Source: Oceanobacillus oncorhynchi (GTDB lineage: Bacteria; Bacillota; Bacilli; Bacillales; Amphibacillaceae). Taken from it: a stretch of DNA of 64,000 bases. This document shows positions 1 through 64,000 of this stretch, in pieces. The notes below the pieces were generated by a model. It did not search any database. It was not told the origin of the DNA and was given only the letters and a program-made list of their open reading frames with translations. Both the position numbers and the translations under genes were made by a program. The stretch spans positions 3,348,001 to 3,412,000 of the forward strand of contig NZ_CDGG01000001.1 of the NCBI RefSeq assembly GCF_000821065.1, in the 5' to 3' direction. The first letter of the stretch is position 1; every line of letters starts with the position of its first letter.

Positions 1-1
1 T

Positions 2-1342
2 TTAGAACAGGCAGGCGGTAAAGGTAATCTCCAGCGGATTGCTCACTGTATGACACGGCTGCGCTTATCTTTAAAGGATGATTCGAAAGCTGATTTGGCA
101 GGGTTAAAACAGATTGATGGCGTAATGGGCGTGGTTGAAGATGAGACACTGCAAATCGTAATCGGGCCTGGTACTGTCAATAAGGTTGCTGCAGAAATGA
201 GCCAGCTGACTGGATTTGGCATCGGGGAAGACGCAAATGCGGATGATTTAACGTTTGAAGAAAAAGCAGCACTGGATAAACAAAATATGAAAGCAAAGAA
301 CCGGACCCCCTTTAAAAACTTTTTACGTAAGCTTGGAAATATTTTTATACCTTTAATTCCGGGCCTTGTAGCATCAGGAGTTATTAATGGCGGAGCGAAC
401 TTTGCAGTCAACGCAGGGGTGGATCCAGAGCAAAACTGGATGCAGATATTGCTCTTGTTTGGCGGTGTTATCTTTGCTTCCTTAGGAATCTTAGTAGGCT
501 GGAATACTTCAAAGGAATTTGGCGGAACTCCGGTATTAGGTGCTATAGCAGGAATGATTTTATTTAGCCCGCAGCTTGAAAATATTGCGATTTTTGGAGA
601 GGAATTAACTCCCGGCAGAGGCGGTTTGTTTGGTGTTATCTTTGCCGCCTGGCTGATGACGGTTGTTGAGAAAAATGTGCGTAAAGTGATGTGGAATGCA
701 GTTGATATTATTTTTACTCCTTTAATTACCGTGCTGGTTGTTGGATTTGTATCCTTATTTGCCATTATGCCGGCAGCAGGTTTATTATCCGATGGAATCA
801 CTAAAGGGTTGATTGCCTTGATTGAGACGGGCGGCGTTCTAGCAGGGGCCGTTCTGGCAGGGTTCTTCCTGCCATTGGTTACGGTTGGCCTGCATCACGG
901 TTTGACACCGATTCACTTAGAGTTGATTAATGCGTTTAATGAAACGGCACTGTTGACCATTTTAGCGATGGGCGGCGCCGGGCAGGTTGGCGCAGCGATT
1001 GCGATTTATGTAAAAACCAAAAATAAGCATTTAAAAAATATTATCAAAGGAGCTGCTCCGGTTGGCTTCTTAGGGATTGGTGAGCCGTTAATGTACGGGG
1101 TGACCCTGCCGCTTGGAAGACCGTTCTTAACCGCTTGTTTAGGAGCATCCATCGGCGGAGCGTTCCAGGCAGTGATGAATACAGCAGCTGCAGGAATTGG
1201 CGTTTCAGGCTTATCATTGATACCATTAATAACAAATGGGCAGTATATAAGCTATTTTCTAGGACTTGTTATTTCGTATGTATTTGGTTTCTTATTTACG
1301 TATGCGTTCGGCTTTAAGGATAGTATGGCAGATGGAATTTAA
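2..1342 (+). CDS. murP: PTS EIIBC permease, probably MurNAc-specific (5' end outside window)
   Basis: Membrane permease of a sugar phosphotransferase system: imports and phosphorylates its sugar, taking phosphate on the EIIB cysteine. The reading frame is open from base 2, and the first visible residues carry the EIIB active-site motif RIAHCMTRLR with the cysteine codon at 47-49, so the ATG at 50 is not the start. The rest of EIIB runs to about base 220. A long hydrophobic EIIC domain follows, with the signatures GLHHGLTPIH and GIGEPLMYGV. No EIIA is visible. The sugar is inferred from the next gene, mupG, which in Staphylococcus works with MurP on muropeptide sugars. Without that neighbour it could be called another glucose/sucrose-family EIIBC. 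Confidence 0.78.
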   Translation, partial: LEQAGGKGNLQRIAHCMTRLRLSLKDDSKADLAGLKQIDGVMGVVEDETLQIVIGPGTVNKVAAEMSQLTGFGIGEDANADDLTFEEKAALDKQNMKAKNRTPFKNFLRKLGNIFIPLIPGLVASGVINGGANFAVNAGVDPEQNWMQILLLFGGVIFASLGILVGWNTSKEFGGTPVLGAIAGMILFSPQLENIAIFGEELTPGRGGLFGVIFAAWLMTVVEKNVRKVMWNAVDIIFTPLITVLVVGFVSLFAIMPAAGLLSDGITKGLIALIETGGVLAGAVLAGFFLPLVTVGLHHGLTPIHLELINAFNETALLTILAMGGAGQVGAAIAIYVKTKNKHLKNIIKGAAPVGFLGIGEPLMYGVTLPLGRPFLTACLGASIGGAFQAVMNTAAAGIGVSGLSLIPLITNGQYISYFLGLVISYVFGFLFTYAFGFKDSMADGI

Positions 1343-1347
1343 CAATT

Positions 1348-1378
1348 AACAGGAGGCTGCGGCCTCCTGTTTCTTCTT
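1348..1378 (+). terminator. Intrinsic terminator or attenuator between murP and mupG
   Basis: A perfect 10-bp stem (1348-1357 with 1362-1371), loop TGCG, followed by TTCTTCTTAT. It starts 5 bases after the murP stop and lies only about 10 bases before the mupG ribosome site, so it probably lowers rather than blocks mupG expression, because no separate promoter is obvious in the gap. Confidence 0.75.
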
Positions 1379-1401
1379 ATATAATAGATGGAGGGATAGT
1401 T

Positions 1402-2475
1402 ATGTTAGGAATTTCTATTTATTTAGGGAATACACCAATAGAACAACAGATTCCCTATATTCGAAAAATGAAGGAAAGTGGATTTCATTCCATTTTCACC
1501 TCTTTGCATATTCCGGAGGATGATCAGACAATATACAAAGAGCAGCTTCAGGCGCTTGGTAAAGCAGCGATTGAATTAGATATGGAACTCATGGCGGATA
1601 TTTCACCAAATTCGTTGCAGGCATTAGGCTTTAACTGGGAGAATGCAGATCAATTACTAAACTGGGGACTCTCCGGTCTAAGGATTGACTACGGTATTGA
1701 TGACCAGACAATCATTGATTTATCACATAAAATGCGGATTGCATTAAATGCCAGTACCATTGACGTGGACGCGTTAAATCATTTGAGGGCGAAAGGTCTC
1801 CATATGGAATCAGTAGAAGCATGGCATAATTATTATCCGCGTCCGGAAACCGGGTTAGGGTCCGTAGATTTTATTCAAAAAAATAGGGCATTAAAAGAAG
1901 CTGGTTTAACCGTAATGGCTTTTATACCGGGAGATAAGCAATCACGGGGCCCGCTATACGAAAAATTGCCAACCTTGGAACAGCACCGCGGGTATTCCCC
2001 ATTTGCTGCATATCTGGAATTAGAAAAATTTGGTGAAGCTGATAAAATCGTTGTTGGTGATGTTGAAATAGGAGAGGATTCTTTGGAACAATTTCAGGCC
2101 TATATCGAGAAGGATGAAATACTAATCCGGGCTGTTTCTGATAAACGAGCAGACTCTGAAATAATCCGTAAAGCAGCGGCTGCAATGACCAACCGGGCGG
2201 ATTATGCAAGAGATTGTATCCGTGCCGTTGAATCGAGAAGCTATGCGCAATTTGGAGAATCAGGTGTTCAGGCTCAAAATAATGCGGAGCGTCCTGTAGG
2301 TTCTGTAACGATAGATAATGAAAAATATTTGCGTTACCAGGGTGAAATTCAAATCACCTTAGCCGATTTACCGGCGGATGAAAGGGTAAATGTGCTGGGG
2401 CAGGTAATTGAAAATGATTTACCGCTGCTTCCATGGATTAAGGGGAATCAGAGATTTCGGATTGAATGGCTGTAA
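1402..2475 (+). CDS. mupG: MupG-family (DUF871) 6-phospho-N-acetylmuramidase
   Basis: A 357-aa cytoplasmic protein of the DUF871 family, with an N-terminal TIM-barrel part (about residues 1-235, starting MLGISIYLGN) and a C-terminal cyclophilin-like part. The characterised S. aureus member hydrolyses MurNAc-6-phosphate-GlcNAc delivered by MurP, releasing MurNAc-6P for MurQ. Start ATG is preceded by GGAGGG at a normal distance. The neighbouring PTS gene fits a muropeptide-sugar recycling operon; murQ and murR are not in view and may lie before the window. Function is inferred by family and context. Confidence 0.85.
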   Translation: MLGISIYLGNTPIEQQIPYIRKMKESGFHSIFTSLHIPEDDQTIYKEQLQALGKAAIELDMELMADISPNSLQALGFNWENADQLLNWGLSGLRIDYGIDDQTIIDLSHKMRIALNASTIDVDALNHLRAKGLHMESVEAWHNYYPRPETGLGSVDFIQKNRALKEAGLTVMAFIPGDKQSRGPLYEKLPTLEQHRGYSPFAAYLELEKFGEADKIVVGDVEIGEDSLEQFQAYIEKDEILIRAVSDKRADSEIIRKAAAAMTNRADYARDCIRAVESRSYAQFGESGVQAQNNAERPVGSVTIDNEKYLRYQGEIQITLADLPADERVNVLGQVIENDLPLLPWIKGNQRFRIEWL

Positions 2476-2700
2476 CGGACTAAATCCTGCAGGGATATCC
2501 ATTAACTAATGATGAGCTTTTTCATTTTATACAGAGAGGGGAGAGCTGCGGCCTTTCATTTTCCTAGCCATATTATTTCTATAACAGATTAGGAGTGCAT
2601 CTTATTTTATTTGATAATCAGATGATATGAGATATTTATTCACCTCGAATGAAAAATGTGAAATAATATAGGAAGGTTACAGGAAAAGTGGGGATGCTTA

Positions 2701-3183
2701 GTGGATATACATATTGTTCGGATGACACAAAAGTATGCAGTGGAGGCACTTTGCTGGAAGTACGAAAAACCGTATGACTTTTATAATAATGTGTTAACGA
2801 CTAGTGCGATTGTAGAATTGCTTGGCGGCGGCTATTACGCAATGGTAGATTCATCTCACAGGTTAATTGGTTTCTTTTGCACTGGCCGTTCAGCCAAGGT
2901 TCCTGCCGGAGATAGAAATGCAGCTTATATAGAAGATTGTGTTGATTTAGGTTTGGGAATGAATCCACAGTTGACTGGAAAAGGAAACGGAGATTCATTT
3001 TTAAAAAGAATTCTTCATTTTATTGAGCAGGAGCATAGAGGCAAGGCGATTCGGCTTACCGTTGCGTCTTTCAATAAACGAGCAATCCAATTATATGAGA
3101 AAAATCACTTTATTAAAGAACATCAATTTCGATATAAAGGAATAGAGTTTATAACGATGAAACGTAACAATCCAGCAATATAG
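2701..3183 (+). CDS. GNAT-family N-acetyltransferase
   Basis: A 160-aa single-domain protein with a GNAT-type acetyl-CoA fold. The region GMNPQLTGKGNGDSF resembles motif A (the pyrophosphate-binding Q/R-x-x-G-x-G/A loop), and the C-terminal RLTVASFNKRAIQLYEK block is the usual motif B with the conserved N-x-x-A-x-x-x-Y-E pattern. The GTG start was chosen because the ATG at 2694 is out of frame; a purine-rich AGGAAAAGTGGGG precedes it. Substrate cannot be told from sequence. It stands alone between mupG and the coat gene. Confidence 0.75.
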   Translation: MDIHIVRMTQKYAVEALCWKYEKPYDFYNNVLTTSAIVELLGGGYYAMVDSSHRLIGFFCTGRSAKVPAGDRNAAYIEDCVDLGLGMNPQLTGKGNGDSFLKRILHFIEQEHRGKAIRLTVASFNKRAIQLYEKNHFIKEHQFRYKGIEFITMKRNNPAI

Positions 3184-3224
3184 ACAAAACGTACATTTAT
3201 CGGATTAATAGTTATTTGCGTAGG

Positions 3225-3250
3225 ACAAAACCGCCTTCTTTCATAAGATG
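3225..3250 (+). promoter_or_regulatory. Candidate sigma-K promoter of the coat gene
   Basis: AC at 3225-3226, a 15-base spacer and CATAAGATG at 3242-3250, close to the sigma-K pattern AC-N15/16-CATANNNTA with one mismatch. It lies about 30 bases before the start of a CotD-like gene, a class normally made late in the mother cell. The motif is short, so the support is mainly positional. Confidence 0.4.
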
Positions 3251-3279
3251 TATTATGCATTGGAAAGGAGGGAGTCCGA

Positions 3280-3675
3280 ATGAGCCGAGATAAATGTCAA
3301 TGTAGCCGTTGTCGCAATTCGAACCGGGATGAGGATGTACGTGTTCATCCAACAAGGCATGAGGTTCGTACTACTAATAGCGTGAAAACTGTAAAAAACA
3401 TTCATCCGACAGAAATTAAAAATGTGCATCGCACAATTGTCCGCAATGAAAATTATTATCCAGTCAGAGAATCCAATGTGAACGAAACGGTTGTTGAAAA
3501 TTATGATTGTGGCAGCGACGTAAACGATTCAAGTAACTGCCGCAGAGTAGGTGGTTCAAATAATGGCGGGGGTGGAAATCACCATCATTCCGACCATTGC
3601 GGCAAACGTTCTGAGAACCGCTGCGAAAGAAAACGTTCCTGCGGTTGCGGCAGAAACCGTAATTGGTTCTTCTAA
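3280..3675 (+). CDS. CotD-family spore coat protein
   Basis: A 131-aa, very polar protein rich in Cys, His, Asn and Arg, with an early CQCSRCR cluster, a middle block with repeated I/V-H-P/R-T elements (VHPTRHEV, IHPTEIKNVHRTIV), a YYPVRESNVNET segment typical of CotD-like coat proteins, and a glycine/histidine-rich Cys tail ending CGCGRNRNWFF. Ribosome site GGAAAGGAGG lies 10 bases upstream. CotD-type proteins are inner-coat components assembled in the mother cell. The gene marks the organism as a spore former. A long hairpin terminator follows. Confidence 0.8.
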   Translation: MSRDKCQCSRCRNSNRDEDVRVHPTRHEVRTTNSVKTVKNIHPTEIKNVHRTIVRNENYYPVRESNVNETVVENYDCGSDVNDSSNCRRVGGSNNGGGGNHHHSDHCGKRSENRCERKRSCGCGRNRNWFF

Positions 3676-3738
3676 AAATTGAAATATTATTAGCTGGAGA
3701 GCCTGCGCTTCTCCTGGTTATCATGATGTCGTAAAATA

Positions 3739-3810
3739 ACTCTTATTAAGAAAGCTTTTTCAATGGGAAGAAGATAACCCGTGAAAGGCTTCTTAATAAG
3801 AGTATTTTTT
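3739..3810 (+). terminator. Long hairpin terminator after the coat gene
   Basis: A perfect 14-bp outer stem (3739-3752 with 3790-3803) is followed by ATTTTTTG. The 37-base interior pairs further and imperfectly (AGCTTTTTCA with TGAAAGGCT, GGG with CCC), so the whole 65 bases can form one long hairpin. Confidence 0.7.
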
Positions 3811-3952
3811 GTGTTTTAGAAAGGCGTTTTTCTTGAGCAGATATCTTGAGGTAGATAAATGATTATGGTAATAATATTAATTGTGTTTAAAAAACGACAA
3901 GCATTTGTGATAAACATAACATTTTAAACGAAGAAATATTGGAGGTATACGA

Positions 3953-4498
3953 ATGAAAATTGCAGCAATGATTGGAAGCAACCGCGCAGAATCTTACAAC
4001 AAACAACTTGTTGAATATATGAAGGACCGTTATCAGGAAAAAATAGAAATTGATATTTTGCCGATAGAAAAATTACCTTTCTATAATCAGGATGAGGAAT
4101 TAAATCCGCCAGAAATTGTAAAAGAAATTCGTCAGCGTATCAAAGATAGTGACGCTATTTTATTTGCTACACCTGAATACAATGGGTCTATTTCGGGTAT
4201 GTTAAAAAATGCAATTGACTGGTTCTCCCGTGTTGATTTAGTTATGGTAAATAAACCTGGAATGGTAGTAGGAGCTTCAATGGGAGCCCTTGGTACAGTA
4301 AAAGCTCAACTACAGCTTCGTCAAATTTTAAATTCTCGCGGAGTCGGGGTATTGACTCTGCCAGGAAATGAAGTATTAATTGGTTCCGTTCAGAACAAAA
4401 TGAACGAGCAAGGAAATCTGACGGATGAACAAACCATTGATTTTCTTGATTCCGTTGTTCATAACTTTATCGAGTGGTGCGATACGTTAAAGAATTAA
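3953..4498 (+). CDS. NADPH-dependent FMN reductase (azo/quinone reductase type)
   Basis: A 181-aa flavodoxin-fold protein. The phosphate-binding loop GSNRAESYN is near the N-terminus and the flavin-contacting PEYNGSISGMLKNAIDWFSR motif, typical of NAD(P)H-dependent FMN reductases such as AzoR/YhdA, is at about residues 75-95. Cytosolic and single-domain, it probably reduces FMN, quinones or azo compounds with NADPH. GGAGGT precedes the ATG by about 7 bases. It has its own 270-bp upstream region and a downstream hairpin, so it is likely monocistronic. The natural substrate is unknown. Confidence 0.85.
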   Translation: MKIAAMIGSNRAESYNKQLVEYMKDRYQEKIEIDILPIEKLPFYNQDEELNPPEIVKEIRQRIKDSDAILFATPEYNGSISGMLKNAIDWFSRVDLVMVNKPGMVVGASMGALGTVKAQLQLRQILNSRGVGVLTLPGNEVLIGSVQNKMNEQGNLTDEQTIDFLDSVVHNFIEWCDTLKN

Positions 4499-4549
4499 TT
4501 TTATTGCGGTCCCGTGAAACTGCGGGTCGGCCTTTGTTCTTTTTAAATT

Positions 4550-4620
4550 TCAGCAGGGGTAACTCCCGCTGAATAAAGCTTCAGTTTATGCCGGTGATTT
4601 TACAGTCACCGGTTTTGTCT
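4550..4620 (+). terminator. Tandem hairpins, the second a clear intrinsic terminator
   Basis: The first hairpin pairs TCAGC..GGG with CCCGCTGA (4550-4572). The second has a perfect stem CCGGTGA/TCACCGG (4591-4597, 4606-4612) followed by TTTTGTCTTTTTT. They follow the FMN reductase gene. Copy a of a 29-base repeat (4561-4589) lies between them. Confidence 0.7.
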
Positions 4621-4685
4621 TTTTTCACACTGAAACCATTCAATTGGAGAACCGAAAGCTCCGGCTGAATAAAGTTTCGTTTTAT
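4561..4685 (+). repeat. Two copies of a short dispersed repeat
   Basis: Copies at 4561-4589 and 4657-4685 share the core CTGAATAAAG(C/T)TTC and end TTTAT. Each is preceded by a small GC-rich hairpin. A third copy lies at 44310-44338. No coding potential is seen. Confidence 0.55.
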
Positions 4686-4780
4686 AGTGAAGCAAAATTG
4701 GGAAAGAAATAACTATATGAAAAATAATGACTCACCGATAGCTAAATAAAAATATATTTTTAATGAAAGAAGGGTCGTAA

Positions 4781-6175
4781 ATGGATGAGAGTCATGAATC
4801 ATCAATAGATACAAAAAATATTAGCCGGGCGCCCATTCTGATTGTTTTATTATCCGGAGCCTTTGTAGCTATTCTGAATCAGACGTTACTAGGAACGGCA
4901 TTGCCTCATATGATGGCGGATTTAGATATTGATGCAAATACAGTACAATGGCTGCAATCTGCTTTTATGCTCGTGAATGGGATTATGATCCCGATTACAG
5001 CCTTTTTAATTGGGACGTTTACGACGCGAAGTTTATTTCTAACCGCGATGTCCTTGTTTACAATAGGTACACTGGTTTGTGGCGTTGCACCAGAGTTTTT
5101 CTCACTACTATTGGGGCGTGTTCTGCAGGCAGCGGGTGCCGGAATTATGATGCCGCTGATGCAGACCATTTTGATTTTAATTTATCCAAAGGAAAAACGG
5201 GGCAGTGCAATGGGAATGTTCGGTTTAGTTATTTCCTTCGCACCCGCCATCGGACCGACGCTATCTGGGTATATTGTAGAGCATTTTCCTTGGAGAACAT
5301 TATTCTTCATGGTTCTGCCAATTGCTATTTTAAACATAATTATCGCTTACTTTTTACTTAAAAATGTGACGAAACGAACCTTTCCTGAATTAGATAAGTT
5401 ATCCATTTTATTATCTACACTTGGTTTCGGCGGTATTCTATACGGATTCAGCACCGCTGGAAATGCAGGCTGGTTAAGCTATCAGGTTATCGGTTCCTTA
5501 GTCATCGGCGGAGTTATGCTGGCATGGTTTATTACCAGACAAATGCATTTGAAAACACCTATTTTAGAATTTCGGGTATTTAAATATCGGATATTTACAA
5601 TTACTACGGTATTAGGTATGGTTACGTTTATGACAATGATCGGAGCTGCTGTCATTTTGCCGCTTTATATGCAGCAAATGTTAGGATTTAGCGCCTTTCA
5701 TTCAGGACTGGCTCTGCTGGCAGGTGCTGTTATACAAGGGTTAATGAACCCGATTACCGGAAGGCTTTTTGACCGATACGGTGCCAGGTATTTGGCAATG
5801 ATTGGTTTAGTGCTGATTGTCGGTACGACCTTTATGTTAAGCACGTTAACGACAGAAACAAGCTTTATATTTATCGCAACGATTCATGCCTTGAGAATGC
5901 TGGGGGTGGCTATGGCGATGATGCCTGTTACAACAGCAGGTCTCAATGTATTGCCCGAAAAGTATATTTCGCATGGCACAGCAGTGAACAATACTTTAAG
6001 ACAGGTTTCCGGAGCAATCGGTACAGCATTGCCAATTACCATTATGTCTACAGCATCTATCCCTGAACAGGGAATCCAAGGGATGGTTCATGGTGTCAAT
6101 GTTTCTTTCCTTGTCACTGGAATAATTTCTATCATTGCGCTGGTATTGACATTCTTTATCCATGATCGGGATTAA
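4781..6175 (+). CDS. DHA2-family (EmrB/QacA type) MFS multidrug exporter
   Basis: A 464-aa integral membrane protein of the drug:H+ antiporter-2 branch. Visible marks are the N-terminal NQTLLGTALPHM helix, WLQSAFMLVNGIMIP, a motif A-like RVLQAAGAGIMMPLMQT region, and a motif C-like APAIGPTLSG turn characteristic of antiporters. Hydrophobic segments run throughout, with 12-14 expected. The ATG is preceded by GAAAGAAGGG. No regulator gene is adjacent. It probably exports lipophilic drugs by proton exchange; the specific substrate is not predictable. It converges on pdxK with a shared terminator. Confidence 0.87.
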   Translation: MDESHESSIDTKNISRAPILIVLLSGAFVAILNQTLLGTALPHMMADLDIDANTVQWLQSAFMLVNGIMIPITAFLIGTFTTRSLFLTAMSLFTIGTLVCGVAPEFFSLLLGRVLQAAGAGIMMPLMQTILILIYPKEKRGSAMGMFGLVISFAPAIGPTLSGYIVEHFPWRTLFFMVLPIAILNIIIAYFLLKNVTKRTFPELDKLSILLSTLGFGGILYGFSTAGNAGWLSYQVIGSLVIGGVMLAWFITRQMHLKTPILEFRVFKYRIFTITTVLGMVTFMTMIGAAVILPLYMQQMLGFSAFHSGLALLAGAVIQGLMNPITGRLFDRYGARYLAMIGLVLIVGTTFMLSTLTTETSFIFIATIHALRMLGVAMAMMPVTTAGLNVLPEKYISHGTAVNNTLRQVSGAIGTALPITIMSTASIPEQGIQGMVHGVNVSFLVTGIISIIALVLTFFIHDRD

Positions 6176-6185
6176 CTATTTAATA

Positions 6186-6234
6186 TAATGAAAAAGACCT
6201 TAGAACACCGGATGTTCTAAGGTCTTTTTCATTA
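6186..6234. terminator. Bidirectional terminator between the MFS gene and pdxK
   Basis: A perfect 22-bp stem (6186-6207 with 6213-6234), 5-base loop, A-tract on one side and T-tract on the other. It serves both convergent genes; its right end overlaps the pdxK stop codon. Confidence 0.9.
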
Positions 6235-7062
6235 TACGCTGAATACTTCTACTTTTTTGCTGTCTGTTTTGTTGTAAGCTCCGTGCATCACAGGACCAAC
6301 ATACTCGTTTAGCTTCCAGCCGTTAGCAATAGCAGCTGCAACGAAGGTTTTTGCTGCTTTTACGGCATCGTGCACGTTTTCACCGTGAGCTAAGTTTGCA
6401 GTGATTGCCGCAGCGAAAGTACATCCTGCTCCATGGTTATAGCTTGTTTCTATTTTTTCGCTTTCTAATAAGTCAAAGTCTATTCCGTCATAGAACAGGT
6501 CAACAGCTTTATCGTGGTCAAGCTGTTTTCCGCCTTTAACGACAACATTTTTTGCACCTAAGGCGTGAATTTTTTTAGCAGCTTCCTTCATTTGCTCTAT
6601 GGTCTTAATTGGAGCCATTTGAGCTAATTGCGCTGCTTCAAACAAATTAGGCGTTACAACCAGAGAACGAGGCAATAATTCTTCACGCATCGCGTCTGTG
6701 TTTTCCGGCTGAAGCACTTCATCTTCCCCTTTACATACCATGACAGGGTCAAGAACATACTTCTCAATATTGTATTCATCAATTTTTTTTGCGCCTAAAT
6801 TAATAATATCTACAGATCCCAGCATTCCGGATTTCATTGCATCTACGCCGACAGAAAGGATCGTGTTCAATTGTTTTTCAACGACTTCCGCATCAATCGG
6901 TGTAACGTCATGTCCCCAGCCTTCTGGATTCATTGTCACAATGGAAGTCAGAGCGGTCATGCCATATACATTATGCTCCTGAAAGGTTTTTAAATCTGCA
7001 GCAATCCCGGCTCCGCCGCTAGAGTCAGAACCAGCAAGGGTTAATGCTTTTTTCATAGTCAT
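6232..7062 (-). CDS. pdxK: Pyridoxine/pyridoxal/HMP kinase (ThiD-like ribokinase fold)
   Basis: A 276-aa kinase of the PfkB/ribokinase superfamily, phosphorylating B6 vitamers and possibly hydroxymethylpyrimidine. Seen are the substrate-binding GSDSSGGAGIAADLKT near the N-terminus, the central DPVMVCKGEDEVL, VVTPNLFEA, and the C-terminal anion hole with catalytic Asp/Cys context NHGAGCTFAAAITA. The DPVMVCKG wording and length match Bacillus PdxK better than dedicated ThiD. An AAGGAGGAAAACC ribosome site precedes the start. It stands alone, so a salvage role for pyridoxal phosphate is likely. Confidence 0.85.
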   Translation of the reverse strand: MTMKKALTLAGSDSSGGAGIAADLKTFQEHNVYGMTALTSIVTMNPEGWGHDVTPIDAEVVEKQLNTILSVGVDAMKSGMLGSVDIINLGAKKIDEYNIEKYVLDPVMVCKGEDEVLQPENTDAMREELLPRSLVVTPNLFEAAQLAQMAPIKTIEQMKEAAKKIHALGAKNVVVKGGKQLDHDKAVDLFYDGIDFDLLESEKIETSYNHGAGCTFAAAITANLAHGENVHDAVKAAKTFVAAAIANGWKLNEYVGPVMHGAYNKTDSKKVEVFSV

Positions 7063-7199
7063 TGGTTTTCCTCCTTAAAGTCAGTTATACTCATAAATTA
7101 AATGATGCTGACTCTCTAAAAATTACTTTTCCTTTGTTGCTAGGATAATCCTTTCTAACTCAATTGTAAAGCCATCGAAATGCGACAGGCAAGATGCCG

Positions 7200-8237
7200 C
7201 TATACGTTAATAAACGAATCGGTTGCATTAATCTGTCCCTTTATCTTCGTTGCATGTAATTTTTCTCCCTGCAGCCATTTTTGAAAAGAGAAAATAAATG
7301 GCTGACGATTGCCTCCCAACGCAAACCAAGCAGCTTGTTCTTTTGGCAAGTACAGTGCTGTATGCAGTGTCCCTGCCCATGCACCGTATTTTTCAGAAAA
7401 GATTCCTTGTTCGATATCATTTAACATACGAAACGCTTCATAAGGTGTATGAATATCCCTCTGCTTTGTTAGGATTCTCTCCAGCCGTTCCATTGATTCA
7501 TCTGAACGGTACCGGTTCTCTTCTGTTAATGCATTGAAATGGTTTGTACAGCTGCTATCTTCCCGGACAAAGAAAGAGCGGGGGGAAACCTCCACAACGA
7601 GTGATTTTCCAGTTGTATCTAATAATACATAGTTGAAGGTATTCCGGTGCGGGATCTCACGCAGTAATTGAACGGCTTCTTCCACAGTGGCACAGTTTTC
7701 TAAAAGTAGTCTGCCGATCATATTGCAGACAAAGCCATCGCCGGATTTTTTACGGTTGACGAAATTATAGCCCATCGTCAGCCCTTTTTCATTGATTCCG
7801 TCCGTACGCCCGGTGATTTGCATGGAAGGACCGGCACTGGCATATCCGGAATCAGAGGGGGCGAATAAAACATAACGGCCTTCATAGGAATGGGGGGCAT
7901 TATCATAATTTCGTACCAGGTAATCCTGCTTGGTATTAATGGAACAGCCGCTGCGGCCGTATTCATAATAGTAACCGCCGAATTCGCGAATGGCATCATT
8001 CCAGGGGATGCCTAATCCATCACTTAATCCTTTTATTTCTTCCCAAATAGCCGGAGAAAATGCTTTGAATACTGCTTTTACTTCTTCTTCATCAACAAGG
8101 AAGTTTCTCCAGCGTTTGCTGAGCAGTGCTTTCCGATGGTTGATTATGGGTGAATTCTTTAGTTTTTCCGCCTGAAAAAGTCCGAATTGATAATGGCCTC
8201 CACGGAATTGTATAATATCAGCATGAACAGATTTCAT
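7200..8237 (-). CDS. C45-family autoproteolytic acyltransferase/hydrolase
   Basis: A 345-aa Ntn-hydrolase-type protein related to acyl-CoA:6-aminopenicillanate acyltransferase. The probable catalytic residue is Cys98 in GRSGCSI, followed by the conserved RNYD (about 109-112) and, further on, SMQITGRTDGINEKGLTMGYNFV. In the family the cysteine becomes N-terminal after self-cleavage, leaving about 97 residues as a small alpha chain. No signal peptide is evident, so it probably acts in the cytoplasm. Physiological substrate unknown in Bacillaceae; hydrolysis or transfer of an acyl-amide is inferred. It is divergent from the nth-like gene. Confidence 0.8.
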   Translation of the reverse strand: MKSVHADIIQFRGGHYQFGLFQAEKLKNSPIINHRKALLSKRWRNFLVDEEEVKAVFKAFSPAIWEEIKGLSDGLGIPWNDAIREFGGYYYEYGRSGCSINTKQDYLVRNYDNAPHSYEGRYVLFAPSDSGYASAGPSMQITGRTDGINEKGLTMGYNFVNRKKSGDGFVCNMIGRLLLENCATVEEAVQLLREIPHRNTFNYVLLDTTGKSLVVEVSPRSFFVREDSSCTNHFNALTEENRYRSDESMERLERILTKQRDIHTPYEAFRMLNDIEQGIFSEKYGAWAGTLHTALYLPKEQAAWFALGGNRQPFIFSFQKWLQGEKLHATKIKGQINATDSFINV

Positions 8238-8381
8238 TGTTGCTCTCCATTTCTTTCGTAAATGTATTGCTAGTGTATCTTGTTTAGAGTGATTAGAAAA
8301 GAAATCAGCTTTATCATGGAGAATCGTTCGTAAAACTCCTGCTAAGTGAACTTTCGTTTAATGGAAAAAGAGGAGATTCAG

Positions 8382-9050
8382 ATGACAGAAAAGATAAGCT
8401 ATACGGAATTATATCAAAAATTATTTCATTACTATGGCCCTCAAGGGTGGTGGCCAGCAGCTTCTGATTTTCAAATGCTGATCAGCGCTATTTTGGTTCA
8501 GCGGACAAATTGGAAAAATGTCGAGTTGGCTCTGGCGAACCTGGGGAAAGATGCAGCTGCTGAGCGTTTAATACAAATGGAAGAAGCAGTGCTTGCCGAA
8601 AAAATACGCCCAAGCGGCTTCTATCGAATGAAAGCGAAGAAAATTAAGGCCTGGCTGCATTGGTTTCAAAAATATGACTTTCAGGTAGAGAGGATTCAAA
8701 GCGTTGATCAAGCTGTTCTCCGTAAAGAACTGCTGGCAATCCATGGAATCGGAGAGGAAACTGCGGATGCGATGATGCTGTATGCTTTTGATAAAGCCGG
8801 TTTTATTGCGGATAACTATGCGATGCGGTTGTTTCATCGAATCGGCTATCAGCTTCCCAAAACCTATCATGCGCTTAAAATTGAAGTGGAAAATTTCTTT
8901 CCGCATGACTTAAAAATGCATCAGGAATTTCACGCATTAATTGTGGAGCATGGAAAACAATATTGTAAGAAGACGCCGTTATGTGAAAACTGTCCGCTTC
9001 TTTCGTTTTGCTGGACGGGGGAGAAAAAAGAACGGAATCTGTTAAGTTAA
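8382..9050 (+). CDS. Endonuclease III-family DNA glycosylase lacking the lyase lysine
   Basis: A 222-aa protein of the HhH-GPD superfamily. The helix-hairpin-helix is HGIGEETADA at residues 121-130, the catalytic Asp is Asp144 in FIADNY, and a [4Fe-4S] cluster is predicted from Cys195, 201, 204 and 210 (C-X5-C-X2-C-X5-C). The position of E. coli Nth Lys120 holds Glu126, so a bifunctional lyase is unlikely and a monofunctional glycosylase is inferred. Start chosen at 8382 because AGAGGAG lies just before it; an upstream GTG at 8346 has no ribosome site. Lesion specificity is unknown. Confidence 0.82.
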   Translation: MTEKISYTELYQKLFHYYGPQGWWPAASDFQMLISAILVQRTNWKNVELALANLGKDAAAERLIQMEEAVLAEKIRPSGFYRMKAKKIKAWLHWFQKYDFQVERIQSVDQAVLRKELLAIHGIGEETADAMMLYAFDKAGFIADNYAMRLFHRIGYQLPKTYHALKIEVENFFPHDLKMHQEFHALIVEHGKQYCKKTPLCENCPLLSFCWTGEKKERNLLS

Positions 9051-9073
9051 GAAGAATAAACTTTTAAAAAGGT

Positions 9074-9114
9074 GAATCAGGGACAGGAAATGAATTATCT
9101 ACTGCCCTTGATTC
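9074..9114 (-). terminator. Hairpin ending the small minus-strand gene
   Basis: A 13-bp inverted repeat with two mismatches (9074-9086 with 9102-9114). Read on the minus strand it is followed by CACCTTTTT. It overlaps the last codons of the minus gene and may also stop + strand transcription from the glycosylase. Confidence 0.55.
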
Positions 9115-9371
9115 TCTAATCGATCTATTTTTTTCTGTAAAAGGTCAAGCTGCTGCTGCATTTCTAACAGCTGGCGGCTCGTAACAGGTGAATTTTCTTC
9201 AAAAGCTGCTTCTTCCTCTTCTACATCTTCATTGTATAGAATCGTTGATCCGACGAGGGACATAATACTTCCTAATGTAGTAACCACTCCGCCATAATAA
9301 AGTAATTTATCACCAAGGCTTTTCTCGCTCACATTAAAATTTGTTGGGGTGTTAAGGAAAAAATTAGACAT
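9099..9371 (-). CDS. Small protein with one hydrophobic segment and coiled coil
   Basis: A 90-aa protein of unknown function. Residues about 20-46 form one hydrophobic stretch (LLYYGGVVTTLGSIMSLVGS), followed by an acidic linker (NEDVEEEEAAFEEN) and a C-terminal heptad-like helix (LLEMQQQLDLLQKKIDRLE), suggesting a membrane-anchored coiled-coil protein. An AGGAGTGTCC ribosome site precedes the ATG. It is likely monocistronic with its own terminator. I do not recognise the family. Confidence 0.65.
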   Translation of the reverse strand: MSNFFLNTPTNFNVSEKSLGDKLLYYGGVVTTLGSIMSLVGSTILYNEDVEEEEAAFEENSPVTSRQLLEMQQQLDLLQKKIDRLENQGQ

Positions 9372-9603
9372 GATAGGACACTCCTGTAAATCTTTTTATT
9401 ATTGTCTTATATTCATGGAATAGTTATATATAGGTTAATATATGTGTTTCCTAAAAAAACTCTACAAATAGCGGATGTTCATAAAATATTCATTTCTAAA
9501 TGGTGCAGCGCACTGTGTGGTGAGCGGCGAAAAGCATGCTGTTGTATAATGGAGTAGAGGATATATTGTAATTGATTATGTTGTGTTTAAGGGTGGTGAT
9601 CCG

Positions 9604-11328
9604 TTGTTAAAGGAATTTACAAAAGATTTTCGGAGCAGGATGATTTGGATGGGGGTGGCGTCCCTTTTTATGGCACTGGCCATCGTAGGGCAGAGCTATC
9701 TCGTGGTAACGATTATCCAGCAGCTGTTTTTGGATAATGCGGCATTTTCATCTATTCTTCCTGCTGTTTTTATATTGATTGGCATGCTTTTGGTACGAAC
9801 GGTTTTTCAATATATGATAAAAGGCTCCGGCATAAAAATGGCTCAGACTGCGAAGGTTTCGATACGGGAAAAATTGCTCCGTCATTTTACCAGCCAGCCT
9901 ATGATCGATGCAGATAAAGGACAGTCTGGCCGGAAGACAAGCTTATTTATGGATACGATCGATGAAATAGACGGCTATTTCAGTCAGTATCTCCCTCAGG
10001 TTATTCAATCTGTCGGCATTGTTCTGATTGTCTGGTTAGTTATTTTTATTCAAAATTGGACAAGCGGACTGATTATTCTTGTTTCCGCTCCCTTTATTCC
10101 TGTCTTTATGATGATTATTGGTATAAAAACAAAGGATAAATCAAAGGAACAGCTGTCTGAATTAGCAGCTTTTTCAGGAACGTTCCTGGATACATTACAG
10201 GGTCTGCCGACGGTGAAATTATTTGGCCGGTCTCAAGAGCAGAGAAATAAAATTGATCAGGATAGTACAAGCTTCCGGGATGCAACGATGGGCGTGCTGA
10301 AGGTTGCCTTTACAAACTCCTTAGCGCTGGAATTTATCGCTATGCTGAGTATCGGTCTGATTGCTTTAGAGATTGCAATCCGGATGATTATTTTTCAAAA
10401 TCTCAGCTTTTTTACGGGCTTTTTTGTTTTACTTCTTGCGCCGGAGCTGTTCAGTCAATTGAAACAGCTGGGCTCCGCTTTTCATTCCGGACGCGCAAGT
10501 ATGGGCGCAGCCTCACGGGTGGAGGATGTGCTTGATGAAGAGACGACTCCAGTTTCTTGGGGAACTGCTTCATTAAAAACCGATAAAGCACCCGAATTAA
10601 GGCTGGAACAGGCTTCCTTTCATTATGAAGAGGGAAACTTTCAATTAGCGCCGGCTTCGATGCGGATTTTACCGTATGAGCAGGTTGCCATTATTGGTAA
10701 AACCGGTGCAGGTAAGTCAACCTTGCTGCATGTATTAGCTGGTTTTCTGCCGGCGAAAGAAGGAAACTTTCTAATTGACGGTATTGCGCAAGAAAAGGTA
10801 GAAAAAGCAGATTGGTTCGGCCGGATTGGTTATTTATCGCAGCAGCCCTATGTGTTTTCTGGAACCGTACGGGATAATATATTACTCGGCTCTCAGGAAG
10901 AACAGCATGATAAAGTCATACAGGAGGTTGCGGAGCATGCAGGAATCTGGAAGTGGATTACTGCTTTACCAGACGGATTAGATACAATCATCGGAGAGGG
11001 AGGCAGAGGCTTATCGGGAGGAGAGAAGCAGCGGATTGCGATTGCCCGCACCCTTCTGAAAAAACCGCAAATTCTATTCTTTGATGAGCCGACAACCGGT
11101 CTCGATATCCAGACGGAGCATATTTTGCAAAAATCGTTAGATACCTTAAGAAACCAAACAACGATGATTACCGTTGCGCACCGCCTGCATACAATCCGTA
11201 ACGCCGATAAAATCTTTCTGCTGGATCAGGGAGAAATAGCAGGAGAGGGGACACATGAACAACTTTACAAAAACAATGAAATGTATCGAAAAATGATCCA
11301 TACACAGCAAGGAGGGCGGGAAGCATGA
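9604..11328 (+). CDS. cydD: Thiol reductant ABC exporter, subunit CydD
   Basis: A 574-aa half-transporter with an N-terminal six-helix membrane domain (about 1-310) and a C-terminal ATPase: Walker A GKTGAGKST, signature LSGGEKQR, Walker B ILFFDEP. With CydC it forms the heterodimer that exports cysteine/glutathione and is needed to assemble cytochrome bd. TTG at 9604 is chosen because AAGGGTGGTGAT lies just upstream; the GTG at 9583 has no ribosome site. It overlaps cydC by an ATGA. The terminal oxidase genes are on the opposite strand, facing it. Confidence 0.9.
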   Translation: MLKEFTKDFRSRMIWMGVASLFMALAIVGQSYLVVTIIQQLFLDNAAFSSILPAVFILIGMLLVRTVFQYMIKGSGIKMAQTAKVSIREKLLRHFTSQPMIDADKGQSGRKTSLFMDTIDEIDGYFSQYLPQVIQSVGIVLIVWLVIFIQNWTSGLIILVSAPFIPVFMMIIGIKTKDKSKEQLSELAAFSGTFLDTLQGLPTVKLFGRSQEQRNKIDQDSTSFRDATMGVLKVAFTNSLALEFIAMLSIGLIALEIAIRMIIFQNLSFFTGFFVLLLAPELFSQLKQLGSAFHSGRASMGAASRVEDVLDEETTPVSWGTASLKTDKAPELRLEQASFHYEEGNFQLAPASMRILPYEQVAIIGKTGAGKSTLLHVLAGFLPAKEGNFLIDGIAQEKVEKADWFGRIGYLSQQPYVFSGTVRDNILLGSQEEQHDKVIQEVAEHAGIWKWITALPDGLDTIIGEGGRGLSGGEKQRIAIARTLLKKPQILFFDEPTTGLDIQTEHILQKSLDTLRNQTTMITVAHRLHTIRNADKIFLLDQGEIAGEGTHEQLYKNNEMYRKMIHTQQGGREA

Positions 11329-13040
11329 AGGATATCAGTCTGGTCTTAAAAATGATGTTGAAAGAAAAAAGGGATATTCTGATTTCTATCTTCTTTGGAT
11401 TTTTAGCGGGGATTACCGCTGTCTCCTTATTTGCAGCAAGCGGTTATTTGATTTCACAAGCCGCTTTTGCACCGCCGATCTATACCTTGATGATTCTGGT
11501 AGCGAGTGTGAAGCTGCTGGGGATTACCTCAGCTGTCAGCAGATACGGGGAACGCTATTTTTCTCATCGCGGTACCTTTACGATTCTGAAAAATATCCGC
11601 CTGAAGGTTTATGATCAGATAGAGCCGCTGGCAAGCAGACTTTTGCAAAAATACAGAAGCGGGGATATTCTGGCACGGATCGTCGGTGATGTAGAGAGCT
11701 TACAGCATTTCTTTTTACGTGTGTTTTATCCGCCGGTGGTATTGGCAGCTGTTTTTACAGCTACGATTTTCTTTACGATGTATTTATCCATAGGGGTGGC
11801 TATGACAATGATTGGCGGTGTGATTATCGTACTGGTTGTTTTCCCATCCATCTTTTATCTGTTTCAGAAAAAGACAGCTGTAACGATGCGGGAAAAAAGA
11901 GGTGCATTGTCCTCGGAATTTACAGACTATCTGTACGGGTTCCGGGAATTGACAATCTTTCAACAGGCGGAAAGAAAAAAACAGCAGCTCGATAATAATA
12001 TGAAGCAATACGAAGAAATAAAGGCGAAAGAAAATCGCCAGCTTGCTATCCGGGAAGCCGTTGTTATCTTCTTTTCTTTTTTCATTGCAGTAATTATTCT
12101 CGTGCAGGCAGGGTTTTATGTATCAGAGGGAAACCTTGCCGGAACACTGTTAGCGATGCTGTTTATGATTGCCATTACGGTGTTTGAGGATACGCCATCG
12201 ATGGCAGTGCTTCCTGCGCATTTAGAAGAAAGCAAAGCTTCCTCTAAACGTCTCACCGAGGTTTGGGAAAAGGAGACGCAAACCGAAGTGGCTGTTCATG
12301 AAATTGAAACGGATGTACCGATTCAATTTGATTTTAAGGATGTTTCCATTCAATATCCCACTGAAAAGAAGCCGGCTGTGCGTCTCGCTGCTTTTCAAAT
12401 CAAGCCGGGAACAAATATCGCCATTGTCGGGCCAAGCGGCTCAGGGAAATCGACGCTGATGCAGGCGATGCTCACTTTTGCTCCCATCCAATCCGGTCAA
12501 CTTTTAGTAAATGGGGAAGAGCTTGATAAAATTGCTCCAGACAGTCTTTGGAGACAAATGAATGTATCCCTGCAGCATAATCATTTTTTCTACGGAAGTA
12601 TTTATGAAAACCTGCGATTTGCGAATAAAGAGGCGGGGGAAGAAGCCTGCCAGGAAGCATTAGAAAAGGTTCAATTAAGCCATTTTTCATTAGAGGACCA
12701 AGTATTGGAAAAGGGAACGAACCTGTCTGGCGGAGAAAAACAGCGTCTGGCACTTGCCCGTCTGTTTTTACGGGATGCTTCTGTCTGGCTGCTGGATGAG
12801 CCAACCTCATCTTTAGATGCGATTACAGAGCAGGAAATAATGGAGGAAATAGAAAAGGCAACAAAATATCAGACGGTGGTAACCATCAGGCATCGTTTAA
12901 CAGGCTTGGAAAAGATGGATCAGATTATTGTCATGAACCACGGAGAAGTCGTTGAACAAGGCACTTATATGGAGCTGATGCGGAAGAAAGACGGCTACTT
13001 TAAAGCGATGAAGGAGCTGGAAAATAGTCAACTGGTGTAA
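11325..13040 (+). CDS. cydC: Thiol reductant ABC exporter, subunit CydC
   Basis: A 571-aa half-transporter and partner of CydD. Six membrane helices occupy about residues 15-300, then an ATPase domain with Walker A GPSGSGKST, signature LSGGEKQR and Walker B VWLLDEP. Its ATG overlaps the cydD stop (ATGA), which points to coupled translation and 1:1 assembly. In B. subtilis cydC and cydD lie downstream of cydAB in one operon. Here they form a separate unit that converges on cydAB and shares a terminator with it. Confidence 0.9.
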   Translation: MKDISLVLKMMLKEKRDILISIFFGFLAGITAVSLFAASGYLISQAAFAPPIYTLMILVASVKLLGITSAVSRYGERYFSHRGTFTILKNIRLKVYDQIEPLASRLLQKYRSGDILARIVGDVESLQHFFLRVFYPPVVLAAVFTATIFFTMYLSIGVAMTMIGGVIIVLVVFPSIFYLFQKKTAVTMREKRGALSSEFTDYLYGFRELTIFQQAERKKQQLDNNMKQYEEIKAKENRQLAIREAVVIFFSFFIAVIILVQAGFYVSEGNLAGTLLAMLFMIAITVFEDTPSMAVLPAHLEESKASSKRLTEVWEKETQTEVAVHEIETDVPIQFDFKDVSIQYPTEKKPAVRLAAFQIKPGTNIAIVGPSGSGKSTLMQAMLTFAPIQSGQLLVNGEELDKIAPDSLWRQMNVSLQHNHFFYGSIYENLRFANKEAGEEACQEALEKVQLSHFSLEDQVLEKGTNLSGGEKQRLALARLFLRDASVWLLDEPTSSLDAITEQEIMEEIEKATKYQTVVTIRHRLTGLEKMDQIIVMNHGEVVEQGTYMELMRKKDGYFKAMKELENSQLV

Positions 13041-13103
13041 CGGCAATAAACAGTCGTATCTAAAACGGATATTTTGTATTTTTCGCTTATATGGGGAACA
13101 AAA

Positions 13104-13153
13104 AAATGCCCTCAGCTAATCCGATTAAAAAATCGGTTAGCTGAGGGCATTTG
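13104..13153. terminator. Bidirectional terminator between cydC and the cydAB-cydS operon
   Basis: A near-perfect stem of about 22 bp: AAATGCCCTCAGCTAA on the left pairs with TTAGCTGAGGGCATTT on the right, with CCGAT/ATCGG inside. It has an A-tract at the left and a T-tract at the right, so it works in both directions. Confidence 0.88.
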
Positions 13154-13157
13154 TGCA

Positions 13158-13250
13158 TTATCTATCCTTAGCTGCAGCGACAAATGCTAAAGCAATTGCT
13201 GCAATCAGGACGATGAAAGGAGCGATGAAAATCAGAAATTGGTTCAACAT
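13158..13250 (-). CDS. cydS: CydS-like small subunit of cytochrome bd oxidase
   Basis: A 30-aa ORF encoding one hydrophobic helix (MLNQFLIFIAPFIV...AFVAAAKDR). Its ATG lies 4 bases after the cydB stop, with GGAAAGAAGTGA as ribosome site, and a bidirectional terminator follows its stop directly. Geobacillus bd oxidase carries a similar single-helix subunit, CydS, beside the cytochrome subunits. Position, size, hydrophobic profile and basic C-terminus all fit. It is short enough to be missed by gene finders. Assignment is by context and topology, not by alignment. Confidence 0.75.
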   Translation of the reverse strand: MLNQFLIFIAPFIVLIAAIALAFVAAAKDR

Positions 13251-13254
13251 GTTA

Positions 13255-14268
13255 TCACTTCTTTCCTTTAATATAGTTTTTATCAAACAGGAATAGCTTT
13301 AACAATAAATACAGAGACGGAACTAAAAGCGCCATACCTAAGATAAAGACAACGATAAGCGAGATGGCCATTGCCGGATTGGTAAACCCTTCATGAATGC
13401 TGATATGAGGGTATAAAAGGTATGGATAATGGGCTATCCCGTAACCGAAGAAAGCAAAGGCAAATTGTCCGGTAAGGAGCCAAAATGCTATTCCATAATT
13501 TCGGCGCTTCCAAATCAGGATGACGGTCAATATCCATAACACAAAGGAAATAGCAAACATCCACCAGAGACTTAAGAGATTTGCAAAATGAGCTTCGTTA
13601 TGGAAGTAAAGCTCGACAATTATTCCTGAAGCGGCAATAATCAAAGGAATGGACCAGCCTAATGCGTACTTTCTCATTAAGTTTGTTGCATCCATATCGC
13701 CTGTTTCATTTGCATACCAGGTTAAGAACACTGCTGAGATATATAGCACAGCCACAATACTTAAAACAACAATGGACCAGGTTAACGGGCTGAAAAACAG
13801 GGCGCTGTAATCTAAGACCGGATTTCCATCCTCCATAAAGACAAAGCCGCCCTCCGAAATGGTCAGAACAATCGACAGGGAAGCCGGAATAAGCAACCCG
13901 GATAGCCCGTACATAATGGCATATCCTTTATGCCCCTGTTTTCCGTAGGATTCAAATGCATAATAAGAACCCCGTATCGCCAGTAAAATCAGTGCCAAGC
14001 TGCCCGGAATCAGTAAAATGGTTCCGAAATAGTAAGCAGACTGCGGGAAGAAGCCGACGATTCCGACAAAGAAGAAGACAAAGAATACATTGGTAACCTC
14101 CCAGACAGGGGACAGGTAACGCTGAATGATTTTCGAAAGAATATGCTGCTTTCCGGTAACGATGCTGTAGGCATTGAAAAAGCCAGCTCCGTAATCAATG
14201 GATCCAACAATGATATAACCAAATAAGAATAACCAGAGTACGGAAATACCGATAATTTCTAATATCAT
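13255..14268 (-). CDS. cydB: Cytochrome bd quinol oxidase subunit II
   Basis: A 337-aa integral membrane protein, CydB family, with the N-terminal FGYIIVGSIDYGAGFFNAYS, PVWEVTNVFFVFFFVGIVGFF and eight or nine hydrophobic segments. With CydA it forms the high-affinity quinol oxidase that reduces oxygen to water at the membrane without pumping protons. Its ATG overlaps the cydA stop (ATGA). The size is that of the YthB/Bacillus-type CydB. Cofactor sites are in CydA; CydB is structural or carries quinone. Confidence 0.9.
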   Translation of the reverse strand: MILEIIGISVLWLFLFGYIIVGSIDYGAGFFNAYSIVTGKQHILSKIIQRYLSPVWEVTNVFFVFFFVGIVGFFPQSAYYFGTILLIPGSLALILLAIRGSYYAFESYGKQGHKGYAIMYGLSGLLIPASLSIVLTISEGGFVFMEDGNPVLDYSALFFSPLTWSIVVLSIVAVLYISAVFLTWYANETGDMDATNLMRKYALGWSIPLIIAASGIIVELYFHNEAHFANLLSLWWMFAISFVLWILTVILIWKRRNYGIAFWLLTGQFAFAFFGYGIAHYPYLLYPHISIHEGFTNPAMAISLIVVFILGMALLVPSLYLLLKLFLFDKNYIKGKK

Positions 14269-15608
14269 GATTCGTCACCACCTTGCATACGTTCTAAATC
14301 TTTTTCAACCGGGTTTTTCCGGAACATATACGTTAATACAACAACCGTTCCGACACCCAGAATAAGGTAAAGGATGGCAAATAACACAAACATCCAGCCG
14401 ACATAATCACTTGTTGTAGCAGCTTCCTCAATGGTCATCAGCCCTCTTAAAATCCATGGCTGGCGCCCGACTTCCGCCATCCACCAGCCGGCTTCAATGG
14501 CTAAGAAGGAGAGCGGTCCGCCTGCGACGATCAGCCAGCGGTACCATGTTTTTTCAACGAACGCCCATTTTCTCCGCATTCCAAACCAGTAAAGCAGAGA
14601 TAAGGCAATCATAAACATCCCGATGGTGACCATTGTATCAAAGAAATAATGGATGACGAGCGGAGGCTGTTCTTCCGCCGGAAATTCCTCCAGACCGGTT
14701 ACTTCTGAACTCGGGAAGCCATGTGCAAGAATACTCAAGGCATAAGGAATATGCAGGGCATAATTGGCTTCATTATTTTCATCTAACACGCCCCACATCA
14801 CTAATGGCGCTTCCGTGCTTGTCTCAAAATGCCATTCTGCCGCAGCCAGCTTTTCGGGCTGATATTCTGCTAAGTATTTACCGGATAAATCACCGATCAA
14901 AGCTGTTGCGATTGCAAAGATTAAACCAATCTTCATAGCCATATGCAGGGACTTTTTATGATACTCCTGATTTTTCTTTTGAAGCAGCCGGAATGCCGCA
15001 ATCGCAGCGAACATAAAGGCAATCGTCATATAGGCTGTAGACAGCACATGAGCAACCTTAGTCGGCATGGATACAGTAAACATGGCCAGAACCGGATTCG
15101 CATTAACCAAATCTCCGCCTATGATGTCAAAGCCTGCCGGGCTGTTCATAAATGAATTCACCACGGTAATAAAATAAGCTGACATACCGCCGCCGACAGC
15201 TACCGGAATCAATAAAAGCAAGTGTTTTTTCGGATTGTCAAAACGATCCCATGTATATAAATAAATTCCTAAGAAAATCGCTTCAAAGAAAAAGGCGAAC
15301 ACTTCCATAAATAATGGCATCGCGATAATATTTCCTGCTAATTCCATAAAGCTCGGCCACAGCAGAGATAATTGAAGTCCGATAATCGTACCTGTTACTA
15401 CTCCGACAGCAACGGTAACAACAAATCCTTTCGCCCAGCGTCTGGCCATCAACAGGTAATGATTATCGTTATTTTTGATCCCGATCCACTGGGCAATCAT
15501 AATCATTAAAGGAACACCGACACCGATTGTGGCATAAATAATATGAAATGATAATGTCAACAGCGTCAGCATTCGGCTGGCATACGCCGGATCCTCAAAT
15601 AAGGTCAT
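14265..15608 (-). CDS. cydA: Cytochrome bd quinol oxidase subunit I
   Basis: A 447-aa haem-binding subunit of the bd oxidase. Seen are the haem-ligand His in LSFHIIYATIGVG, a second His in KVAHVLSTAYM, and the strictly conserved GWWMAEVGRQPW block in the C-terminal third. The quinol-binding Q-loop is short, as in Bacillus/Geobacillus enzymes, and there is no long insertion. AGAGGAGGTTGACCC precedes the ATG. Only 65 bp separate it from the NRDE gene upstream on the same strand, so it may share that transcript; I see no Rex-like operator there. Confidence 0.92.
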   Translation of the reverse strand: MTLFEDPAYASRMLTLLTLSFHIIYATIGVGVPLMIMIAQWIGIKNNDNHYLLMARRWAKGFVVTVAVGVVTGTIIGLQLSLLWPSFMELAGNIIAMPLFMEVFAFFFEAIFLGIYLYTWDRFDNPKKHLLLLIPVAVGGGMSAYFITVVNSFMNSPAGFDIIGGDLVNANPVLAMFTVSMPTKVAHVLSTAYMTIAFMFAAIAAFRLLQKKNQEYHKKSLHMAMKIGLIFAIATALIGDLSGKYLAEYQPEKLAAAEWHFETSTEAPLVMWGVLDENNEANYALHIPYALSILAHGFPSSEVTGLEEFPAEEQPPLVIHYFFDTMVTIGMFMIALSLLYWFGMRRKWAFVEKTWYRWLIVAGGPLSFLAIEAGWWMAEVGRQPWILRGLMTIEEAATTSDYVGWMFVLFAILYLILGVGTVVVLTYMFRKNPVEKDLERMQGGDES

Positions 15609-15673
15609 GGGTCAACCTCCTCTATTATGTGTTTTTTTACTCTATTTTTTTAACATTCCCTGTGTATGCAGTT

Positions 15674-16438
15674 TTAATCAGATTCTGTCAAAAATTCATA
15701 TTGCTGAAGAAATTCCTCCTGATCATACGTTTTTTCAATAAAGGTCAGCTTGTTATGGTGATCGATGAGTACAATAGTGGATGCTCGGGTGCCATAATCA
15801 GGTGTTTCGATAAAGATGGAAGACAATGCTTTTTCTAAATCTGCACGAATCCCTGTCTGGGGCAGAAGTTCGCTGTCAGCTTGTGTCCTGTTTTGTAAGC
15901 TGTGTAATAAATCTTCTGTTTTCATTTCCGGGTGTGACTGAATATAATCCGTCAGTTCCTTTTTAGAATGTTCGACTTTTGGCCAGGGGGTATTTAGCGT
16001 ATCGTTGCTTAATCCATGAACCCCTGCTCTTATCTTAGAACCCTGATTATACACATTATTATAGTGATACAATGTGTCCTTGTCACGGAAAAGAATGTTA
16101 TATCCGGCGTAGTTATGACGATTTTTTGAAAGCTGCTCTAAAAACAATTCCCCGTCAAAATTCTGTAACAAAAAATCTACCGGGAGTTCTCCGCGGGAAA
16201 ATGTCTTAGATGCTGGAAGAGAAGGGTCCCGATAATTAGTCACTGCTGCAAATTTTCCCTGCTTGGAAACGGCCAGCCAGGTTCCCAGCTGGAGCAAATC
16301 TCTGCCGGCCAGAATATCCGGCATGTCATCCCAAAAAGCTGCCGGGAGCGTTGGTCTATGATAAAATTCATCCCGGTTACTGAGTAAAATGAATTTATAT
16401 TTTGGATGTGCATGATAGGCAAAGGTGATTAAGCACAT
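15674..16438 (-). CDS. NRDE-family (TANGO2-like) protein
   Basis: A 254-aa protein of the NRDE family, named for the LLSNRDEFYHRPT motif seen at residues about 20-32. It begins MCLITFAYHAHP; the exposed Cys2 is conserved in this Ntn-hydrolase-like family. Further conserved blocks are ILAGRDLLQLGTWLAVSK and VTNYRDP. Start chosen at 16438 because GGAGGAGC lies just before it; the longer upstream frame is AT-rich and has no ribosome site. The biochemical role is not settled; TANGO2 homologues are linked to haem handling, which would suit the adjacent cytochrome genes, but that is an inference. Confidence 0.82.
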   Translation of the reverse strand: MCLITFAYHAHPKYKFILLSNRDEFYHRPTLPAAFWDDMPDILAGRDLLQLGTWLAVSKQGKFAAVTNYRDPSLPASKTFSRGELPVDFLLQNFDGELFLEQLSKNRHNYAGYNILFRDKDTLYHYNNVYNQGSKIRAGVHGLSNDTLNTPWPKVEHSKKELTDYIQSHPEMKTEDLLHSLQNRTQADSELLPQTGIRADLEKALSSIFIETPDYGTRASTIVLIDHHNKLTFIEKTYDQEEFLQQYEFLTESD

Positions 16439-16553
16439 GGAATAGCTCCTCCTTTTTCTTTTAATATCGAATGAATAGCTTGTCTTCAGTATACTTTTCT
16501 GATATTTTAGAATCAATGTTATCGCATTCCCTGAAATAAAATGCATTTCTCTA

Positions 16554-16582
16554 TTGACAACGAGAAAAAATCTGATAATAAT
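16554..16582 (+). promoter_or_regulatory. Sigma-A promoter of the proBA T-box transcript
   Basis: TTGACA at 16554-16559, a 17-base spacer and AATAAT at 16577-16582. The transcript would begin near 16590, just before the T-box stem I. Confidence 0.75.
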
Positions 16583-16589
16583 TAATATC

Positions 16590-16893
16590 AATACATCGAA
16601 CGTTATGGAAGGACTAGTAAGTAAGCCGTCACAATGACAGAGATGGAATCAGAGGATAGAAGCAAATTTTAATTGCATTTGTCCAATGCTGTGAGATTCC
16701 TCATTGTTGATTTACTGAACCTGCCTTTATCAGTCTTATGCAAAACATAAGCGTCTTCCGAACGTTATCTCGGAATAAGTGAAATACGGTTGTCCAGGCG
16801 GGCGCAGTTAAAGAATCGTATTTAAGTTGTGGTGGTACCGCGGAAGTAAACTCTTTCGTCCCTTCTGTTTATAAGGGATGGAGGAGTTTTTTT
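16590..16893 (+). promoter_or_regulatory. T-box leader of proBA, probably tRNA-Pro responsive
   Basis: Stem I starts around 16609 (AAGGACT pairs with AGTCTT at 16732-16737). AGTA at 16616-16619 faces GAA-CCT at 16717-16722 in the specifier loop, giving CCT (Pro) at 16720-16722. The diagnostic T-box sequence GGTGGTACCGCGG lies at 16831-16843. A terminator follows (AAACTC at 16848 with GAGTTT at 16884, TCCCTT/AAGGGA inside, then T7). Uncharged tRNA-Pro is expected to pair with the specifier and T-box, forming the antiterminator and turning on proline synthesis. The T-box is certain; the specifier placement is an inference supported by the downstream genes. Confidence 0.88.
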
Positions 16894-16938
16894 ATTGCCT
16901 GGTTGAAATGCTTTTAGAAAGTGAGAGGTGGGATGACA

Positions 16939-18057
16939 ATGGCAGCAAAACGTATTGTCGTTAAAATAGGAAGCAGCTCGTTAACCAATACGCATGGGGA
17001 AATTGACCAACAGCAGCTGGAGGATCATGTGCATGCCCTCGCGCTGCTTCATCAGAATAATATGGAAGTGATTTTGGTTTCCTCGGGAGCAATTGCTGCA
17101 GGGTTTAAGCAGCTGGGCTATTCTTCAAGACCTGTTACGCAAAAAGGAAAGCAGGCTGCAGCGGCAGTCGGTCAGGGTCTGCTGATTCAGACCTATATGG
17201 AAAAGCTAAAAGAATACAATATTACTGCTGCTCAAATCCTTTTGACCAGAAGTGATTTTTCTGATCAGGGGAGATATCGAAATGCTTATGCGACAATGGA
17301 AGAATTGCTGGAGCGGCGGGTCATCCCGATTATCAATGAAAATGATACGATTGCCATTGACGAGCTTACGTTTGGAGATAACGATATGCTTTCTGCATTA
17401 GTAGGCGGTTTAATTCATGCGGATCATTTAATTCTTTTAACTGATATCAATGGCATATATGATAAAAATCCCACTAGACATCCGGACGCAACACGCTATG
17501 ACCATTTAATGAAGCTCAGCACAGAGCTGATTGCACAGACAGACGCGACTGGCTCCAAAGTAGGGACAGGCGGGATGAAGTCGAAGCTGATGGCTGCGAA
17601 AATGGCATCCTCCGTGGGCATTCCGGTATTTATTGGACGGGGTTACGGAAAAGAGAAGCTGGCAGCTATTTTAGATGGGAAGGGCGACGGCACCTATATC
17701 GACAGTGAAAGAAAAGCGCATTTACCGGCGAATAAACAATGGATTTCCCTGCATTCGGATTTAGATGGCCGGGTAGTTATAGATGAAGGGGCAGAAAAAG
17801 CCTTAATGTATCATGGCAGCAGTTTGCTTTCCCCAGGTATTACGGCGGTGGAGGGCTATTTTGTAAAAGGGGATGTTGTCGAGGTTTATGGAAAGTCCGC
17901 TTTATTAGGGAGAGGACAGGTGAAATGTTCCTCCGAAGAATTAGATGCCGTTATGAAATTGCGTGAATCAGATTATATTCACGCTGTACCGACAATTGAG
18001 GTGATCCACCGTGACAAGTGGGTATCATTTGAGACAATGAAAGGGGAATTATCATGA
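16939..18057 (+). CDS. proB: Glutamate 5-kinase
   Basis: A 372-aa enzyme for the first step of proline synthesis, ATP-dependent phosphorylation of glutamate. The amino-acid kinase domain (1-260) shows [37 protein letters not shown] and [13 protein letters not shown]; a C-terminal PUA domain (about 275-365) follows. ATG at 16939 is chosen because AGGTGG lies 7 bases upstream; 16933 and 16921 are alternatives with poorer spacing. It overlaps proA (ATGA) and is controlled by the T-box leader in front. Confidence 0.95.
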
Positions 18058-19301
18058 GTGAAGTAATCGAAAAAGGAAAGCTTGCTAAAAAAGCCAGTTA
18101 TCAAATTGGAACATGCACGACGAAGGAAAAAAATGAAGCATTATTAAAAATTGCCAATGGTTTGAGAAAAAATGAGGAAGCGATTCTTGCAGCCAATCGA
18201 TTGGATATCCAGGCTGGAAAAGAGAAAGGCTTGTCTGCGTCACTGCTTGACCGTGTGGAATTAAATCAACAGCGTATTGCTGCCATTGCGGATGCGATTC
18301 TGCAAATTATTGATTTAACTGATCCAATCGGCGAAGTACTTGAAACGATTGAAAAGGATAATGGCCTAAAGATTATTAATACACGTGTCCCAATCGGCGT
18401 TGTCGGCATGATTTACGAAGCAAGACCAAATGTCACTGTTGATGCAGCAACACTTGCTGTTAAAACAGGAAATGCCATTATCCTACGAGGCAGCTCATCT
18501 GCGATTCATTCCAATTTGGCAATTGTCAAGGTAATCCATGAAGCATTGGAAGACAGTGCGGTTATTCCTGATGCGATTCAATTAATTGAGGATACAAGCA
18601 GAGAAACCGCAAGTGAACTATTTCGATTAAACGCATATTTAGACGTGCTTATCCCGCGTGGAGGGAAAAACCTGATTGATACCGTTGTCAGAGAGTCACG
18701 TGTTCCAGTAATCGAAACAGGTGCCGGAAACTGCCATGCTTATATTGATGATACAGCAAATCCGGAGATGGCAAAGGAAATTACTTTAAATGCGAAGCTG
18801 CAGAGACCATCTGTGTGTAATTCGATTGAATCGCTGCTTATTCAATCAGATTGGTTTGAACAGCACGGAAATGATTTAATCGCTTCCTTGATGGAACAGG
18901 GCGTTACAGTTCATGGCGATGCACGTATTGTAGAAAAGATACCTTTTGTTCAAGAGGCGGCAGCGGAAGACTGGAGAACGGAGTATCTTGGTTTAGAAAT
19001 CAGTGTGAAAACCGTAGCGAATGTGCATGAAGCAATTGATCATATTAATACGTATGGCACGAAGCATTCAGAAGCAATTATTACAGAAACGGCAGCTCAC
19101 GCTGAAACTTTCAAGCAAAAAGTAGATGCAACAACGGTGTACCATAATGCTTCTACGCGCTTTACGGATGGCTTTGAATTCGGGTTTGGTGCAGAAATTG
19201 GCATCAGCACACAAAAGCTGCATGCGAGAGGGCCAATGGGCTTAAAAGCATTAACATCGAATAAATTTATTGTTTCCGGTGAAGGGCAAATTCGGGAATA
19301 A
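18054..19301 (+). CDS. proA: Glutamate-5-semialdehyde dehydrogenase (gamma-glutamyl phosphate reductase)
   Basis: A 415-aa aldehyde-dehydrogenase-fold enzyme converting gamma-glutamyl phosphate to glutamate semialdehyde with NADPH, directly after ProB. Seen are [19 protein letters not shown], the nucleotide-binding [21 protein letters not shown], and the catalytic cysteine in [14 protein letters not shown]. The start overlaps the proB stop. The coupling of the two genes fits channelling of the labile acyl phosphate. proC is not in the window. Confidence 0.95.
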
Positions 19302-19313
19302 GAGATAAATGTA

Positions 19314-19345
19314 GAAGGGAGCGGTTTTCGCTCCCTTTCTTTTGT
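19314..19345 (+). terminator. proBA terminator
   Basis: Stem GAAGGGAGCG (19314-19323) with CGCTCCCTTTC (19329-19339), small T-rich loop, then TTTTGTG. Confidence 0.85.
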
Positions 19346-19400
19346 GAAGAACACTAAATTAAATATGCTAAAATGAACTGCTTTTATTTGAATTTCAACA

Positions 19401-19607
19401 TTATTTTTCACAGACTACGGGAGACCAGAGCTCTTCTTTTTCCAATGTAACACTTTCTTCTTCATGCAAGTTCTCCATACACTTTTCAATAATCAGCTCG
19501 TTCGCTTTATGATTGTTATTAATTTGTATAGCCAAAATACTCCCAATGGTAATAATCGTAGTGCAAACGATAATTGCAAAGATAATATTCAATGTATCTT
19601 TTTTCAA
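19401..19607 (-). CDS. Small single-span membrane protein
   Basis: A 68-aa protein of unknown function with one N-terminal membrane helix (about residues 6-28, IIFAIIVCTTIITIGSILAI) and a polar C-terminal part with two cysteines (EKCMENL and SPVVCEK) and acidic stretches. Start is TTG at 19607, supported by AAAGGAGCGG 9 bases upstream. No family recognised. The outside tail with paired Cys could form a disulfide; that is speculation. Confidence 0.6.
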   Translation of the reverse strand: MKKDTLNIIFAIIVCTTIITIGSILAIQINNNHKANELIIEKCMENLHEEESVTLEKEELWSPVVCEK

Positions 19608-19767
19608 TTTTATCCGCTCCTTTCACCTTATTTAGACTACCAGTAATTGGTTATTCTTTAAAGGCTGGACACCAAGTCATTGCCAATTGTCAGTATCTTT
19701 CAGTTTGCAAAAGCAGGAAATCGCGATAGAATAACAATATAAAGGATGCAGAAAAGAGAGGTTCGAC

Positions 19768-20724
19768 ATGCTAGAGCAAATAACAGATGACATTTACCGT
19801 CTTGTTGTCCGGTTTAAAGGGGCTATGGGAGAGGTAAACAGTTATCTTATCAAAGGCGACAATGGTTATACCGTGATTGATACAGGAATCCATGCACCAG
19901 AAACAAAAGCTTTATGGGAGCGTGTTCTAAGTAAGTATAAAATTGAAAAGCTTGTGCTGACACATACGCATGAGGATCATATCGGCTTAGCTCGCTGGTT
20001 TCAAGAAATCTATGAAATTCCTGTGTATGTGTCCAGACGCGGTTATGAAGAAATGCATAAGGGAAGAGATGCGAAAGCTCGTAAAAATCGAATAAAGCGT
20101 TTAATCAAAAAACATGGAGCTCCGCCGATTCCTTTAAAAATAAGAGATGAATCCCATATTTATAAATTTGAGCCGAAAGGATTTTTTGAAGATAATGATG
20201 AAATAACACTCGGAAACCGGTCATACCAGACGATATGGACGCCTGGCCACGCACCTGATCATTATTGCTTCTATCAGCCGGAAACAGAAATCATGATTAT
20301 TGGTGATCATGTATTAAACCATCTTTCCCCGGTAATCGGGTTATGGATGGGAGAGGAACACAATCCGCTGGAAGCTTATTTTGAAGCACTGGAGCTATTG
20401 AAGGGCTATCAGGTACGCCAGGCATTGCCGGGGCATGGTGATATCATTGAAGACCTAAATGAACGGATAACAGATATATTCCAACGTCATGAAAAACGGC
20501 TGCAGCAATTATTGGAGCTGATGGAAGAGGAAGAAATGACTGCTTTTAAATTAACAACAAAAGCGTATGGTCCGATGAAAAGTCTTGCCTTTGCCAGTCA
20601 ATTTATGGCGACCTTGACACGATTGATTTATTTAGAGGAACAGTCAAAAATAAACGTGCAGACTAAAAAAGGGAAGAATTTTTACGAACTACCGGCCAAA
20701 GATTTACAAGCTATTAGGAGCTGA
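19768..20724 (+). CDS. Metallo-beta-lactamase-fold hydrolase
   Basis: A 318-aa MBL-fold protein. The metal motif HTHEDHIG (about residues 70-77) is followed by the downstream ligands in TPGHAPDH, IIGDHVL and ALPGHGD, so the binuclear zinc/iron site is complete. A C-terminal helical extension (about 240-318) resembles the winged-helix tail of LACTB2-type hydrolases, which act on thioesters or RNA. The substrate is not defined. GAAAAGAGAGG precedes the ATG. A 6-base gap to the exonuclease suggests one operon. Confidence 0.82.
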   Translation: MLEQITDDIYRLVVRFKGAMGEVNSYLIKGDNGYTVIDTGIHAPETKALWERVLSKYKIEKLVLTHTHEDHIGLARWFQEIYEIPVYVSRRGYEEMHKGRDAKARKNRIKRLIKKHGAPPIPLKIRDESHIYKFEPKGFFEDNDEITLGNRSYQTIWTPGHAPDHYCFYQPETEIMIIGDHVLNHLSPVIGLWMGEEHNPLEAYFEALELLKGYQVRQALPGHGDIIEDLNERITDIFQRHEKRLQQLLELMEEEEMTAFKLTTKAYGPMKSLAFASQFMATLTRLIYLEEQSKINVQTKKGKNFYELPAKDLQAIRS

Positions 20725-20730
20725 TAACAG

Positions 20731-21345
20731 ATGAAGTTTGCAGCAATTGATTTTGAAACAGCCAATGAAAAAAGAAACAGTGCCTGTTCAATAGGTGTGG
20801 TCCGTTTTGATGAGCAGGAGATTTTGGACGAGTATTACTCCCTGATCAACCCGATGAGTGATTTTCGCAGTATGAATATCCGGATTCACGGTATCAGAGA
20901 GGATGACGTGCAGGATGCGCCTACTTTCGAAGACCTGTGGCCTGCCTTGTATGAAAAACTGGAAGGGCATATTATAGTAGCGCATAATGCCAGTTTTGAC
21001 ATGAGTGTGCTGCGTCAATCGCTATTAAAATATGATTTAAGACATCCTGACTTTACTTCCTTATGCACTGTGAAAATATCCCAGCGTGTATGGCCACATT
21101 TAGAAAATCACCGCTTGCATACAGTAGCTGATTATCATGATATTCCATTAATTCATCACCACGCTTTAGAAGATGCAAAGGCTTCTGCGTTTATTTTGAT
21201 GAAGGCTCTGGAAGCACAGCAGGATGGGAATGCGGAACACTTTTTAGAAAGATGGCTGGCGTCAAAAGCTAGCAAACGCCGAAGCTATCCCAAAACAGGC
21301 TCTAAAAATAAGACAGGGCGGGGATCAACGAAGCTGTATTTATAA
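20731..21345 (+). CDS. DEDDh 3'-5' exonuclease (DNA polymerase III epsilon-like)
   Basis: A 204-aa exonuclease-fold protein. The four acidic positions plus His are visible: AIDFETAN (ExoI, D-x-E), VAHNASFDMSVL (ExoII), and HHHALEDAKAS (ExoIII, H-x4-D). A basic C-terminal tail (KASKRRSYPKTGSKNKTGRG) may bind nucleic acid. It is a stand-alone proofreading-type domain probably acting in DNA repair or RNA turnover. Start ATG follows TTAGGAGCTGATAAC. It is downstream of the MBL gene and likely cotranscribed. Confidence 0.85.
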   Translation: MKFAAIDFETANEKRNSACSIGVVRFDEQEILDEYYSLINPMSDFRSMNIRIHGIREDDVQDAPTFEDLWPALYEKLEGHIIVAHNASFDMSVLRQSLLKYDLRHPDFTSLCTVKISQRVWPHLENHRLHTVADYHDIPLIHHHALEDAKASAFILMKALEAQQDGNAEHFLERWLASKASKRRSYPKTGSKNKTGRGSTKLYL

Positions 21346-21442
21346 AAAATAGAATTTGATTTCACAGGAATTGATATCAGAAATCAAAAAAGATGGTTAC
21401 TTTTTAACTGTTTAAAAAGAAAAAATTAGGCTATCCTTATCA

Positions 21443-21471
21443 TTGCTTTTTTTAGAAAAAAGGCGTATGAT
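21443..21471 (+). promoter_or_regulatory. Sigma-A promoter of the candidate small RNA
   Basis: TTGCTT at 21443-21448, a 17-base spacer and TATGAT at 21466-21471. The expected start, 21478, is the first base of the RNA's closing stem. Confidence 0.65.
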
Positions 21472-21477
21472 AAATTC

Positions 21478-21664
21478 TACAAGCTACATTGTTCGTATCA
21501 ATAAAAGTTTTAACCTCTAATGTTGGAATAGGGAGTTTTACATCGAAATTGAAATGTCGAGCCGTCATAAAGGAATGGAAGACAGGAAGGTTTCTGCGGA
21601 CACCCACTTTGCGAAGTGGTGGTTTAAAACTTTTTATTGCATGGTACGGCAAATGTGGCCTGTA
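21478..21664 (+). ncRNA. Candidate small structured RNA, 6S-like architecture
   Basis: No credible ORF with a ribosome site lies here, but a well-spaced promoter precedes it and a strong terminator follows. The ends pair: 21478-21490 with 21652-21664 (13 positions, one mismatch, one wobble). A second long stem pairs 21499-21515 with 21621-21639, with two single-base bulges. An inner hairpin, CCACTT-TGCG-AAGTGG, lies at 21604-21619. Length about 187 nt, rod shape, paired ends and a side hairpin next to an internal loop recall firmicute 6S RNA, which binds RNA polymerase. The class is an inference by shape; transcription is supported by flanking signals only. Confidence 0.5.
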
Positions 21665-21682
21665 TACATAATTTATTATCCT

Positions 21683-21718
21683 ATCCCGGCAGCGGCCTCG
21701 CTCCCGGGATTTTTATAT
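21683..21718 (+). terminator. Terminator of the small RNA; landing site of the group IIC intron
   Basis: Stem ATCCCGG (21683-21689) with CCGGGAT (21704-21710), inner AGCG/CGCT with loop GCCT, then TTTTATAT. The intron begins at 21719, 8 bases after the stem. Confidence 0.88.
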
Positions 21719-23590
21719 GTGCGCCAGGCATGGCGACTATCTAGGTGGTGGAAATCCACTGTGGAGGTACACATCGACCAACCACTAGAGAAGCGCAAAG
21801 CATTTATCGTGAGGTAAAGGCTGAAGGAAGCGTGTATCAAAATCTTGGCTCGACGAACAGAAATCTGATACGAAGGCTCTGTAGGCGGATAAGGCTCCAT
21901 AACAAGTCAAAATCCAAAAGATGTGCGTAACCCTGCAGAGTAAATTAGGCGAGTAAAAGAGGAAAGATAGTTGTCTTACCCTGGGAGGTCTCACGGACAG
22001 CTGAGGAGTCCCCTAAAAAGAAAGCTGGTCGAAAAAGGTTTATCGTGAGAAGTCAGCCGATGCCGTAGTAGTGATGAAAATCATGAAGGGCTGAACAATT
22101 TATAGTGTTTCTACGCCATGAATGCACGAAGAATAAACTTCTGAATGTGTTAATGATGAAAGTATGAGCGTATCTCAGAGGATAGTCAAAATAGAAGTGT
22201 TCTCCGTCACATGAAAGGAAAGGAAGAAACGAGTGTGGAAATTTTAGAAAAGATTTTAAGCGATCAAAATATGAACGAAGCCTATCTTCGAGTGTACCGA
22301 AACAAAGGTGCAGGTGGGGTAGACGGCGTAACAGTAAATGAACTGAAAGCATACCTAAGGAAACACAAAGAGGAATTGCGAACGCAAATCCAGAAAAGAA
22401 AATACAAACCAATGCCAGCACTGCGCGTAGAAATTCCGAAAGAAAATGGAAAGATGCGCAAATTGGGTATTCCAACAGTGGTTGACAGAGTTGTCCAACA
22501 GGCAATTAGTCAAGTGCTCAGCCCGATATTTGAAAAACAATTCAGTGACTACAGTTATGGTTTCAGACCAAGAAGAAGTTGCGAAATGGCAATCACGCAA
22601 GTATTGGAATATATCAATGACGGATACCAGTGGTTAGTGGATATTGACCTGGAACGATTTTTCGATACTGTCCATCATGATAAGTTAATGCGAATAATCT
22701 CGCACACAATCAAAGATGGTGATGTCATTTCTCTGATACGAAAATACCTCGTAAGTGGTGTGATGGTCGATGGGAAATATGAAGATACAACTATAGGAAC
22801 CCCACAGGGAGGCAACCTTAGTCCACTTCTAAGTAACATTATGTTGAATGAGTTAGATAAGGAACTGGAGGCAAGAGGTCTGCGTTTCGTAAGATACGCA
22901 GACGATAGCCTTATCTTTGTCAAAAGTGAAAAGGCGGCAAATAGAGTTCTTACTTCCATTACAACATTTATCGAAGAGAAACTGGGGCTAAAGGTAAATA
23001 TGGAGAAAAGTAAAATCTCACGCCCTACGAAAACAACATTTCTAGGCTTTGGTTTTTACTATGACTCAAATAAGAGGAAATTTCAACCGAGACCCAGTAA
23101 AACGTCGGTTCAAAAATTCCAAAGGAAACTGCGCCGATTAACAAAGCGAAATTGGAGTATTTCCTTAAACGACAGAATCATCAAGTTAAAACAGGTCATG
23201 TATGGTTGGGTCAACTATTTTAGGGTAGCTAATATGAAGAGCGTTTTAGAGTCTATAGATGCGAAGTTGCGCTCCAGAATAAGAGTAATTATCTGGAAAC
23301 AATGGAAGAACAACAAAAAGAGAATTAAATCTCTCATACAACTTGGTATACCAAAGGAAGAAGCCAAGGGGCTAACCTATTGTAGGAAAGGTTTCCGATT
23401 TACTGGGTTGTCGAAAGTTGTTCAGAGAGCATTGTCTAATAAAAGACTAAAGCAAAGAGGTATCCCCTTTGCCTTAGACCGTTATCTAAAAGTACACACT
23501 GAAATATAAATTGAACCGCCGTATACGGAACCGTATGTACTGGTGGTGTGAGAGGGGCGAAAAGTTATTTAGCTTTTCCCTCTACTCGAT
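21719..23590 (+). mobile_element. Group IIC self-splicing intron
   Basis: 1,872 bp. The 5' end GTGCGCC matches the group II start consensus. A long structured domain I follows, the maturase ORF sits in domain IV, and domain V at 23513-23548 reads GAACCGCC...GTATGTAC...GGTGGTG. Domain VI (GAGAGGGGCG...CCCTCTACTCGAT) ends at 23590. Insertion behind a terminator hairpin, an IEP without HNH endonuclease and the domain V wording are all typical of class IIC, whose best-known member is from Oceanobacillus iheyensis. An extra T at 23541 in domain V is unusual. Boundaries are inferred from consensus and could be off by a base or two. Confidence 0.9.
22211..23509 (+). CDS. ltrA: Group II intron reverse transcriptase/maturase (LtrA family, class C)
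   Basis: A 432-aa intron-encoded protein. The RT domain (about 1-300) shows YGFRPRRSCEMA, DIDLERFFDTV (first catalytic Asp), GTPQGGNLSPLLSNI and the catalytic RYADD at about residues 233-237. The X/maturase domain follows (WVNYFRVANM). There is no HNH endonuclease after it, as expected for class C, which uses hairpin DNA at replication forks. The frame is intact. ATG at 22211 has no clear ribosome site; GTG at 22235 behind GGAAAGGAAG is a real alternative. It assists splicing and retrohoming of its own intron. Confidence 0.92.
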   Translation: MKGKEETSVEILEKILSDQNMNEAYLRVYRNKGAGGVDGVTVNELKAYLRKHKEELRTQIQKRKYKPMPALRVEIPKENGKMRKLGIPTVVDRVVQQAISQVLSPIFEKQFSDYSYGFRPRRSCEMAITQVLEYINDGYQWLVDIDLERFFDTVHHDKLMRIISHTIKDGDVISLIRKYLVSGVMVDGKYEDTTIGTPQGGNLSPLLSNIMLNELDKELEARGLRFVRYADDSLIFVKSEKAANRVLTSITTFIEEKLGLKVNMEKSKISRPTKTTFLGFGFYYDSNKRKFQPRPSKTSVQKFQRKLRRLTKRNWSISLNDRIIKLKQVMYGWVNYFRVANMKSVLESIDAKLRSRIRVIIWKQWKNNKKRIKSLIQLGIPKEEAKGLTYCRKGFRFTGLSKVVQRALSNKRLKQRGIPFALDRYLKVHTEI

Positions 23591-23602
23591 TTTTAAATAA
23601 GC

Positions 23603-23630
23603 TCTCTTTCATTAAGGTGAAAGAGAAAAT
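23603..23630 (+). terminator. Hairpin behind the intron
   Basis: TCTCTTTCA (23603-23611) pairs with TGAAAGAGA (23618-23626), followed by AAATTTG. The tail is weak in T, so this may be a minor terminator or a leftover of the uninterrupted locus. Confidence 0.4.
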
Positions 23631-23736
23631 TTGCATTGTCATTAGCATCAGTTTGGAAAAAATGGTTATCTTTTTCCGACTTGGAAACAATACGATTTAA
23701 TGAATTGAACTGAAGTACAGAAAGGATGTATTGAAA

Positions 23737-24486
23737 ATGACAAGTCGATTTGATGATAAGGTAGTGATTGTAACAGGCGCAGCAAGCGGGATTGGAGAAG
23801 CAACTGCGGTGAAATTTGCTGAACAGGGTGCCAAGGTAGTACTCTCTGATATGTCCGAGAAAGGGAGACAGCTGTCAGATGAACTCAATCATAAGGGACT
23901 GAAGACAACTTTTATCCAAACGGATGTGACTAATGAAGTGGATATTCAAAAATTAATACAGGAAACAGTTGCCGCATATGACCGTCTAGACATCGTTTTT
24001 GCAAATGCAGGAATCGGGAACAGCACAATCCTGCATGAATTGTCTTTAAAGGATTGGCAGAAGGTAATCGACGTTAATTTAACAGGCGTATTTCTAACGA
24101 ATAAATATGCGATTAAGCAAATGTTAAAACAAGAAAAGGGCGGCGCCATTGTAAATAACGATTCAATCCATGGCTTTGTCGGCAAAGCAGGGGTCAGCGC
24201 CTATGCTGCTGCAAAAGGCGGGGTGAAGCTGCTGACTCAGACAGCTACAGCAGAATATGCAGCAAAAGGAATCCGAATCAATAATGTCAATCCTGGCTAT
24301 ATTGATACGCCATTACTCAAAGATGCGCCAGATGAAGCAAAGCAAGATTTAATAAGACTTCATCCTATTGGAAGACTTGGGAAACCAGAGGAAGTAGCGA
24401 ATGCCGTTCTATTCTTGGCAAGTGAGGAAGCTTCTTTCATTACAGGGGCAAGCTTGCTGGTTGACGGCGGATATACAAGTGTATAA
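23737..24486 (+). CDS. SDR-family NAD(P)-dependent oxidoreductase
   Basis: A 249-aa classical short-chain dehydrogenase. Cofactor loop TGAASGIGEA, the NAG motif in VFANAGIG, catalytic Ser in NNDSIHG, YAAAK (Tyr-x-x-x-Lys), and the C-terminal LVDGGYTS that closes most SDR tetramers. Start ATG 23737 is placed 10 bases behind AAAGGA; TTG at 23731 is too close. An Asp after the second strand (VVLSDMSEKG) suggests NAD(H) preference. Substrate unknown. It has its own terminator and no operon partner. Confidence 0.87.
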   Translation: MTSRFDDKVVIVTGAASGIGEATAVKFAEQGAKVVLSDMSEKGRQLSDELNHKGLKTTFIQTDVTNEVDIQKLIQETVAAYDRLDIVFANAGIGNSTILHELSLKDWQKVIDVNLTGVFLTNKYAIKQMLKQEKGGAIVNNDSIHGFVGKAGVSAYAAAKGGVKLLTQTATAEYAAKGIRINNVNPGYIDTPLLKDAPDEAKQDLIRLHPIGRLGKPEEVANAVLFLASEEASFITGASLLVDGGYTSV

Positions 24487-24497
24487 TTTGAATAAAA

Positions 24498-24523
24498 GTC
24501 TCCTGATACAGGGAGATTTTTTT
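24498..24523 (+). terminator. Terminator after the SDR gene
   Basis: Short stem TCTCC/GGAGA (24499-24503, 24512-24516) followed by seven T residues. Confidence 0.7.
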
Positions 24524-24656
24524 CATTGGGGGAGATTAGCAGCTTTTATCCAATAAGTAAAACAAATACAAATAGATTCAAAAATACGATTTTTACTTCT
24601 CGCCTCATCCTGCTATGCTTGATATAAGCTTTCAATCCAAAGGAGGAAGAGCAAAC

Positions 24657-25031
24657 ATGACATTTCAATTAGAAAAATTAGATCATATTCAGCTTTCTGC
24701 ACCAAAGGGTTCGGAGGAAACAGCGAAAAAGTTCTACCGTGATATTTTAGGGTTTGCAGAAGAAGAAAAACCGGAGTCGCTAAAGGCAAATGGAGGGGTC
24801 TGGTTTAACAAGGGAGACATCGCGCTTCATATTGGAATCGAGGAACCATTTTCCCCTATGAAAAAAGCACATCCTGCTTTTAGTGTATCAGGAATCGACG
24901 CGTTGCAAACTTATTTAGAAAATGCCGGCTTTCCGACAAAAAGAGACAGTAAACTTCCGAATGCGCGAAGATTCTATATCAAGGACCCGTTTGGAAACAG
25001 GCTGGAATTTTTGGAATGGGAGAATAAATAA
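24657..25031 (+). CDS. VOC-family (glyoxalase-like) protein
   Basis: A 124-aa one-domain VOC protein with two beta-alpha-beta-beta-beta repeats. Likely metal ligands are His in LDHIQLSAP and His in IALHIGIEE, with Glu in NRLEFLEW at the end, matching the H/H/E pattern of glyoxalase/dioxygenase folds. ATG at 24657 is chosen for AAAGGAGGAAGAG just before it; the longer frame to 24615 has none. The reaction is not predictable. Monocistronic. Confidence 0.82.
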   Translation: MTFQLEKLDHIQLSAPKGSEETAKKFYRDILGFAEEEKPESLKANGGVWFNKGDIALHIGIEEPFSPMKKAHPAFSVSGIDALQTYLENAGFPTKRDSKLPNARRFYIKDPFGNRLEFLEWENK

Positions 25032-25085
25032 GAAAGGCATTTTTTAATCGGAATTATTAGAAAGATTTTAATTTTTCCCTTATGC

Positions 25086-25113
25086 TTGTTTTTGTGATTG
25101 TACGTGCTATACT
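25086..25113 (+). promoter_or_regulatory. Promoter of the xpt-pbuX operon
   Basis: TTGTTT at 25086-25091, 16-base spacer, extended -10 TGCTATACT ending at 25113. It lies about 40 bases before the purine aptamer. Confidence 0.65.
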
Positions 25114-25150
25114 ATAGGCATTCTTTATTTTTTAACTCAACCCAAAAATG

Positions 25151-25334
25151 AATATTTTTCATATAATCGTGGGGATACGGCCTGCAAGTTTCTACCGGTT
25201 TACCGTAAATAAACTGACTATGGAAAAGTATTAAAAAGCTTGTATTATGTCTGAAAACAATGCACGCTTGCTTGATTATTCGACAAAAAGCTCGAAAATC
25301 TACTTTTTCCATGGTAGATTTTCGGGCTTTTTAA
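25151..25334 (+). promoter_or_regulatory. Guanine (purine) riboswitch with terminator
   Basis: The aptamer (about 25151-25232) contains the invariant blocks CATATAATC, GGATACGGC, GCAAGTTTCTACC and CCGTAAAT, ending GACTATGG. The C in GACTATG is the base that pairs with guanine, so this is the guanine rather than the adenine class. P1 pairs TTTTCAT with ATGGAAAA. The expression platform is a terminator of 16-18 bp (25285-25303 with 25314-25332) followed by T5. Guanine or hypoxanthine binding is expected to favour termination and lower xpt-pbuX expression. Confidence 0.95.
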
Positions 25335-25342
25335 TACTTTAG

Positions 25343-27243
<1,901 letters not shown>

Positions 27244-27252
27244 ATAAGCATT

Positions 27253-27282
27253 AAAACTGTCACTTCGGTGGCAGTTTTTTAA
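27253..27282 (+). terminator. xpt-pbuX terminator
   Basis: Stem AAACTGTCAC (27254-27263) with GTGGCAGTTT (27268-27277), loop TTCG, then six T. Confidence 0.9.
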
Positions 27283-27501
27283 TTGTTGTTTCAAAGATTA
27301 CTGGAATTCAAGACCGGGTTACGCTAAAATCGAAGTATATATTTTCATGTATTTTAAGAATGTATAGAGAATTTAAGGAATAACGTATGTTGGACATGAT
27401 ATGAAGCGTATAAGGGATTCTAAGAAAGTAAAAATATGATTTCAACGCTCCTTTAATGAATGTCAAGTTTTCCTTGAAAAATGGAAGGAGGAGTCATCGG
27501 G

Positions 27502-27900
27502 ATGACTGATTTATCAAACGGCACGCTCCTTATCTACGGTCTGGTTATATCAGCTGCATTGATGATTGGTATTATCCAATGGGTGAGAAGACGATTTGAA
27601 GTGTTGGCCGTTCTAGCTATTATTTTATCTCTGTTATTACCGCTTGCAGGCTTTCTATATAGCATTAATCGTCCAGAGGGTATGAATGAAATAGCATATA
27701 TATGGCAGCAGGCCAGAGGAAGAAGCGGTATAGGAGTCTTTCTCTTATTAGGGCATCTGTATATCCTTTTTTGGGTCTTATTTGGTGCAGAATTTAAGCG
27801 GCTATATGAGTTTCTGTTCCCCAAAGTAAAAAGAATGATTCAATGGGTTAAAAACCGTGTTCGGAAACAGGACAAAAACAAAATGAAAGAGGAGATGTAA
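27502..27900 (+). CDS. Three-span membrane protein of unknown function
   Basis: A 132-aa protein with three hydrophobic segments at about residues 9-30, 38-58 and 80-100, and a strongly basic C-terminal tail ([18 protein letters not shown]). ATG at 27502 is chosen because GGAAGGAGG lies 10 bases upstream. Its stop overlaps the next ATG (TAATG), so it is cotranscribed with the acetyltransferase. I do not recognise the family. Confidence 0.65.
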
Positions 27901-28460
27901 TGACAACAGAAAGAGAGAAGATGCAGGCAGGGGAAATATATAATCCGGGAGATAGTGAATTAGTAAAGGACCGGCTGCATGTCAGAAAGATGATGCGTTA
28001 TTATAACGGGCTGACAGAGGATGATACGGTAAGACGGACAAGCTGTCTGAAAGAAATATTTGGCTCAACAGAGGGATCTCTGTTTATTGAACCTGATTTT
28101 CATTGTGATTATGGTTATAACATTCATGTTGGGGAAAATTTTTATGCAAACTTTAACTGTGTTATGTTAGATGTATGCCCGATACGAATTGGTGACAATT
28201 GCATGCTGGCCCCAGGTGTACATATTTATACAGCAACGCATCCAATCAATCCCGTAGAGCGTAACTCCGGAAAAGAATTTGGTAAGGCAGTAACCATAGG
28301 TGATAATGTATGGATTGGCGGCGGGGCAATCATTAATCCTGGTGTAACGATTGGAGATAATGCAGTGATTGCTTCAGGCTCTGTCGTAACAAAGGATGTT
28401 CCTGCAAACGTTGTTTACGGAGGAAATCCGGCTAAGTTTATTAAAAGTGTAGAATTGTAA
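27900..28460 (+). CDS. maa: Maltose/galactoside-type O-acetyltransferase
   Basis: A 186-aa left-handed beta-helix enzyme. An N-terminal helical part ([20 protein letters not shown]) is typical of Maa, followed by hexapeptide repeats and the catalytic histidine in IYTATHPIN (about residue 113). The C-terminal [20 protein letters not shown] closes the acetyl-CoA site. It moves acetyl from acetyl-CoA to a sugar hydroxyl as a trimer in the cytosol. TAATG overlap with the gene before. Sugar specificity is not certain. Confidence 0.87.
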
Positions 28461-28513
28461 AGATGTATTTGTTAAACAATCTTTTTAAAACAGGGTTCAG
28501 GGGGAGGGCTATC

Positions 28514-29029
28514 ATGGATAAGCTTCAATCATTTGCGCCGGTTATCGGGAATCAGCCTAGAGTGCTGATTGTCGGTTCCATGCCAAGTAAAAAGTCATTA
28601 AAAGAACAAGAATATTATGGAAATCCCAGAAATCATTTCTGGCCGATTATGTATCATATTTTAAATGAAAGAGCCGCAGATACGTATTCTGAAAAATTAC
28701 ATTTAATGAAAAAGCATCACTTGGCGTTATGGGATACTGTCGGCTATTGCTATCGGCAAGGAAGTCTGGATATGCATATTGAAGAAGAAGAGCCGAATGA
28801 TATTGCAGGACTTTTAAAGGCATATCCTTCTATTCAGCTGATCGCTTGTAATGGAACAAAAGCATATCAAATGTTCCATAAGTTTATTGCTCCGGCGCTC
28901 CAGCAGGAAGTCGATGTGATAAAGCTTCCTTCTACAAGCCCTGTTCCCGGAAAATATAATAAAACATTTGAAGAGAAGATAGAAGTCTGGCGTGTAGTTA
29001 CTACCTATTTAGAGGATATAAGGTCGTAA
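28514..29029 (+). CDS. DNA-deoxyinosine glycosylase (UDG superfamily, HDG type)
   Basis: A 171-aa uracil-DNA-glycosylase-fold enzyme of the hypoxanthine glycosylase branch. Marks are VLIVGSMPSKKS (motif 1), the adjacent YYGNPRNHFWPIM, and the C-terminal LPSTSPVPGK loop (motif 2). It is expected to remove deaminated adenine (hypoxanthine) from DNA. ATG at 28514 is chosen for AGGGGGAGGGC just before it; the longer frame to 28463 has no site. It lies 53 bases after maa and 17 before the histidine kinase gene. Confidence 0.8.
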   Translation: MDKLQSFAPVIGNQPRVLIVGSMPSKKSLKEQEYYGNPRNHFWPIMYHILNERAADTYSEKLHLMKKHHLALWDTVGYCYRQGSLDMHIEEEEPNDIAGLLKAYPSIQLIACNGTKAYQMFHKFIAPALQQEVDVIKLPSTSPVPGKYNKTFEEKIEVWRVVTTYLEDIRS

Positions 29030-29046
29030 ATCCAGAGGGGGACAGG

Positions 29047-30120
29047 ATGAAACAATTTTGGCTGCAATTTCTGTTTTTTTCAATATTATGGGTTGGATTA
29101 CTCTTATTTAACAGTACATTTATCCCTTATCATTTCTTTTTATTTGCACTGAGTCTGGCTTTTTTCTTTCTCTTATCGTTTCGAACGAAGAATCTGTATC
29201 TTTTCTTAGGCAATACCATCATTATTCTATGCGCCGGTTTCTTTTTCTCGGAAAATGTTTTATTTTCTATCAGTTTAATATGGTTTTTGCTGGTATTAGC
29301 TGCCAGGCAGGTAGAAACACAGGCATATTATACGCTGTCAGCTGCAGCAATAGCAGCGTGTATGTTCTTTTCTTTTTTTTCATCGATTTCCCTTGAATTA
29401 TTTCTTGGAAGCATTTTTATTTTGGGAATAAGCATTCTCCTGCATCAGCAATGGAGTCATAACCAGTATTATAAGCGTTTATACGAGGAGTTGAATGATT
29501 CCTACAGGCAGCTGAAACGGCAGCATGTGGATGCGGAGAAAAATGCAAAAACAGAGGAAAGAGCACGTATCGCCAGAGATATGCATGATTCTGTCGGACA
29601 TCATTTGACTGCATTAATGATGCAGATAGAGATGCTGTCGATTCAATATCCAGAGCTGGAAGTTGGACAGATGAAGGAATTGGCAAACAGAAGCCTGCAG
29701 GAAACCAGGGATGCTGTCAAAGCTTTAAAAGTGGAGGAATCGGAAGGTATCGCAACGGTCGTCCAGCTGATCCGGAAGTTAGAAAGTGAAAGTCATTTGA
29801 ATGTGCATTTCACGATGAAGAACGGGGTTTTATCCGTGCCGATTTCTAATGCTAAAAGTGTTGTTCTTTATCGGGTGATTCAGGAAGGGATTACCAATGC
29901 CATGCGTCATGCCAACAGCCGTGAGGTTTTTGTAACTTTAAGTAAATCTGCAGATCAGGCAATCCATTTTGAAATCAGTAATAAAATACATCAAGTAAAA
30001 GCATATGAACCAGGATTTGGACTGACAAATATGCAAAGTCGTGTGGAGGAATTCGATGGGAAATTAGAGATTCTTCAGTTACCTGATAAGTTTGTTTTAT
30101 CAGGAAGGATTCCCAGCTGA
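29047..30120 (+). CDS. Sensor histidine kinase, NarL-partner type (LnrJ/YfiJ-like)
   Basis: A 357-aa kinase. About residues 5-140 form several membrane helices without a long outside loop, so the signal is probably read in the membrane. A HisKA_3 dimer domain follows with H180 in ARDMHDSVGHHL, then an ATPase domain with the N-box ITNAMRHANS and G-box GFGLTNMQSRV. It phosphorylates the response regulator encoded next. With the downstream ABC exporter this recalls the linearmycin-response system of B. subtilis. AGAGGGGGACAGG precedes the ATG. Confidence 0.85.
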   Translation: MKQFWLQFLFFSILWVGLLLFNSTFIPYHFFLFALSLAFFFLLSFRTKNLYLFLGNTIIILCAGFFFSENVLFSISLIWFLLVLAARQVETQAYYTLSAAAIAACMFFSFFSSISLELFLGSIFILGISILLHQQWSHNQYYKRLYEELNDSYRQLKRQHVDAEKNAKTEERARIARDMHDSVGHHLTALMMQIEMLSIQYPELEVGQMKELANRSLQETRDAVKALKVEESEGIATVVQLIRKLESESHLNVHFTMKNGVLSVPISNAKSVVLYRVIQEGITNAMRHANSREVFVTLSKSADQAIHFEISNKIHQVKAYEPGFGLTNMQSRVEEFDGKLEILQLPDKFVLSGRIPS

Positions 30121-30148
30121 TATTGATGACGGAAGGAGATGATAATGT

Positions 30149-30787
30149 ATGTTCCACGTGATGCTTGTGGAGGATCAGGAAATCGTACGTCAAGGGCTGC
30201 GTATGATCTTGGAGCAGGATGAGCAAATTCGGATAAGCTGTGAAGCAAGTAATGGCATCGAGGCGATGGAAAAGATGAGCGCGCATCGTGTTGACATTGT
30301 TTTTATGGACATCCGGATGCCGGATATGAACGGTATTGAGGCGACTAGAAAAATCAAAGAGCGGTGGCCGGATGTGCCTATTCTCATTCTGACGACCTTT
30401 AATGACGATGAATATGCACTGAAAGCACTGAATGAAGGAGCAAGCGGTTTTTTGTTGAAAACCTCTGACGGCAAAAAGCTTATTGAAGCAGTTTACAGCG
30501 TGATGAAAGGCGGCTTGGTGCTGCATGATGAGGTGACCGCGAAAGTAATGCCGAGATTGTTAAAGCAATCTAAAAAAACAAGCGCTGCAGCAAATATTGA
30601 GCTAACAGAAAGGGAAAGAGCAATTATTCAGAAGGTTGGACAGGGAAAAACGAATAAAGAAATCGCTGCTGAATTGTATCTTTCTATAGGAACGATAAAA
30701 AATCATATTTCTGTTATTCTGCAAAAGACTGATTTACGTGACCGGACGCAGCTTGCCATTTATGCGCTTACTCATGATATTTCGTAA
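30149..30787 (+). CDS. NarL/FixJ-family response regulator (LnrK/YfiK-like)
   Basis: A 212-aa regulator. Receiver domain (1-120): acidic pocket E8/D9, phospho-acceptor D54 in VFMDIRMPD, and the Lys in FLLKTSDG. A C-terminal LuxR-type HTH (about 148-210) reads LTERERAIIQKVGQGKTNKEIA and YLSIGTIKNHIS. Start ATG 30149 follows GGAAGGAGATGATAATGT; the ATG at 30145 is in another frame. It is expected to activate the ABC genes 1 kb downstream. Confidence 0.88.
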   Translation: MFHVMLVEDQEIVRQGLRMILEQDEQIRISCEASNGIEAMEKMSAHRVDIVFMDIRMPDMNGIEATRKIKERWPDVPILILTTFNDDEYALKALNEGASGFLLKTSDGKKLIEAVYSVMKGGLVLHDEVTAKVMPRLLKQSKKTSAAANIELTERERAIIQKVGQGKTNKEIAAELYLSIGTIKNHISVILQKTDLRDRTQLAIYALTHDIS

Positions 30788-30900
30788 ATGAGGAAGTTTC
30801 AAGAACGAATGTCAAGAAATTGTACGAATTCCCTGCTGAAGTCCGCCGTTACATAATTTAAAATAGAAGTAACCTTAAATAAAAGTTTGGTGAAGAAGAG

Positions 30901-31716
30901 ATGATTGCAATATTTTTAGATGAATTTCATTTTTCAACCCTGTGGAATGGCGGAATCTTTTTGTTTTGTGCATTTATGATTGTTTGTTATTTTTTTATGA
31001 TTCCTTCCAAGGGAAAGAGCGGTATGCTTTATATTATCTCTTTTCTCTTCGGCATGGTTGTCTTATTTCTGTCTGTGGGAAGTCCATTAAATATTATTGG
31101 CAGGCTGACCCTGCAGGCACATATGTATCAAATTGTCGGTTTACTTTTTGTTGCGGCTCCCTTGCTTGTTATTGGATGGAGGCCAAAATCGTGGATCAGT
31201 GAAAAAATCAGCTGGATACAAAGCGCACTTGCTTATTTCCGGAAGCCTGCAGTAGCTATTACCCTGCTGACGGTCTTTTTTTACGGTTATCATCTGCCAT
31301 TTATGTTTGATATTGCCCGTATAGAGCTGTACTGGAATCATTTCTTTATGATGTGTCTGTTTTTGGCTGCATTGAATTTCTGGGCTGCATTTTTCTATTA
31401 TTGGCTGAATAATCGTGTCAGATGGTATGTAACGGCCGTTCAAATATCTGCATTCTTACCCTATTGCTTTTATGGTCTTTTAGCAGGTTCAGGCATTTAT
31501 CAAACCTACAAGGATCCGGCTGTTTTTCTAGAGTCCTTACGCGTATGTATTCCGGTCGATTTGCAAATGCCGGATGAATTCTATATTGGTTTTCTGCCTT
31601 TTGACCCGGTTTATGAGCAGCAGATGGGAATTTTGATTTTTCTGTTCAGCATCGCACTCGTATTCGTTATTACGCTGGTTTGGTCTCAAAGGCAATTTAA
31701 AAATGAAAAAGGATGA
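30901..31716 (+). CDS. ctaG: Cytochrome c oxidase assembly factor CtaG
   Basis: A 271-aa membrane protein with seven hydrophobic segments, caa3_CtaG family, needed to assemble caa3 oxidase in Bacillus. Conserved features seen: GSPLNIIGRLTLQAHMYQIV, FYGYHLPFMFDIAR, and LAGSGIYQTYKD; the His residues lie in membrane helices and could bind copper. It sits between the two-component genes and the ABC genes, far from any cta operon in this window, with its own terminator. Why it is here is unknown. Confidence 0.85.
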   Translation: MIAIFLDEFHFSTLWNGGIFLFCAFMIVCYFFMIPSKGKSGMLYIISFLFGMVVLFLSVGSPLNIIGRLTLQAHMYQIVGLLFVAAPLLVIGWRPKSWISEKISWIQSALAYFRKPAVAITLLTVFFYGYHLPFMFDIARIELYWNHFFMMCLFLAALNFWAAFFYYWLNNRVRWYVTAVQISAFLPYCFYGLLAGSGIYQTYKDPAVFLESLRVCIPVDLQMPDEFYIGFLPFDPVYEQQMGILIFLFSIALVFVITLVWSQRQFKNEKG

Positions 31717-31727
31717 ATTACTTAATG

Positions 31728-31762
31728 ACAGCAGAGCTGAAAATCAGTTCTGCTGTTTTTGT
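31728..31762 (+). terminator. ctaG terminator
   Basis: A 13-bp stem (31728-31740 with 31744-31756, one wobble) followed by TTTTTGTG. Confidence 0.88.
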
Positions 31763-31787
31763 GTTAAGCAAGGAAAGAAGAAGTGTT

Positions 31788-31824
31788 GGATGAAAAAATG
31801 ACTGGAGTCACTTTTTTTCCATCC
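31788..31824 (+). other. Imperfect hairpin before the ABC operon
   Basis: GGATG pairs with CATCC, an A6 tract with a T7 tract and TGACT with AGTCA around a GG loop. It lies in the leader of the ABC genes and could be a regulatory hairpin; no T-tract follows. Confidence 0.4.
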
Positions 31825-31900
31825 GATTAGTGACGGAGGAAAGTGTTGCTTTGCTCGGGAAGACGATAAAATATAAGTAGATTTGACAGGAGGGGCTAAC

Positions 31901-32833
31901 ATGCTGGAATTAGTTGATATTTCAAAGCATTTTAAAAAAATAGAAGCAGTAAAGGCATTAAATATGTTTATTGAACAGGGAGAAATCGTCGGTCTGCTCG
32001 GTCCGAACGGAGCTGGTAAATCAACGGCTATTTCTATCCTTTCTACATTGATTGAGCCGACACAGGGAGACGTCCGGTTTTTGAAAAAGTCTGTCATTAA
32101 AAAGCCATCTCCATTACGGAAAGCCATTGGGGTTGTACCGCAGGAAATCGCACTTTATCCGCAGTTATCGGCGGAAGAAAACCTGCTTTTCTTTGGAAGA
32201 ATTTATCGTTTGAAGGGCTCAACTTTAAAACAGCGGGTGAATGAGATTTTAGAGCAAATTGGTTTAACAGAGAAGCGAAAAGCGCTGGTAGAGTCTTTTT
32301 CCGGAGGGATGAAAAGACGGTTGAATATTGGGGTAGCTATGCTCCACAGCCCTCAAATTTTAATTATGGATGAACCGACTGTCGGCATCGACCCGCAATC
32401 CAGAAGCTATATTTTGGAGACTGTCAAACGTTTGAACAAAGAAAATCAAATGACGGTCGTCTATACAAGTCATTACATGGAAGAAGTAGATTATCTGTGT
32501 GACCGTATTTATATTATGGATCAGGGGAATTTAATTGCTTCTGGGACGAAGGAGGAAATCAAGCAGATTCTTTCTTCCGAAAATACGATTTCAATCCAGG
32601 CTGACCATTGGAGTGAAGCATTTATTGCCCGTTTGAAGGACCATGAATCGGTGACAAATGTGCATGTGGAAGAAAAAGAGATTACATTAATTACGCCAAA
32701 GGAAGTCAATTTGTTTTCTGAAATTATTTCGATGACGGATAAATATGATATTTCTTTACGCTCGCTGCATGTGAAGTCCCCAACGCTGGAGGATGTATTC
32801 CTGCACTTAACCGGAAGAGCATTACGTGATTAG
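31901..32833 (+). CDS. ABC exporter ATPase (LnrL/YfiL-like)
   Basis: A 310-aa ATPase: Walker A GPNGAGKST at about residues 38-46, signature FSGGMKRR, Walker B ILIMDEPTVG, and H-loop YTSHYMEE. A C-terminal domain of about 80 residues follows, as in DrrA/LnrL-type drug ABC proteins. ATG at 31901 is chosen for AGGAGGGG upstream. With the two ABC-2 permeases after it, it forms a heterodimeric exporter. In B. subtilis LnrLMN this type gives resistance to linearmycin and other polyenes; substrate here is inferred only from gene order. Confidence 0.85.
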   Translation: MLELVDISKHFKKIEAVKALNMFIEQGEIVGLLGPNGAGKSTAISILSTLIEPTQGDVRFLKKSVIKKPSPLRKAIGVVPQEIALYPQLSAEENLLFFGRIYRLKGSTLKQRVNEILEQIGLTEKRKALVESFSGGMKRRLNIGVAMLHSPQILIMDEPTVGIDPQSRSYILETVKRLNKENQMTVVYTSHYMEEVDYLCDRIYIMDQGNLIASGTKEEIKQILSSENTISIQADHWSEAFIARLKDHESVTNVHVEEKEITLITPKEVNLFSEIISMTDKYDISLRSLHVKSPTLEDVFLHLTGRALRD

Positions 32834-32845
32834 AGGAGGATTGCT

Positions 32846-34102
32846 ATGATATTTCAACTAGTTAAAAAACAATTGCTCCTGCTATGGCGTAATCCTGTCC
32901 AGATTTTTTTACTTCTGGGGTTGCCGATTATCCTTATTCTTATTTTAAGCTTTGCATTGGCAGGGTTTATGGAAAGCGGCAGTCCAAAGCTTGAATTAAA
33001 AGTAGCCTGGCTGGAGCATGAAGATGAAGCGGATCAGGTCGAGCGATTTATCAATGAAATGGAAGCAATTGGTGCGCCGGCAGAGGCGTTTGGTGACAGC
33101 GAAGACCTGCATATGATTACGATGCTCCGGGAGGATATTTTTCAAGGGGAAGATTTGCAGGAAATGATTGAATTAGAGGTTATACAGGAAGACGAAAAAG
33201 CAGATGTGCTGGCGGATGATTCCTTTTCCGGTTTAATCGAAGTACCAGAAAATTTCACCTATGATATGCTGCAGGCTATCTCCGGGCAGGACACTGCCAA
33301 ACCAGATTTAACGCTGCATGTCAATCAGGAGGATGGAATCTATTCATCTGTCTTATCACAAATTTTGGAGCAATTTGATGAGAATCTGACTACGCAGGCC
33401 TTTCTGCAGCAAAATGATTTGGATGTAGATATGAATGAAATGCAGGCTGCCTCAAACGTTGGCGAGCAGACACAGATTGAACAGCTGGATCCGATTTCCT
33501 CTCGTGATTATTATACGGTTGCCATGGCAGTTTTTACCGGGTTATATGTTGCTTCTACCATTGGTTTCTTTGCAACCAGGGAAAGGCAGGATCAGGTGTT
33601 TGACCGTATTATTGTCGGTGATATGCCGAGATGGATGTACTTCTTCAGTATCCTAATTTCTGGTATGATCATTGCCTTTATTCAGCTATTAATTATTTTT
33701 GGTTTTTCTTATGTTGTTTTCCAAGTCACATTTCAGGATGTGCTGGCATTTTTGTTAACTACCTTTTCCTATGCTGTTGCAGTAGGTGGAATCACCGTAC
33801 TATTAACGGCTATCAGCTATCGTTTTAAATCAGATGCGATTGTTGGCTTTTTCTCAGGGGTTGTTACTTCTATTTTGGCATTTATCGGAGGGAGCTTTTT
33901 CCCGATTGGAGAATTATCGGAAATGATTCAGCGTATCGGTAATATGACACCGAACGGCTCTGGATTAAGTGCTTATATTCAGTTACTCCGGGGAAGCGGC
34001 ATAGAGGAAATTTCGAATTATCTTATTTACATGATTGGTTTTGGTGCTCTGATGATTATAGTTGCTGCGATAAGCTTTCCAAAAAGGGGGTCCACACGAT
34101 GA
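32846..34102 (+). CDS. ABC-2 exporter permease (LnrM-like)
   Basis: A 418-aa permease with one N-terminal helix (PVQIFLLLGLPIILILILSF), a large outside domain (about 45-225) rich in Asp/Glu, and five or six C-terminal helices, the ABC-2 layout seen in LnrM, YhgE and similar. A GAGGAGG site lies before the ATG, 12 bases after the ATPase stop. It overlaps the second permease by an ATGA. Confidence 0.83.
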   Translation: MIFQLVKKQLLLLWRNPVQIFLLLGLPIILILILSFALAGFMESGSPKLELKVAWLEHEDEADQVERFINEMEAIGAPAEAFGDSEDLHMITMLREDIFQGEDLQEMIELEVIQEDEKADVLADDSFSGLIEVPENFTYDMLQAISGQDTAKPDLTLHVNQEDGIYSSVLSQILEQFDENLTTQAFLQQNDLDVDMNEMQAASNVGEQTQIEQLDPISSRDYYTVAMAVFTGLYVASTIGFFATRERQDQVFDRIIVGDMPRWMYFFSILISGMIIAFIQLLIIFGFSYVVFQVTFQDVLAFLLTTFSYAVAVGGITVLLTAISYRFKSDAIVGFFSGVVTSILAFIGGSFFPIGELSEMIQRIGNMTPNGSGLSAYIQLLRGSGIEEISNYLIYMIGFGALMIIVAAISFPKRGSTR

Positions 34103-35211
34103 AAGGCATATTATTAGCACGGATAAGGGAGTTTATTCGTAATCCATTTACTTTTCTCCTTTTTACAGGAATGTCGATTGTCTTTGCCTGGGTTATTTCT
34201 TCTTTAAATGTAGGGGAAGGAGGCGGTGGAATTCCAGTTCCTGTCTATGTGGAAGATGGAGCAAGTGATTACCAGCAATCTCTGGAGGAGCAGGAAGCCT
34301 TTCGTTTTTATGAAGTTGATAAAGAAGCATTGCAAGAAGAGTTAAGGGAAGGGGATGCAGATACGGGCGTTATCTTATCTGTGGATCGTTTTGATATTTT
34401 AGTAGGAGTAGAATCTCCGAATGCAGGTCTGATCCAACAGACGGTCCAGGAAGTATATACAACAGATATGCGAGAGGCATTAATCCGGGAGGCAGCAGAC
34501 GCAGAAGGAATGGAAGCCGATCAAGTCGTTTCATCCTACCAGGAAGCTGCCTCGGAAGGTACATTTGATTTGTCGGTACACAGCTTTTCAGGAGAGGAAT
34601 CCTGGCAATATGATGATAATGTACATCGTGTGGGCGGCTTTGCATTATTTTTCGCTATTTATACCATCGCGTATGGGGTAGTCAAAATCCTGACAGAAAA
34701 AAGAATGGGTGTCTGGGACCGGATGATTTTATCGCCAATTAAGAAATCAGAAATGTATATTGCGAACCTGTTTTACAGTTTTATAGAAGGCTATCTGCAA
34801 ATTATAATTATTTTTAGTTTCTTCTATTTCTGGCGGGGAATTACCTTTAATGATCGAATGATTGAAATTTTACTGATGCTGATTCCATATGCTTTAGCTA
34901 TTGTTGCTATGTCTATTTTGATTACAGCACTTGTTAAAAATGTGGAGCAGTTTAATGCAGCGATCAGTATTATTACAGTAAGTTTAGCCATGATTGGCGG
35001 CGCATTTTGGCCGTTAGAAATTGTCAGCAATCCTGTCCTGCTGTTTTTAGCAAATTTGAATCCAATCAAATATGGTTTAGATATTATTCAGGGAGCAGCA
35101 GTGTACGGTTATTCCTTTACAGAGCTCCTGCTGCCGATCAGTATTTTAACATTGATGACTGTCTTATTTACCGGACTAGGCATTCATTTAATGGAAAGAC
35201 GACATATTTAA
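34099..35211 (+). CDS. ABC-2 exporter permease (LnrN-like)
   Basis: A 370-aa permease of the same layout: first helix TFLLFTGMSIVFAWVIS, an acidic outside domain (about 40-170), and five or six C-terminal helices beginning near FALFFAIYTIAYGVV, with GVWDRMILSPIKKSEMY between them. It forms a heterodimer with the previous permease. Start ATG overlaps the previous stop. A long perfect hairpin closes the operon. Confidence 0.83.
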   Translation: MKGILLARIREFIRNPFTFLLFTGMSIVFAWVISSLNVGEGGGGIPVPVYVEDGASDYQQSLEEQEAFRFYEVDKEALQEELREGDADTGVILSVDRFDILVGVESPNAGLIQQTVQEVYTTDMREALIREAADAEGMEADQVVSSYQEAASEGTFDLSVHSFSGEESWQYDDNVHRVGGFALFFAIYTIAYGVVKILTEKRMGVWDRMILSPIKKSEMYIANLFYSFIEGYLQIIIIFSFFYFWRGITFNDRMIEILLMLIPYALAIVAMSILITALVKNVEQFNAAISIITVSLAMIGGAFWPLEIVSNPVLLFLANLNPIKYGLDIIQGAAVYGYSFTELLLPISILTLMTVLFTGLGIHLMERRHI

Positions 35212-35227
35212 TCAAAAAGCATGTGTA

Positions 35228-35275
35228 AAACGTATAAGGCTTTGTGCGCTAACAAAGCCTTATACGTTTATTTGT
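35228..35275 (+). terminator. Terminator of the ABC operon
   Basis: A perfect 18-bp stem (35228-35245 with 35252-35269), 6-base loop, then ATTTGTG. Confidence 0.88.
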
Positions 35276-35389
35276 GTATGTACGATTAAACAAATTTCCT
35301 GGCATTCTCCCATAACTTGGATTATATACTTCAGGGAATTTCTAGTATAATAGGTAGTTAGAATGTTAGATAGAAAAGAGGGTCAGGGT

Positions 35390-36358
35390 GTGAAGAAAAA
35401 GAAGAAATGGATTTGGATTATTTCAGGAGTTGTGCTGATACTCCTTATTATAAATTTTGCTGCTGCGATTTTCTTTTATAACCTCGCCATTGAAAGGAAT
35501 GTAAAAGATTTTTTAAACGATAATGATGACCTGGAAGTGGAAGCAGAGACACTGGATATTTTATTAGAAGGTGATTGGCGGGACTGGTCGGATGAACAGC
35601 CGTTTGAAACTTGGCATCAGACTTCCTATGATAATCTTGATTTACAAGGATATTATCTGGAAGCAGAACAGCCTACGAATAAAGTAGTTATTTTTGCTCA
35701 TGGTTATTTAGGGCGCGGAAAAGATATGGCTTTATACGGACAGCATTATTATGAGGATTTAGGATATAACATTTTTACAGCGGATATGCGCGGACATGGA
35801 GAGAGTGAAGGAGATTATATCGGCTTTGGCTGGCACGACCGTTTAGATTTGCTTGATTGGATTGATAAAGTAATGGAACGTGTCGGTGATGATGCTGAAA
35901 TTGTATTACATGGCGTTTCCATGGGAGGCTCCTCTGTTTTGATGGCAAGCGGGGAGGAACTGCCGCCGAATGTGAAAGCCGTTGTAGCGGATGCTTCTTA
36001 TACAGATGTCAATGAATTATTCTCTTACCAAATTGACCGGATGTTCCATTTGCCTTCCTTTCCGTTTATCCCATCTACCAGTCTCGTAACACAGCTGCGC
36101 GCCGGTTACGGGCTGAAGGAAGCCTCTGCTTTAGATCAAGTTGCAAAAGCGGAAGTTCCGATATTATATATTCATGGAAAAGAAGATGTCTTTGTGCCGA
36201 CTGAGATGACAGAGGAGCTCTATGAAAATACCAAAAGTGAAAAGGAGCTTCTGCTTGTGGATGAGGCGAGCCACGGGGAGTCCTTTGTGAAAGATGAGGA
36301 ATTATATAAGGAAACATTGGATGGCTTTCTGGAACGGTTTGTGCGGGAAGCTGAATGA
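35390..36358 (+). CDS. Membrane-anchored alpha/beta hydrolase
   Basis: A 322-aa serine hydrolase with a basic start and one N-terminal helix (WIWIISGVVLILLIINFAAA), so the catalytic domain is likely outside the membrane. Alpha/beta fold marks: VIFAHGYLGRGKDM (oxyanion loop), nucleophile Ser in HGVSMGGSSV, Asp in HGKEDVFVP, and His in DEASHGESF. GTG at 35390 is chosen because GAGGGT lies 6 bases upstream; the ATG at 35363 has no site. Close to the YqkD/FrsA-like group; the substrate is unknown. Confidence 0.84.
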   Translation: MKKKKKWIWIISGVVLILLIINFAAAIFFYNLAIERNVKDFLNDNDDLEVEAETLDILLEGDWRDWSDEQPFETWHQTSYDNLDLQGYYLEAEQPTNKVVIFAHGYLGRGKDMALYGQHYYEDLGYNIFTADMRGHGESEGDYIGFGWHDRLDLLDWIDKVMERVGDDAEIVLHGVSMGGSSVLMASGEELPPNVKAVVADASYTDVNELFSYQIDRMFHLPSFPFIPSTSLVTQLRAGYGLKEASALDQVAKAEVPILYIHGKEDVFVPTEMTEELYENTKSEKELLLVDEASHGESFVKDEELYKETLDGFLERFVREAE

Positions 36359-36512
36359 AGATGCAGGAGGACTGCATAAATTTTTTTCTGTTAGAAACAA
36401 GAGAAAATAACAGGAATCTGAGTTGAGATACTACGAAACTTGATTTAAGGATGCTTCAAAAACTCCGATATACAAAGGTTTGGATTCCATTTATTTAAGA
36501 TGTGTGATAAGA

Positions 36513-36553
36513 AAAAGACATTGATCATAAAGCTTGATCAGTGTCTTTTTTAT
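36513..36553 (+). terminator. Terminator upstream of the arginine operon
   Basis: Stem AAAAGACATTGATCA (36513-36527) with TGATCAGTGTCTTTT (36535-36549), one wobble, followed by T-rich sequence. Confidence 0.85.
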
Positions 36554-36614
36554 TCATATATTATACAAGTAAACAATTAATCTGAAGAAATTTCATTAAT
36601 ATTTATAAATTCCC

Positions 36615-36643
36615 TTGCATAAACATACATAAAAATTTATAAT
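36615..36643 (+). promoter_or_regulatory. Promoter of the arginine operon
   Basis: TTGCAT at 36615-36620, a 17-base spacer and a perfect TATAAT at 36638-36643. The start site would be near 36650, inside the ARG box. Confidence 0.75.
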
Positions 36644-36658
36644 AATGAATAATTCATT
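36644..36658 (+). promoter_or_regulatory. ARG box (ArgR/AhrC operator)
   Basis: AATGAATAATTCATT is a perfect palindrome with the weak AT centre of the arginine repressor box. It abuts the -10 and covers the expected start site, the usual position for repression in arginine excess. A weaker AT-rich half-match lies upstream within the spacer (CATAAAAATTTAT). Confidence 0.65.
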
Positions 36659-36682
36659 TTTCAGACAAGGGAGAGAGCGTTT

Positions 36683-37720
36683 TTGAAGAAAGCAGCAATT
36701 ATTGGCGGAACCGGGTATGGGGCGATTGAACTTATCCGGCTTCTCCAATCACATAAAGAAATCGAGATTACTAAAATTATATCACAATCACAGGCAGGAG
36801 AGGAGTTATCAGCTACTTATCCGCATTTAAACGGTATTATTACGAAAGAGATGGAAGCATTAAATACCGAGGAGCTAGAAAAAGAGATTGATATTTTATT
36901 TTTAGCAGCCCCAGCTGGTGTCGCTAAAAATATTATTCCTTCTTTCCAGGATACTTCCGTTCAATGTATCGATTTATCTGGCGACTTCCGGCTTACTTCA
37001 GAGGAATATAAGGAATGGTATGGAAAAGAGCCTGCTTCTGCAGATGTGCTGGAGAAAGCAGTATTTGGACTCAGTGATATTTTTACAGAGGAAATCAAAT
37101 CAGCGTCGATTATTTCTAACCCGGGCTGTTTCCCGACTGCTGCTTTATCCGCATTAATCCCGCTTATTGATGGGAATAAAATTCAGACAGAGGGTATTCG
37201 CATCGATGCGAAAACAGGGATTTCCGGAGCTGGAAAAGGTTTAAGTGAAAAAGCCCATTTCTCTTCAGCAAATGAAAATGTTGTTCCTTATAAAATTGGT
37301 CAGCATCAGCATATCCCGGAGATTGAACGTTATGCATCCCAATTTGCAGATAATGATGTAAAGGTTTCTTTTACAACGCATTTGATTCCAATGACAAGAG
37401 GGCTGTTATGCACAATATATGCAGATTTGAAAAGTCAGGAAACCACCGCCTCCATTTTAGATTATCTACAGGAATACTATCAGGAGAAATCCTTTGTCCG
37501 TATTTTGCCAGAAGGTCATTTTCCGGCAACAAAAGGGGTAACGGGCAGTAATTACTGTGATATTGGAGCGTATGTAGACGAGCGGACAAACAGCATTGTG
37601 ATAGCGTCGGCGATTGATAATTTAGTAAAAGGAGCGGCTGGCCAGGCAATTCATAATGCTAATCTGATGAACGGATGGGATGAGACAATGGGATTGGAGT
37701 TTATTCCAGTATTTCCATAA
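36683..37720 (+). CDS. argC: N-acetyl-gamma-glutamyl-phosphate reductase
   Basis: A 345-aa enzyme of arginine synthesis, reducing N-acetylglutamyl phosphate to the semialdehyde with NADPH. Rossmann start AAIIGGTGYGAIELIRLL, catalytic cysteine in SNPGCFPTAAL, and HQHIPEIE. Start is TTG at 36683 behind AAGGGAGAGAGC. It is first in argC-argJ-argB-argD-carB. Confidence 0.93.
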   Translation: MKKAAIIGGTGYGAIELIRLLQSHKEIEITKIISQSQAGEELSATYPHLNGIITKEMEALNTEELEKEIDILFLAAPAGVAKNIIPSFQDTSVQCIDLSGDFRLTSEEYKEWYGKEPASADVLEKAVFGLSDIFTEEIKSASIISNPGCFPTAALSALIPLIDGNKIQTEGIRIDAKTGISGAGKGLSEKAHFSSANENVVPYKIGQHQHIPEIERYASQFADNDVKVSFTTHLIPMTRGLLCTIYADLKSQETTASILDYLQEYYQEKSFVRILPEGHFPATKGVTGSNYCDIGAYVDERTNSIVIASAIDNLVKGAAGQAIHNANLMNGWDETMGLEFIPVFP

Positions 37721-37756
37721 TCTAAAAGAGAACAACTTTGAGGAGGAAAATCATAG

Positions 37757-38977
37757 GTGGAACATACATTATCGAAGTCATTTAAAATTTTAGAAAATGC
37801 ACATATTGATCAGCCTAAAGGATTTACTGCAGGAGGCATACACGCAGGGCTGCGGAAATCTAAGCGTGATTTCGGCTGGCTTTATTCCGATGTACCAGCA
37901 AATGCCGCGGGAGTGTATACGCAGAATACATTTCAGGCAGCCCCACTGGATGTAACACAGCAGGCACTAAAGCATTCCGGCCAGCTGCAGGCAGTCGTTG
38001 TCAATTCTGCTAATGCCAATTCGTATACAGGTGAACAAGGCTATCAGGATGCGTTAGAAATGCAGCAGCTTACAGCCAAAAAAATAGGAATTGACTCTTC
38101 CTTAGTGGCTGTTGCCTCCACGGGAGTCATTGGTGAGATGCTTCCAATGGATGTTATTAAAGGAGCCATTGCCCGTATTGGGGAGAGTGAAGCAGCTGTT
38201 GATTTTGAACATGCCATTTTAACAACGGATACGAAAACGAAGCATATTGCTGTCGAGGTTGAAATAGATGGAAAAGTCATCACCATTGCCGGCGCTGCGA
38301 AAGGGTCGGGTATGATTCACCCGAATATGGCGACCATGCTTTCCTTTATTACAACCGATGCAAACGTAGAAACGGAAAGTCTCCAGCAGGGATTAAGACA
38401 AATAACCGATCAGTCCTTTAATCGTATTACAGTGGACGGGGACAGCAGTACGAATGATATGGTACTTATCTTAGCAAACGGAATGCAGAATAATGAAACA
38501 CTTCATCCACAGCATCCGGAATGGCATCAATTTATGGAAGCGTGGCAATTCGTCAGCCGGGAGCTTGCAAAAATGATAGCTAAGGACGGAGAGGGAGCAA
38601 CCAAGCTGGTTGAAGTAAGTTTAGAAGGAGCTAGATCGGAGCAGGAAGCGGCGCAGATGGCGAAAGCAGTGATTGGCTCCAGTCTGGTAAAAACAGCAAT
38701 TTATGGTGAAGATGCCAACTGGGGAAGAATCATCAGTGCTCTAGGTGCAAGCGGCGTAGCATTTGATAAACAGGGGTTATCGCTTGCGATTGGATCAGAG
38801 CAGATTATTAAGGAAGGGCAGCTGCTTGCCTTCCATGAACCGAATTGTGTAGAGGAATTGGTTAAAGATACGGTTCACCTTTTTATCGGGTTAACAGACG
38901 GCGTGGAGAAAGCAACTGTCTGGGGCTGTGATTTAACCTATGATTACGTACAGATCAACGCATCCTATCGAACGTGA
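37757..38977 (+). CDS. argJ: Bifunctional ornithine acetyltransferase/N-acetylglutamate synthase
   Basis: A 406-aa enzyme that moves acetyl from N-acetylornithine to glutamate and, in the bifunctional form, can use acetyl-CoA. The self-cleavage site lies before Thr in HPNMATMLSF, giving alpha and beta chains. Other marks: GGIHAGLRKSKRDFGW and TVDGDSSTNDM. GTG start with AGGAGG upstream. Presence of argJ means a cyclic (acetyl-recycling) arginine route. Confidence 0.93.
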   Translation: MEHTLSKSFKILENAHIDQPKGFTAGGIHAGLRKSKRDFGWLYSDVPANAAGVYTQNTFQAAPLDVTQQALKHSGQLQAVVVNSANANSYTGEQGYQDALEMQQLTAKKIGIDSSLVAVASTGVIGEMLPMDVIKGAIARIGESEAAVDFEHAILTTDTKTKHIAVEVEIDGKVITIAGAAKGSGMIHPNMATMLSFITTDANVETESLQQGLRQITDQSFNRITVDGDSSTNDMVLILANGMQNNETLHPQHPEWHQFMEAWQFVSRELAKMIAKDGEGATKLVEVSLEGARSEQEAAQMAKAVIGSSLVKTAIYGEDANWGRIISALGASGVAFDKQGLSLAIGSEQIIKEGQLLAFHEPNCVEELVKDTVHLFIGLTDGVEKATVWGCDLTYDYVQINASYRT

Positions 38978-38986
38978 GGTGTTCTA

Positions 38987-39784
38987 ATGACAAAAGTAGT
39001 ATTTAAAGTAGGCGGAAGTATTTTGCAGGAGCTGCCAAAGGCTTTTTATGAGCTGTTAATCGAGCTGAAAGAAAAAAAGATTTGTGAACCTGTTATTGTT
39101 CACGGCGGCGGTCCGGAAATCAATCAGGCGCTGGAGCAGATGAATATTGAAAGTACATTTGTCGATGGGCTTCGGGTTACTACGGAAGAAGTGTTAGAAG
39201 TTGCGCAAATGGTAATGAGCGGAACCATTAATAAACGGATTGTCAGTTCCTTTCAAAATCAAAATGGAAAAGCAATTGGTCTTAGCGGAGTGGACGGCAA
39301 CCTGCTGCAGGCAAAACAAATTCAAAATGGGAAGCTTGGTTTTGTCGGAGAGGTTACCAAGGTGGAAACGTTCTGGATTGACATGATTCTGGATGCAGGC
39401 GGTATTCCTGTTATTTCCCCGATTGCAGCAGGCGAGGGAGAAACCCGTTTCAATATTAACGGCGATACAGCGGCTGGTGCAGTAGCAGAGGCATTAGGCT
39501 GTAAACTTGTTCTGATCAGTAATATTCCGGGTGTGATGGAAACAATCGACCAAAAAGAAGTAATCCACCACCATTTAACCAAAAAAGATGTTGAAGCATT
39601 GATTGATTCCGGCGTCATTTATGGCGGCATGATTCCCAAGGTGCGTTCGGCGTTGGCAAGCTTGCAGGGCGGCGTAGAGGAATCGGTTATTTTAAATGGA
39701 TTAGAACCTAATGATATTTTGAAATATTTAGACGGAGAAAAAGTAGGGACGATTTTAAGTGAAAAGGAGTTTGAGCATGTCTAA
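38987..39784 (+). CDS. argB: Acetylglutamate kinase
   Basis: A 265-aa amino-acid kinase phosphorylating N-acetylglutamate. N-terminal VVFKVGGSIL, the glycine-rich VHGGGPEINQAL, and FNINGDTAAGAVAEALG near the nucleotide site are all present. It lacks the N-terminal helix of arginine-sensitive hexameric forms, consistent with control by ArgR and at ArgJ. It overlaps argD by 8 bases. Confidence 0.93.
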   Translation: MTKVVFKVGGSILQELPKAFYELLIELKEKKICEPVIVHGGGPEINQALEQMNIESTFVDGLRVTTEEVLEVAQMVMSGTINKRIVSSFQNQNGKAIGLSGVDGNLLQAKQIQNGKLGFVGEVTKVETFWIDMILDAGGIPVISPIAAGEGETRFNINGDTAAGAVAEALGCKLVLISNIPGVMETIDQKEVIHHHLTKKDVEALIDSGVIYGGMIPKVRSALASLQGGVEESVILNGLEPNDILKYLDGEKVGTILSEKEFEHV

Positions 39785-40970
39785 TACAATGACAACATCA
39801 GCATTAATGAAAAATTATCAGCGTTTGCCGCTTACTATTGTAAAAGGAAAAGGAAGCTATGTATGGGATGACCAGGGTGTGAAATACCTGGACTATACAT
39901 CCGGGATTGCAACATGTAGTTTAGGCCATGTGCCGGATTATGTACAGGGAAAGTTATCCGAGCAATTAGAGAACTTATGGCATGTTTCTAATTTGTATCA
40001 GATTCCCCAGCAGGAAGCATTGGCAGAAAAGTTAGTTTCGTTAAGCTGCTTTGATCAGGCCTTCTTCTGTAACAGCGGTGCTGAAGCAAATGAAGCAGCA
40101 ATCAAATTGGCTAAAAAATATGCAAAGGACCAACAGAAGCTGGAAAGAACAGAGATTGTTACTTTTTCAAACTCCTTTCACGGAAGAACCGGTTATACGA
40201 TGGCTGCAACTGCACAGCCTAAAATCCATAAAGGCTTTACCCCATTAACACCTGGTTTTACTTATTTGCCGTTTAATCAGCCGGAAGCGCTGGAGCAAAT
40301 AGATACCGATAAAACAGCGGGCGTCTTACTGGAGCTGGTCCAGGGAGAAGGCGGCGTTCATCCGGCGGATGCAGAGTGGATAAAAGCACTGTATGACTAT
40401 TGTAAGCAGGCAGATATTCTGTTTATGGTCGATGAAATTCAGACTGGGGTCGGCAGGACGGGTACTTTGTTTGCCTATGAACAGTACGATATTGAGCCGG
40501 ATGCTATCACCTTGGCTAAAGGATTAGGCTCTGGTTTCCCGATTGGAGCATTACTAGCAAAAAGTAAAGCTGCGGACAGTTTTTCACCAGGAACCCATGG
40601 CAGCACCTTTGGGGGAAATCCGCTGGCAGCAACAGCTGGGCTGGCTACATTAGAGAAAATTGCAGACCCGGCATTTTTACAAGATTTACAGGAAAAATGC
40701 ACCCTGTTAGTTGAAGGGTTAATGAAGATAGCTGAAACCAATTCACTTATTACAGGGGTAAGAGGAAAAGGATTTCTTATCGGGCTGGAAGTTGAAAATA
40801 AAGCAGGGGTCTGGGTGGAGAAATTAAGAGAAAAACAGGTTCTTGTATTAACAGCAGGAGAGCATGTCGTGCGTATTTTGCCTCCATTAACAACAGAGAA
40901 AGAAGAGTTATTCACTTTTATCGGAGTGATAACGGCTATTGCAGCAGACATAGAGGAGAAGGGAGAATAA
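39777..40970 (+). CDS. argD: Acetylornithine aminotransferase
   Basis: A 397-aa class III PLP enzyme converting N-acetylglutamate semialdehyde to N-acetylornithine. Seen: FFCNSGAEANEAAIKLAKKY, FHGRTGYTMAAT, FMVDEIQTGVGRTG and the PLP-lysine in LAKGLGSGFPIGALL. ATG at 39777 is chosen because AAAGGAG lies 8 bases upstream, inside argB. It is followed almost directly by the carB gene. Confidence 0.93.
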   Translation: MSNTMTTSALMKNYQRLPLTIVKGKGSYVWDDQGVKYLDYTSGIATCSLGHVPDYVQGKLSEQLENLWHVSNLYQIPQQEALAEKLVSLSCFDQAFFCNSGAEANEAAIKLAKKYAKDQQKLERTEIVTFSNSFHGRTGYTMAATAQPKIHKGFTPLTPGFTYLPFNQPEALEQIDTDKTAGVLLELVQGEGGVHPADAEWIKALYDYCKQADILFMVDEIQTGVGRTGTLFAYEQYDIEPDAITLAKGLGSGFPIGALLAKSKAADSFSPGTHGSTFGGNPLAATAGLATLEKIADPAFLQDLQEKCTLLVEGLMKIAETNSLITGVRGKGFLIGLEVENKAGVWVEKLREKQVLVLTAGEHVVRILPPLTTEKEELFTFIGVITAIAADIEEKGE

Positions 40971-40973
40971 GAT

Positions 40974-43900
40974 ATGCCAATACATCCAGGGATGAAGAAA
41001 GTACTTGTTTTAGGATCGGGGCCGATTGTTATCGGGCAGGCGGCAGAGTTTGATTATGCCGGGACGCAAGCCTGTCTTGCTTTAAAGGAAGAGGGGCTGG
41101 AGGTTGTGCTTATCAATAACAACCCTGCGACCATTATGACAGATGAAACCATCGCCGACCAAGTCTATTTAGAACCGTTAGAAGTAGAGGTCGTCGAAAA
41201 AATTATTGAAAAGGAAAAGCCGGATGGTTTAATTGGAACCTTAGGCGGGCAGACAGGGTTAAATCTATCCTTAGAGCTTCATGAGAAAGGGATTCTGAAG
41301 AAACACGATGTAACCCTGCTCGGGACCTCCATTGCTTCCATACAAAAGGGAGAGGACAGAGAAAAATTCAGAGATTTAATGATTTCCATCAAGGAGCCCA
41401 TTTCTGAATCACAAATTGTGACAAATATAGAGGATGGCCTGGCGTTTGCAGAGAAGATAGGCTATCCGGTTATTCTCCGTCCAGCTTATACTCTTGGCGG
41501 AGAAGGCGGAGGATTTGCAAATAATAAGGAAGAATTTTGCGAGCTGTTGGCAAAGGGGCTCCATCTAAGCCCGATTACGCAGGTGCTTGTTGAGCGCAGC
41601 ATTAAAGGCTGGAAAGAGATGGAGTATGAAGTGATGCGCGATGAGAATGACGCATGCCAAATTATTTGTGACATGGAGAATGTCGATCCTGTCGGTGTGC
41701 ATACCGGCGATTCCATTGTAGTCGCTCCTGCTCAGACATTAACTGCTGAACAAAGTAAAATCCTGCGTGACGCGTCGATAAAAATAATTCGTGCGCTGGA
41801 AGTGGTGGGCGGCTGTAACATTCAATTTGCCTTCCATCCGGAAACAAATGAATATTGTATTATCGAAGTAAATCCCCGCGTTAGCCGTTCTTCTGCACTG
41901 GCTTCGAAAGCAACAGGCTATCCGATTGCCAGAGTGGCAGCAAAATGTGCAGTCGGCTATCATTTGGATGAATTAGTTGATCCCGTCAGCGGAGCGACCT
42001 ATCTTCATTTTACACCGGATTTGGATTATACCGTTGTAAAAATCCCGCGTTTTCCATTTGATAAATTTTCCGAAGCAGATCGTACGCTTGGAACACAAAT
42101 GAAAGCAACAGGAGAAGTCATGTCCTTAGATAAAACCTTCGAAGGCGCATTAAATAAAGCGGTCCGCTCTCTGGAAATGAATATTCAATCCTTCCGCTGG
42201 ACAGCCTTTGCAGAAAAGTCAGATGACGCATTGACAGCATTGCTTGAAGAGCCGAATGATTTACGTCTTTTCGCTATCGGTGAAGCCTTATGGCGCCAAT
42301 TCTCTGTAGATGAGATTGCAAAGCGGACACTGATCCAGCCTTATTTTCTGGAAAAAATAGCAGCTATCATCCAATTGGAAAAGGAATTGGCAGCAACCGG
42401 CTGGGAGAATATAACAGAAGAGAAAATCTTGCAGGCAAAGCAGTATAATATCAGTGATGTCCAATTAGCAAAACTTCTCCATATTGAACCGGCTGTACTG
42501 CGTGAATTTTATAAAAATCATGGGTTGTCGCCTAATTATCGTTTTGTTGATACGTGCCCGGGAACGTCGGGGAAACATTCTACCTATTTTTATTCAACCT
42601 GGTCAGGATCCAATCAAGTGCAGACCGTATCGGATAAGAAAAAAGCGCTGGTTATCGGATCTGGTCCTATCCGTATCGGGCAGGGGGTTGAATTCGACTA
42701 TTGCTCTGTGCATGCTGTGCAGGCACTGCAAAAAGCCGGGTATGAGGCAATTATGATCAATAATAACCCGGAAACGGTGAGTACGGACTATACAGTAGCT
42801 GATCGCCTTTATTTTGAACCATTGGCTCTGGAGGATGTACTAAATGTCATGGAAAAAGAGAATATTCAAGACGTCCTCGTCCAATTTGGCGGACAGACAG
42901 CTATTAACCTTATGAATCAGTTAAAAGAAGCCGGTGTTTCTGTTTTAGGAACAGCGCCTGAAAATATGGATAAAATGGAAGACAGAGAGCAATTTTATAC
43001 CTTCTTAGAGCAATTAGATATTGCTCACATTCATGGCGAAATTGTCCATAGTGTGGATGAAGCAAAGGAAGCAGCCCATCAGCTCGGATATCCTGTTCTG
43101 ATTCGTCCATCTTATGTGATTGGCGGTCAGTCGATGTTTGTCTGTTACAATAAAGAAGAATTACTCAGCAATGTACAAAGAGTACAGGTAGATACCTACG
43201 ATCAATGCTGGCCGTTATTAATGGATTCCTATATGCCTGGATTAGAATGTGAAGTCGATGTCGTGAGCGATGGAGAAAATGTGATTATCCCAGGGATCTT
43301 TGAACATATTGAAAAAGCAGGGGTGCATTCAGGAGACAGTACGAGCGTATTCCCGGCTATCACATTAACGGATCAGCAAAAAGCGCAAATCTATCAAATC
43401 TCTAAAAAGATTTCCAGAGAGCTTCCGATTATCGGGATGATGAATATCCAGTTTGTTCTTTACCAAGATGAAGTATATGTTCTGGAAGTAAACCCTAGAT
43501 CTTCCCGTACGGTTCCGGTTGTCAGCAAGGTAACAGGGATTCCGCTGGTGGCTTTAGCTGTCAATGCACAATTAGGGGAGTCTCTGCAGGATTTTATGAA
43601 AGAATTCTCTTCTTACCAGGAGCCGGAATATTACACGGTGAAAGCACCTGTCTTTTCTAAGAATAAATTAAAAGGTGTTGACCATATTTTAGGTCCGGAA
43701 ATGAAATCAACCGGGGAAGCTATCGGGATGGATATAACGCTGGAAAAAGCAATTCGTAAGGCGGTGTTTCCTTCCCAGCACAAGCTGCATGATACAAAAA
43801 AATGGTTTGTATCGATCAGTGATCACCATAAGGAAGAAAGCATCCCGTTTATTCAGGAAATTGCCGGAAACACAGAAATAATCGCTACACAGGGAACGAG

Positions 43901-44225
43901 TACTTACCTGGAGAAAAACCAGATTCCTTCTACTGCGGTAAACCGTGAAATAGCTAACCTCAAAAAGCTGTTTTTACAAGATCCGCCTGCCTATGTGATT
44001 AATGTGCCAAGCGTCGGCAGAGATAAAGAACGATTTGGTTTTCAATTGAGAGAGCTTTGTACACAGCTGAATATTCCGTATTTCACCAGTCTGGAAACGG
44101 CAAAGCTCGTATGGCAATACCAGCACTTGAAGAATGAAGATATTCAATCCTTACAGACGTATTTACAGACATTGCGAACGCAGGAGGGTTATCACGCGCC
44201 AAAAGTTGGCAGTGTATCATCATAG
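40974..44225 (+). CDS. carB: Carbamoyl-phosphate synthase large subunit, arginine-operon copy
   Basis: A 1083-aa synthetase with the two duplicated ATP-grasp halves: carboxyphosphate half (about 1-400, LVLGSGPIVIGQAAEFDYAG, RPAYTLGGEGGG), an oligomerisation region, the carbamoyl-phosphate half (about 560-930, VIGSGPIRIGQGVEFDYCS, RPSYVIGGQSM), and a C-terminal allosteric MGS domain. It makes carbamoyl phosphate from bicarbonate, ammonia and two ATP, with ammonia supplied by the CarA glutaminase. carA is absent between argD and this gene, and no argF follows, unlike in B. subtilis. The C-terminus is a little longer than usual. Confidence 0.92.
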   Translation: MPIHPGMKKVLVLGSGPIVIGQAAEFDYAGTQACLALKEEGLEVVLINNNPATIMTDETIADQVYLEPLEVEVVEKIIEKEKPDGLIGTLGGQTGLNLSLELHEKGILKKHDVTLLGTSIASIQKGEDREKFRDLMISIKEPISESQIVTNIEDGLAFAEKIGYPVILRPAYTLGGEGGGFANNKEEFCELLAKGLHLSPITQVLVERSIKGWKEMEYEVMRDENDACQIICDMENVDPVGVHTGDSIVVAPAQTLTAEQSKILRDASIKIIRALEVVGGCNIQFAFHPETNEYCIIEVNPRVSRSSALASKATGYPIARVAAKCAVGYHLDELVDPVSGATYLHFTPDLDYTVVKIPRFPFDKFSEADRTLGTQMKATGEVMSLDKTFEGALNKAVRSLEMNIQSFRWTAFAEKSDDALTALLEEPNDLRLFAIGEALWRQFSVDEIAKRTLIQPYFLEKIAAIIQLEKELAATGWENITEEKILQAKQYNISDVQLAKLLHIEPAVLREFYKNHGLSPNYRFVDTCPGTSGKHSTYFYSTWSGSNQVQTVSDKKKALVIGSGPIRIGQGVEFDYCSVHAVQALQKAGYEAIMINNNPETVSTDYTVADRLYFEPLALEDVLNVMEKENIQDVLVQFGGQTAINLMNQLKEAGVSVLGTAPENMDKMEDREQFYTFLEQLDIAHIHGEIVHSVDEAKEAAHQLGYPVLIRPSYVIGGQSMFVCYNKEELLSNVQRVQVDTYDQCWPLLMDSYMPGLECEVDVVSDGENVIIPGIFEHIEKAGVHSGDSTSVFPAITLTDQQKAQIYQISKKISRELPIIGMMNIQFVLYQDEVYVLEVNPRSSRTVPVVSKVTGIPLVALAVNAQLGESLQDFMKEFSSYQEPEYYTVKAPVFSKNKLKGVDHILGPEMKSTGEAIGMDITLEKAIRKAVFPSQHKLHDTKKWFVSISDHHKEESIPFIQEIAGNTEIIATQGTSTYLEKNQIPSTAVNREIANLKKLFLQDPPAYVINVPSVGRDKERFGFQLRELCTQLNIPYFTSLETAKLVWQYQHLKNEDIQSLQTYLQTLRTQEGYHAPKVGSVSS

Positions 44226-44233
44226 GATAATTA

Positions 44234-44272
44234 AAAATAGAGGCTGACAGAAATTGTCGCCTCTATTTTTTA
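44234..44272 (+). terminator. Arginine operon terminator
   Basis: AAAAATAGAGGC pairs with GCCTCTATTTTT, inner TGACA/TGTCG, followed by further T residues. Confidence 0.87.
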
Positions 44273-44309
44273 ATAGACATTATGCTTATTGCTGAGAAGC
44301 CATCTGCAA

Positions 44310-44338
44310 AACTTCCGTTGAGTGAAGCTTCGTTTTAC
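44310..44338. repeat. Third copy of the 29-base dispersed repeat
   Basis: Similar over its full length to the copies at 4561 and 4657 (core GTGAAGCTTCGTTTTA). It overlaps the stop codon of the S9 peptidase gene on the minus strand. Confidence 0.5.
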
Positions 44339-46341
44339 AAATATTTATTAAACCAGCGACAGATATTTTCCAGCCGGGCTGTACGCAGAGATGGATTGCC
44401 GCTTCGGCTTAATTCATGATTAGCATCCGGGAAACGGACGAATTCCACTTCTTTATTTAAATGCTTTAATGTGATAAACAATTGTTCTCCCTGTTCGATT
44501 GGACAACGATAATCTTTTTCACCATGCAGGATAAGAAGCGGTGTCTCCACGTTTTCTGCATATTTCAACGGAGATATATCCCACAGTCCGGTTGGATCCT
44601 CTAATAAATTCACGCCGTGCTCCCACTTGGTAAAGAAGAAGCCGATATCACTGACTCCATAAAAGCTTAACCAATTGGAAATGGATCGTTGTGTCACTGC
44701 TGCTTTGAAACGGTTCGTATGACCGACAATCCAGTTCGTCATAAACCCGCCGTAGCTTCCGCCGGTCATACCCAAACGGTTTTCATCAATGAAGGAATAC
44801 TGTTCTAAGCAATAATCGACCGCCTCCATCAGATCGCGATAATCTCCTTTGCCATAGTTCTCCCGCACCCCGTTAACAAATTCCTGTCCATACCCATGGC
44901 TGCCGCGCGGATTGGTATAAAGGACAACATATCCTTTCGCTGCAAGAAGCTGGAGTTCATGGAAGAAGGTTTGACCGTACATGGCATGCGGACCGCCGTG
45001 AACCTCCAGAACAAATGGATATTTCTTTCCCTCCTGAAAGCCGTAAGGGCGAAGCAGCCAGCCTTGAATTTCTAAGCCATCGCTTGATGTATAGGAGATT
45101 TCTTCTGGTTCACTTAAAGCTGCTTCATGAATAAAGGCTTTATTTACATCTGTCAGCTGCTTTAAGGTATTATCTGCATCCAGCTTATAAAAATTACAAG
45201 GATCTTTTGGTTTGCTGATTCCTAAAATAAAGCTGTCTGTCTCTGGATGATAAGAAAAGCCGAATACGTGATTATCATCGCTGTAACGTGTTTTTAAATT
45301 TCCTTCTAAATCTGTTTCATATAGATTGACAGCTCCAGCATCTGTTCCAAGAAAATAAATGGATGCATTGTCATGTGACCAGACAGGACCAGTTTCCGAG
45401 CTGCCAAGACGCATGTCCGCGACCATTGTATCACCTGGCTGGATGCTCCAATCTCCAGAAAGCAATTTTCTTTCTTTGCTTTCTACATCGTATAGAAACA
45501 GCTTAGTGAGCGTTGCGCCTGCATATTCAAACTCATGCCCGCAAGCAATAATTTTTTTACTGTCTCTGGAGAATTTGGCGTCGTGGTAGCTGCCTTTACT
45601 GTCTGTTAATTTAGTTATTTCCTTTGACTGCAGCTCCAGTAAATATAAATCAGAAACCAGGGAAGCATCCGCATCTTCTTCAAAATTAGCTGCAAAGACA
45701 AGATGTTCGCCGTTCGGTGCAAGGTCAACCAAATGATGATCTGCCTCTTGGGTTGTAAACTGATAAAATTTGTCTGCGTTTATATCATATTGGATGATTT
45801 GTACAGTGGATTGGTCATGGAATCCTCTGGCATCCGACTTGTACTTTAAACGGTCGATAATAAGCGGTTTTGTTTGTGCTTCTTTTTGTTTTGCCTTTTT
45901 TTCTTCGTTGCTTAACTCTTTTAAGGAAGCAATATCATCATCTTTTTCCAGAAAGGAGCAGAATATAATCGACTTTCCGTCGTTTGCCCAGACAGGGGAG
46001 GAGACGCCGTTTGGAAAAGTAGTAATCTGTTTTGCTTCCCCGCCGTCAACAGCTATTAGCCAAATCTGTGAAGCTCCGCTGCGGCTGGAAAGGAAGAAGG
46101 ATTTATCCTTATTCGGAGAAACGCGGAACGTGTGATTCCGATGATTGTCTGTAGTCCATTGCTTGTGAGAATCATCTTTCAAGTTATGTACATAAATCTG
46201 TGATTCATAGTCTTTATCTTCATTCACAGAGGTGATGACATAACTATATTTATTTTTTGAAATAAACTCCGGTTCACTAAGAACCTTAATATTCTGAAAA
46301 TCGGTTGTGGTAACGGGTCTTTTTTCTGTTGATGCAGACAT
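44335..46341 (-). CDS. S9 family peptidase (acylaminoacyl peptidase-like)
   Basis: A 668-aa prolyl-oligopeptidase-family enzyme. An N-terminal beta-propeller (about 1-400, with repeated TSPVWANDGKSII/GPVWSHDNASIYF WD-like blades) is followed by the alpha/beta hydrolase domain: GPHAMYGQTF, nucleophile in GGSYGGFMTNW, Asp in LHGEKDYRCP, His in PDANHELSR. It is cytosolic, no signal peptide, and probably degrades short peptides. ATG at 46341 is chosen for GAGGAGGAATTAC just upstream; the frame reaching 46356 has no site. Confidence 0.9.
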   Translation of the reverse strand: MSASTEKRPVTTTDFQNIKVLSEPEFISKNKYSYVITSVNEDKDYESQIYVHNLKDDSHKQWTTDNHRNHTFRVSPNKDKSFFLSSRSGASQIWLIAVDGGEAKQITTFPNGVSSPVWANDGKSIIFCSFLEKDDDIASLKELSNEEKKAKQKEAQTKPLIIDRLKYKSDARGFHDQSTVQIIQYDINADKFYQFTTQEADHHLVDLAPNGEHLVFAANFEEDADASLVSDLYLLELQSKEITKLTDSKGSYHDAKFSRDSKKIIACGHEFEYAGATLTKLFLYDVESKERKLLSGDWSIQPGDTMVADMRLGSSETGPVWSHDNASIYFLGTDAGAVNLYETDLEGNLKTRYSDDNHVFGFSYHPETDSFILGISKPKDPCNFYKLDADNTLKQLTDVNKAFIHEAALSEPEEISYTSSDGLEIQGWLLRPYGFQEGKKYPFVLEVHGGPHAMYGQTFFHELQLLAAKGYVVLYTNPRGSHGYGQEFVNGVRENYGKGDYRDLMEAVDYCLEQYSFIDENRLGMTGGSYGGFMTNWIVGHTNRFKAAVTQRSISNWLSFYGVSDIGFFFTKWEHGVNLLEDPTGLWDISPLKYAENVETPLLILHGEKDYRCPIEQGEQLFITLKHLNKEVEFVRFPDANHELSRSGNPSLRTARLENICRWFNKYL

Positions 46342-46539
46342 GTAATTCCTCCTCAATTTTTAAATGAATTTCATTCTATATGATTTTAGTTTAAACTATT
46401 TCGGAATGCGAATCAATGAGGATTAACTGTACAGGTGGGATTAGCTATAGAGCTTATTTGTATATTTTTTAAATGTATATCAAGTAAAATATGGTAAAAT
46501 AAAGAATCAATAGAGTGATACGAAATTGATTCGGAGGTT

Positions 46540-47298
46540 ATGATGTTGGGTGCACAGGAAGTTTATTTATACGTATCAAAAGGGAAGAGTTTTTTAGCTC
46601 TTATTCTCTCTCTTACTTATTTTATACTGGGAATGGCGGTATGTATCTATTCTTTTAAGGAAGGGAATACGGTAGATGGTTATATTTTTACTATCCTTCC
46701 CTTGATTTTTGGGGGTTCCACACTTCTTGCGATTAAAATGCTTGTTGATTTAAAACCGTATCTCACGCTGACAAAGGATATGTTTATTATCAAACATCCA
46801 TTAAAACGTGCGATTTTTATTCAATGGCAGGATATTAAAAGGTATCAAATATATAAACATCAATTTACCAGTTCGATAGAAATTTATTTAGCGGATAAAG
46901 AAGAATATAAAGCATTTCGAAAACGTTTAGTTGCAGGAAAGCTATTAGCCAAGCGTTTACAAATAGACGAGATTCCTCATATTATAAAAGTAAATTTTTT
47001 ATTAAGCTTAATCAAGCGGAAGGATAGAGCAAAACTGCTGAAGGAACTGGACAGACGTACGTTTGGAGCAGTAACAGATGAGCGTATGTTTGAAATAGCA
47101 GAGCACAGACAGCTGTTTGGAATAACGGCATCAGATACGGTGCCGTCGAAGATGCTTTCTTATCAAGTGGAAAAAGAAGCAATGAAAGTAGAACAACCTA
47201 GTAAAATAAAACGGAAATCCTTCTTGAAAATTATAGCAGTCAGCCTAGTAATAACGATTGTTATAGTCTTTCTTTTATATCAAATAATCGGGAAATGA
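46540..47298 (+). CDS. DUF5381-like membrane protein
   Basis: A 252-aa protein with two hydrophobic segments near the N-terminus (about 17-40 and 48-66), a long cytosolic-type middle (PYLTLTKDMFIIKHPLKRAIF, a PH-like fold in related families) and one C-terminal helix (FLKIIAVSLVITIVIVFLLY). CGGAGG lies just before two adjacent ATGs, 46540 and 46543; the second has better spacing. Function unknown. A decayed copy of its first 20 codons lies 0.9 kb downstream, so the gene was once duplicated. Confidence 0.7.
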   Translation: MMLGAQEVYLYVSKGKSFLALILSLTYFILGMAVCIYSFKEGNTVDGYIFTILPLIFGGSTLLAIKMLVDLKPYLTLTKDMFIIKHPLKRAIFIQWQDIKRYQIYKHQFTSSIEIYLADKEEYKAFRKRLVAGKLLAKRLQIDEIPHIIKVNFLLSLIKRKDRAKLLKELDRRTFGAVTDERMFEIAEHRQLFGITASDTVPSKMLSYQVEKEAMKVEQPSKIKRKSFLKIIAVSLVITIVIVFLLYQIIGK

Positions 47299-47407
47299 AT
47301 TGTCGTTGATTTTAGCATTTTGCTTATATTTTAAAGACTATAAAAAATGAGCGTGTTCGGTTGCGATCTTGTCATAGATATACATATACAGGAATAGGAT
47401 AAAACTA

Positions 47408-47466
47408 ATTTGGAAGTTATGACGATGGGTACATAGGAAGTCTATCTTTATCCTCAAAAGAGAATG
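47408..47466 (+). pseudogene. Relic of a paralogue of the upstream membrane protein gene
   Basis: About 58 bases match the ribosome site and first codons of the gene at 46540: GGAAG, ATG at 47419, then codons for M-T-M-G-T-stop-E-V-Y-L-Y against M-M-L-G-A-Q-E-V-Y-L-Y. The Gln codon CAG has become TAG, and similarity ends around 47466. The rest of 47299-47672 shows no other feature. Confidence 0.6.
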
Positions 47467-47672
47467 TATGAAAAAGATAACATTTGAACTGAAATGACGG
47501 ATGTTAGTTAAATACTATACTAATTATCTCTAAAAGGAAGAGTAGTTAAATACCTTTTACAAGAATTTCGATTTTAATAAAAAGATATTGTTGTTAATAA
47601 GGGAAATCAATATTAAACAAACTGCTCAGATTGGGAATTAAGTATAATTTAATTAAAAGCGGGGAGGACAAA

Positions 47673-48296
47673 ATGAGCAATATTATCTTGATACAGCATT
47701 GTCAATCGGAACATCATCTAAATAATATGTCGGGTGGTTGGACAGATACTCCTTTAACTGAAGCAGGAAAGGGTCAAGCGAAAAAAATTGGAGAAAAATT
47801 AAAAGAATTTGTGGAGAAAAATGCCTGTGTCTTGTATTCATCTGATCTATTAAGGGCGTTCCAAACAGCAGATATAGTTGGAGCAGAATTAAAATTAGAC
47901 GTTATTCAGGAAAAAGGATTACGTGAAATAAACAGTGGTGTTGCTGCAGGGAAAACAAAGGATTGGGCAAGAGCAAATAGAAATCCCAGAGCAAAAAGTG
48001 AATTTGATCTAGATTATCGGGAATTTCAAAGCGGTGAAACCTGGCGAGAATTTTATAGTCGGGTTTCCAATTGTATGGATAGGATATGTGAATTAGAAAA
48101 TGAGAAAAGCATTTTAATTGTTACACGCGGAGGAACATTAGGGTACATACTAGCCTGGTGGTTGAAATTTGAACCAGAGATGATTGTTAATGCATACTTT
48201 TCTTCATCAGCAGGTGGTGTAACTGTTTTAAGCCAAAATAGTTTTCAGCAGAATGTAGTGAATAAATTTAATGATACCTCCCATCTGGAATATTAA
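47673..48296 (+). CDS. Histidine phosphatase-fold protein with altered RHG motif
   Basis: A 207-aa phosphoglycerate-mutase-like protein. The usual RHG motif reads QHC in IILIQHCQSEHHLNN: the catalytic His is kept but Arg is Gln and Gly is Cys. The rest is standard: WTDTPLTEAGKGQAKKIGEKL, YSSDLLRAFQTADIVG, LREINSG and the second His region replaced by VTRGGTLGYIL, where family enzymes have HG. Reduced or changed activity is likely. ATG at 47673 follows GGGGAGGA. Base use is more AT-rich than its neighbours. Confidence 0.78.
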   Translation: MSNIILIQHCQSEHHLNNMSGGWTDTPLTEAGKGQAKKIGEKLKEFVEKNACVLYSSDLLRAFQTADIVGAELKLDVIQEKGLREINSGVAAGKTKDWARANRNPRAKSEFDLDYREFQSGETWREFYSRVSNCMDRICELENEKSILIVTRGGTLGYILAWWLKFEPEMIVNAYFSSSAGGVTVLSQNSFQQNVVNKFNDTSHLEY

Positions 48297-48346
48297 GAAA
48301 TCGGGCGTGATTGTGGAAAAAAGTAAAGAAGAGAAGGATATTATAC

Positions 48347-48412
48347 ATGACTAATATGTTTATCTTCTTATTTTTTACGGTTGGAGTCTTGATAATAAAA
48401 GAAATAACTTAA
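48347..48412 (+). CDS. Possible 21-aa hydrophobic peptide
   Basis: A short ORF (MTNMFIFLFFTVGVLIIKEIT) with GAGAAGGA about 10 bases upstream, forming one membrane helix. It lies 50 bases after the phosphatase-like gene. Nothing else in 48297-48550 is recognised. It may be a real small membrane peptide or chance. Confidence 0.3.
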   Translation: MTNMFIFLFFTVGVLIIKEIT

Positions 48413-48550
48413 TATCACCGCAAATTATATTCGATTAAAAAAGGAATCCATTATTTAAATGAACGCAGTGGGAAGAGTAATATGATTAACTAGTCGATGT
48501 GATGTAAGGCTGTCATTAGCAGGGTTTCCGGATATTTATATCAGGATAAT

Positions 48551-48583
48551 AAAACTGCCGCCCATGGTCAAGGCGACAGTTTT
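48551..48583. terminator. Terminator of dat
   Basis: AAAACTGCCGCC (48551-48562) pairs with GGCGACAGTTTT (48572-48583), one mismatch. On the minus strand it is followed by ATTAT; it can also stop + transcripts. Confidence 0.75.
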
Positions 48584-48585
48584 CA

Positions 48586-49458
48586 TTACACATTTTTAAT
48601 TAACTTATCAGTAATTTTAGCATCCTGTTCATACGCTCTTTGCAAGGTACGGGTAATTTTCCCGGGTTCACCATTTCCGACAACTACATTGTCGAGCTGA
48701 ATAACAGGCAGTACCTCTGATGTACTGCTGGATAAAAACATTTCATCTGCATGCTGGATATCTTCAATTTGGAAAGCCTCTTCAATCAGCGGAATATTTT
48801 CAGCTTTTAAAAAGCGCTCCACTGCCATTCGTACACATCCATGTAAAATATTATTAGTAGCTGGATGCGTGTATACTTTTCCGTCTTTTACGAGATAGAT
48901 ATTGGAAGAGCTGCATTCTGTTACCACGCCATCTCGATGCAGAATGGCTTCATAGCAATTATTTTCTTTTGCTGTCTGCTTTGCTAAAACGTTTGGCAGC
49001 AGATTTAAGCTTTTGATATAACAGTTTTCCCATCGGACATCACGCTGTGAGATGGTCTTTACCCCGTTCTCCAGAATCTTTTCATTTCTGGGCAGATCCT
49101 GAAGGTAAGCATAGATATTAGGTGTGACTTCATATGGAAAGGCATGATCCCGGGGAGCTGAGCCGCGTGTGATTTGCATATACACCTTTCCATCATTTTT
49201 CATATTATTTTTTTCCATTAATTGATGTAATAGGTCTGTCATCTTTTCTTTATGATAAGGGATCTTGATTTTGATGGCTTCGGCAGAACGGTACAGGCGA
49301 TCCACATGTTCTTTCAGGAGATAATACTCTCCTTTATAAATCCGAATCACTTCATAAACGCCATCGCCAAACTGTAATCCTCTTTCTTCAAATGGGTAGC
49401 TGAGACTATCCTTATCTACAAATTCCGATTGGGTAAGAATGGTTGAATATACTGACAT
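48586..49458 (-). CDS. dat: D-amino acid transaminase
   Basis: A 290-aa class IV PLP enzyme exchanging amino groups between D-alanine, D-glutamate and keto acids; it supplies D-Glu/D-Ala for cell wall. Seen: PFEERGLQFGDGVYEVIR, PLP-lysine in CYIKSLNLLPNVLAKQ (about residue 145), TECSSSNIYLV and SSSTSEVLPV. ATG at 49458 is chosen for GAGAGGAG upstream. It is monocistronic and divergent from the tRNA-Gly gene. Confidence 0.9.
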   Translation of the reverse strand: MSVYSTILTQSEFVDKDSLSYPFEERGLQFGDGVYEVIRIYKGEYYLLKEHVDRLYRSAEAIKIKIPYHKEKMTDLLHQLMEKNNMKNDGKVYMQITRGSAPRDHAFPYEVTPNIYAYLQDLPRNEKILENGVKTISQRDVRWENCYIKSLNLLPNVLAKQTAKENNCYEAILHRDGVVTECSSSNIYLVKDGKVYTHPATNNILHGCVRMAVERFLKAENIPLIEEAFQIEDIQHADEMFLSSSTSEVLPVIQLDNVVVGNGEPGKITRTLQRAYEQDAKITDKLIKNV

Positions 49459-49647
49459 TTTAAAATTCTCCTCTCCGTGAAGCATAATAATAGTTTATTA
49501 CGCGACCAGACGAATGTAAACAGATTATACGAGAAACATTTGGGCATTATAGAAGTATATGCACTGGTATTATAAATTATTCTTAGGTATATTTTCATTA
49601 AATATTAATTTTCGGTTAAGTTTTCATGAAAAAAATTAAATTTATTG

Positions 49648-49676
49648 TTGATTTTTATCGAATACGTTGCTATAAT
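49648..49676 (+). promoter_or_regulatory. Promoter of the tRNA-Gly gene
   Basis: TTGATT at 49648-49653, 17-base spacer, extended -10 TGCTATAAT ending at 49676. It lies 33 bases before the tRNA. Confidence 0.75.
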
Positions 49677-49708
49677 AAATTTTGTCGTTGAAAACAACTA
49701 TAAATCAT

Positions 49709-49782
49709 GCGGGTGTAGTTTAGTGGTAAAACCTCAGCCTTCCAAGCTGATGATGAGGGTTCGATTCCCTTCACCCGCTCCA
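49709..49782 (+). tRNA. tRNA-Gly (anticodon TCC)
   Basis: 74 bases including an encoded CCA. Acceptor GCGGGTG pairs with CACCCGC, discriminator T, T-arm GAGGGTTCGATTCCCTT, and anticodon arm CAGCCTTCCAAGCTG with TCC. A terminator follows directly. Confidence 0.96.
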
Positions 49783-49794
49783 TACATATGTGAT

Positions 49795-49840
49795 AACGCA
49801 GTGTTTCGTACTTAGTCTACGAAGTGTTGCGTTTTTATTT
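49795..49840 (+). terminator. tRNA-Gly terminator
   Basis: A 16-bp stem (49795-49810 with 49818-49833) containing four consecutive G-U pairs, followed by TTTATTTTG. Confidence 0.8.
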
Positions 49841-49923
49841 TGTAAAATATTTGTTTCCTCACCTATAAGAGGAAGTTCAAAAAATCCAATAAAAATGACA
49901 CGTCGGGAAAAGGATCTTCTACT

Positions 49924-50125
49924 AAGAACGCCCACGTCGTGTGGGCAGCGCAGAAGCCACCGCATCCTGCGGAAGTGCGTTGACAAGCTATTTCCAATGG
50001 GACTGCGATTACTCGCCCCACCAAAACCGTTACTCACGTATTATAAAACAAAGAGGAACTTCTGTTAAAACCGTCCACGTCCTGTGGACAACACAGAAGT
50101 CACCACATCCTGTGGAAGTCCGTTT
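49924..50125 (+). repeat. Two-copy hairpin repeat with compensatory changes
   Basis: Copies at 49924-49981 and 50068-50125 match at 47 of 58 positions without gaps. Each holds two hairpins: GCCCAC/GTGGGC and CCGCA/TGCGG in the first, GTCCAC/GTGGAC and CCACA/TGTGG in the second. Two stem pairs changed on both sides. Short frames across it change in quality and lack ribosome sites, so it is not coding. A related fragment lies at 59610. Confidence 0.7.
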
Positions 50126-50237
50126 GGAAATAGCTCGTCGCCTTGAACTTCTTGGTCCTATTTACCGGACTTTTTGAACTTGCACTTTAAGTATAGTACC
50201 CTGTTTATAAAGAATAAAGCAGAATGGAGGAGCCAGG

Positions 50238-51938
50238 ATGAAGCGTCTTGAAAATAATTTATTACAAATTGACCGAAAAAGCTACAAAGCATATAAACAA
50301 ATTGCGGGAAGCTACACGTATCCGAGGTATACACTTTATATCGACTATGTTCAAGGAGACCCATTTGCCAGCCCTTCTAAAATAAGAATCGGGATTCCAG
50401 AGAAGGAACGGCATATAGCTGCTGAGTGGCTGGAAACAAAATCTCGACAGATAGCAGTAGAGGATGCGTTTGCGAGAGTGATTGATAAAGCAGTGTATCA
50501 AAATAAAACATTTATTAAAGGTTCTGGCAAAAGCGGCATGATTGCTTTTGATGGACCGGGCCAGGAGATATTAGAGCGGACAGCAGTACGTATTTCCGAG
50601 CAGGGATTAACGGTTTGTCTGTCTGCAGGTCTGCCGGCTAATGGACGATCCATTAATGGAAAGGAAGCAATCAAGTTATTCGATGAGGTAATTCCATCTA
50701 TCATCGAGCATTCTGTTTTTCATATTCAGGATAAAACGATTCAGCAGGCGGTTCAATTAGCTGATCAGCAAGAGGCCATATGGCAAGCAATGAAAGAAAA
50801 TAATTGGGTGAGCTTTATTGCCAATGGCTCTGTATTGCCAAGAAAAAGCGGCGTAAGTAATCTGCCTGCCAAAGGTGCGATTGCTTTTCAAAGTCCGCAG
50901 GAGGATGAGGTAGAATTAAAGCTTCCTCATGGCAAAACAATAACAGGAATGGCGGTCAAGCAGGGAGTCACCTTGATTACCGGAGGCGGTTATCACGGGA
51001 AGAGTACACTGCTTCAAGCGATCGAACGCGGCGTTTATCCTCATTGCGAGGGAGATGGCCGGGAATTTATCTGTACAGACCCGAGTGCTGTCAAAATTCG
51101 GGCAGAAGATGGAAGGGAAATCTCATCGGTGAATATTTCTCCATTTATTTCTAACCTTCCGCATGGAAAAGATACAACTGCTTTTTCAACAAGTAATGCA
51201 AGCGGAAGTACTTCTCAGGCGGCAAACGTGATGGAAGCTTTAGAGATTGGAGCAGACACCCTGCTGATTGACGAGGATACCAGCGCAACCAATTTTATGA
51301 TTCGCGACAGCCGCATGCAAAAACTGATTGATCATAAAAATGAACCAATCACCCCATTTATACACCGTATCAGACAATTAGTCGATGAAGCAGATAAATC
51401 AGTTATTTTAGTAACTGGCGGCTCAGGAGAATATTTTGCCGTGGCAGATACGGTTATTCTTATGGAGGAATATAAGCCAAAGAATGTCACACAAAGAGCA
51501 CAGGAAATTATAAAAGAAGATCCTATTGCCGATAGTAAGGTAGAGCAGACGAATTTCAAGAACGTAGAAAAGCGGCATCTGTCTGCTTCTACATTTCCGA
51601 AGCAGACAGATAAAAGGTTTAAAATCCAGGCTAAAGGCCAATTTCAAATTCTATTTGGAAAAGAACCCATTTCTTTTGCTTATACGGAACAGCTGGTAGA
51701 TGCTTCGCAAACAAGAATGATTGCAGAGATTATCCAATATCTTTACCGGAATGAAAAGAAGCATTTTTCTTCGTTTGCAGCATTGATCGATCAGATTGAT
51801 AAAAAAATGGATCAAGGATTGGAAACTTTGACGAAAAGCAACGGGAAACATCCAGGAGATTTAGCCAGACCAAGGAAAAATGAAATTGCTGCGGTATTGA
51901 ACCGGATGCGAAGAGCAAGATTTTTCATGGATGCATAA
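50238..51938 (+). CDS. COG3044 ABC-class ATPase of unknown function
   Basis: A 566-aa cytosolic protein of the ABC-ATPase (COG3044, PF09818) family. A family-specific N-terminal part (1-240) precedes the nucleotide site: Walker A GGGYHGKST at about residues 250-258, signature-like ASGSTSQAANVMEALE, Walker B DTLLIDEDTSATNFM and a following LVTGGSGEYFAVAD block. No membrane helices are seen, so it is not a transporter. The C-terminal 120 residues are helical and basic. GGAGGAGCC precedes the ATG. It lies after tRNA-Gly; role in RNA or DNA work is only a guess. Confidence 0.8.
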   Translation: MKRLENNLLQIDRKSYKAYKQIAGSYTYPRYTLYIDYVQGDPFASPSKIRIGIPEKERHIAAEWLETKSRQIAVEDAFARVIDKAVYQNKTFIKGSGKSGMIAFDGPGQEILERTAVRISEQGLTVCLSAGLPANGRSINGKEAIKLFDEVIPSIIEHSVFHIQDKTIQQAVQLADQQEAIWQAMKENNWVSFIANGSVLPRKSGVSNLPAKGAIAFQSPQEDEVELKLPHGKTITGMAVKQGVTLITGGGYHGKSTLLQAIERGVYPHCEGDGREFICTDPSAVKIRAEDGREISSVNISPFISNLPHGKDTTAFSTSNASGSTSQAANVMEALEIGADTLLIDEDTSATNFMIRDSRMQKLIDHKNEPITPFIHRIRQLVDEADKSVILVTGGSGEYFAVADTVILMEEYKPKNVTQRAQEIIKEDPIADSKVEQTNFKNVEKRHLSASTFPKQTDKRFKIQAKGQFQILFGKEPISFAYTEQLVDASQTRMIAEIIQYLYRNEKKHFSSFAALIDQIDKKMDQGLETLTKSNGKHPGDLARPRKNEIAAVLNRMRRARFFMDA

Positions 51939-52004
51939 CTGAAATCCCGGTCCGGATGTTTAAAGCGAGTTCATCAGGATAAAAAATAATAGAAGGGAGG
52001 CGGT

Positions 52005-53144
52005 ATGGTGAAAGTAGAAGAGCTGAAAAAGGATATCCAGGCCTACGCGAAAACAATCGGTATCGATAAAATTGGTTTTGCAACGGCTGATATTTTTACA
52101 GAAATGAAAGAACGGTTAAGACGTCAGCAAGAACTAAAATACCAATCTGGTTTTGAAAAAGGGAGTATTGAGGAAAGAACGGAGCCCAGGCGGTTACTGC
52201 CGGAAGCGAAGTCTATCATCTCCATTGCCGTCGCCTATCCTTCGAGAATGGAAACAACACCGAGAGGGACAAAAGGAGACAGACGCGGCATTTTTGCCCG
52301 TGCTTCATGGGGGATTGACTACCATGTTGCCTTGCGGGAACGGCTGGATAAGCTGGGAGAGTATATAAAAGATAAAGTGCCGGATGCTGTTATCAAGTCA
52401 ATGGTAGATACTGGGGAATTAAGCGACCGGGCTGTAGCTGAACGAGCCGGCATTGGCTTCAGCGGAAAAAATACCTCCATTATTACCAAGGAATATGGCT
52501 CGTTTGTTTATCTGGGAGAAATGCTGACTAATATTCCGTTTATCCCTGACTCGCCGGTAGAGGACGGCTGTGGTGATTGTACAATTTGTTTAGATGCCTG
52601 TCCTACAGGTGCTATTGTACAAGGAGGACAATTGAATGCGCAGCGCTGTATTGCGTTTTTAACCCAGACAAAGGATTTTCTGCCGGAGGAATTCCGTAAT
52701 AAGATAGGAAATCGTTTATACGGATGTGATACGTGTCAGCAGGTATGTCCCTGGAACCGGGATAAAGATTCTCATTTCCACCAGGAATTAGAGCCAGAGC
52801 CAGAATTGGTTAAACCAAGACTTAAACCAATGCTTCATTTATCAAATCGGGAGTTTAAAGAAAAGTTCGGGCATATGTCCGGCTTTTGGAGAGGGAAAAA
52901 GCCGATTCAGCGTAATGTTATTTTAGCGTTGGGCCATTATAAAGAAGCATCCGCGGAAACTGATTTAATAGCTGTTATGGAAAACGATCCGCGGCCGGTT
53001 ATTCGTGGTACTGCTGCCTGGTCATTAGGGAAGATAGGAACAGATGCTGCGAGAGAAGCGCTCTCTAAAGCCCTGGAAAAAGAGAATCATGAACAAGTAC
53101 AATTTGAAATGGAAAATGCGCTGTCGGCCATGACAGTAAAGTAG
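52005..53144 (+). CDS. queG: tRNA epoxyqueuosine(34) reductase
   Basis: A 379-aa cobalamin-dependent iron-sulfur enzyme for the last step of queuosine synthesis in tRNA. Two [4Fe-4S] motifs are visible, CGDCTICLDACPTGAI and YGCDTCQQVCPWN, plus MVDTGELSDRAVAERAGIGF. C-terminal HEAT-like repeats (about 305-375) bind tRNA and are typical of the longer Bacillus form. AAGGGAGG lies before ATG 52005; GTG 52008 is an alternative. It heads queG-yhbB-trmL, the same order as in B. subtilis. Confidence 0.93.
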   Translation: MVKVEELKKDIQAYAKTIGIDKIGFATADIFTEMKERLRRQQELKYQSGFEKGSIEERTEPRRLLPEAKSIISIAVAYPSRMETTPRGTKGDRRGIFARASWGIDYHVALRERLDKLGEYIKDKVPDAVIKSMVDTGELSDRAVAERAGIGFSGKNTSIITKEYGSFVYLGEMLTNIPFIPDSPVEDGCGDCTICLDACPTGAIVQGGQLNAQRCIAFLTQTKDFLPEEFRNKIGNRLYGCDTCQQVCPWNRDKDSHFHQELEPEPELVKPRLKPMLHLSNREFKEKFGHMSGFWRGKKPIQRNVILALGHYKEASAETDLIAVMENDPRPVIRGTAAWSLGKIGTDAAREALSKALEKENHEQVQFEMENALSAMTVK

Positions 53145-53186
53145 AAGAAATACTCACGGCCATTCCAGCGGTTTCTAAGACCTAAT

Positions 53187-53229
53187 TCGCCTCCTTTATG
53201 CATAAGCTGTGATGAGGAGGCGATTTTTT
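53187..53229 (+). terminator. Hairpin after queG that contains the next gene's ribosome site
   Basis: TCGCCTCCT (53187-53195) pairs perfectly with AGGAGGCGA (53215-53223), followed by T6 up to the ATG at 53230. The 3' arm is also the Shine-Dalgarno of the amidase gene. Confidence 0.7.
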
Positions 53230-54084
53230 ATGGGCGATATTACAACATATTGGCAGCAATTTTTCGAGGGCAGCAAGGAGGGCCAAGATTGGTGGCGTAA
53301 GAAGCAGAGACTTTGTAAGAAGCGAAAGGCGCAAATTGTGAAGATAAAAGGAAAAGGCCTCGTCTTCAGCAAACAGTCCTATGACACAACCAGAAGCACG
53401 CGATATGCGGTACACTTGGTATATTTAATGAAGCAGGGCGATTTTTTTTATACGGAAGAGCAGGTCGTCCCTTATCAGCTTGTGAAACAATCGGATAGAG
53501 AAATCAGACATCAATCGATTGAAAAGCCTCCAGCGGAAAACGGCAGTAATCAGCCCCCTGTATTAAAACAAGGAAACCTCAAGGATAATAATCGTGAAAT
53601 AGAATATAACCGGCTGGGAGCAGTGAAATATGCAGAGCGCTGGTGGAACAGCTATAATCCGGAATATCGTCGCTTTGAAGATGATTGCACGAATTACATT
53701 TCCCAATGTCTGCGGGCGGGAGGAGGCCCGATGTGGGGGGAGCCGGTCCGGGAGCGGGGCTGGTGGTATGGAAAAGATTCTTGGAGCTTCAGCTGGTCTG
53801 TGGCGCATTCGTTCAGATGGTATTTAAGCGGTTCAGAACGCGGAATCAGGGGAATCGAGATGCAAACACCGGAAGAATTAAATCCCGGAGATGTGATTTG
53901 CTATGATTTTGAAGGCGACGGTACATGGAATCATACAACGATTGTAGTAGCTAAAGATGCTGATAATATGCCGCTTGTCAATGCGCATACCGATAACAGC
54001 CGCAACCGTTATTGGTCTTATGAGGACTCGGCTGCCTGGACTCCGGAAATTGAATATAAGTTTTTTCGGATTGAGATAAGTTAG
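53230..54084 (+). CDS. yhbB: Amidase-domain protein (YhbB-like, Amidase_6)
   Basis: A 284-aa protein with an N-terminal basic/aromatic part and a C-terminal Amidase_6 domain (about 130-284): likely catalytic cysteine in DDCTNYISQCLRAGG, His in DGTWNHTTIVV, and NAHTDNSRNRYW near the end. Related domains cut amide bonds, but no signal peptide is seen, so an extracellular cell-wall role is not supported. ATG at 53230 is chosen for the AGGAGG 9 bases upstream; the GTG at 53209 would place the site inside the ORF. The ribosome site lies in a hairpin. Confidence 0.83.
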   Translation: MGDITTYWQQFFEGSKEGQDWWRKKQRLCKKRKAQIVKIKGKGLVFSKQSYDTTRSTRYAVHLVYLMKQGDFFYTEEQVVPYQLVKQSDREIRHQSIEKPPAENGSNQPPVLKQGNLKDNNREIEYNRLGAVKYAERWWNSYNPEYRRFEDDCTNYISQCLRAGGGPMWGEPVRERGWWYGKDSWSFSWSVAHSFRWYLSGSERGIRGIEMQTPEELNPGDVICYDFEGDGTWNHTTIVVAKDADNMPLVNAHTDNSRNRYWSYEDSAAWTPEIEYKFFRIEIS

Positions 54085-54167
54085 TGTATAATTGATTTTG
54101 GGATAGAAAGAAGAGAACCAGCTTTTAGGGATATCCACTTTTAGAATTTGCAATTGAAGGAGAATGA

Positions 54168-54644
54168 ATGGTGAGTTTGCATGTAGTATTATTTGAACCA
54201 GAAATCCCGGCAAATACGGGGAATATCGGGAGAACATGTTTAGCGACCGGGACGACGTTACACCTTATCCGTCCGCTTGGCTTTTCAACAGACAGTAAAA
54301 TGGTGCGTCGCGCCGGTTTGGATTACTGGGAGCATGTTGATGTTAAAGAATATGATTCCATCGATGAATTATATCAAACCTATCCGGCAGGGAGCTTTTA
54401 CTATATAGAGAACTTTGGAACCAAATATTATACTGATTTTGATTTTTCCTCCGTGGAGCTGGATCAATTTTTTGTATTTGGAAAAGAGTCTACAGGGATC
54501 CCGCGGGAACTGCTGACAGATAAAGAAGATAAATGCCTGCGAATTCATATGAATGACGAGGTTCGTTCATTAAATCTGTCCAATACAGCTTCCATTATTA
54601 TCTATGAAGCGTTAAGACAGCAGGGGTTTCCTGATTTACATTAA
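54168..54644 (+). CDS. trmL: tRNA (cytidine/uridine(34)-2'-O)-methyltransferase
   Basis: A 158-aa SPOUT methyltransferase that methylates the ribose of wobble base 34 in tRNA-Leu. Knot-fold marks: FEPEIPANTGNIGRTC, VFGKESTGIPRELL, and RSLNLSNTASIIIYEALRQ. Minimal family size, acting as a dimer. AAGGAGAATGA precedes the ATG. Third gene of queG-yhbB-trmL; the two tRNA wobble enzymes suggest a shared role. Confidence 0.93.
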   Translation: MVSLHVVLFEPEIPANTGNIGRTCLATGTTLHLIRPLGFSTDSKMVRRAGLDYWEHVDVKEYDSIDELYQTYPAGSFYYIENFGTKYYTDFDFSSVELDQFFVFGKESTGIPRELLTDKEDKCLRIHMNDEVRSLNLSNTASIIIYEALRQQGFPDLH

Positions 54645-54680
54645 AAAAGATGTCTCCGCAAAATGGAGGCATCTTTTTTT
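54644..54680 (+). terminator. trmL terminator
   Basis: AAAAAAGATG(T)CTCC pairs with GGAG(G)CATCTTTTTTT, loop GCAAAAT. Confidence 0.88.
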
Positions 54681-54720
54681 GATTGTACATAAAGTGATTT
54701 CTATAAAGTTATTTTAAATC

Positions 54721-54828
54721 TTAAGTACGCTGATCTTCTTTTGGTACTCCCGGTTTTGCTTCGTAGCCAGCTGAAAAACAGGAAACAATAAATGTAACAG
54801 CAACTCCTAAAATCAATGCTAATTTCAT
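54721..54828 (-). CDS. 35-aa membrane or exported peptide
   Basis: An ORF with a very strong ribosome site (AAAGGAGGAATCTT) 3 bases or so before ATC-ATG. Residues 1-18 (MKLALILGVAVTFIVSCF) form a hydrophobic helix, followed by the polar tail SAGYEAKPGVPKEDQRT. The VSC resembles a weak lipobox but is not convincing. No family recognised. It is convergent with trmL. Confidence 0.5.
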   Translation of the reverse strand: MKLALILGVAVTFIVSCFSAGYEAKPGVPKEDQRT

Positions 54829-55267
54829 GATAAGATTCCTCCTTTTATGTAGTGATGGTATCCAATTTTACATCATAAAGAAATGCGTTGTATTTTCATT
54901 TGGGTTATGGATACGCTTTTATCTTGCAGCAGCTGTATGTAAACATATCTCTTCTGTTATAGAAATTGTTGAAAGAAGAATGAAGAACTGCCTGCAAGCC
55001 TGAAGCATGTAACTGCCAATCTGCAGAAATCGAAATGCTCTGACAGAATGAAGTTTTGTTTACTAATTTGTCCTTATTATAACGGAAAAATCACTGGTTG
55101 TGAACTATTCCTATATTAATTTTAATTAAATGTATTTTTACCGGAAAATATGTGTTCAAAAGTCACTGAATTAATTGTTAGAAAAATATAAAAAAGGGAC
55201 TGTTTTGATATATTTTTATGGAAGAATAGAAAATGTCGAATTATCCCAATAAATCGGTTCTGATTCC
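54829..55267. other. Gene-free stretch upstream of odhA
   Basis: No ORF with a ribosome site is visible. A weak match to the 29-base dispersed repeat (GAATGAAGTTTTGTTTAC) lies near 55046. The rest is AT-rich sequence without clear structure. Confidence 0.5.
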
Positions 55268-55296
55268 TTGTAACCTCCTTAAAAATCATGTATATT
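55268..55296 (+). promoter_or_regulatory. Promoter of odhAB
   Basis: TTGTAA at 55268-55273, 17-base spacer and TATATT at 55291-55296. A small hairpin (CCGTT/AACGG, around 55338-55353) lies in the leader. Confidence 0.7.
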
Positions 55297-55381
55297 AGTT
55301 GGTGTAAAGAAATCAATAGGATTATTAATAATTTGAACCGTTTTCACGAACGGATTAGTTAATTCAATGGGGGTATCAGTC

Positions 55382-58252
55382 GTGCCAGGAAATGAAGAGT
55401 CTGCAGAAAAATTTTGGGGACAGTTTCACGGACCAAATGCGGGGTATTTAGAACAACAGTATGAATTGTACAAAGAAGATCCAGAACAAGTGGAATCTTC
55501 TATTAAAGCATTGTTTGATGCATATGGAGCGCCTGCTTGGATGACAGGGGCAGAAGTAGTCTTTCCTATCAGTGAACAAACAGCTTCCAATGGGAATATA
55601 TCAGAAGATTTTGATGTGACGAAATTAACCTCAGCAATCAAACTTGTTGAGGCTATTCGGCGTTACGGTCATACAGATGCGGATATTTATTCTGTTGGCG
55701 GCTATAAAAGTGCTCCGTCCGTAATGCTTGATTTAAAGCATTACAATTTAACAGAAGAAGATTTGAAAAAAATCCCGGCCTCCTGGATCTGGGAACGGGA
55801 AAAAGAAGATGTTCAAACAGGTTTGGATGTTATTAACCTGCTGAAGAAATACTATACAGGAACTATTACGTTTGAGTATGACCATGTCAATAATGATGAA
55901 GAGCGGACCTGGCTGTTTGATTTGATTGAAGAAGGAAATGCAAGATTTGATCCTGATCAAGAGGACAGAAAGGATATTTTAAAGCGTTTATATGAAGTAG
56001 AGGGTTTTGAAAAATTCCTTCATAAAACATTTGTCGGCCAAAAGCGTTTTTCCATCGAAGGCTTAGAGTCAATGGTTCCGATGATCGACTATCTCGTAAA
56101 ATATGCAAACGAAGATAACATTGAACATGTAATGATGGGAATGGCGCACCGCGGACGTTTAGCTGTGCTTGCGAATGTATTGAAAAAGCCATATGATAAG
56201 ATTTTTTCCGAGTTTAATTATACAAGAGACAAGGAATTGATGCCGTCAGAAGGTTCTAAAGCAATTAACTATGGCTGGACCGGAGACGTAAAATATCATT
56301 TTGGAGCAGAAAAAGAAGTTATCCATGGAAGTAAAGTAAACACAAAAATTACACTTGCGCATAATCCGTCACACCTTGAATTTGTCAACCCGGTTGTGGA
56401 AGGATTTGCCCGTGCGGCACAGGATGAACGTGATGTAAGCGGTTATCCTGTTAGAGATACGAATAAAGCAATGCCGCTGATTATTCATGGGGATGCAGCC
56501 TTTATCGGGGAAGGTGTCGTTGCAGAAACGCTTAATTTAAGCGGATTGCCGGGGTATACAACAGGCGGAACTGTTCACCTGATTGCGAATAACCAGCTTG
56601 GTTATACAACAGACCGCGTAGACGGACGCTCTACACGCTATGCAAGTGATTTGGCTAAAGGTTTTGAAATTCCGATTATCCGGGTCAGTGCAGATGATCC
56701 GATTTCTTGTATTTCTGCAGTGAAAATAGCTTGTGAGTATCGTAAAAAATTCCATAAAGATGTTTTAATTGATTTAGTAGGTTATCGCCGTTATGGACAT
56801 AATGAAATGGATGAGCCGAGAACGACACAGCCGCAATTGTACAGTGAAATCGATAATCATCCATCGGTATCTACCTTGTTCGCACGTGCGATGGAAGAAA
56901 GAAACCTATTGGAATCCGGCGGATTTGACGAAATTAAAAACGAGATTGATACAAAACTGTCTGATATTTACAAGGGCATGACAGAAACGGAAATAGGTGA
57001 GCCGCAGCCGAAGTCTATGCCGGAAGTATTATCTAATAGATTAGATCAATTTGAAACTGCAGTAGATTTAGAGACTTTAAAGGGAATCAATAAAGAACTT
57101 CTAAAACGTCCGGAAGGTTTTGAAGGCTTTAAGAAAACCGAAAGAATTCTGAAGCGCAGAGAAGATGCATTAGAAGAAGGAAACAAAGCTGACTGGGGAA
57201 CCGGGGAAGCGTTAGCATTTGCCTCTATATTAAAAGATGGCACACCAATTCGATTAACAGGTCAGGATACAGAAAGAGGAACCTTTGCGCATCGCCATGT
57301 TGTCCTGCATGATGTGAATACAGGTGAAAAATATAGTCCGATGCATGGATTGTCAGATGTCAAAGCCTCCTTTGATGTTCGCAACAGTCCGCTATCAGAA
57401 ACAGGAGTTTTAGGCTTTGAATATGGCTATAGTGTGTATTCTCCAAGCACACTTGTTATCTGGGAAGCACAATTCGGTGATTTTGCCAATGCGGGTCAGG
57501 TGATTATTGACCAATTTATTGCTTCAGCGAGAGCGAAATGGGATGAAAAATCAAATATGGTATTGCTGCTTCCTCATGGGTATGAAGGACAAGGGCCAGA
57601 GCATTCCAGTGCCCGCTTAGAACGTTATTTACAGATGGCTGCAGAGAATAACTGGATCGTAGCGAATGTTACTTCCTCAGCGCAGTTATTCCATCTGCTT
57701 CGTCGTCAGGCAGCAATGCGTTCCCGTCCAGAGGCACGTCCTTTGATTCTGATGACACCGAAAAGCAGTCTTATCAGAGATTATAAGATGGCTTCCAGTG
57801 CGGAAGAGTTTACGACCGGTGGATTTAAAACGTTGCGTGAACAACCATACTTTGATACAGATCCGAAAAAAGCGACACGTCTGTTATTGGGAAGCGGTAA
57901 AATAATGATTGATATTGAAGGGGAAATGGAAGAAGCAGAAGCGAACTGCGATTGGATTCGCGCCTTACGTGTAGAGCAAATCTATCCGTTCCCTAAAAAA
58001 GCAATTCAAGAAGAAATCCAAAAACTTCCTAACTTAAAAGAAATCGTCTGGGTGCAAGAAGAGCCAAAAAATATGGGTTCATGGGATTTTGTAGATGATT
58101 ATTTAAGAGAGCTTCTTGAAGAGGATCAGGAATTACACGTTATCAGCAGACCGAAGCGTGCAGCACCAGCTGGAGGCATACCTACTGTGCATAAAACAGC
58201 GCATCAATATATTATTGACCAGGCATTGAACGAATTTGAAGGAGGAAAATAA
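55382..58252 (+). CDS. odhA: 2-oxoglutarate dehydrogenase E1 component
   Basis: A 956-aa thiamine-diphosphate enzyme of the TCA cycle, decarboxylating 2-oxoglutarate and passing succinyl to OdhB. Seen: N-terminal [13 protein letters not shown] (E2-binding arm), [46 protein letters not shown] (TPP-Mg region), [12 protein letters not shown], and the second half [22 protein letters not shown] at 55382 is chosen because GGGGGT lies 7 bases upstream; the ATG at 55367 has no site before it. It is cotranscribed with odhB. Confidence 0.94.
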
Positions 58253-58253
58253 A

Positions 58254-59516
58254 GTGCAAGAAATTAAAATACCTGAATTAGCGGAATCTATTACAGAAGG
58301 AACAATAGCAGAATGGCTTGTAAAAGAAGGCGATAAAGTAGAGAAAGGCGATGCAATTGTAGAGTTAGAGACGGATAAAGTAAACGTGGAAGTCAACTCA
58401 GAATTTTCTGGTGTTATCGCTGAAATTACCAGTAATGAGGGCGAGGATGTTTCTGTAGGAGATATCATCGGCAAATTAGATGAAAATGGCGAAGCGGGTG
58501 CATCTTCCGGCAAGGAAGAAAGTAAGACAGAAGAAGCTGATAAAAATGAAGAAGCTCCTAAAGAAGCTCCTAAAGAAGAGCCTAAACAGGAAGCTGCACC
58601 TGAACAAAGTAATGGTGATGTGATTGCTTCTCCTGCAGCAAGAAAACGCGCTCGCGAACTGGGTATTGACTTAAGTGAAGTACAAACACGTGATCCGCTT
58701 GGCAGAGTTCGTCCAGACGATGTGAATGCTCATAATAATGCTCCTAAAAAAGAGTCTGCGCCATCGAAGCCGGCGAAAAAAGAAGAGCCTAAATCAGAGA
58801 AAACAGAGTTTGATAAGCCGGTAGAACGTGTTAAAATGACACGCCGCCGCCAAACAATTGCTAAAAACCTTGTAGAAGTACAGCATAATACAGCTATGTT
58901 AACTACATTTAATGAAGTAGATATGACTTCTGTAATGGAGCTTCGTAAGCAGCGAAAAGATAAATTCCTAGAGAAAAATGGTGTCAAGCTAGGGTTTATG
59001 TCTTTCTTTGCTAAAGCTGTAGTAGGAGCATTAAAAGAATTCCCGCTTCTGAATGCAGAAATCCAAGGCAATGAATTAGTCATTAAAAAATTCTATGATA
59101 TCGGTATTGCCGTTTCTACAGATGATGGTCTTGTTGTTCCGGTTGTTCGTGACGCAGATCGCAAGGACTTTGCAGGAATTGAGCAGGATATCGTTGATTT
59201 AGGTACGAAAGCACGTGACAATAAATTGTCCTTAAATGACTTGCAAGGCGGTTCCTTTACAATTACAAATGGCGGTACATTTGGTTCTATGATGTCTACA
59301 CCAATTTTAAATGCGCCGCAGGTTGGTATTTTGGGAATGCATAACATCATTAAGCGCCCAATCGCTATGCCGGATGATTCCATTGAAGTGCGTCCGATGA
59401 TGTATATTGCATTATCCTATGATCACCGTATTGTAGATGGAAAAGAAGCCGTTCAATTCTTAGTTCGAATCAAGGAAATGCTTGAAGATCCATATGATTT
59501 ATTGCTAGAAGGTTAA
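58254..59516 (+). CDS. odhB: Dihydrolipoamide succinyltransferase (E2)
   Basis: A 420-aa E2 core of the 2-oxoglutarate dehydrogenase complex. Lipoyl domain (1-76) with the modified Lys in [12 protein letters not shown]; a Glu/Pro/Lys-rich linker (about 82-120) with a repeated [12 protein letters not shown]1/E3-binding domain ([16 protein letters not shown]); and catalytic domain (about 190-420) ending in [13 protein letters not shown] with the active His and Asp. GTG at 58254 follows AAGGAGG, placed 1 base after the odhA stop. Confidence 0.94.
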
Positions 59517-59522
59517 AAATGT

Positions 59523-59560
59523 AAAAGTCTTGATATGAGCTGATATCAAGACTTTTTTTA
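59523..59560 (+). terminator. odhAB terminator
   Basis: A perfect 14-bp stem (59523-59536 with 59543-59556) followed by TTTTATAAG. Confidence 0.9.
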
Positions 59561-59597
59561 TAAGAGTAAGAAAGGGCTCTCGTTCTGAGGTCGGGGT

Positions 59598-59639
59598 TGG
59601 GACTGGGACTGGGAATGCGATTACTCGTCCCATCGAAAA
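59598..59639 (+). repeat. Fragment of the repeat found near 50 kb, with short tandem units
   Basis: TGGGAC is repeated in tandem (59598-59609), then 59610-59639 matches 49998-50026 closely (GCGATTACTCG shared exactly). Confidence 0.5.
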
Positions 59640-59663
59640 GAGTCGCATCGGAAATCTTTTTGG

Positions 59664-59710
59664 CAAGAACACCGAAGTTTTAAAAATCAAGTGGTGTTCT
59701 TGTTTTTTTC
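59664..59710 (+). terminator. Second hairpin terminator behind odhAB
   Basis: CAAGAACACC (59664-59673) pairs with GGTGTTCTTG (59693-59702), followed by T7. 59711-59966 holds only AT-rich sequence. Confidence 0.7.
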
Positions 59711-59966
59711 TTATATGTCAAGAAAGTAAAATTAGCCTCTTCAGTAAATATCTAATTATATGATTTATTTAACATGACACAAATAGAGTATTTATCCTAA
59801 ATATTACAATTTATTTCTAATTTTTTTAATTATTAATTCTCTTTTCCAAGCATTGAAATTATTTTCAATTACTAATATGATAGTAATTGAATGGGAGTTC
59901 TTAATTAAATAATTACATTTATTTTTTTAGGGATTGCAATGTTTTGTATTGTTTTAATATGTAGAT

Positions 59967-59996
59967 TTGAAACTTTTCCTGTAAATTTTTTATTAT
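59967..59996 (+). promoter_or_regulatory. Promoter of the nucleoside transporter gene
   Basis: TTGAAA at 59967-59972, 18-base spacer, TATTAT at 59991-59996. Confidence 0.6.
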
Positions 59997-60001
59997 ATAT
60001 G

Positions 60002-60015
60002 ATAAAGCGTTTACA
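60002..60015 (+). promoter_or_regulatory. Candidate CcpA cre site
   Basis: ATAAAGCGTTTACA matches 12 of 14 positions of TGWAARCGYTWNCW. It lies just after the -10, where CcpA binding would block transcription on good carbon sources. Confidence 0.5.
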
Positions 60016-60041
60016 GGAAATAATGTGGAGGAGGCGGTAAT

Positions 60042-61229
60042 ATGGACATTTTGTTGGGGATTTTGGCAGTTATCATTACACTCGGCCTAGCATTTTTAAT
60101 GTCGAATGATAAGAAAAGAATCAACTTCTATGCCATTGGTATTATGTTAGTTATACAATTGCTTATTACATGGTTTATGTTTTCCACGCCAATTGGTGAA
60201 GACATTATCAGGTGGATTTCAAACTTATTCAATAAGTTAATTGAGTTCGGACAAGAAGGTATTGGATTTGTGTTAGGTGGATTTGAGTTGGCAGAGGGCG
60301 GCGTATTCTTCTTCAATGTGCTTCTCTTAATTATCTTTTTTGCAACCATTCTCTCCGTTCTTACTTATTTAAAAGTTCTTCCAATAATTATTAAGTATAT
60401 TGGAGCTGTTATTTCCAAAATAACAGGATTACCTCGAATTGAATCATTTAATGGTGTAAATAGTGTTTTCTTCGGTCAATCTGAGGCATTGATTGCAATA
60501 CGCTCGCAATTTCACCATTTAAATGAAAATCGTTTATTTATTGTCTGTGCCTCGGCAATGAGTTCTGTATCAGCTTCTATCGTGGGGGCGTATATTCAAA
60601 TGCTGCCTCCAGAATATGTTTTGGTTGCTTTGCCGTTGAATATGTTCAGCTGCTTGATGATCGCTTCAATCATTGCCCCTGTAAACGTTCCAAAGGAAGA
60701 AGACAAAGTGGATATCTCGGACGTCAGTCAGGATAAAAGTATTTTCGAAGCAATGGGAAATGGTGCATTAGAAGGCGGGAAAATTGCACTGATTGTTGCT
60801 GCAATGTTAATTGCTTTTATTGCCTCATTAGAACTGGTTAACTGGATTATCCAAGCTGTTTTCGCTGGAATTACCCTGCAGGAAATTCTTGGTTATATTA
60901 TTTCTCCACTAGGCGTACTAATGGGAATTGCGCCAGGTGAAGTTGTTCAAGCTGGATCGATTATGGGTACAAAAATTGTAACAAATGAATTTGTAGCAAT
61001 GCTGGAATTACAACCATTGCTGGATCAGCTTTCTGAAAAAACAGTTGGTATTGTAACAGTATTCTTAACAAGCTTTGCTAACTTCTCTTCTATCGGTATT
61101 ATCGCAGGTACTGTAAAAGGGATTGATAATGCCAAAGCTGTCATTGTTTCTAAATTTGGAATGAAGCTTTTGGCAGGGTCTATACTGGTATCTATTCTTT
61201 CAGCAACCATCGTTGGACTATTCTTGTAG
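60042..61229 (+). CDS. nupC: Concentrative nucleoside transporter (NupC/CNT family)
   Basis: A 395-aa CNT-family symporter that brings in nucleosides with H+ or Na+. N-terminal helices are followed by the Gate domain, with SFNGVNSVFFGQSEALIAI, the signature ASAMSSVSASIVGAY, and the C-terminal LTSFANFSSIGIIAG. These are the hairpin regions that bind nucleoside. Eight to ten helices expected. TGGAGGAGG lies before the ATG. A cre site in its promoter fits use of nucleosides as a carbon source. Bacillus has three paralogues, so the exact orthologue is uncertain. Confidence 0.9.
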   Translation: MDILLGILAVIITLGLAFLMSNDKKRINFYAIGIMLVIQLLITWFMFSTPIGEDIIRWISNLFNKLIEFGQEGIGFVLGGFELAEGGVFFFNVLLLIIFFATILSVLTYLKVLPIIIKYIGAVISKITGLPRIESFNGVNSVFFGQSEALIAIRSQFHHLNENRLFIVCASAMSSVSASIVGAYIQMLPPEYVLVALPLNMFSCLMIASIIAPVNVPKEEDKVDISDVSQDKSIFEAMGNGALEGGKIALIVAAMLIAFIASLELVNWIIQAVFAGITLQEILGYIISPLGVLMGIAPGEVVQAGSIMGTKIVTNEFVAMLELQPLLDQLSEKTVGIVTVFLTSFANFSSIGIIAGTVKGIDNAKAVIVSKFGMKLLAGSILVSILSATIVGLFL

Positions 61230-61239
61230 GAATAACATC

Positions 61240-61280
61240 AAAGCACCATGAATCAATCAAAATGATTCATGGTGCTTTTT
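61240..61280. terminator. Bidirectional terminator between nupC and the MATE gene
   Basis: A perfect 16-bp stem (61240-61255 with 61263-61278), 7-base loop, T5 on the + side. Confidence 0.9.
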
Positions 61281-61301
61281 ATAATTCTTATTAAAACATT
61301 T

Positions 61302-62654
61302 TCAACCGCGCTTTGCTTTACGCTGAATGTGTAATAGTCGGAGCAGCAGAGCAATTGCGCCTGCACTTAAACCGACAATAATTCCAATCCAGTAGCCAAA
61401 GGCATCAAAATTGGTATATTTGGCAAATAAAAATCCAACCGGCAAGCCGATAAGCCAATAAGAAATTAATGCGAGAATAAGGGTGACGTTCACATCCTTA
61501 TATCCTCTTAAAGCTCCTTGGATAGGAGCCCCGATGGCATCTGCAAGCTGATAAAATATCGCAAACAGAATAAATTGTTTTGTTAAGGCAATCACTTCTG
61601 GGTTATTATGGTATAGCGCTGCAACGGCATCATCGAATACAAACAAAATAATGCCGATAAATAGAGCAATAATCATCCCGCCTGTAATTCCAAGATACGT
61701 ATAGGTTCGTGCATCCTGAAAACGTTTCGCTCCTATTTCAAACCCGACTGCAATAGTAAGCGCCATTCCGACGCTTAACGGCAGCATGTATAATAATCCG
61801 GCAAAGTTCATTGCTGCCTGGTGGGCTGCAATTGTATTTGTATCATACACACTCATCATCATCGTTACCACAGAAAAAATACTTGTTTCAAAAAACATTG
61901 CCATTCCGATTGGCAGACCAATTTTTAATTGACTGAGCCAATAGGAAATCTGTGGTTTAAAGCGTACCTGAAAGACTTGATACGATGTAAATGGAGCAAC
62001 CTTATGTATCATATATAAAGAAATGATACTGACTATCCAATAGGTAATACTCGTTGCAATTCCAGCGCCGATGCCGCCAAATGCCGGTATTCCCAGTTTG
62101 CCAAAAATAAAGATATAGTTCAAAAAGGCATTGATTGGCAGAGAAATTAAAATAATAATCATAGAAGCTCTCGTCTGTCCAAGCCCATCCATAAAGCTTC
62201 GGACTGTGTGAAAAATAAATAATGGCATAATACCCGCAGCAAGAAAAATTAAATAATATTTCGCCACATGATGTACATCCGGTTCCAGGCTCATCAGCTG
62301 TAATACAGGTTCTAAAACAAAAAAACCGGCAATGAGAATAATGAAGGATAAACCGACAGATAAATAAATACCCTGCTGAATAACCTGCGGAATATCTTTT
62401 TTCTCTTTGGCGCCAATAAGTTGAGAGATAATTGGAGTTATTGCGAGAACAATCCCATTTACAGCTGTTAAAATTGGTATCCAAAGGCTGGATCCGATTG
62501 CAACCCCTGCTAAATCAACGGCGCTGGCTTGGCCGGACATGACCGTATCAAAAAAATTCATCAGATTCATACTGACTTGGGTCACAAGGATTGGCAGCAT
62601 AATGATAATAAAAAGTTTGATTTTTTGTCTTCGATTCGTTGTTTCGTACATCAT
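61302..62654 (-). CDS. MATE family multidrug exporter (NorM/YojI type)
   Basis: A 450-aa membrane protein with 12 predicted helices in two similar halves. Family marks: MNLMNFFDTVMSGQASAVDLAGVAIG in helices 1-2 and the equivalent VTMMMSVYDTNTIAAHQAAMNFAGL in the second half, plus DAIGAPIQGALRGYKDV. It exports cationic drugs in exchange for Na+ or H+. AGGAAG precedes adjacent ATGs at 62654 and 62651. It converges on nupC and is divergent from the MurG-type gene. Confidence 0.9.
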   Translation of the reverse strand: MMYETTNRRQKIKLFIIIMLPILVTQVSMNLMNFFDTVMSGQASAVDLAGVAIGSSLWIPILTAVNGIVLAITPIISQLIGAKEKKDIPQVIQQGIYLSVGLSFIILIAGFFVLEPVLQLMSLEPDVHHVAKYYLIFLAAGIMPLFIFHTVRSFMDGLGQTRASMIIILISLPINAFLNYIFIFGKLGIPAFGGIGAGIATSITYWIVSIISLYMIHKVAPFTSYQVFQVRFKPQISYWLSQLKIGLPIGMAMFFETSIFSVVTMMMSVYDTNTIAAHQAAMNFAGLLYMLPLSVGMALTIAVGFEIGAKRFQDARTYTYLGITGGMIIALFIGIILFVFDDAVAALYHNNPEVIALTKQFILFAIFYQLADAIGAPIQGALRGYKDVNVTLILALISYWLIGLPVGFLFAKYTNFDAFGYWIGIIVGLSAGAIALLLRLLHIQRKAKRG

Positions 62655-62755
62655 TCATCTTCCTGACATTTCGTAATTCGGTTTTTCATTACATTTAATA
62701 GGTGCATTGCCCATTATACGCTGATATAATAATCTGGGAAAGGATGAATTGATCC

Positions 62756-63838
62756 ATGGAAAAAAGAAATAAAAAACGTATTTTATTTACTGGCGGCGGA
62801 ACTGCCGGCCATGTCATTGTTAATTTAGCACTTATACCATATTATCAGGAGCAGGGTTATGAAGTAGATTATATCGGTTCTTATGAAGGAATCGAACGGA
62901 ACTTGATTGAAAAATTAGAAGGCGTGACCTATCATCCGGTATCTACCGGGAAACTGCGCCGCTATATGTCCAAAGAAAACTTTAAAGATCCGTTTAAGGT
63001 ATTAAAGGGAACGATGCAGGCTTTCCGTATTTTAGGAAAAAGAAAGCCATCTGTTGTTTTTTCAAAAGGCGGATTTGTCTCTGTCCCGGTAGTTGCAGCA
63101 GCAAAATTAAGAGGCATCCCCTCAGTGATTCACGAATCTGATTTCACACCGGGACTTGCAAATAAGCTTTCTATTCCATTTACCAAAAAAGTATTGGCGA
63201 CATTCCCGGAGACCATGCAATATCTTCCGGAGAAGAAGGCTGCTTATGTTGGAGCGGTGATTCGGGATGAATTATTTACAGGTGATAAAAAGGCAGGGTT
63301 AGCATTTGCCCAGCTTTCAGGAGAAAAACCCGTGCTTTTGGTTATGGGGGGAAGCGGCGGATCGGAAAAAATTAATTCAACGATCCGTGAGGCGTTGGAT
63401 GATTTACTGACGCATTTTGAAATTATTCATATTTGCGGAAGCGGAAAAGTAGATTCAGCTCTTCATGTTCCAGGATATGCGCAATTTGAATACGTACATG
63501 AGGAACTAAAAGATATTTTCGCGGCTACGGATTTTGTTGTATCCCGTGCCGGCTCCAATGCGATTTTTGAATTTTTAGCTTTGCGAAAGCCGATGCTGTT
63601 AATCCCGCTTTCTCGCGGGGCAAGCAGGGGAGATCAGATTATTAATGCAAATTCTTTTAAAGAAAAGAAATATGCGAAGGTTGTTGAAGAGGAGACGTTA
63701 ACAACAGAAAAGCTGATTCAAGAAGCGGCTGCACTAAAAAAAGCTGCGCCAGTCATGCTGGATGAAATGAAAAAATATAAGAGTGAAGAATCAAGAGATA
63801 AAGTTATTGAAATTATTCAATCGATTCAAAAGAAATAA
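62756..63838 (+). CDS. murG: MurG-type N-acetylglucosaminyltransferase, outside the dcw cluster
   Basis: A 360-aa GT-B glycosyltransferase of GT28. The acceptor loop is [20 protein letters not shown], then [46 protein letters not shown] and the UDP-GlcNAc-binding [22 protein letters not shown]. MurG adds GlcNAc to lipid I to make lipid II at the inner membrane face. The neighbours are not division/cell-wall genes, so this is either a relocated murG or the second MurG paralogue that several Bacillaceae carry. A start ATG follows AAAGGATGAATTGATCC. Its own terminator follows. Confidence 0.85.
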
Positions 63839-63860
63839 GCTAATAGCATTTTTAATGTTT

Positions 63861-63900
63861 AAAAAGGGCCTGCTTCATAAAATGAGCGGGCCCTTTCTTT
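63861..63900 (+). terminator. Terminator after the murG-type gene
   Basis: AAAGGGCC pairs with GGCCCTTT around TGC..ATGAGC, followed by CTTTG. It also lies just beyond the carbonic anhydrase gene end. Confidence 0.8.
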
Positions 63901-63908
63901 GTATTATT

Positions 63909-64000
63909 TTAGTCTTCTCTGGAAACGACGTCTAATTTTCCAGTTTCCGGGTCAATAACAAGCCCGTGAACCTTCACTTCCTTAGGAAGAAGCGGGTGAT
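63909..64000 (-). CDS. Beta-carbonic anhydrase, C-terminal end only
   Basis: The last 29 codons of a gene running out of the window on the minus strand (HPLLPKEVKVHGLVIDPETG...VVSRED). The VHGLVIDPETGKL pattern is the usual end of Bacillus YtiB/YbcF-type beta-carbonic anhydrases, zinc enzymes interconverting CO2 and bicarbonate. The zinc-binding part is not visible, so the call rests on the tail. Confidence 0.65.
   Translation of the reverse strand, partial: HPLLPKEVKVHGLVIDPETGKLDVVSRED

Follow-up and report, generated by a model that had tools for sequence, protein, structure and literature searches.

A 6S-2 (bsrB-type) RNA gene of Oceanobacillus oncorhynchi, followed by a group II intron

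Of the two 6S RNAs of Bacillus subtilis, 6S-2 (bsrB) binds the sigma-A holoenzyme and is a reported template for product RNAs (pRNAs), according to parts of PMC11077062, where aspS is also named as a flank of the 6S-1 gene bsrA. The pRNA of 6S-1 is quoted as GUUCGGUCAAAACUA in an excerpt of PMC12005410, and a central bubble collapse helix as well as a hairpin on the 3' side of the central bubble are described for the same RNA (PMC8876501, in part). The hallmarks of the template, as given in sections of PMC8414754, are a GG at pRNA positions 4/5 or 5/6 together with an adenine immediately upstream of the start; these sections also place rarA near 6S RNA genes, B. subtilis 6S-1 included, and report two 6S copies for Oceanobacillus iheyensis.

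The window, i.e. the whole stretch of 64,000 nucleotides of Oceanobacillus oncorhynchi DNA that was analysed, yields seven matches in an Rfam 15 scan, one of which is to the 6S RNA family RF00013. It covers 21478-21665 on the plus strand with 72.7 bits (gathering score 46.4), extends over model positions 1-187 of 187, and was reproduced on a smaller stretch. The initial annotation had described the region 21443-21718 as a small RNA with its own promoter and terminator, a small hairpin, and an end-paired rod of about 187 nt resembling 6S RNA, and had proposed the search against RF00013. All of these elements are present. The resemblance is borne out by a full-length match above the curated threshold, and the ends of the rod, derived by hand, lie within one base of the model ends. 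What has to be given up is the novelty implied by the missing family assignment: the RNA at 21478-21665 is an ordinary bacterial 6S gene of an already known family, and two 6S genes had been reported for O. iheyensis. We assign a probability of about 97% to the reading that it is a 6S-2 (bsrB-type) gene, one of two 6S genes in this genome, with a B. subtilis-like function by analogy and an adjacent intron that inserted independently. The locus comprises the following features:

21443-21471, plus strand: promoter-like -35 TTGCTT / 17 bases / -10 TATGAT of the 6S-2 gene (from the sequence and the layout in relatives)
21478-21665, plus strand: 6S RNA gene of the 6S-2 (bsrB) type (RF00013 match, copies in the genus, 22 of 53 pairs changed on both sides)
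21478-21499, plus strand: closing stem, 5' strand, pairing with 21643-21664 (19 pairs)
21505-21515, plus strand: helix P2 (downstream), 5' strand, pairing with 21621-21632; template of the presumed product RNA
21516-21530, plus strand: central bubble, 5' side (unpaired in the Rfam alignment)
21518, plus strand: putative product-RNA start (template U); the pRNA would read AGAGGUUAAAACUU (sequence compared with the hallmarks in sections of PMC8414754)
21531-21605, plus strand: apical arm (helices 3 to 6)
21605-21618, plus strand: 3' central-bubble hairpin CACUU-UGCG-AAGUG (conserved sequence; the apical arm includes 21605 as well)
21683-21710, plus strand: intrinsic terminator hairpin with T-rich tail (sequence; separate terminator scan of orthologues)
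21719-23591, plus strand: group II intron, not part of the 6S RNA (RF02001 and RF01998 matches; last base perhaps flank)
22211-23509, plus strand: intron-encoded reverse transcriptase/maturase, 432 aa (TIGR04416, 434.6 bits, cut-off 300)

The genome contains two RF00013 matches (90.4 and 72.7 bits), of which the window copy is the weaker, and exactly two matches occur in each of the 28 genomes of the genus searched, this one included. The 56 genus copies split 28 + 28 by the core of their template region, TGACCGAAC or, in the class of the window, TTTTAACCTC, and every genome has one copy of each class, so that the window gene is a paralogue distinct from 6S-1 within the same genome. The other copy of this genome lies at G000:C1:3790589-3790771. 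As identified by a family search, it shares its stretch with genes for a RarA-type AAA ATPase (best NCBIfam matches score under the respective cut-offs), an RsfA-family protein, and glutamate dehydrogenase, and with aspS. Both copies belong to the same Rfam family and share GGGAG and CACCC blocks. In contrast, their template cores differ, and the TGACCGAAC class would produce an RNA whose first bases resemble those of the 6S-1 pRNA of B. subtilis, GUUCGGUCAAAACUA, quoted in the excerpt of PMC12005410. Because the other copy combines a 6S-1-like template with the aspS/RarA setting, at a locus of its own, we assign the window copy to the 6S-2 type. Membership in the 6S family and separateness from the 6S-1 paralogue near aspS are both shown by computation.

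The 28 aligned window-type copies of the genus were used to build a model based on sequence only, as structure tests should stay unbiased by structure in the model. This model matches 120 of 159 genomes of the family, 112 of them at E 3.3e-18 or better and eight weakly; 39 are without a match in this search, whose filters lose weak matches at such a size. Four of the eight weak matches were aligned, and all four proved to be 6S-1 genes. From the 112 strong matches, 86 loci (28 of the genus and 58 others) were fetched for comparison. A pattern scan of named genomes found at least 120 stretches, and 80 loci stand among the matches listed; in these, the sequence-only model gives 85 matches. Five of the 80 listed loci (L187, L195, L221, L237, and L239) carry two tandem 6S-2-type matches about 250 to 340 bases apart, and four of the five come from genomes with a species name other than Bacillus cereus. 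In the B. cereus group, 6S genes arranged in tandem are on record (PMC7726162, in part).

Among the named genomes, Bacillus halotolerans links the window to the B. subtilis group. Its match (E 5.9e-33, L200 6113-6284) lies between genes for a RecQ helicase and a flavodoxin-fold protein, a locus that we take to be the bsrB place of this group, the setting in B. subtilis 168 presumably being yocI-bsrB-yocJ. The recQ-side copy of the B. subtilis group is thus matched in sequence via B. halotolerans as a stand-in for B. subtilis 168. The blocks AAGTTTTAACC, AATAGGGAGTTTTA, CACCCACTT, and GTGGTTTAAAAC are common to B. halotolerans and the window, whereas the presumed product-RNA start reads AACCTC instead of AACCTT and the neighbouring genes are others. 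The window gene is preceded by an exonuclease gene and followed by SDR, glyoxalase-like, and xpt genes, i.e. not by the neighbours of bsrB in the B. subtilis group. Gene order downstream is conserved in part, many of the examined relatives having a glyoxalase-like gene, an xpt gene, or both after 6S-2; on the upstream side, the exonuclease and MBL-fold genes of the window adjoin 6S-2 in six further near relatives as well. Synteny is no defining feature of 6S-2 RNA. Further Rfam matches of the window are a purine riboswitch (RF00167, 83.4 bits, 25139-25240) ahead of the xanthine phosphoribosyltransferase gene, and two Bacillaceae-1 RNAs (RF01690, 49906-49973 and 50049-50116) behind a tRNA gene at 49709-49779.

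The proposed promoter TTGCTT-17-TATGAT is present in the sequence, with TTGCTT at 21443-21448 and TATGAT at 21466-21471, separated by 17 bases. Taken by itself it is a weak pair, agreeing with the consensus at 8 of 12 positions, and a consensus promoter/terminator scan listed neither element of the 6S-2 gene, the promoter pair falling below its cut-off. A similar layout recurs upstream of the relatives: scored with a small TTG bonus at the best-scoring placement within a fixed range, at least 8 of 12 consensus positions are found in 79 of the 86 6S-2 loci, compared with 32% of mononucleotide shuffles, and a 17-base spacer likewise occurs in 79 of 86. The predicted terminator is a hairpin with a T-rich tail, and a separate terminator scan finds terminators 3' of 85 of the 86 orthologues, the window included, compared with 9% of shuffles. 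As proposed in the initial annotation, the 6S-2 gene at 21478-21665 retains promoter-like and terminator sequences of its own.

Structure was assessed by covariation in an alignment of 64 sequences (58 family members beyond the genus, five named ones, and the window). An RNAalifold consensus of the 28 genus copies has 56 pairs, seven of which are changed on both sides within the genus. Three of the 56 join bases of the central bubble to the 3' hairpin strand and were left out of the count. In the remaining 53 pairs, 22 are changed on both sides compared with 13.3 in shuffles, the cells changed on both sides number 131 compared with 35.9, and 94.2% of cells are paired compared with 89.9% in shuffles and 42 to 50% when the partner is slid. 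None of 500 shuffles is as high on any of five covariation measures; these shuffles do not preserve the relatedness of the sequences, and because copies of this same type served to derive the structure, the slide control is tilted in its favour. The rod of closing stem, central bubble, and apical arm that characterizes 6S RNA is in this way supported by covariation. With a window-type copy in 28 of 28 genomes, the search of other genus genomes and the covariation test suggested at the outset both turned out in favour of the RNA. A seemingly unassigned RNA is corrected to a known regulator found in all 28 genus genomes searched, and the 6S-2 set across the family (86 fetched, 64 aligned) shows clearly how the second 6S paralogue covaries.

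The bulk of the signal resides in the closing stem and the apical arm, which are conserved by covariation. For the closing stem, which had been proposed with 13 positions starting at 21478, T21478-A21664 is indeed the outermost pair; 8 of its 19 pairs are changed on both sides and 89.3% of cells are paired. In the apical arm, 92.9 to 100% of cells are paired per helix and 11 of 23 pairs are changed on both sides. The second stem, predicted as 21499-21515 with 21621-21639, stands in part: 21505-21515 pairs with 21621-21632 as helix P2, is extendable outwards, and has 97.7% of its cells paired, while it is absent from the minimum-energy fold and its covariation support (3 of 11 pairs changed on both sides) is thin because the changes sit in seven of the 64 sequences (L144-L147 and L149-L151, L148 excepted), all of one genus (g30) and some with a shifted register. 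These double changes may represent one or two events. The UGCG hairpin was located at 21605-21618 and is conserved in sequence, with 96.6% of cells paired over the 64 sequences; none of these shows a change on both sides, which makes covariation uninformative for this hairpin. It is similar to the 3' bubble hairpin of B. subtilis 6S-1 mentioned above. Both stems are kept in relatives that lack the intron, so that the RNA withstands this part of the refutation test named at the outset, again with thinner support for the second. Folding energy of 21478-21665 gives a z of -2.56, with 4 of 200 shuffles as good, and is therefore on its own modest evidence; with the terminator included, z is -3.45. 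Covariation across relatives is the decisive evidence for the structure.

A product RNA started from U21518 would begin AGAGGUUAAAAC and carry GG at positions 4/5, and the base directly upstream of the start, A21519, is an adenine; both features are read from the sequence and agree with the published hallmarks. As the window copy possesses a central bubble, a template, GG at 4/5, and the upstream adenine, the sequence prerequisites of the known mechanism are present, and its function is likely sequestration of sigma-A RNA polymerase with pRNA-driven release. Judging from B. subtilis, 6S-2 RNA would mimic an open promoter, bind the sigma-A RNA polymerase holoenzyme, and keep part of it in reserve. 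Upon stress relief, the polymerase would start at U21518 and, with 6S-2 as template, make a short product of about AGAGGUUAAAACUU, which would unzip helix P2 so that 6S-2 could refold and the polymerase be freed. It is by analogy that we infer RNA polymerase binding, expression, and product RNA for the window copy.

The minimum-energy fold contains a competing helix in place of P2, in which 21527-21540 pairs with 21625-21638 and thereby occupies the P2 3' strand, recalling the central bubble collapse helix known in B. subtilis 6S-1 (PMC8876501, in part). By duplex energy, 73 of 83 sequences (the 86 less three without a motif-search match) prefer it to P2. However, two coevolution tests give it no support. 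In a swap test on 169 sequences (the 86 and 83 of the 85 named-genome matches, the two shortest left out), which came to 148 distinct strand sets once one sequence had been lost to the motif search and perhaps some rows lacking the P2 motif had dropped out, own pairs of the competing helix were no better than swapped ones, 1480 of 2000 permutations doing equally well; for the outer part of P2 the outcome was the same (1874 of 2000). By pair counts, 86.2% of cells were paired compared with 85.8% in shuffles, 114 of 500 shuffles being as high. Since both tests failed, the competing helix is not claimed as an evolved switch, and we treat it as a by-product of conserved sequence. A switch between P2 and this helix would be energetically possible by duplex energy, while covariation lends it no support. 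More far-reaching, leaky termination might allow the 6S-2 promoter to drive the intron, and the competing helix might in addition capture the P2 3' strand when RNA polymerase is released, as the collapse helix does in 6S-1; we regard this combination as unlikely. Leaky termination of this kind, if true, would couple intron expression to the growth-phase control of 6S-2.

The preferred reading, a 6S-2 gene with its own terminator, was weighed against a new small-RNA family that is 6S-like in shape only. The RF00013 score of 72.7 bits is moderate, and a global alignment with the 6S-1 copy of the same genome has 120 identities, 45 mismatches, and 41 gap positions. Yet all 187 model positions are matched above the curated threshold, three named species of Bacillus have the same RNA type with scores between 77.3 and 91.2 bits, and in 28 of 28 genus genomes the window-type copy is paired with a 6S-1-type copy. 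A new family is thus highly improbable and is refuted by the full-length match.

Eight bases separate the terminator hairpin of the 6S-2 gene from the group II intron. This proximity is the point in favour of an RNA that is a leader or accessory RNA of the intron and was placed by it, an idea to which we give practically no weight: the RNA is present in all 28 genus genomes searched, whereas in BLAST comparisons of flanks of 1077 to 2500 bases the intron is absent beside 85 other 6S-2 loci and four 6S-1 loci, the window's own being the sole match of 90, and the five other full intron copies follow other sequences. Intron-free orthologues refute it. Moreover, the joined flanks of the window resemble the intron-free site of a near relative. 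The intron at 21719-23591 is best read as an independent insertion that used the terminator as its landing site and should leave the 6S transcript whole. A short protein gene is just as implausible: open reading frames do cross the region (21489-21671, 21554-21817, and 21452-21652; 60 and 87 aa on the plus strand, 66 aa on the minus strand), but the 87-aa frame extends into the intron, substitutions track base pairing, and alignments of orthologues contain many one- or two-base indels.

The genome has six full copies of the intron, each beginning a few bases downstream of a terminator-like hairpin that carries a T tract. Within the one chromosome, they share 100% rounded identity, and their near-identical sequences point to a recent burst. 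The maturase contains the Pfam domains RVT_1 and GIIM only, and a Pfam search of its 432 aa found no endonuclease domain. Insertion directly behind intrinsic terminators (6/6) and a maturase in which no endonuclease domain is found are features of class C (group IIC) introns in parts of PMC8919778 and PMC4424553. The comparison with class C covers insertion site, general maturase family, and domain content; nearly half of the introns directly behind terminators have other maturase types, e.g. g6, U1, and U2 (PMC8919778, in part), and the endonuclease domain is also lacking in classes D, E, and F (PMC4424553, in part). Among the papers listed in a literature search on 6S RNA, group II introns, and terminators, none seems, from titles and the first lines of abstracts, to describe an intron behind a 6S gene. 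The insertion illustrates neatly how a terminator-targeting retroelement can land behind a non-coding RNA gene and leave the gene uncut.

Two further traces of group II introns were observed. At L073 (G000:C1:1879239-1879319), 81 bases are 94% identical to the 3' end of the intron, apparently a remnant of a related intron that by eye stands ahead of another likely reading frame. At L117 (G086), about 970 bases upstream of the 6S-2 gene of that genome, lies the end of a reading frame with about 33% identity to the window maturase, perhaps from a group II intron of another kind that lies near this 6S-2 gene.
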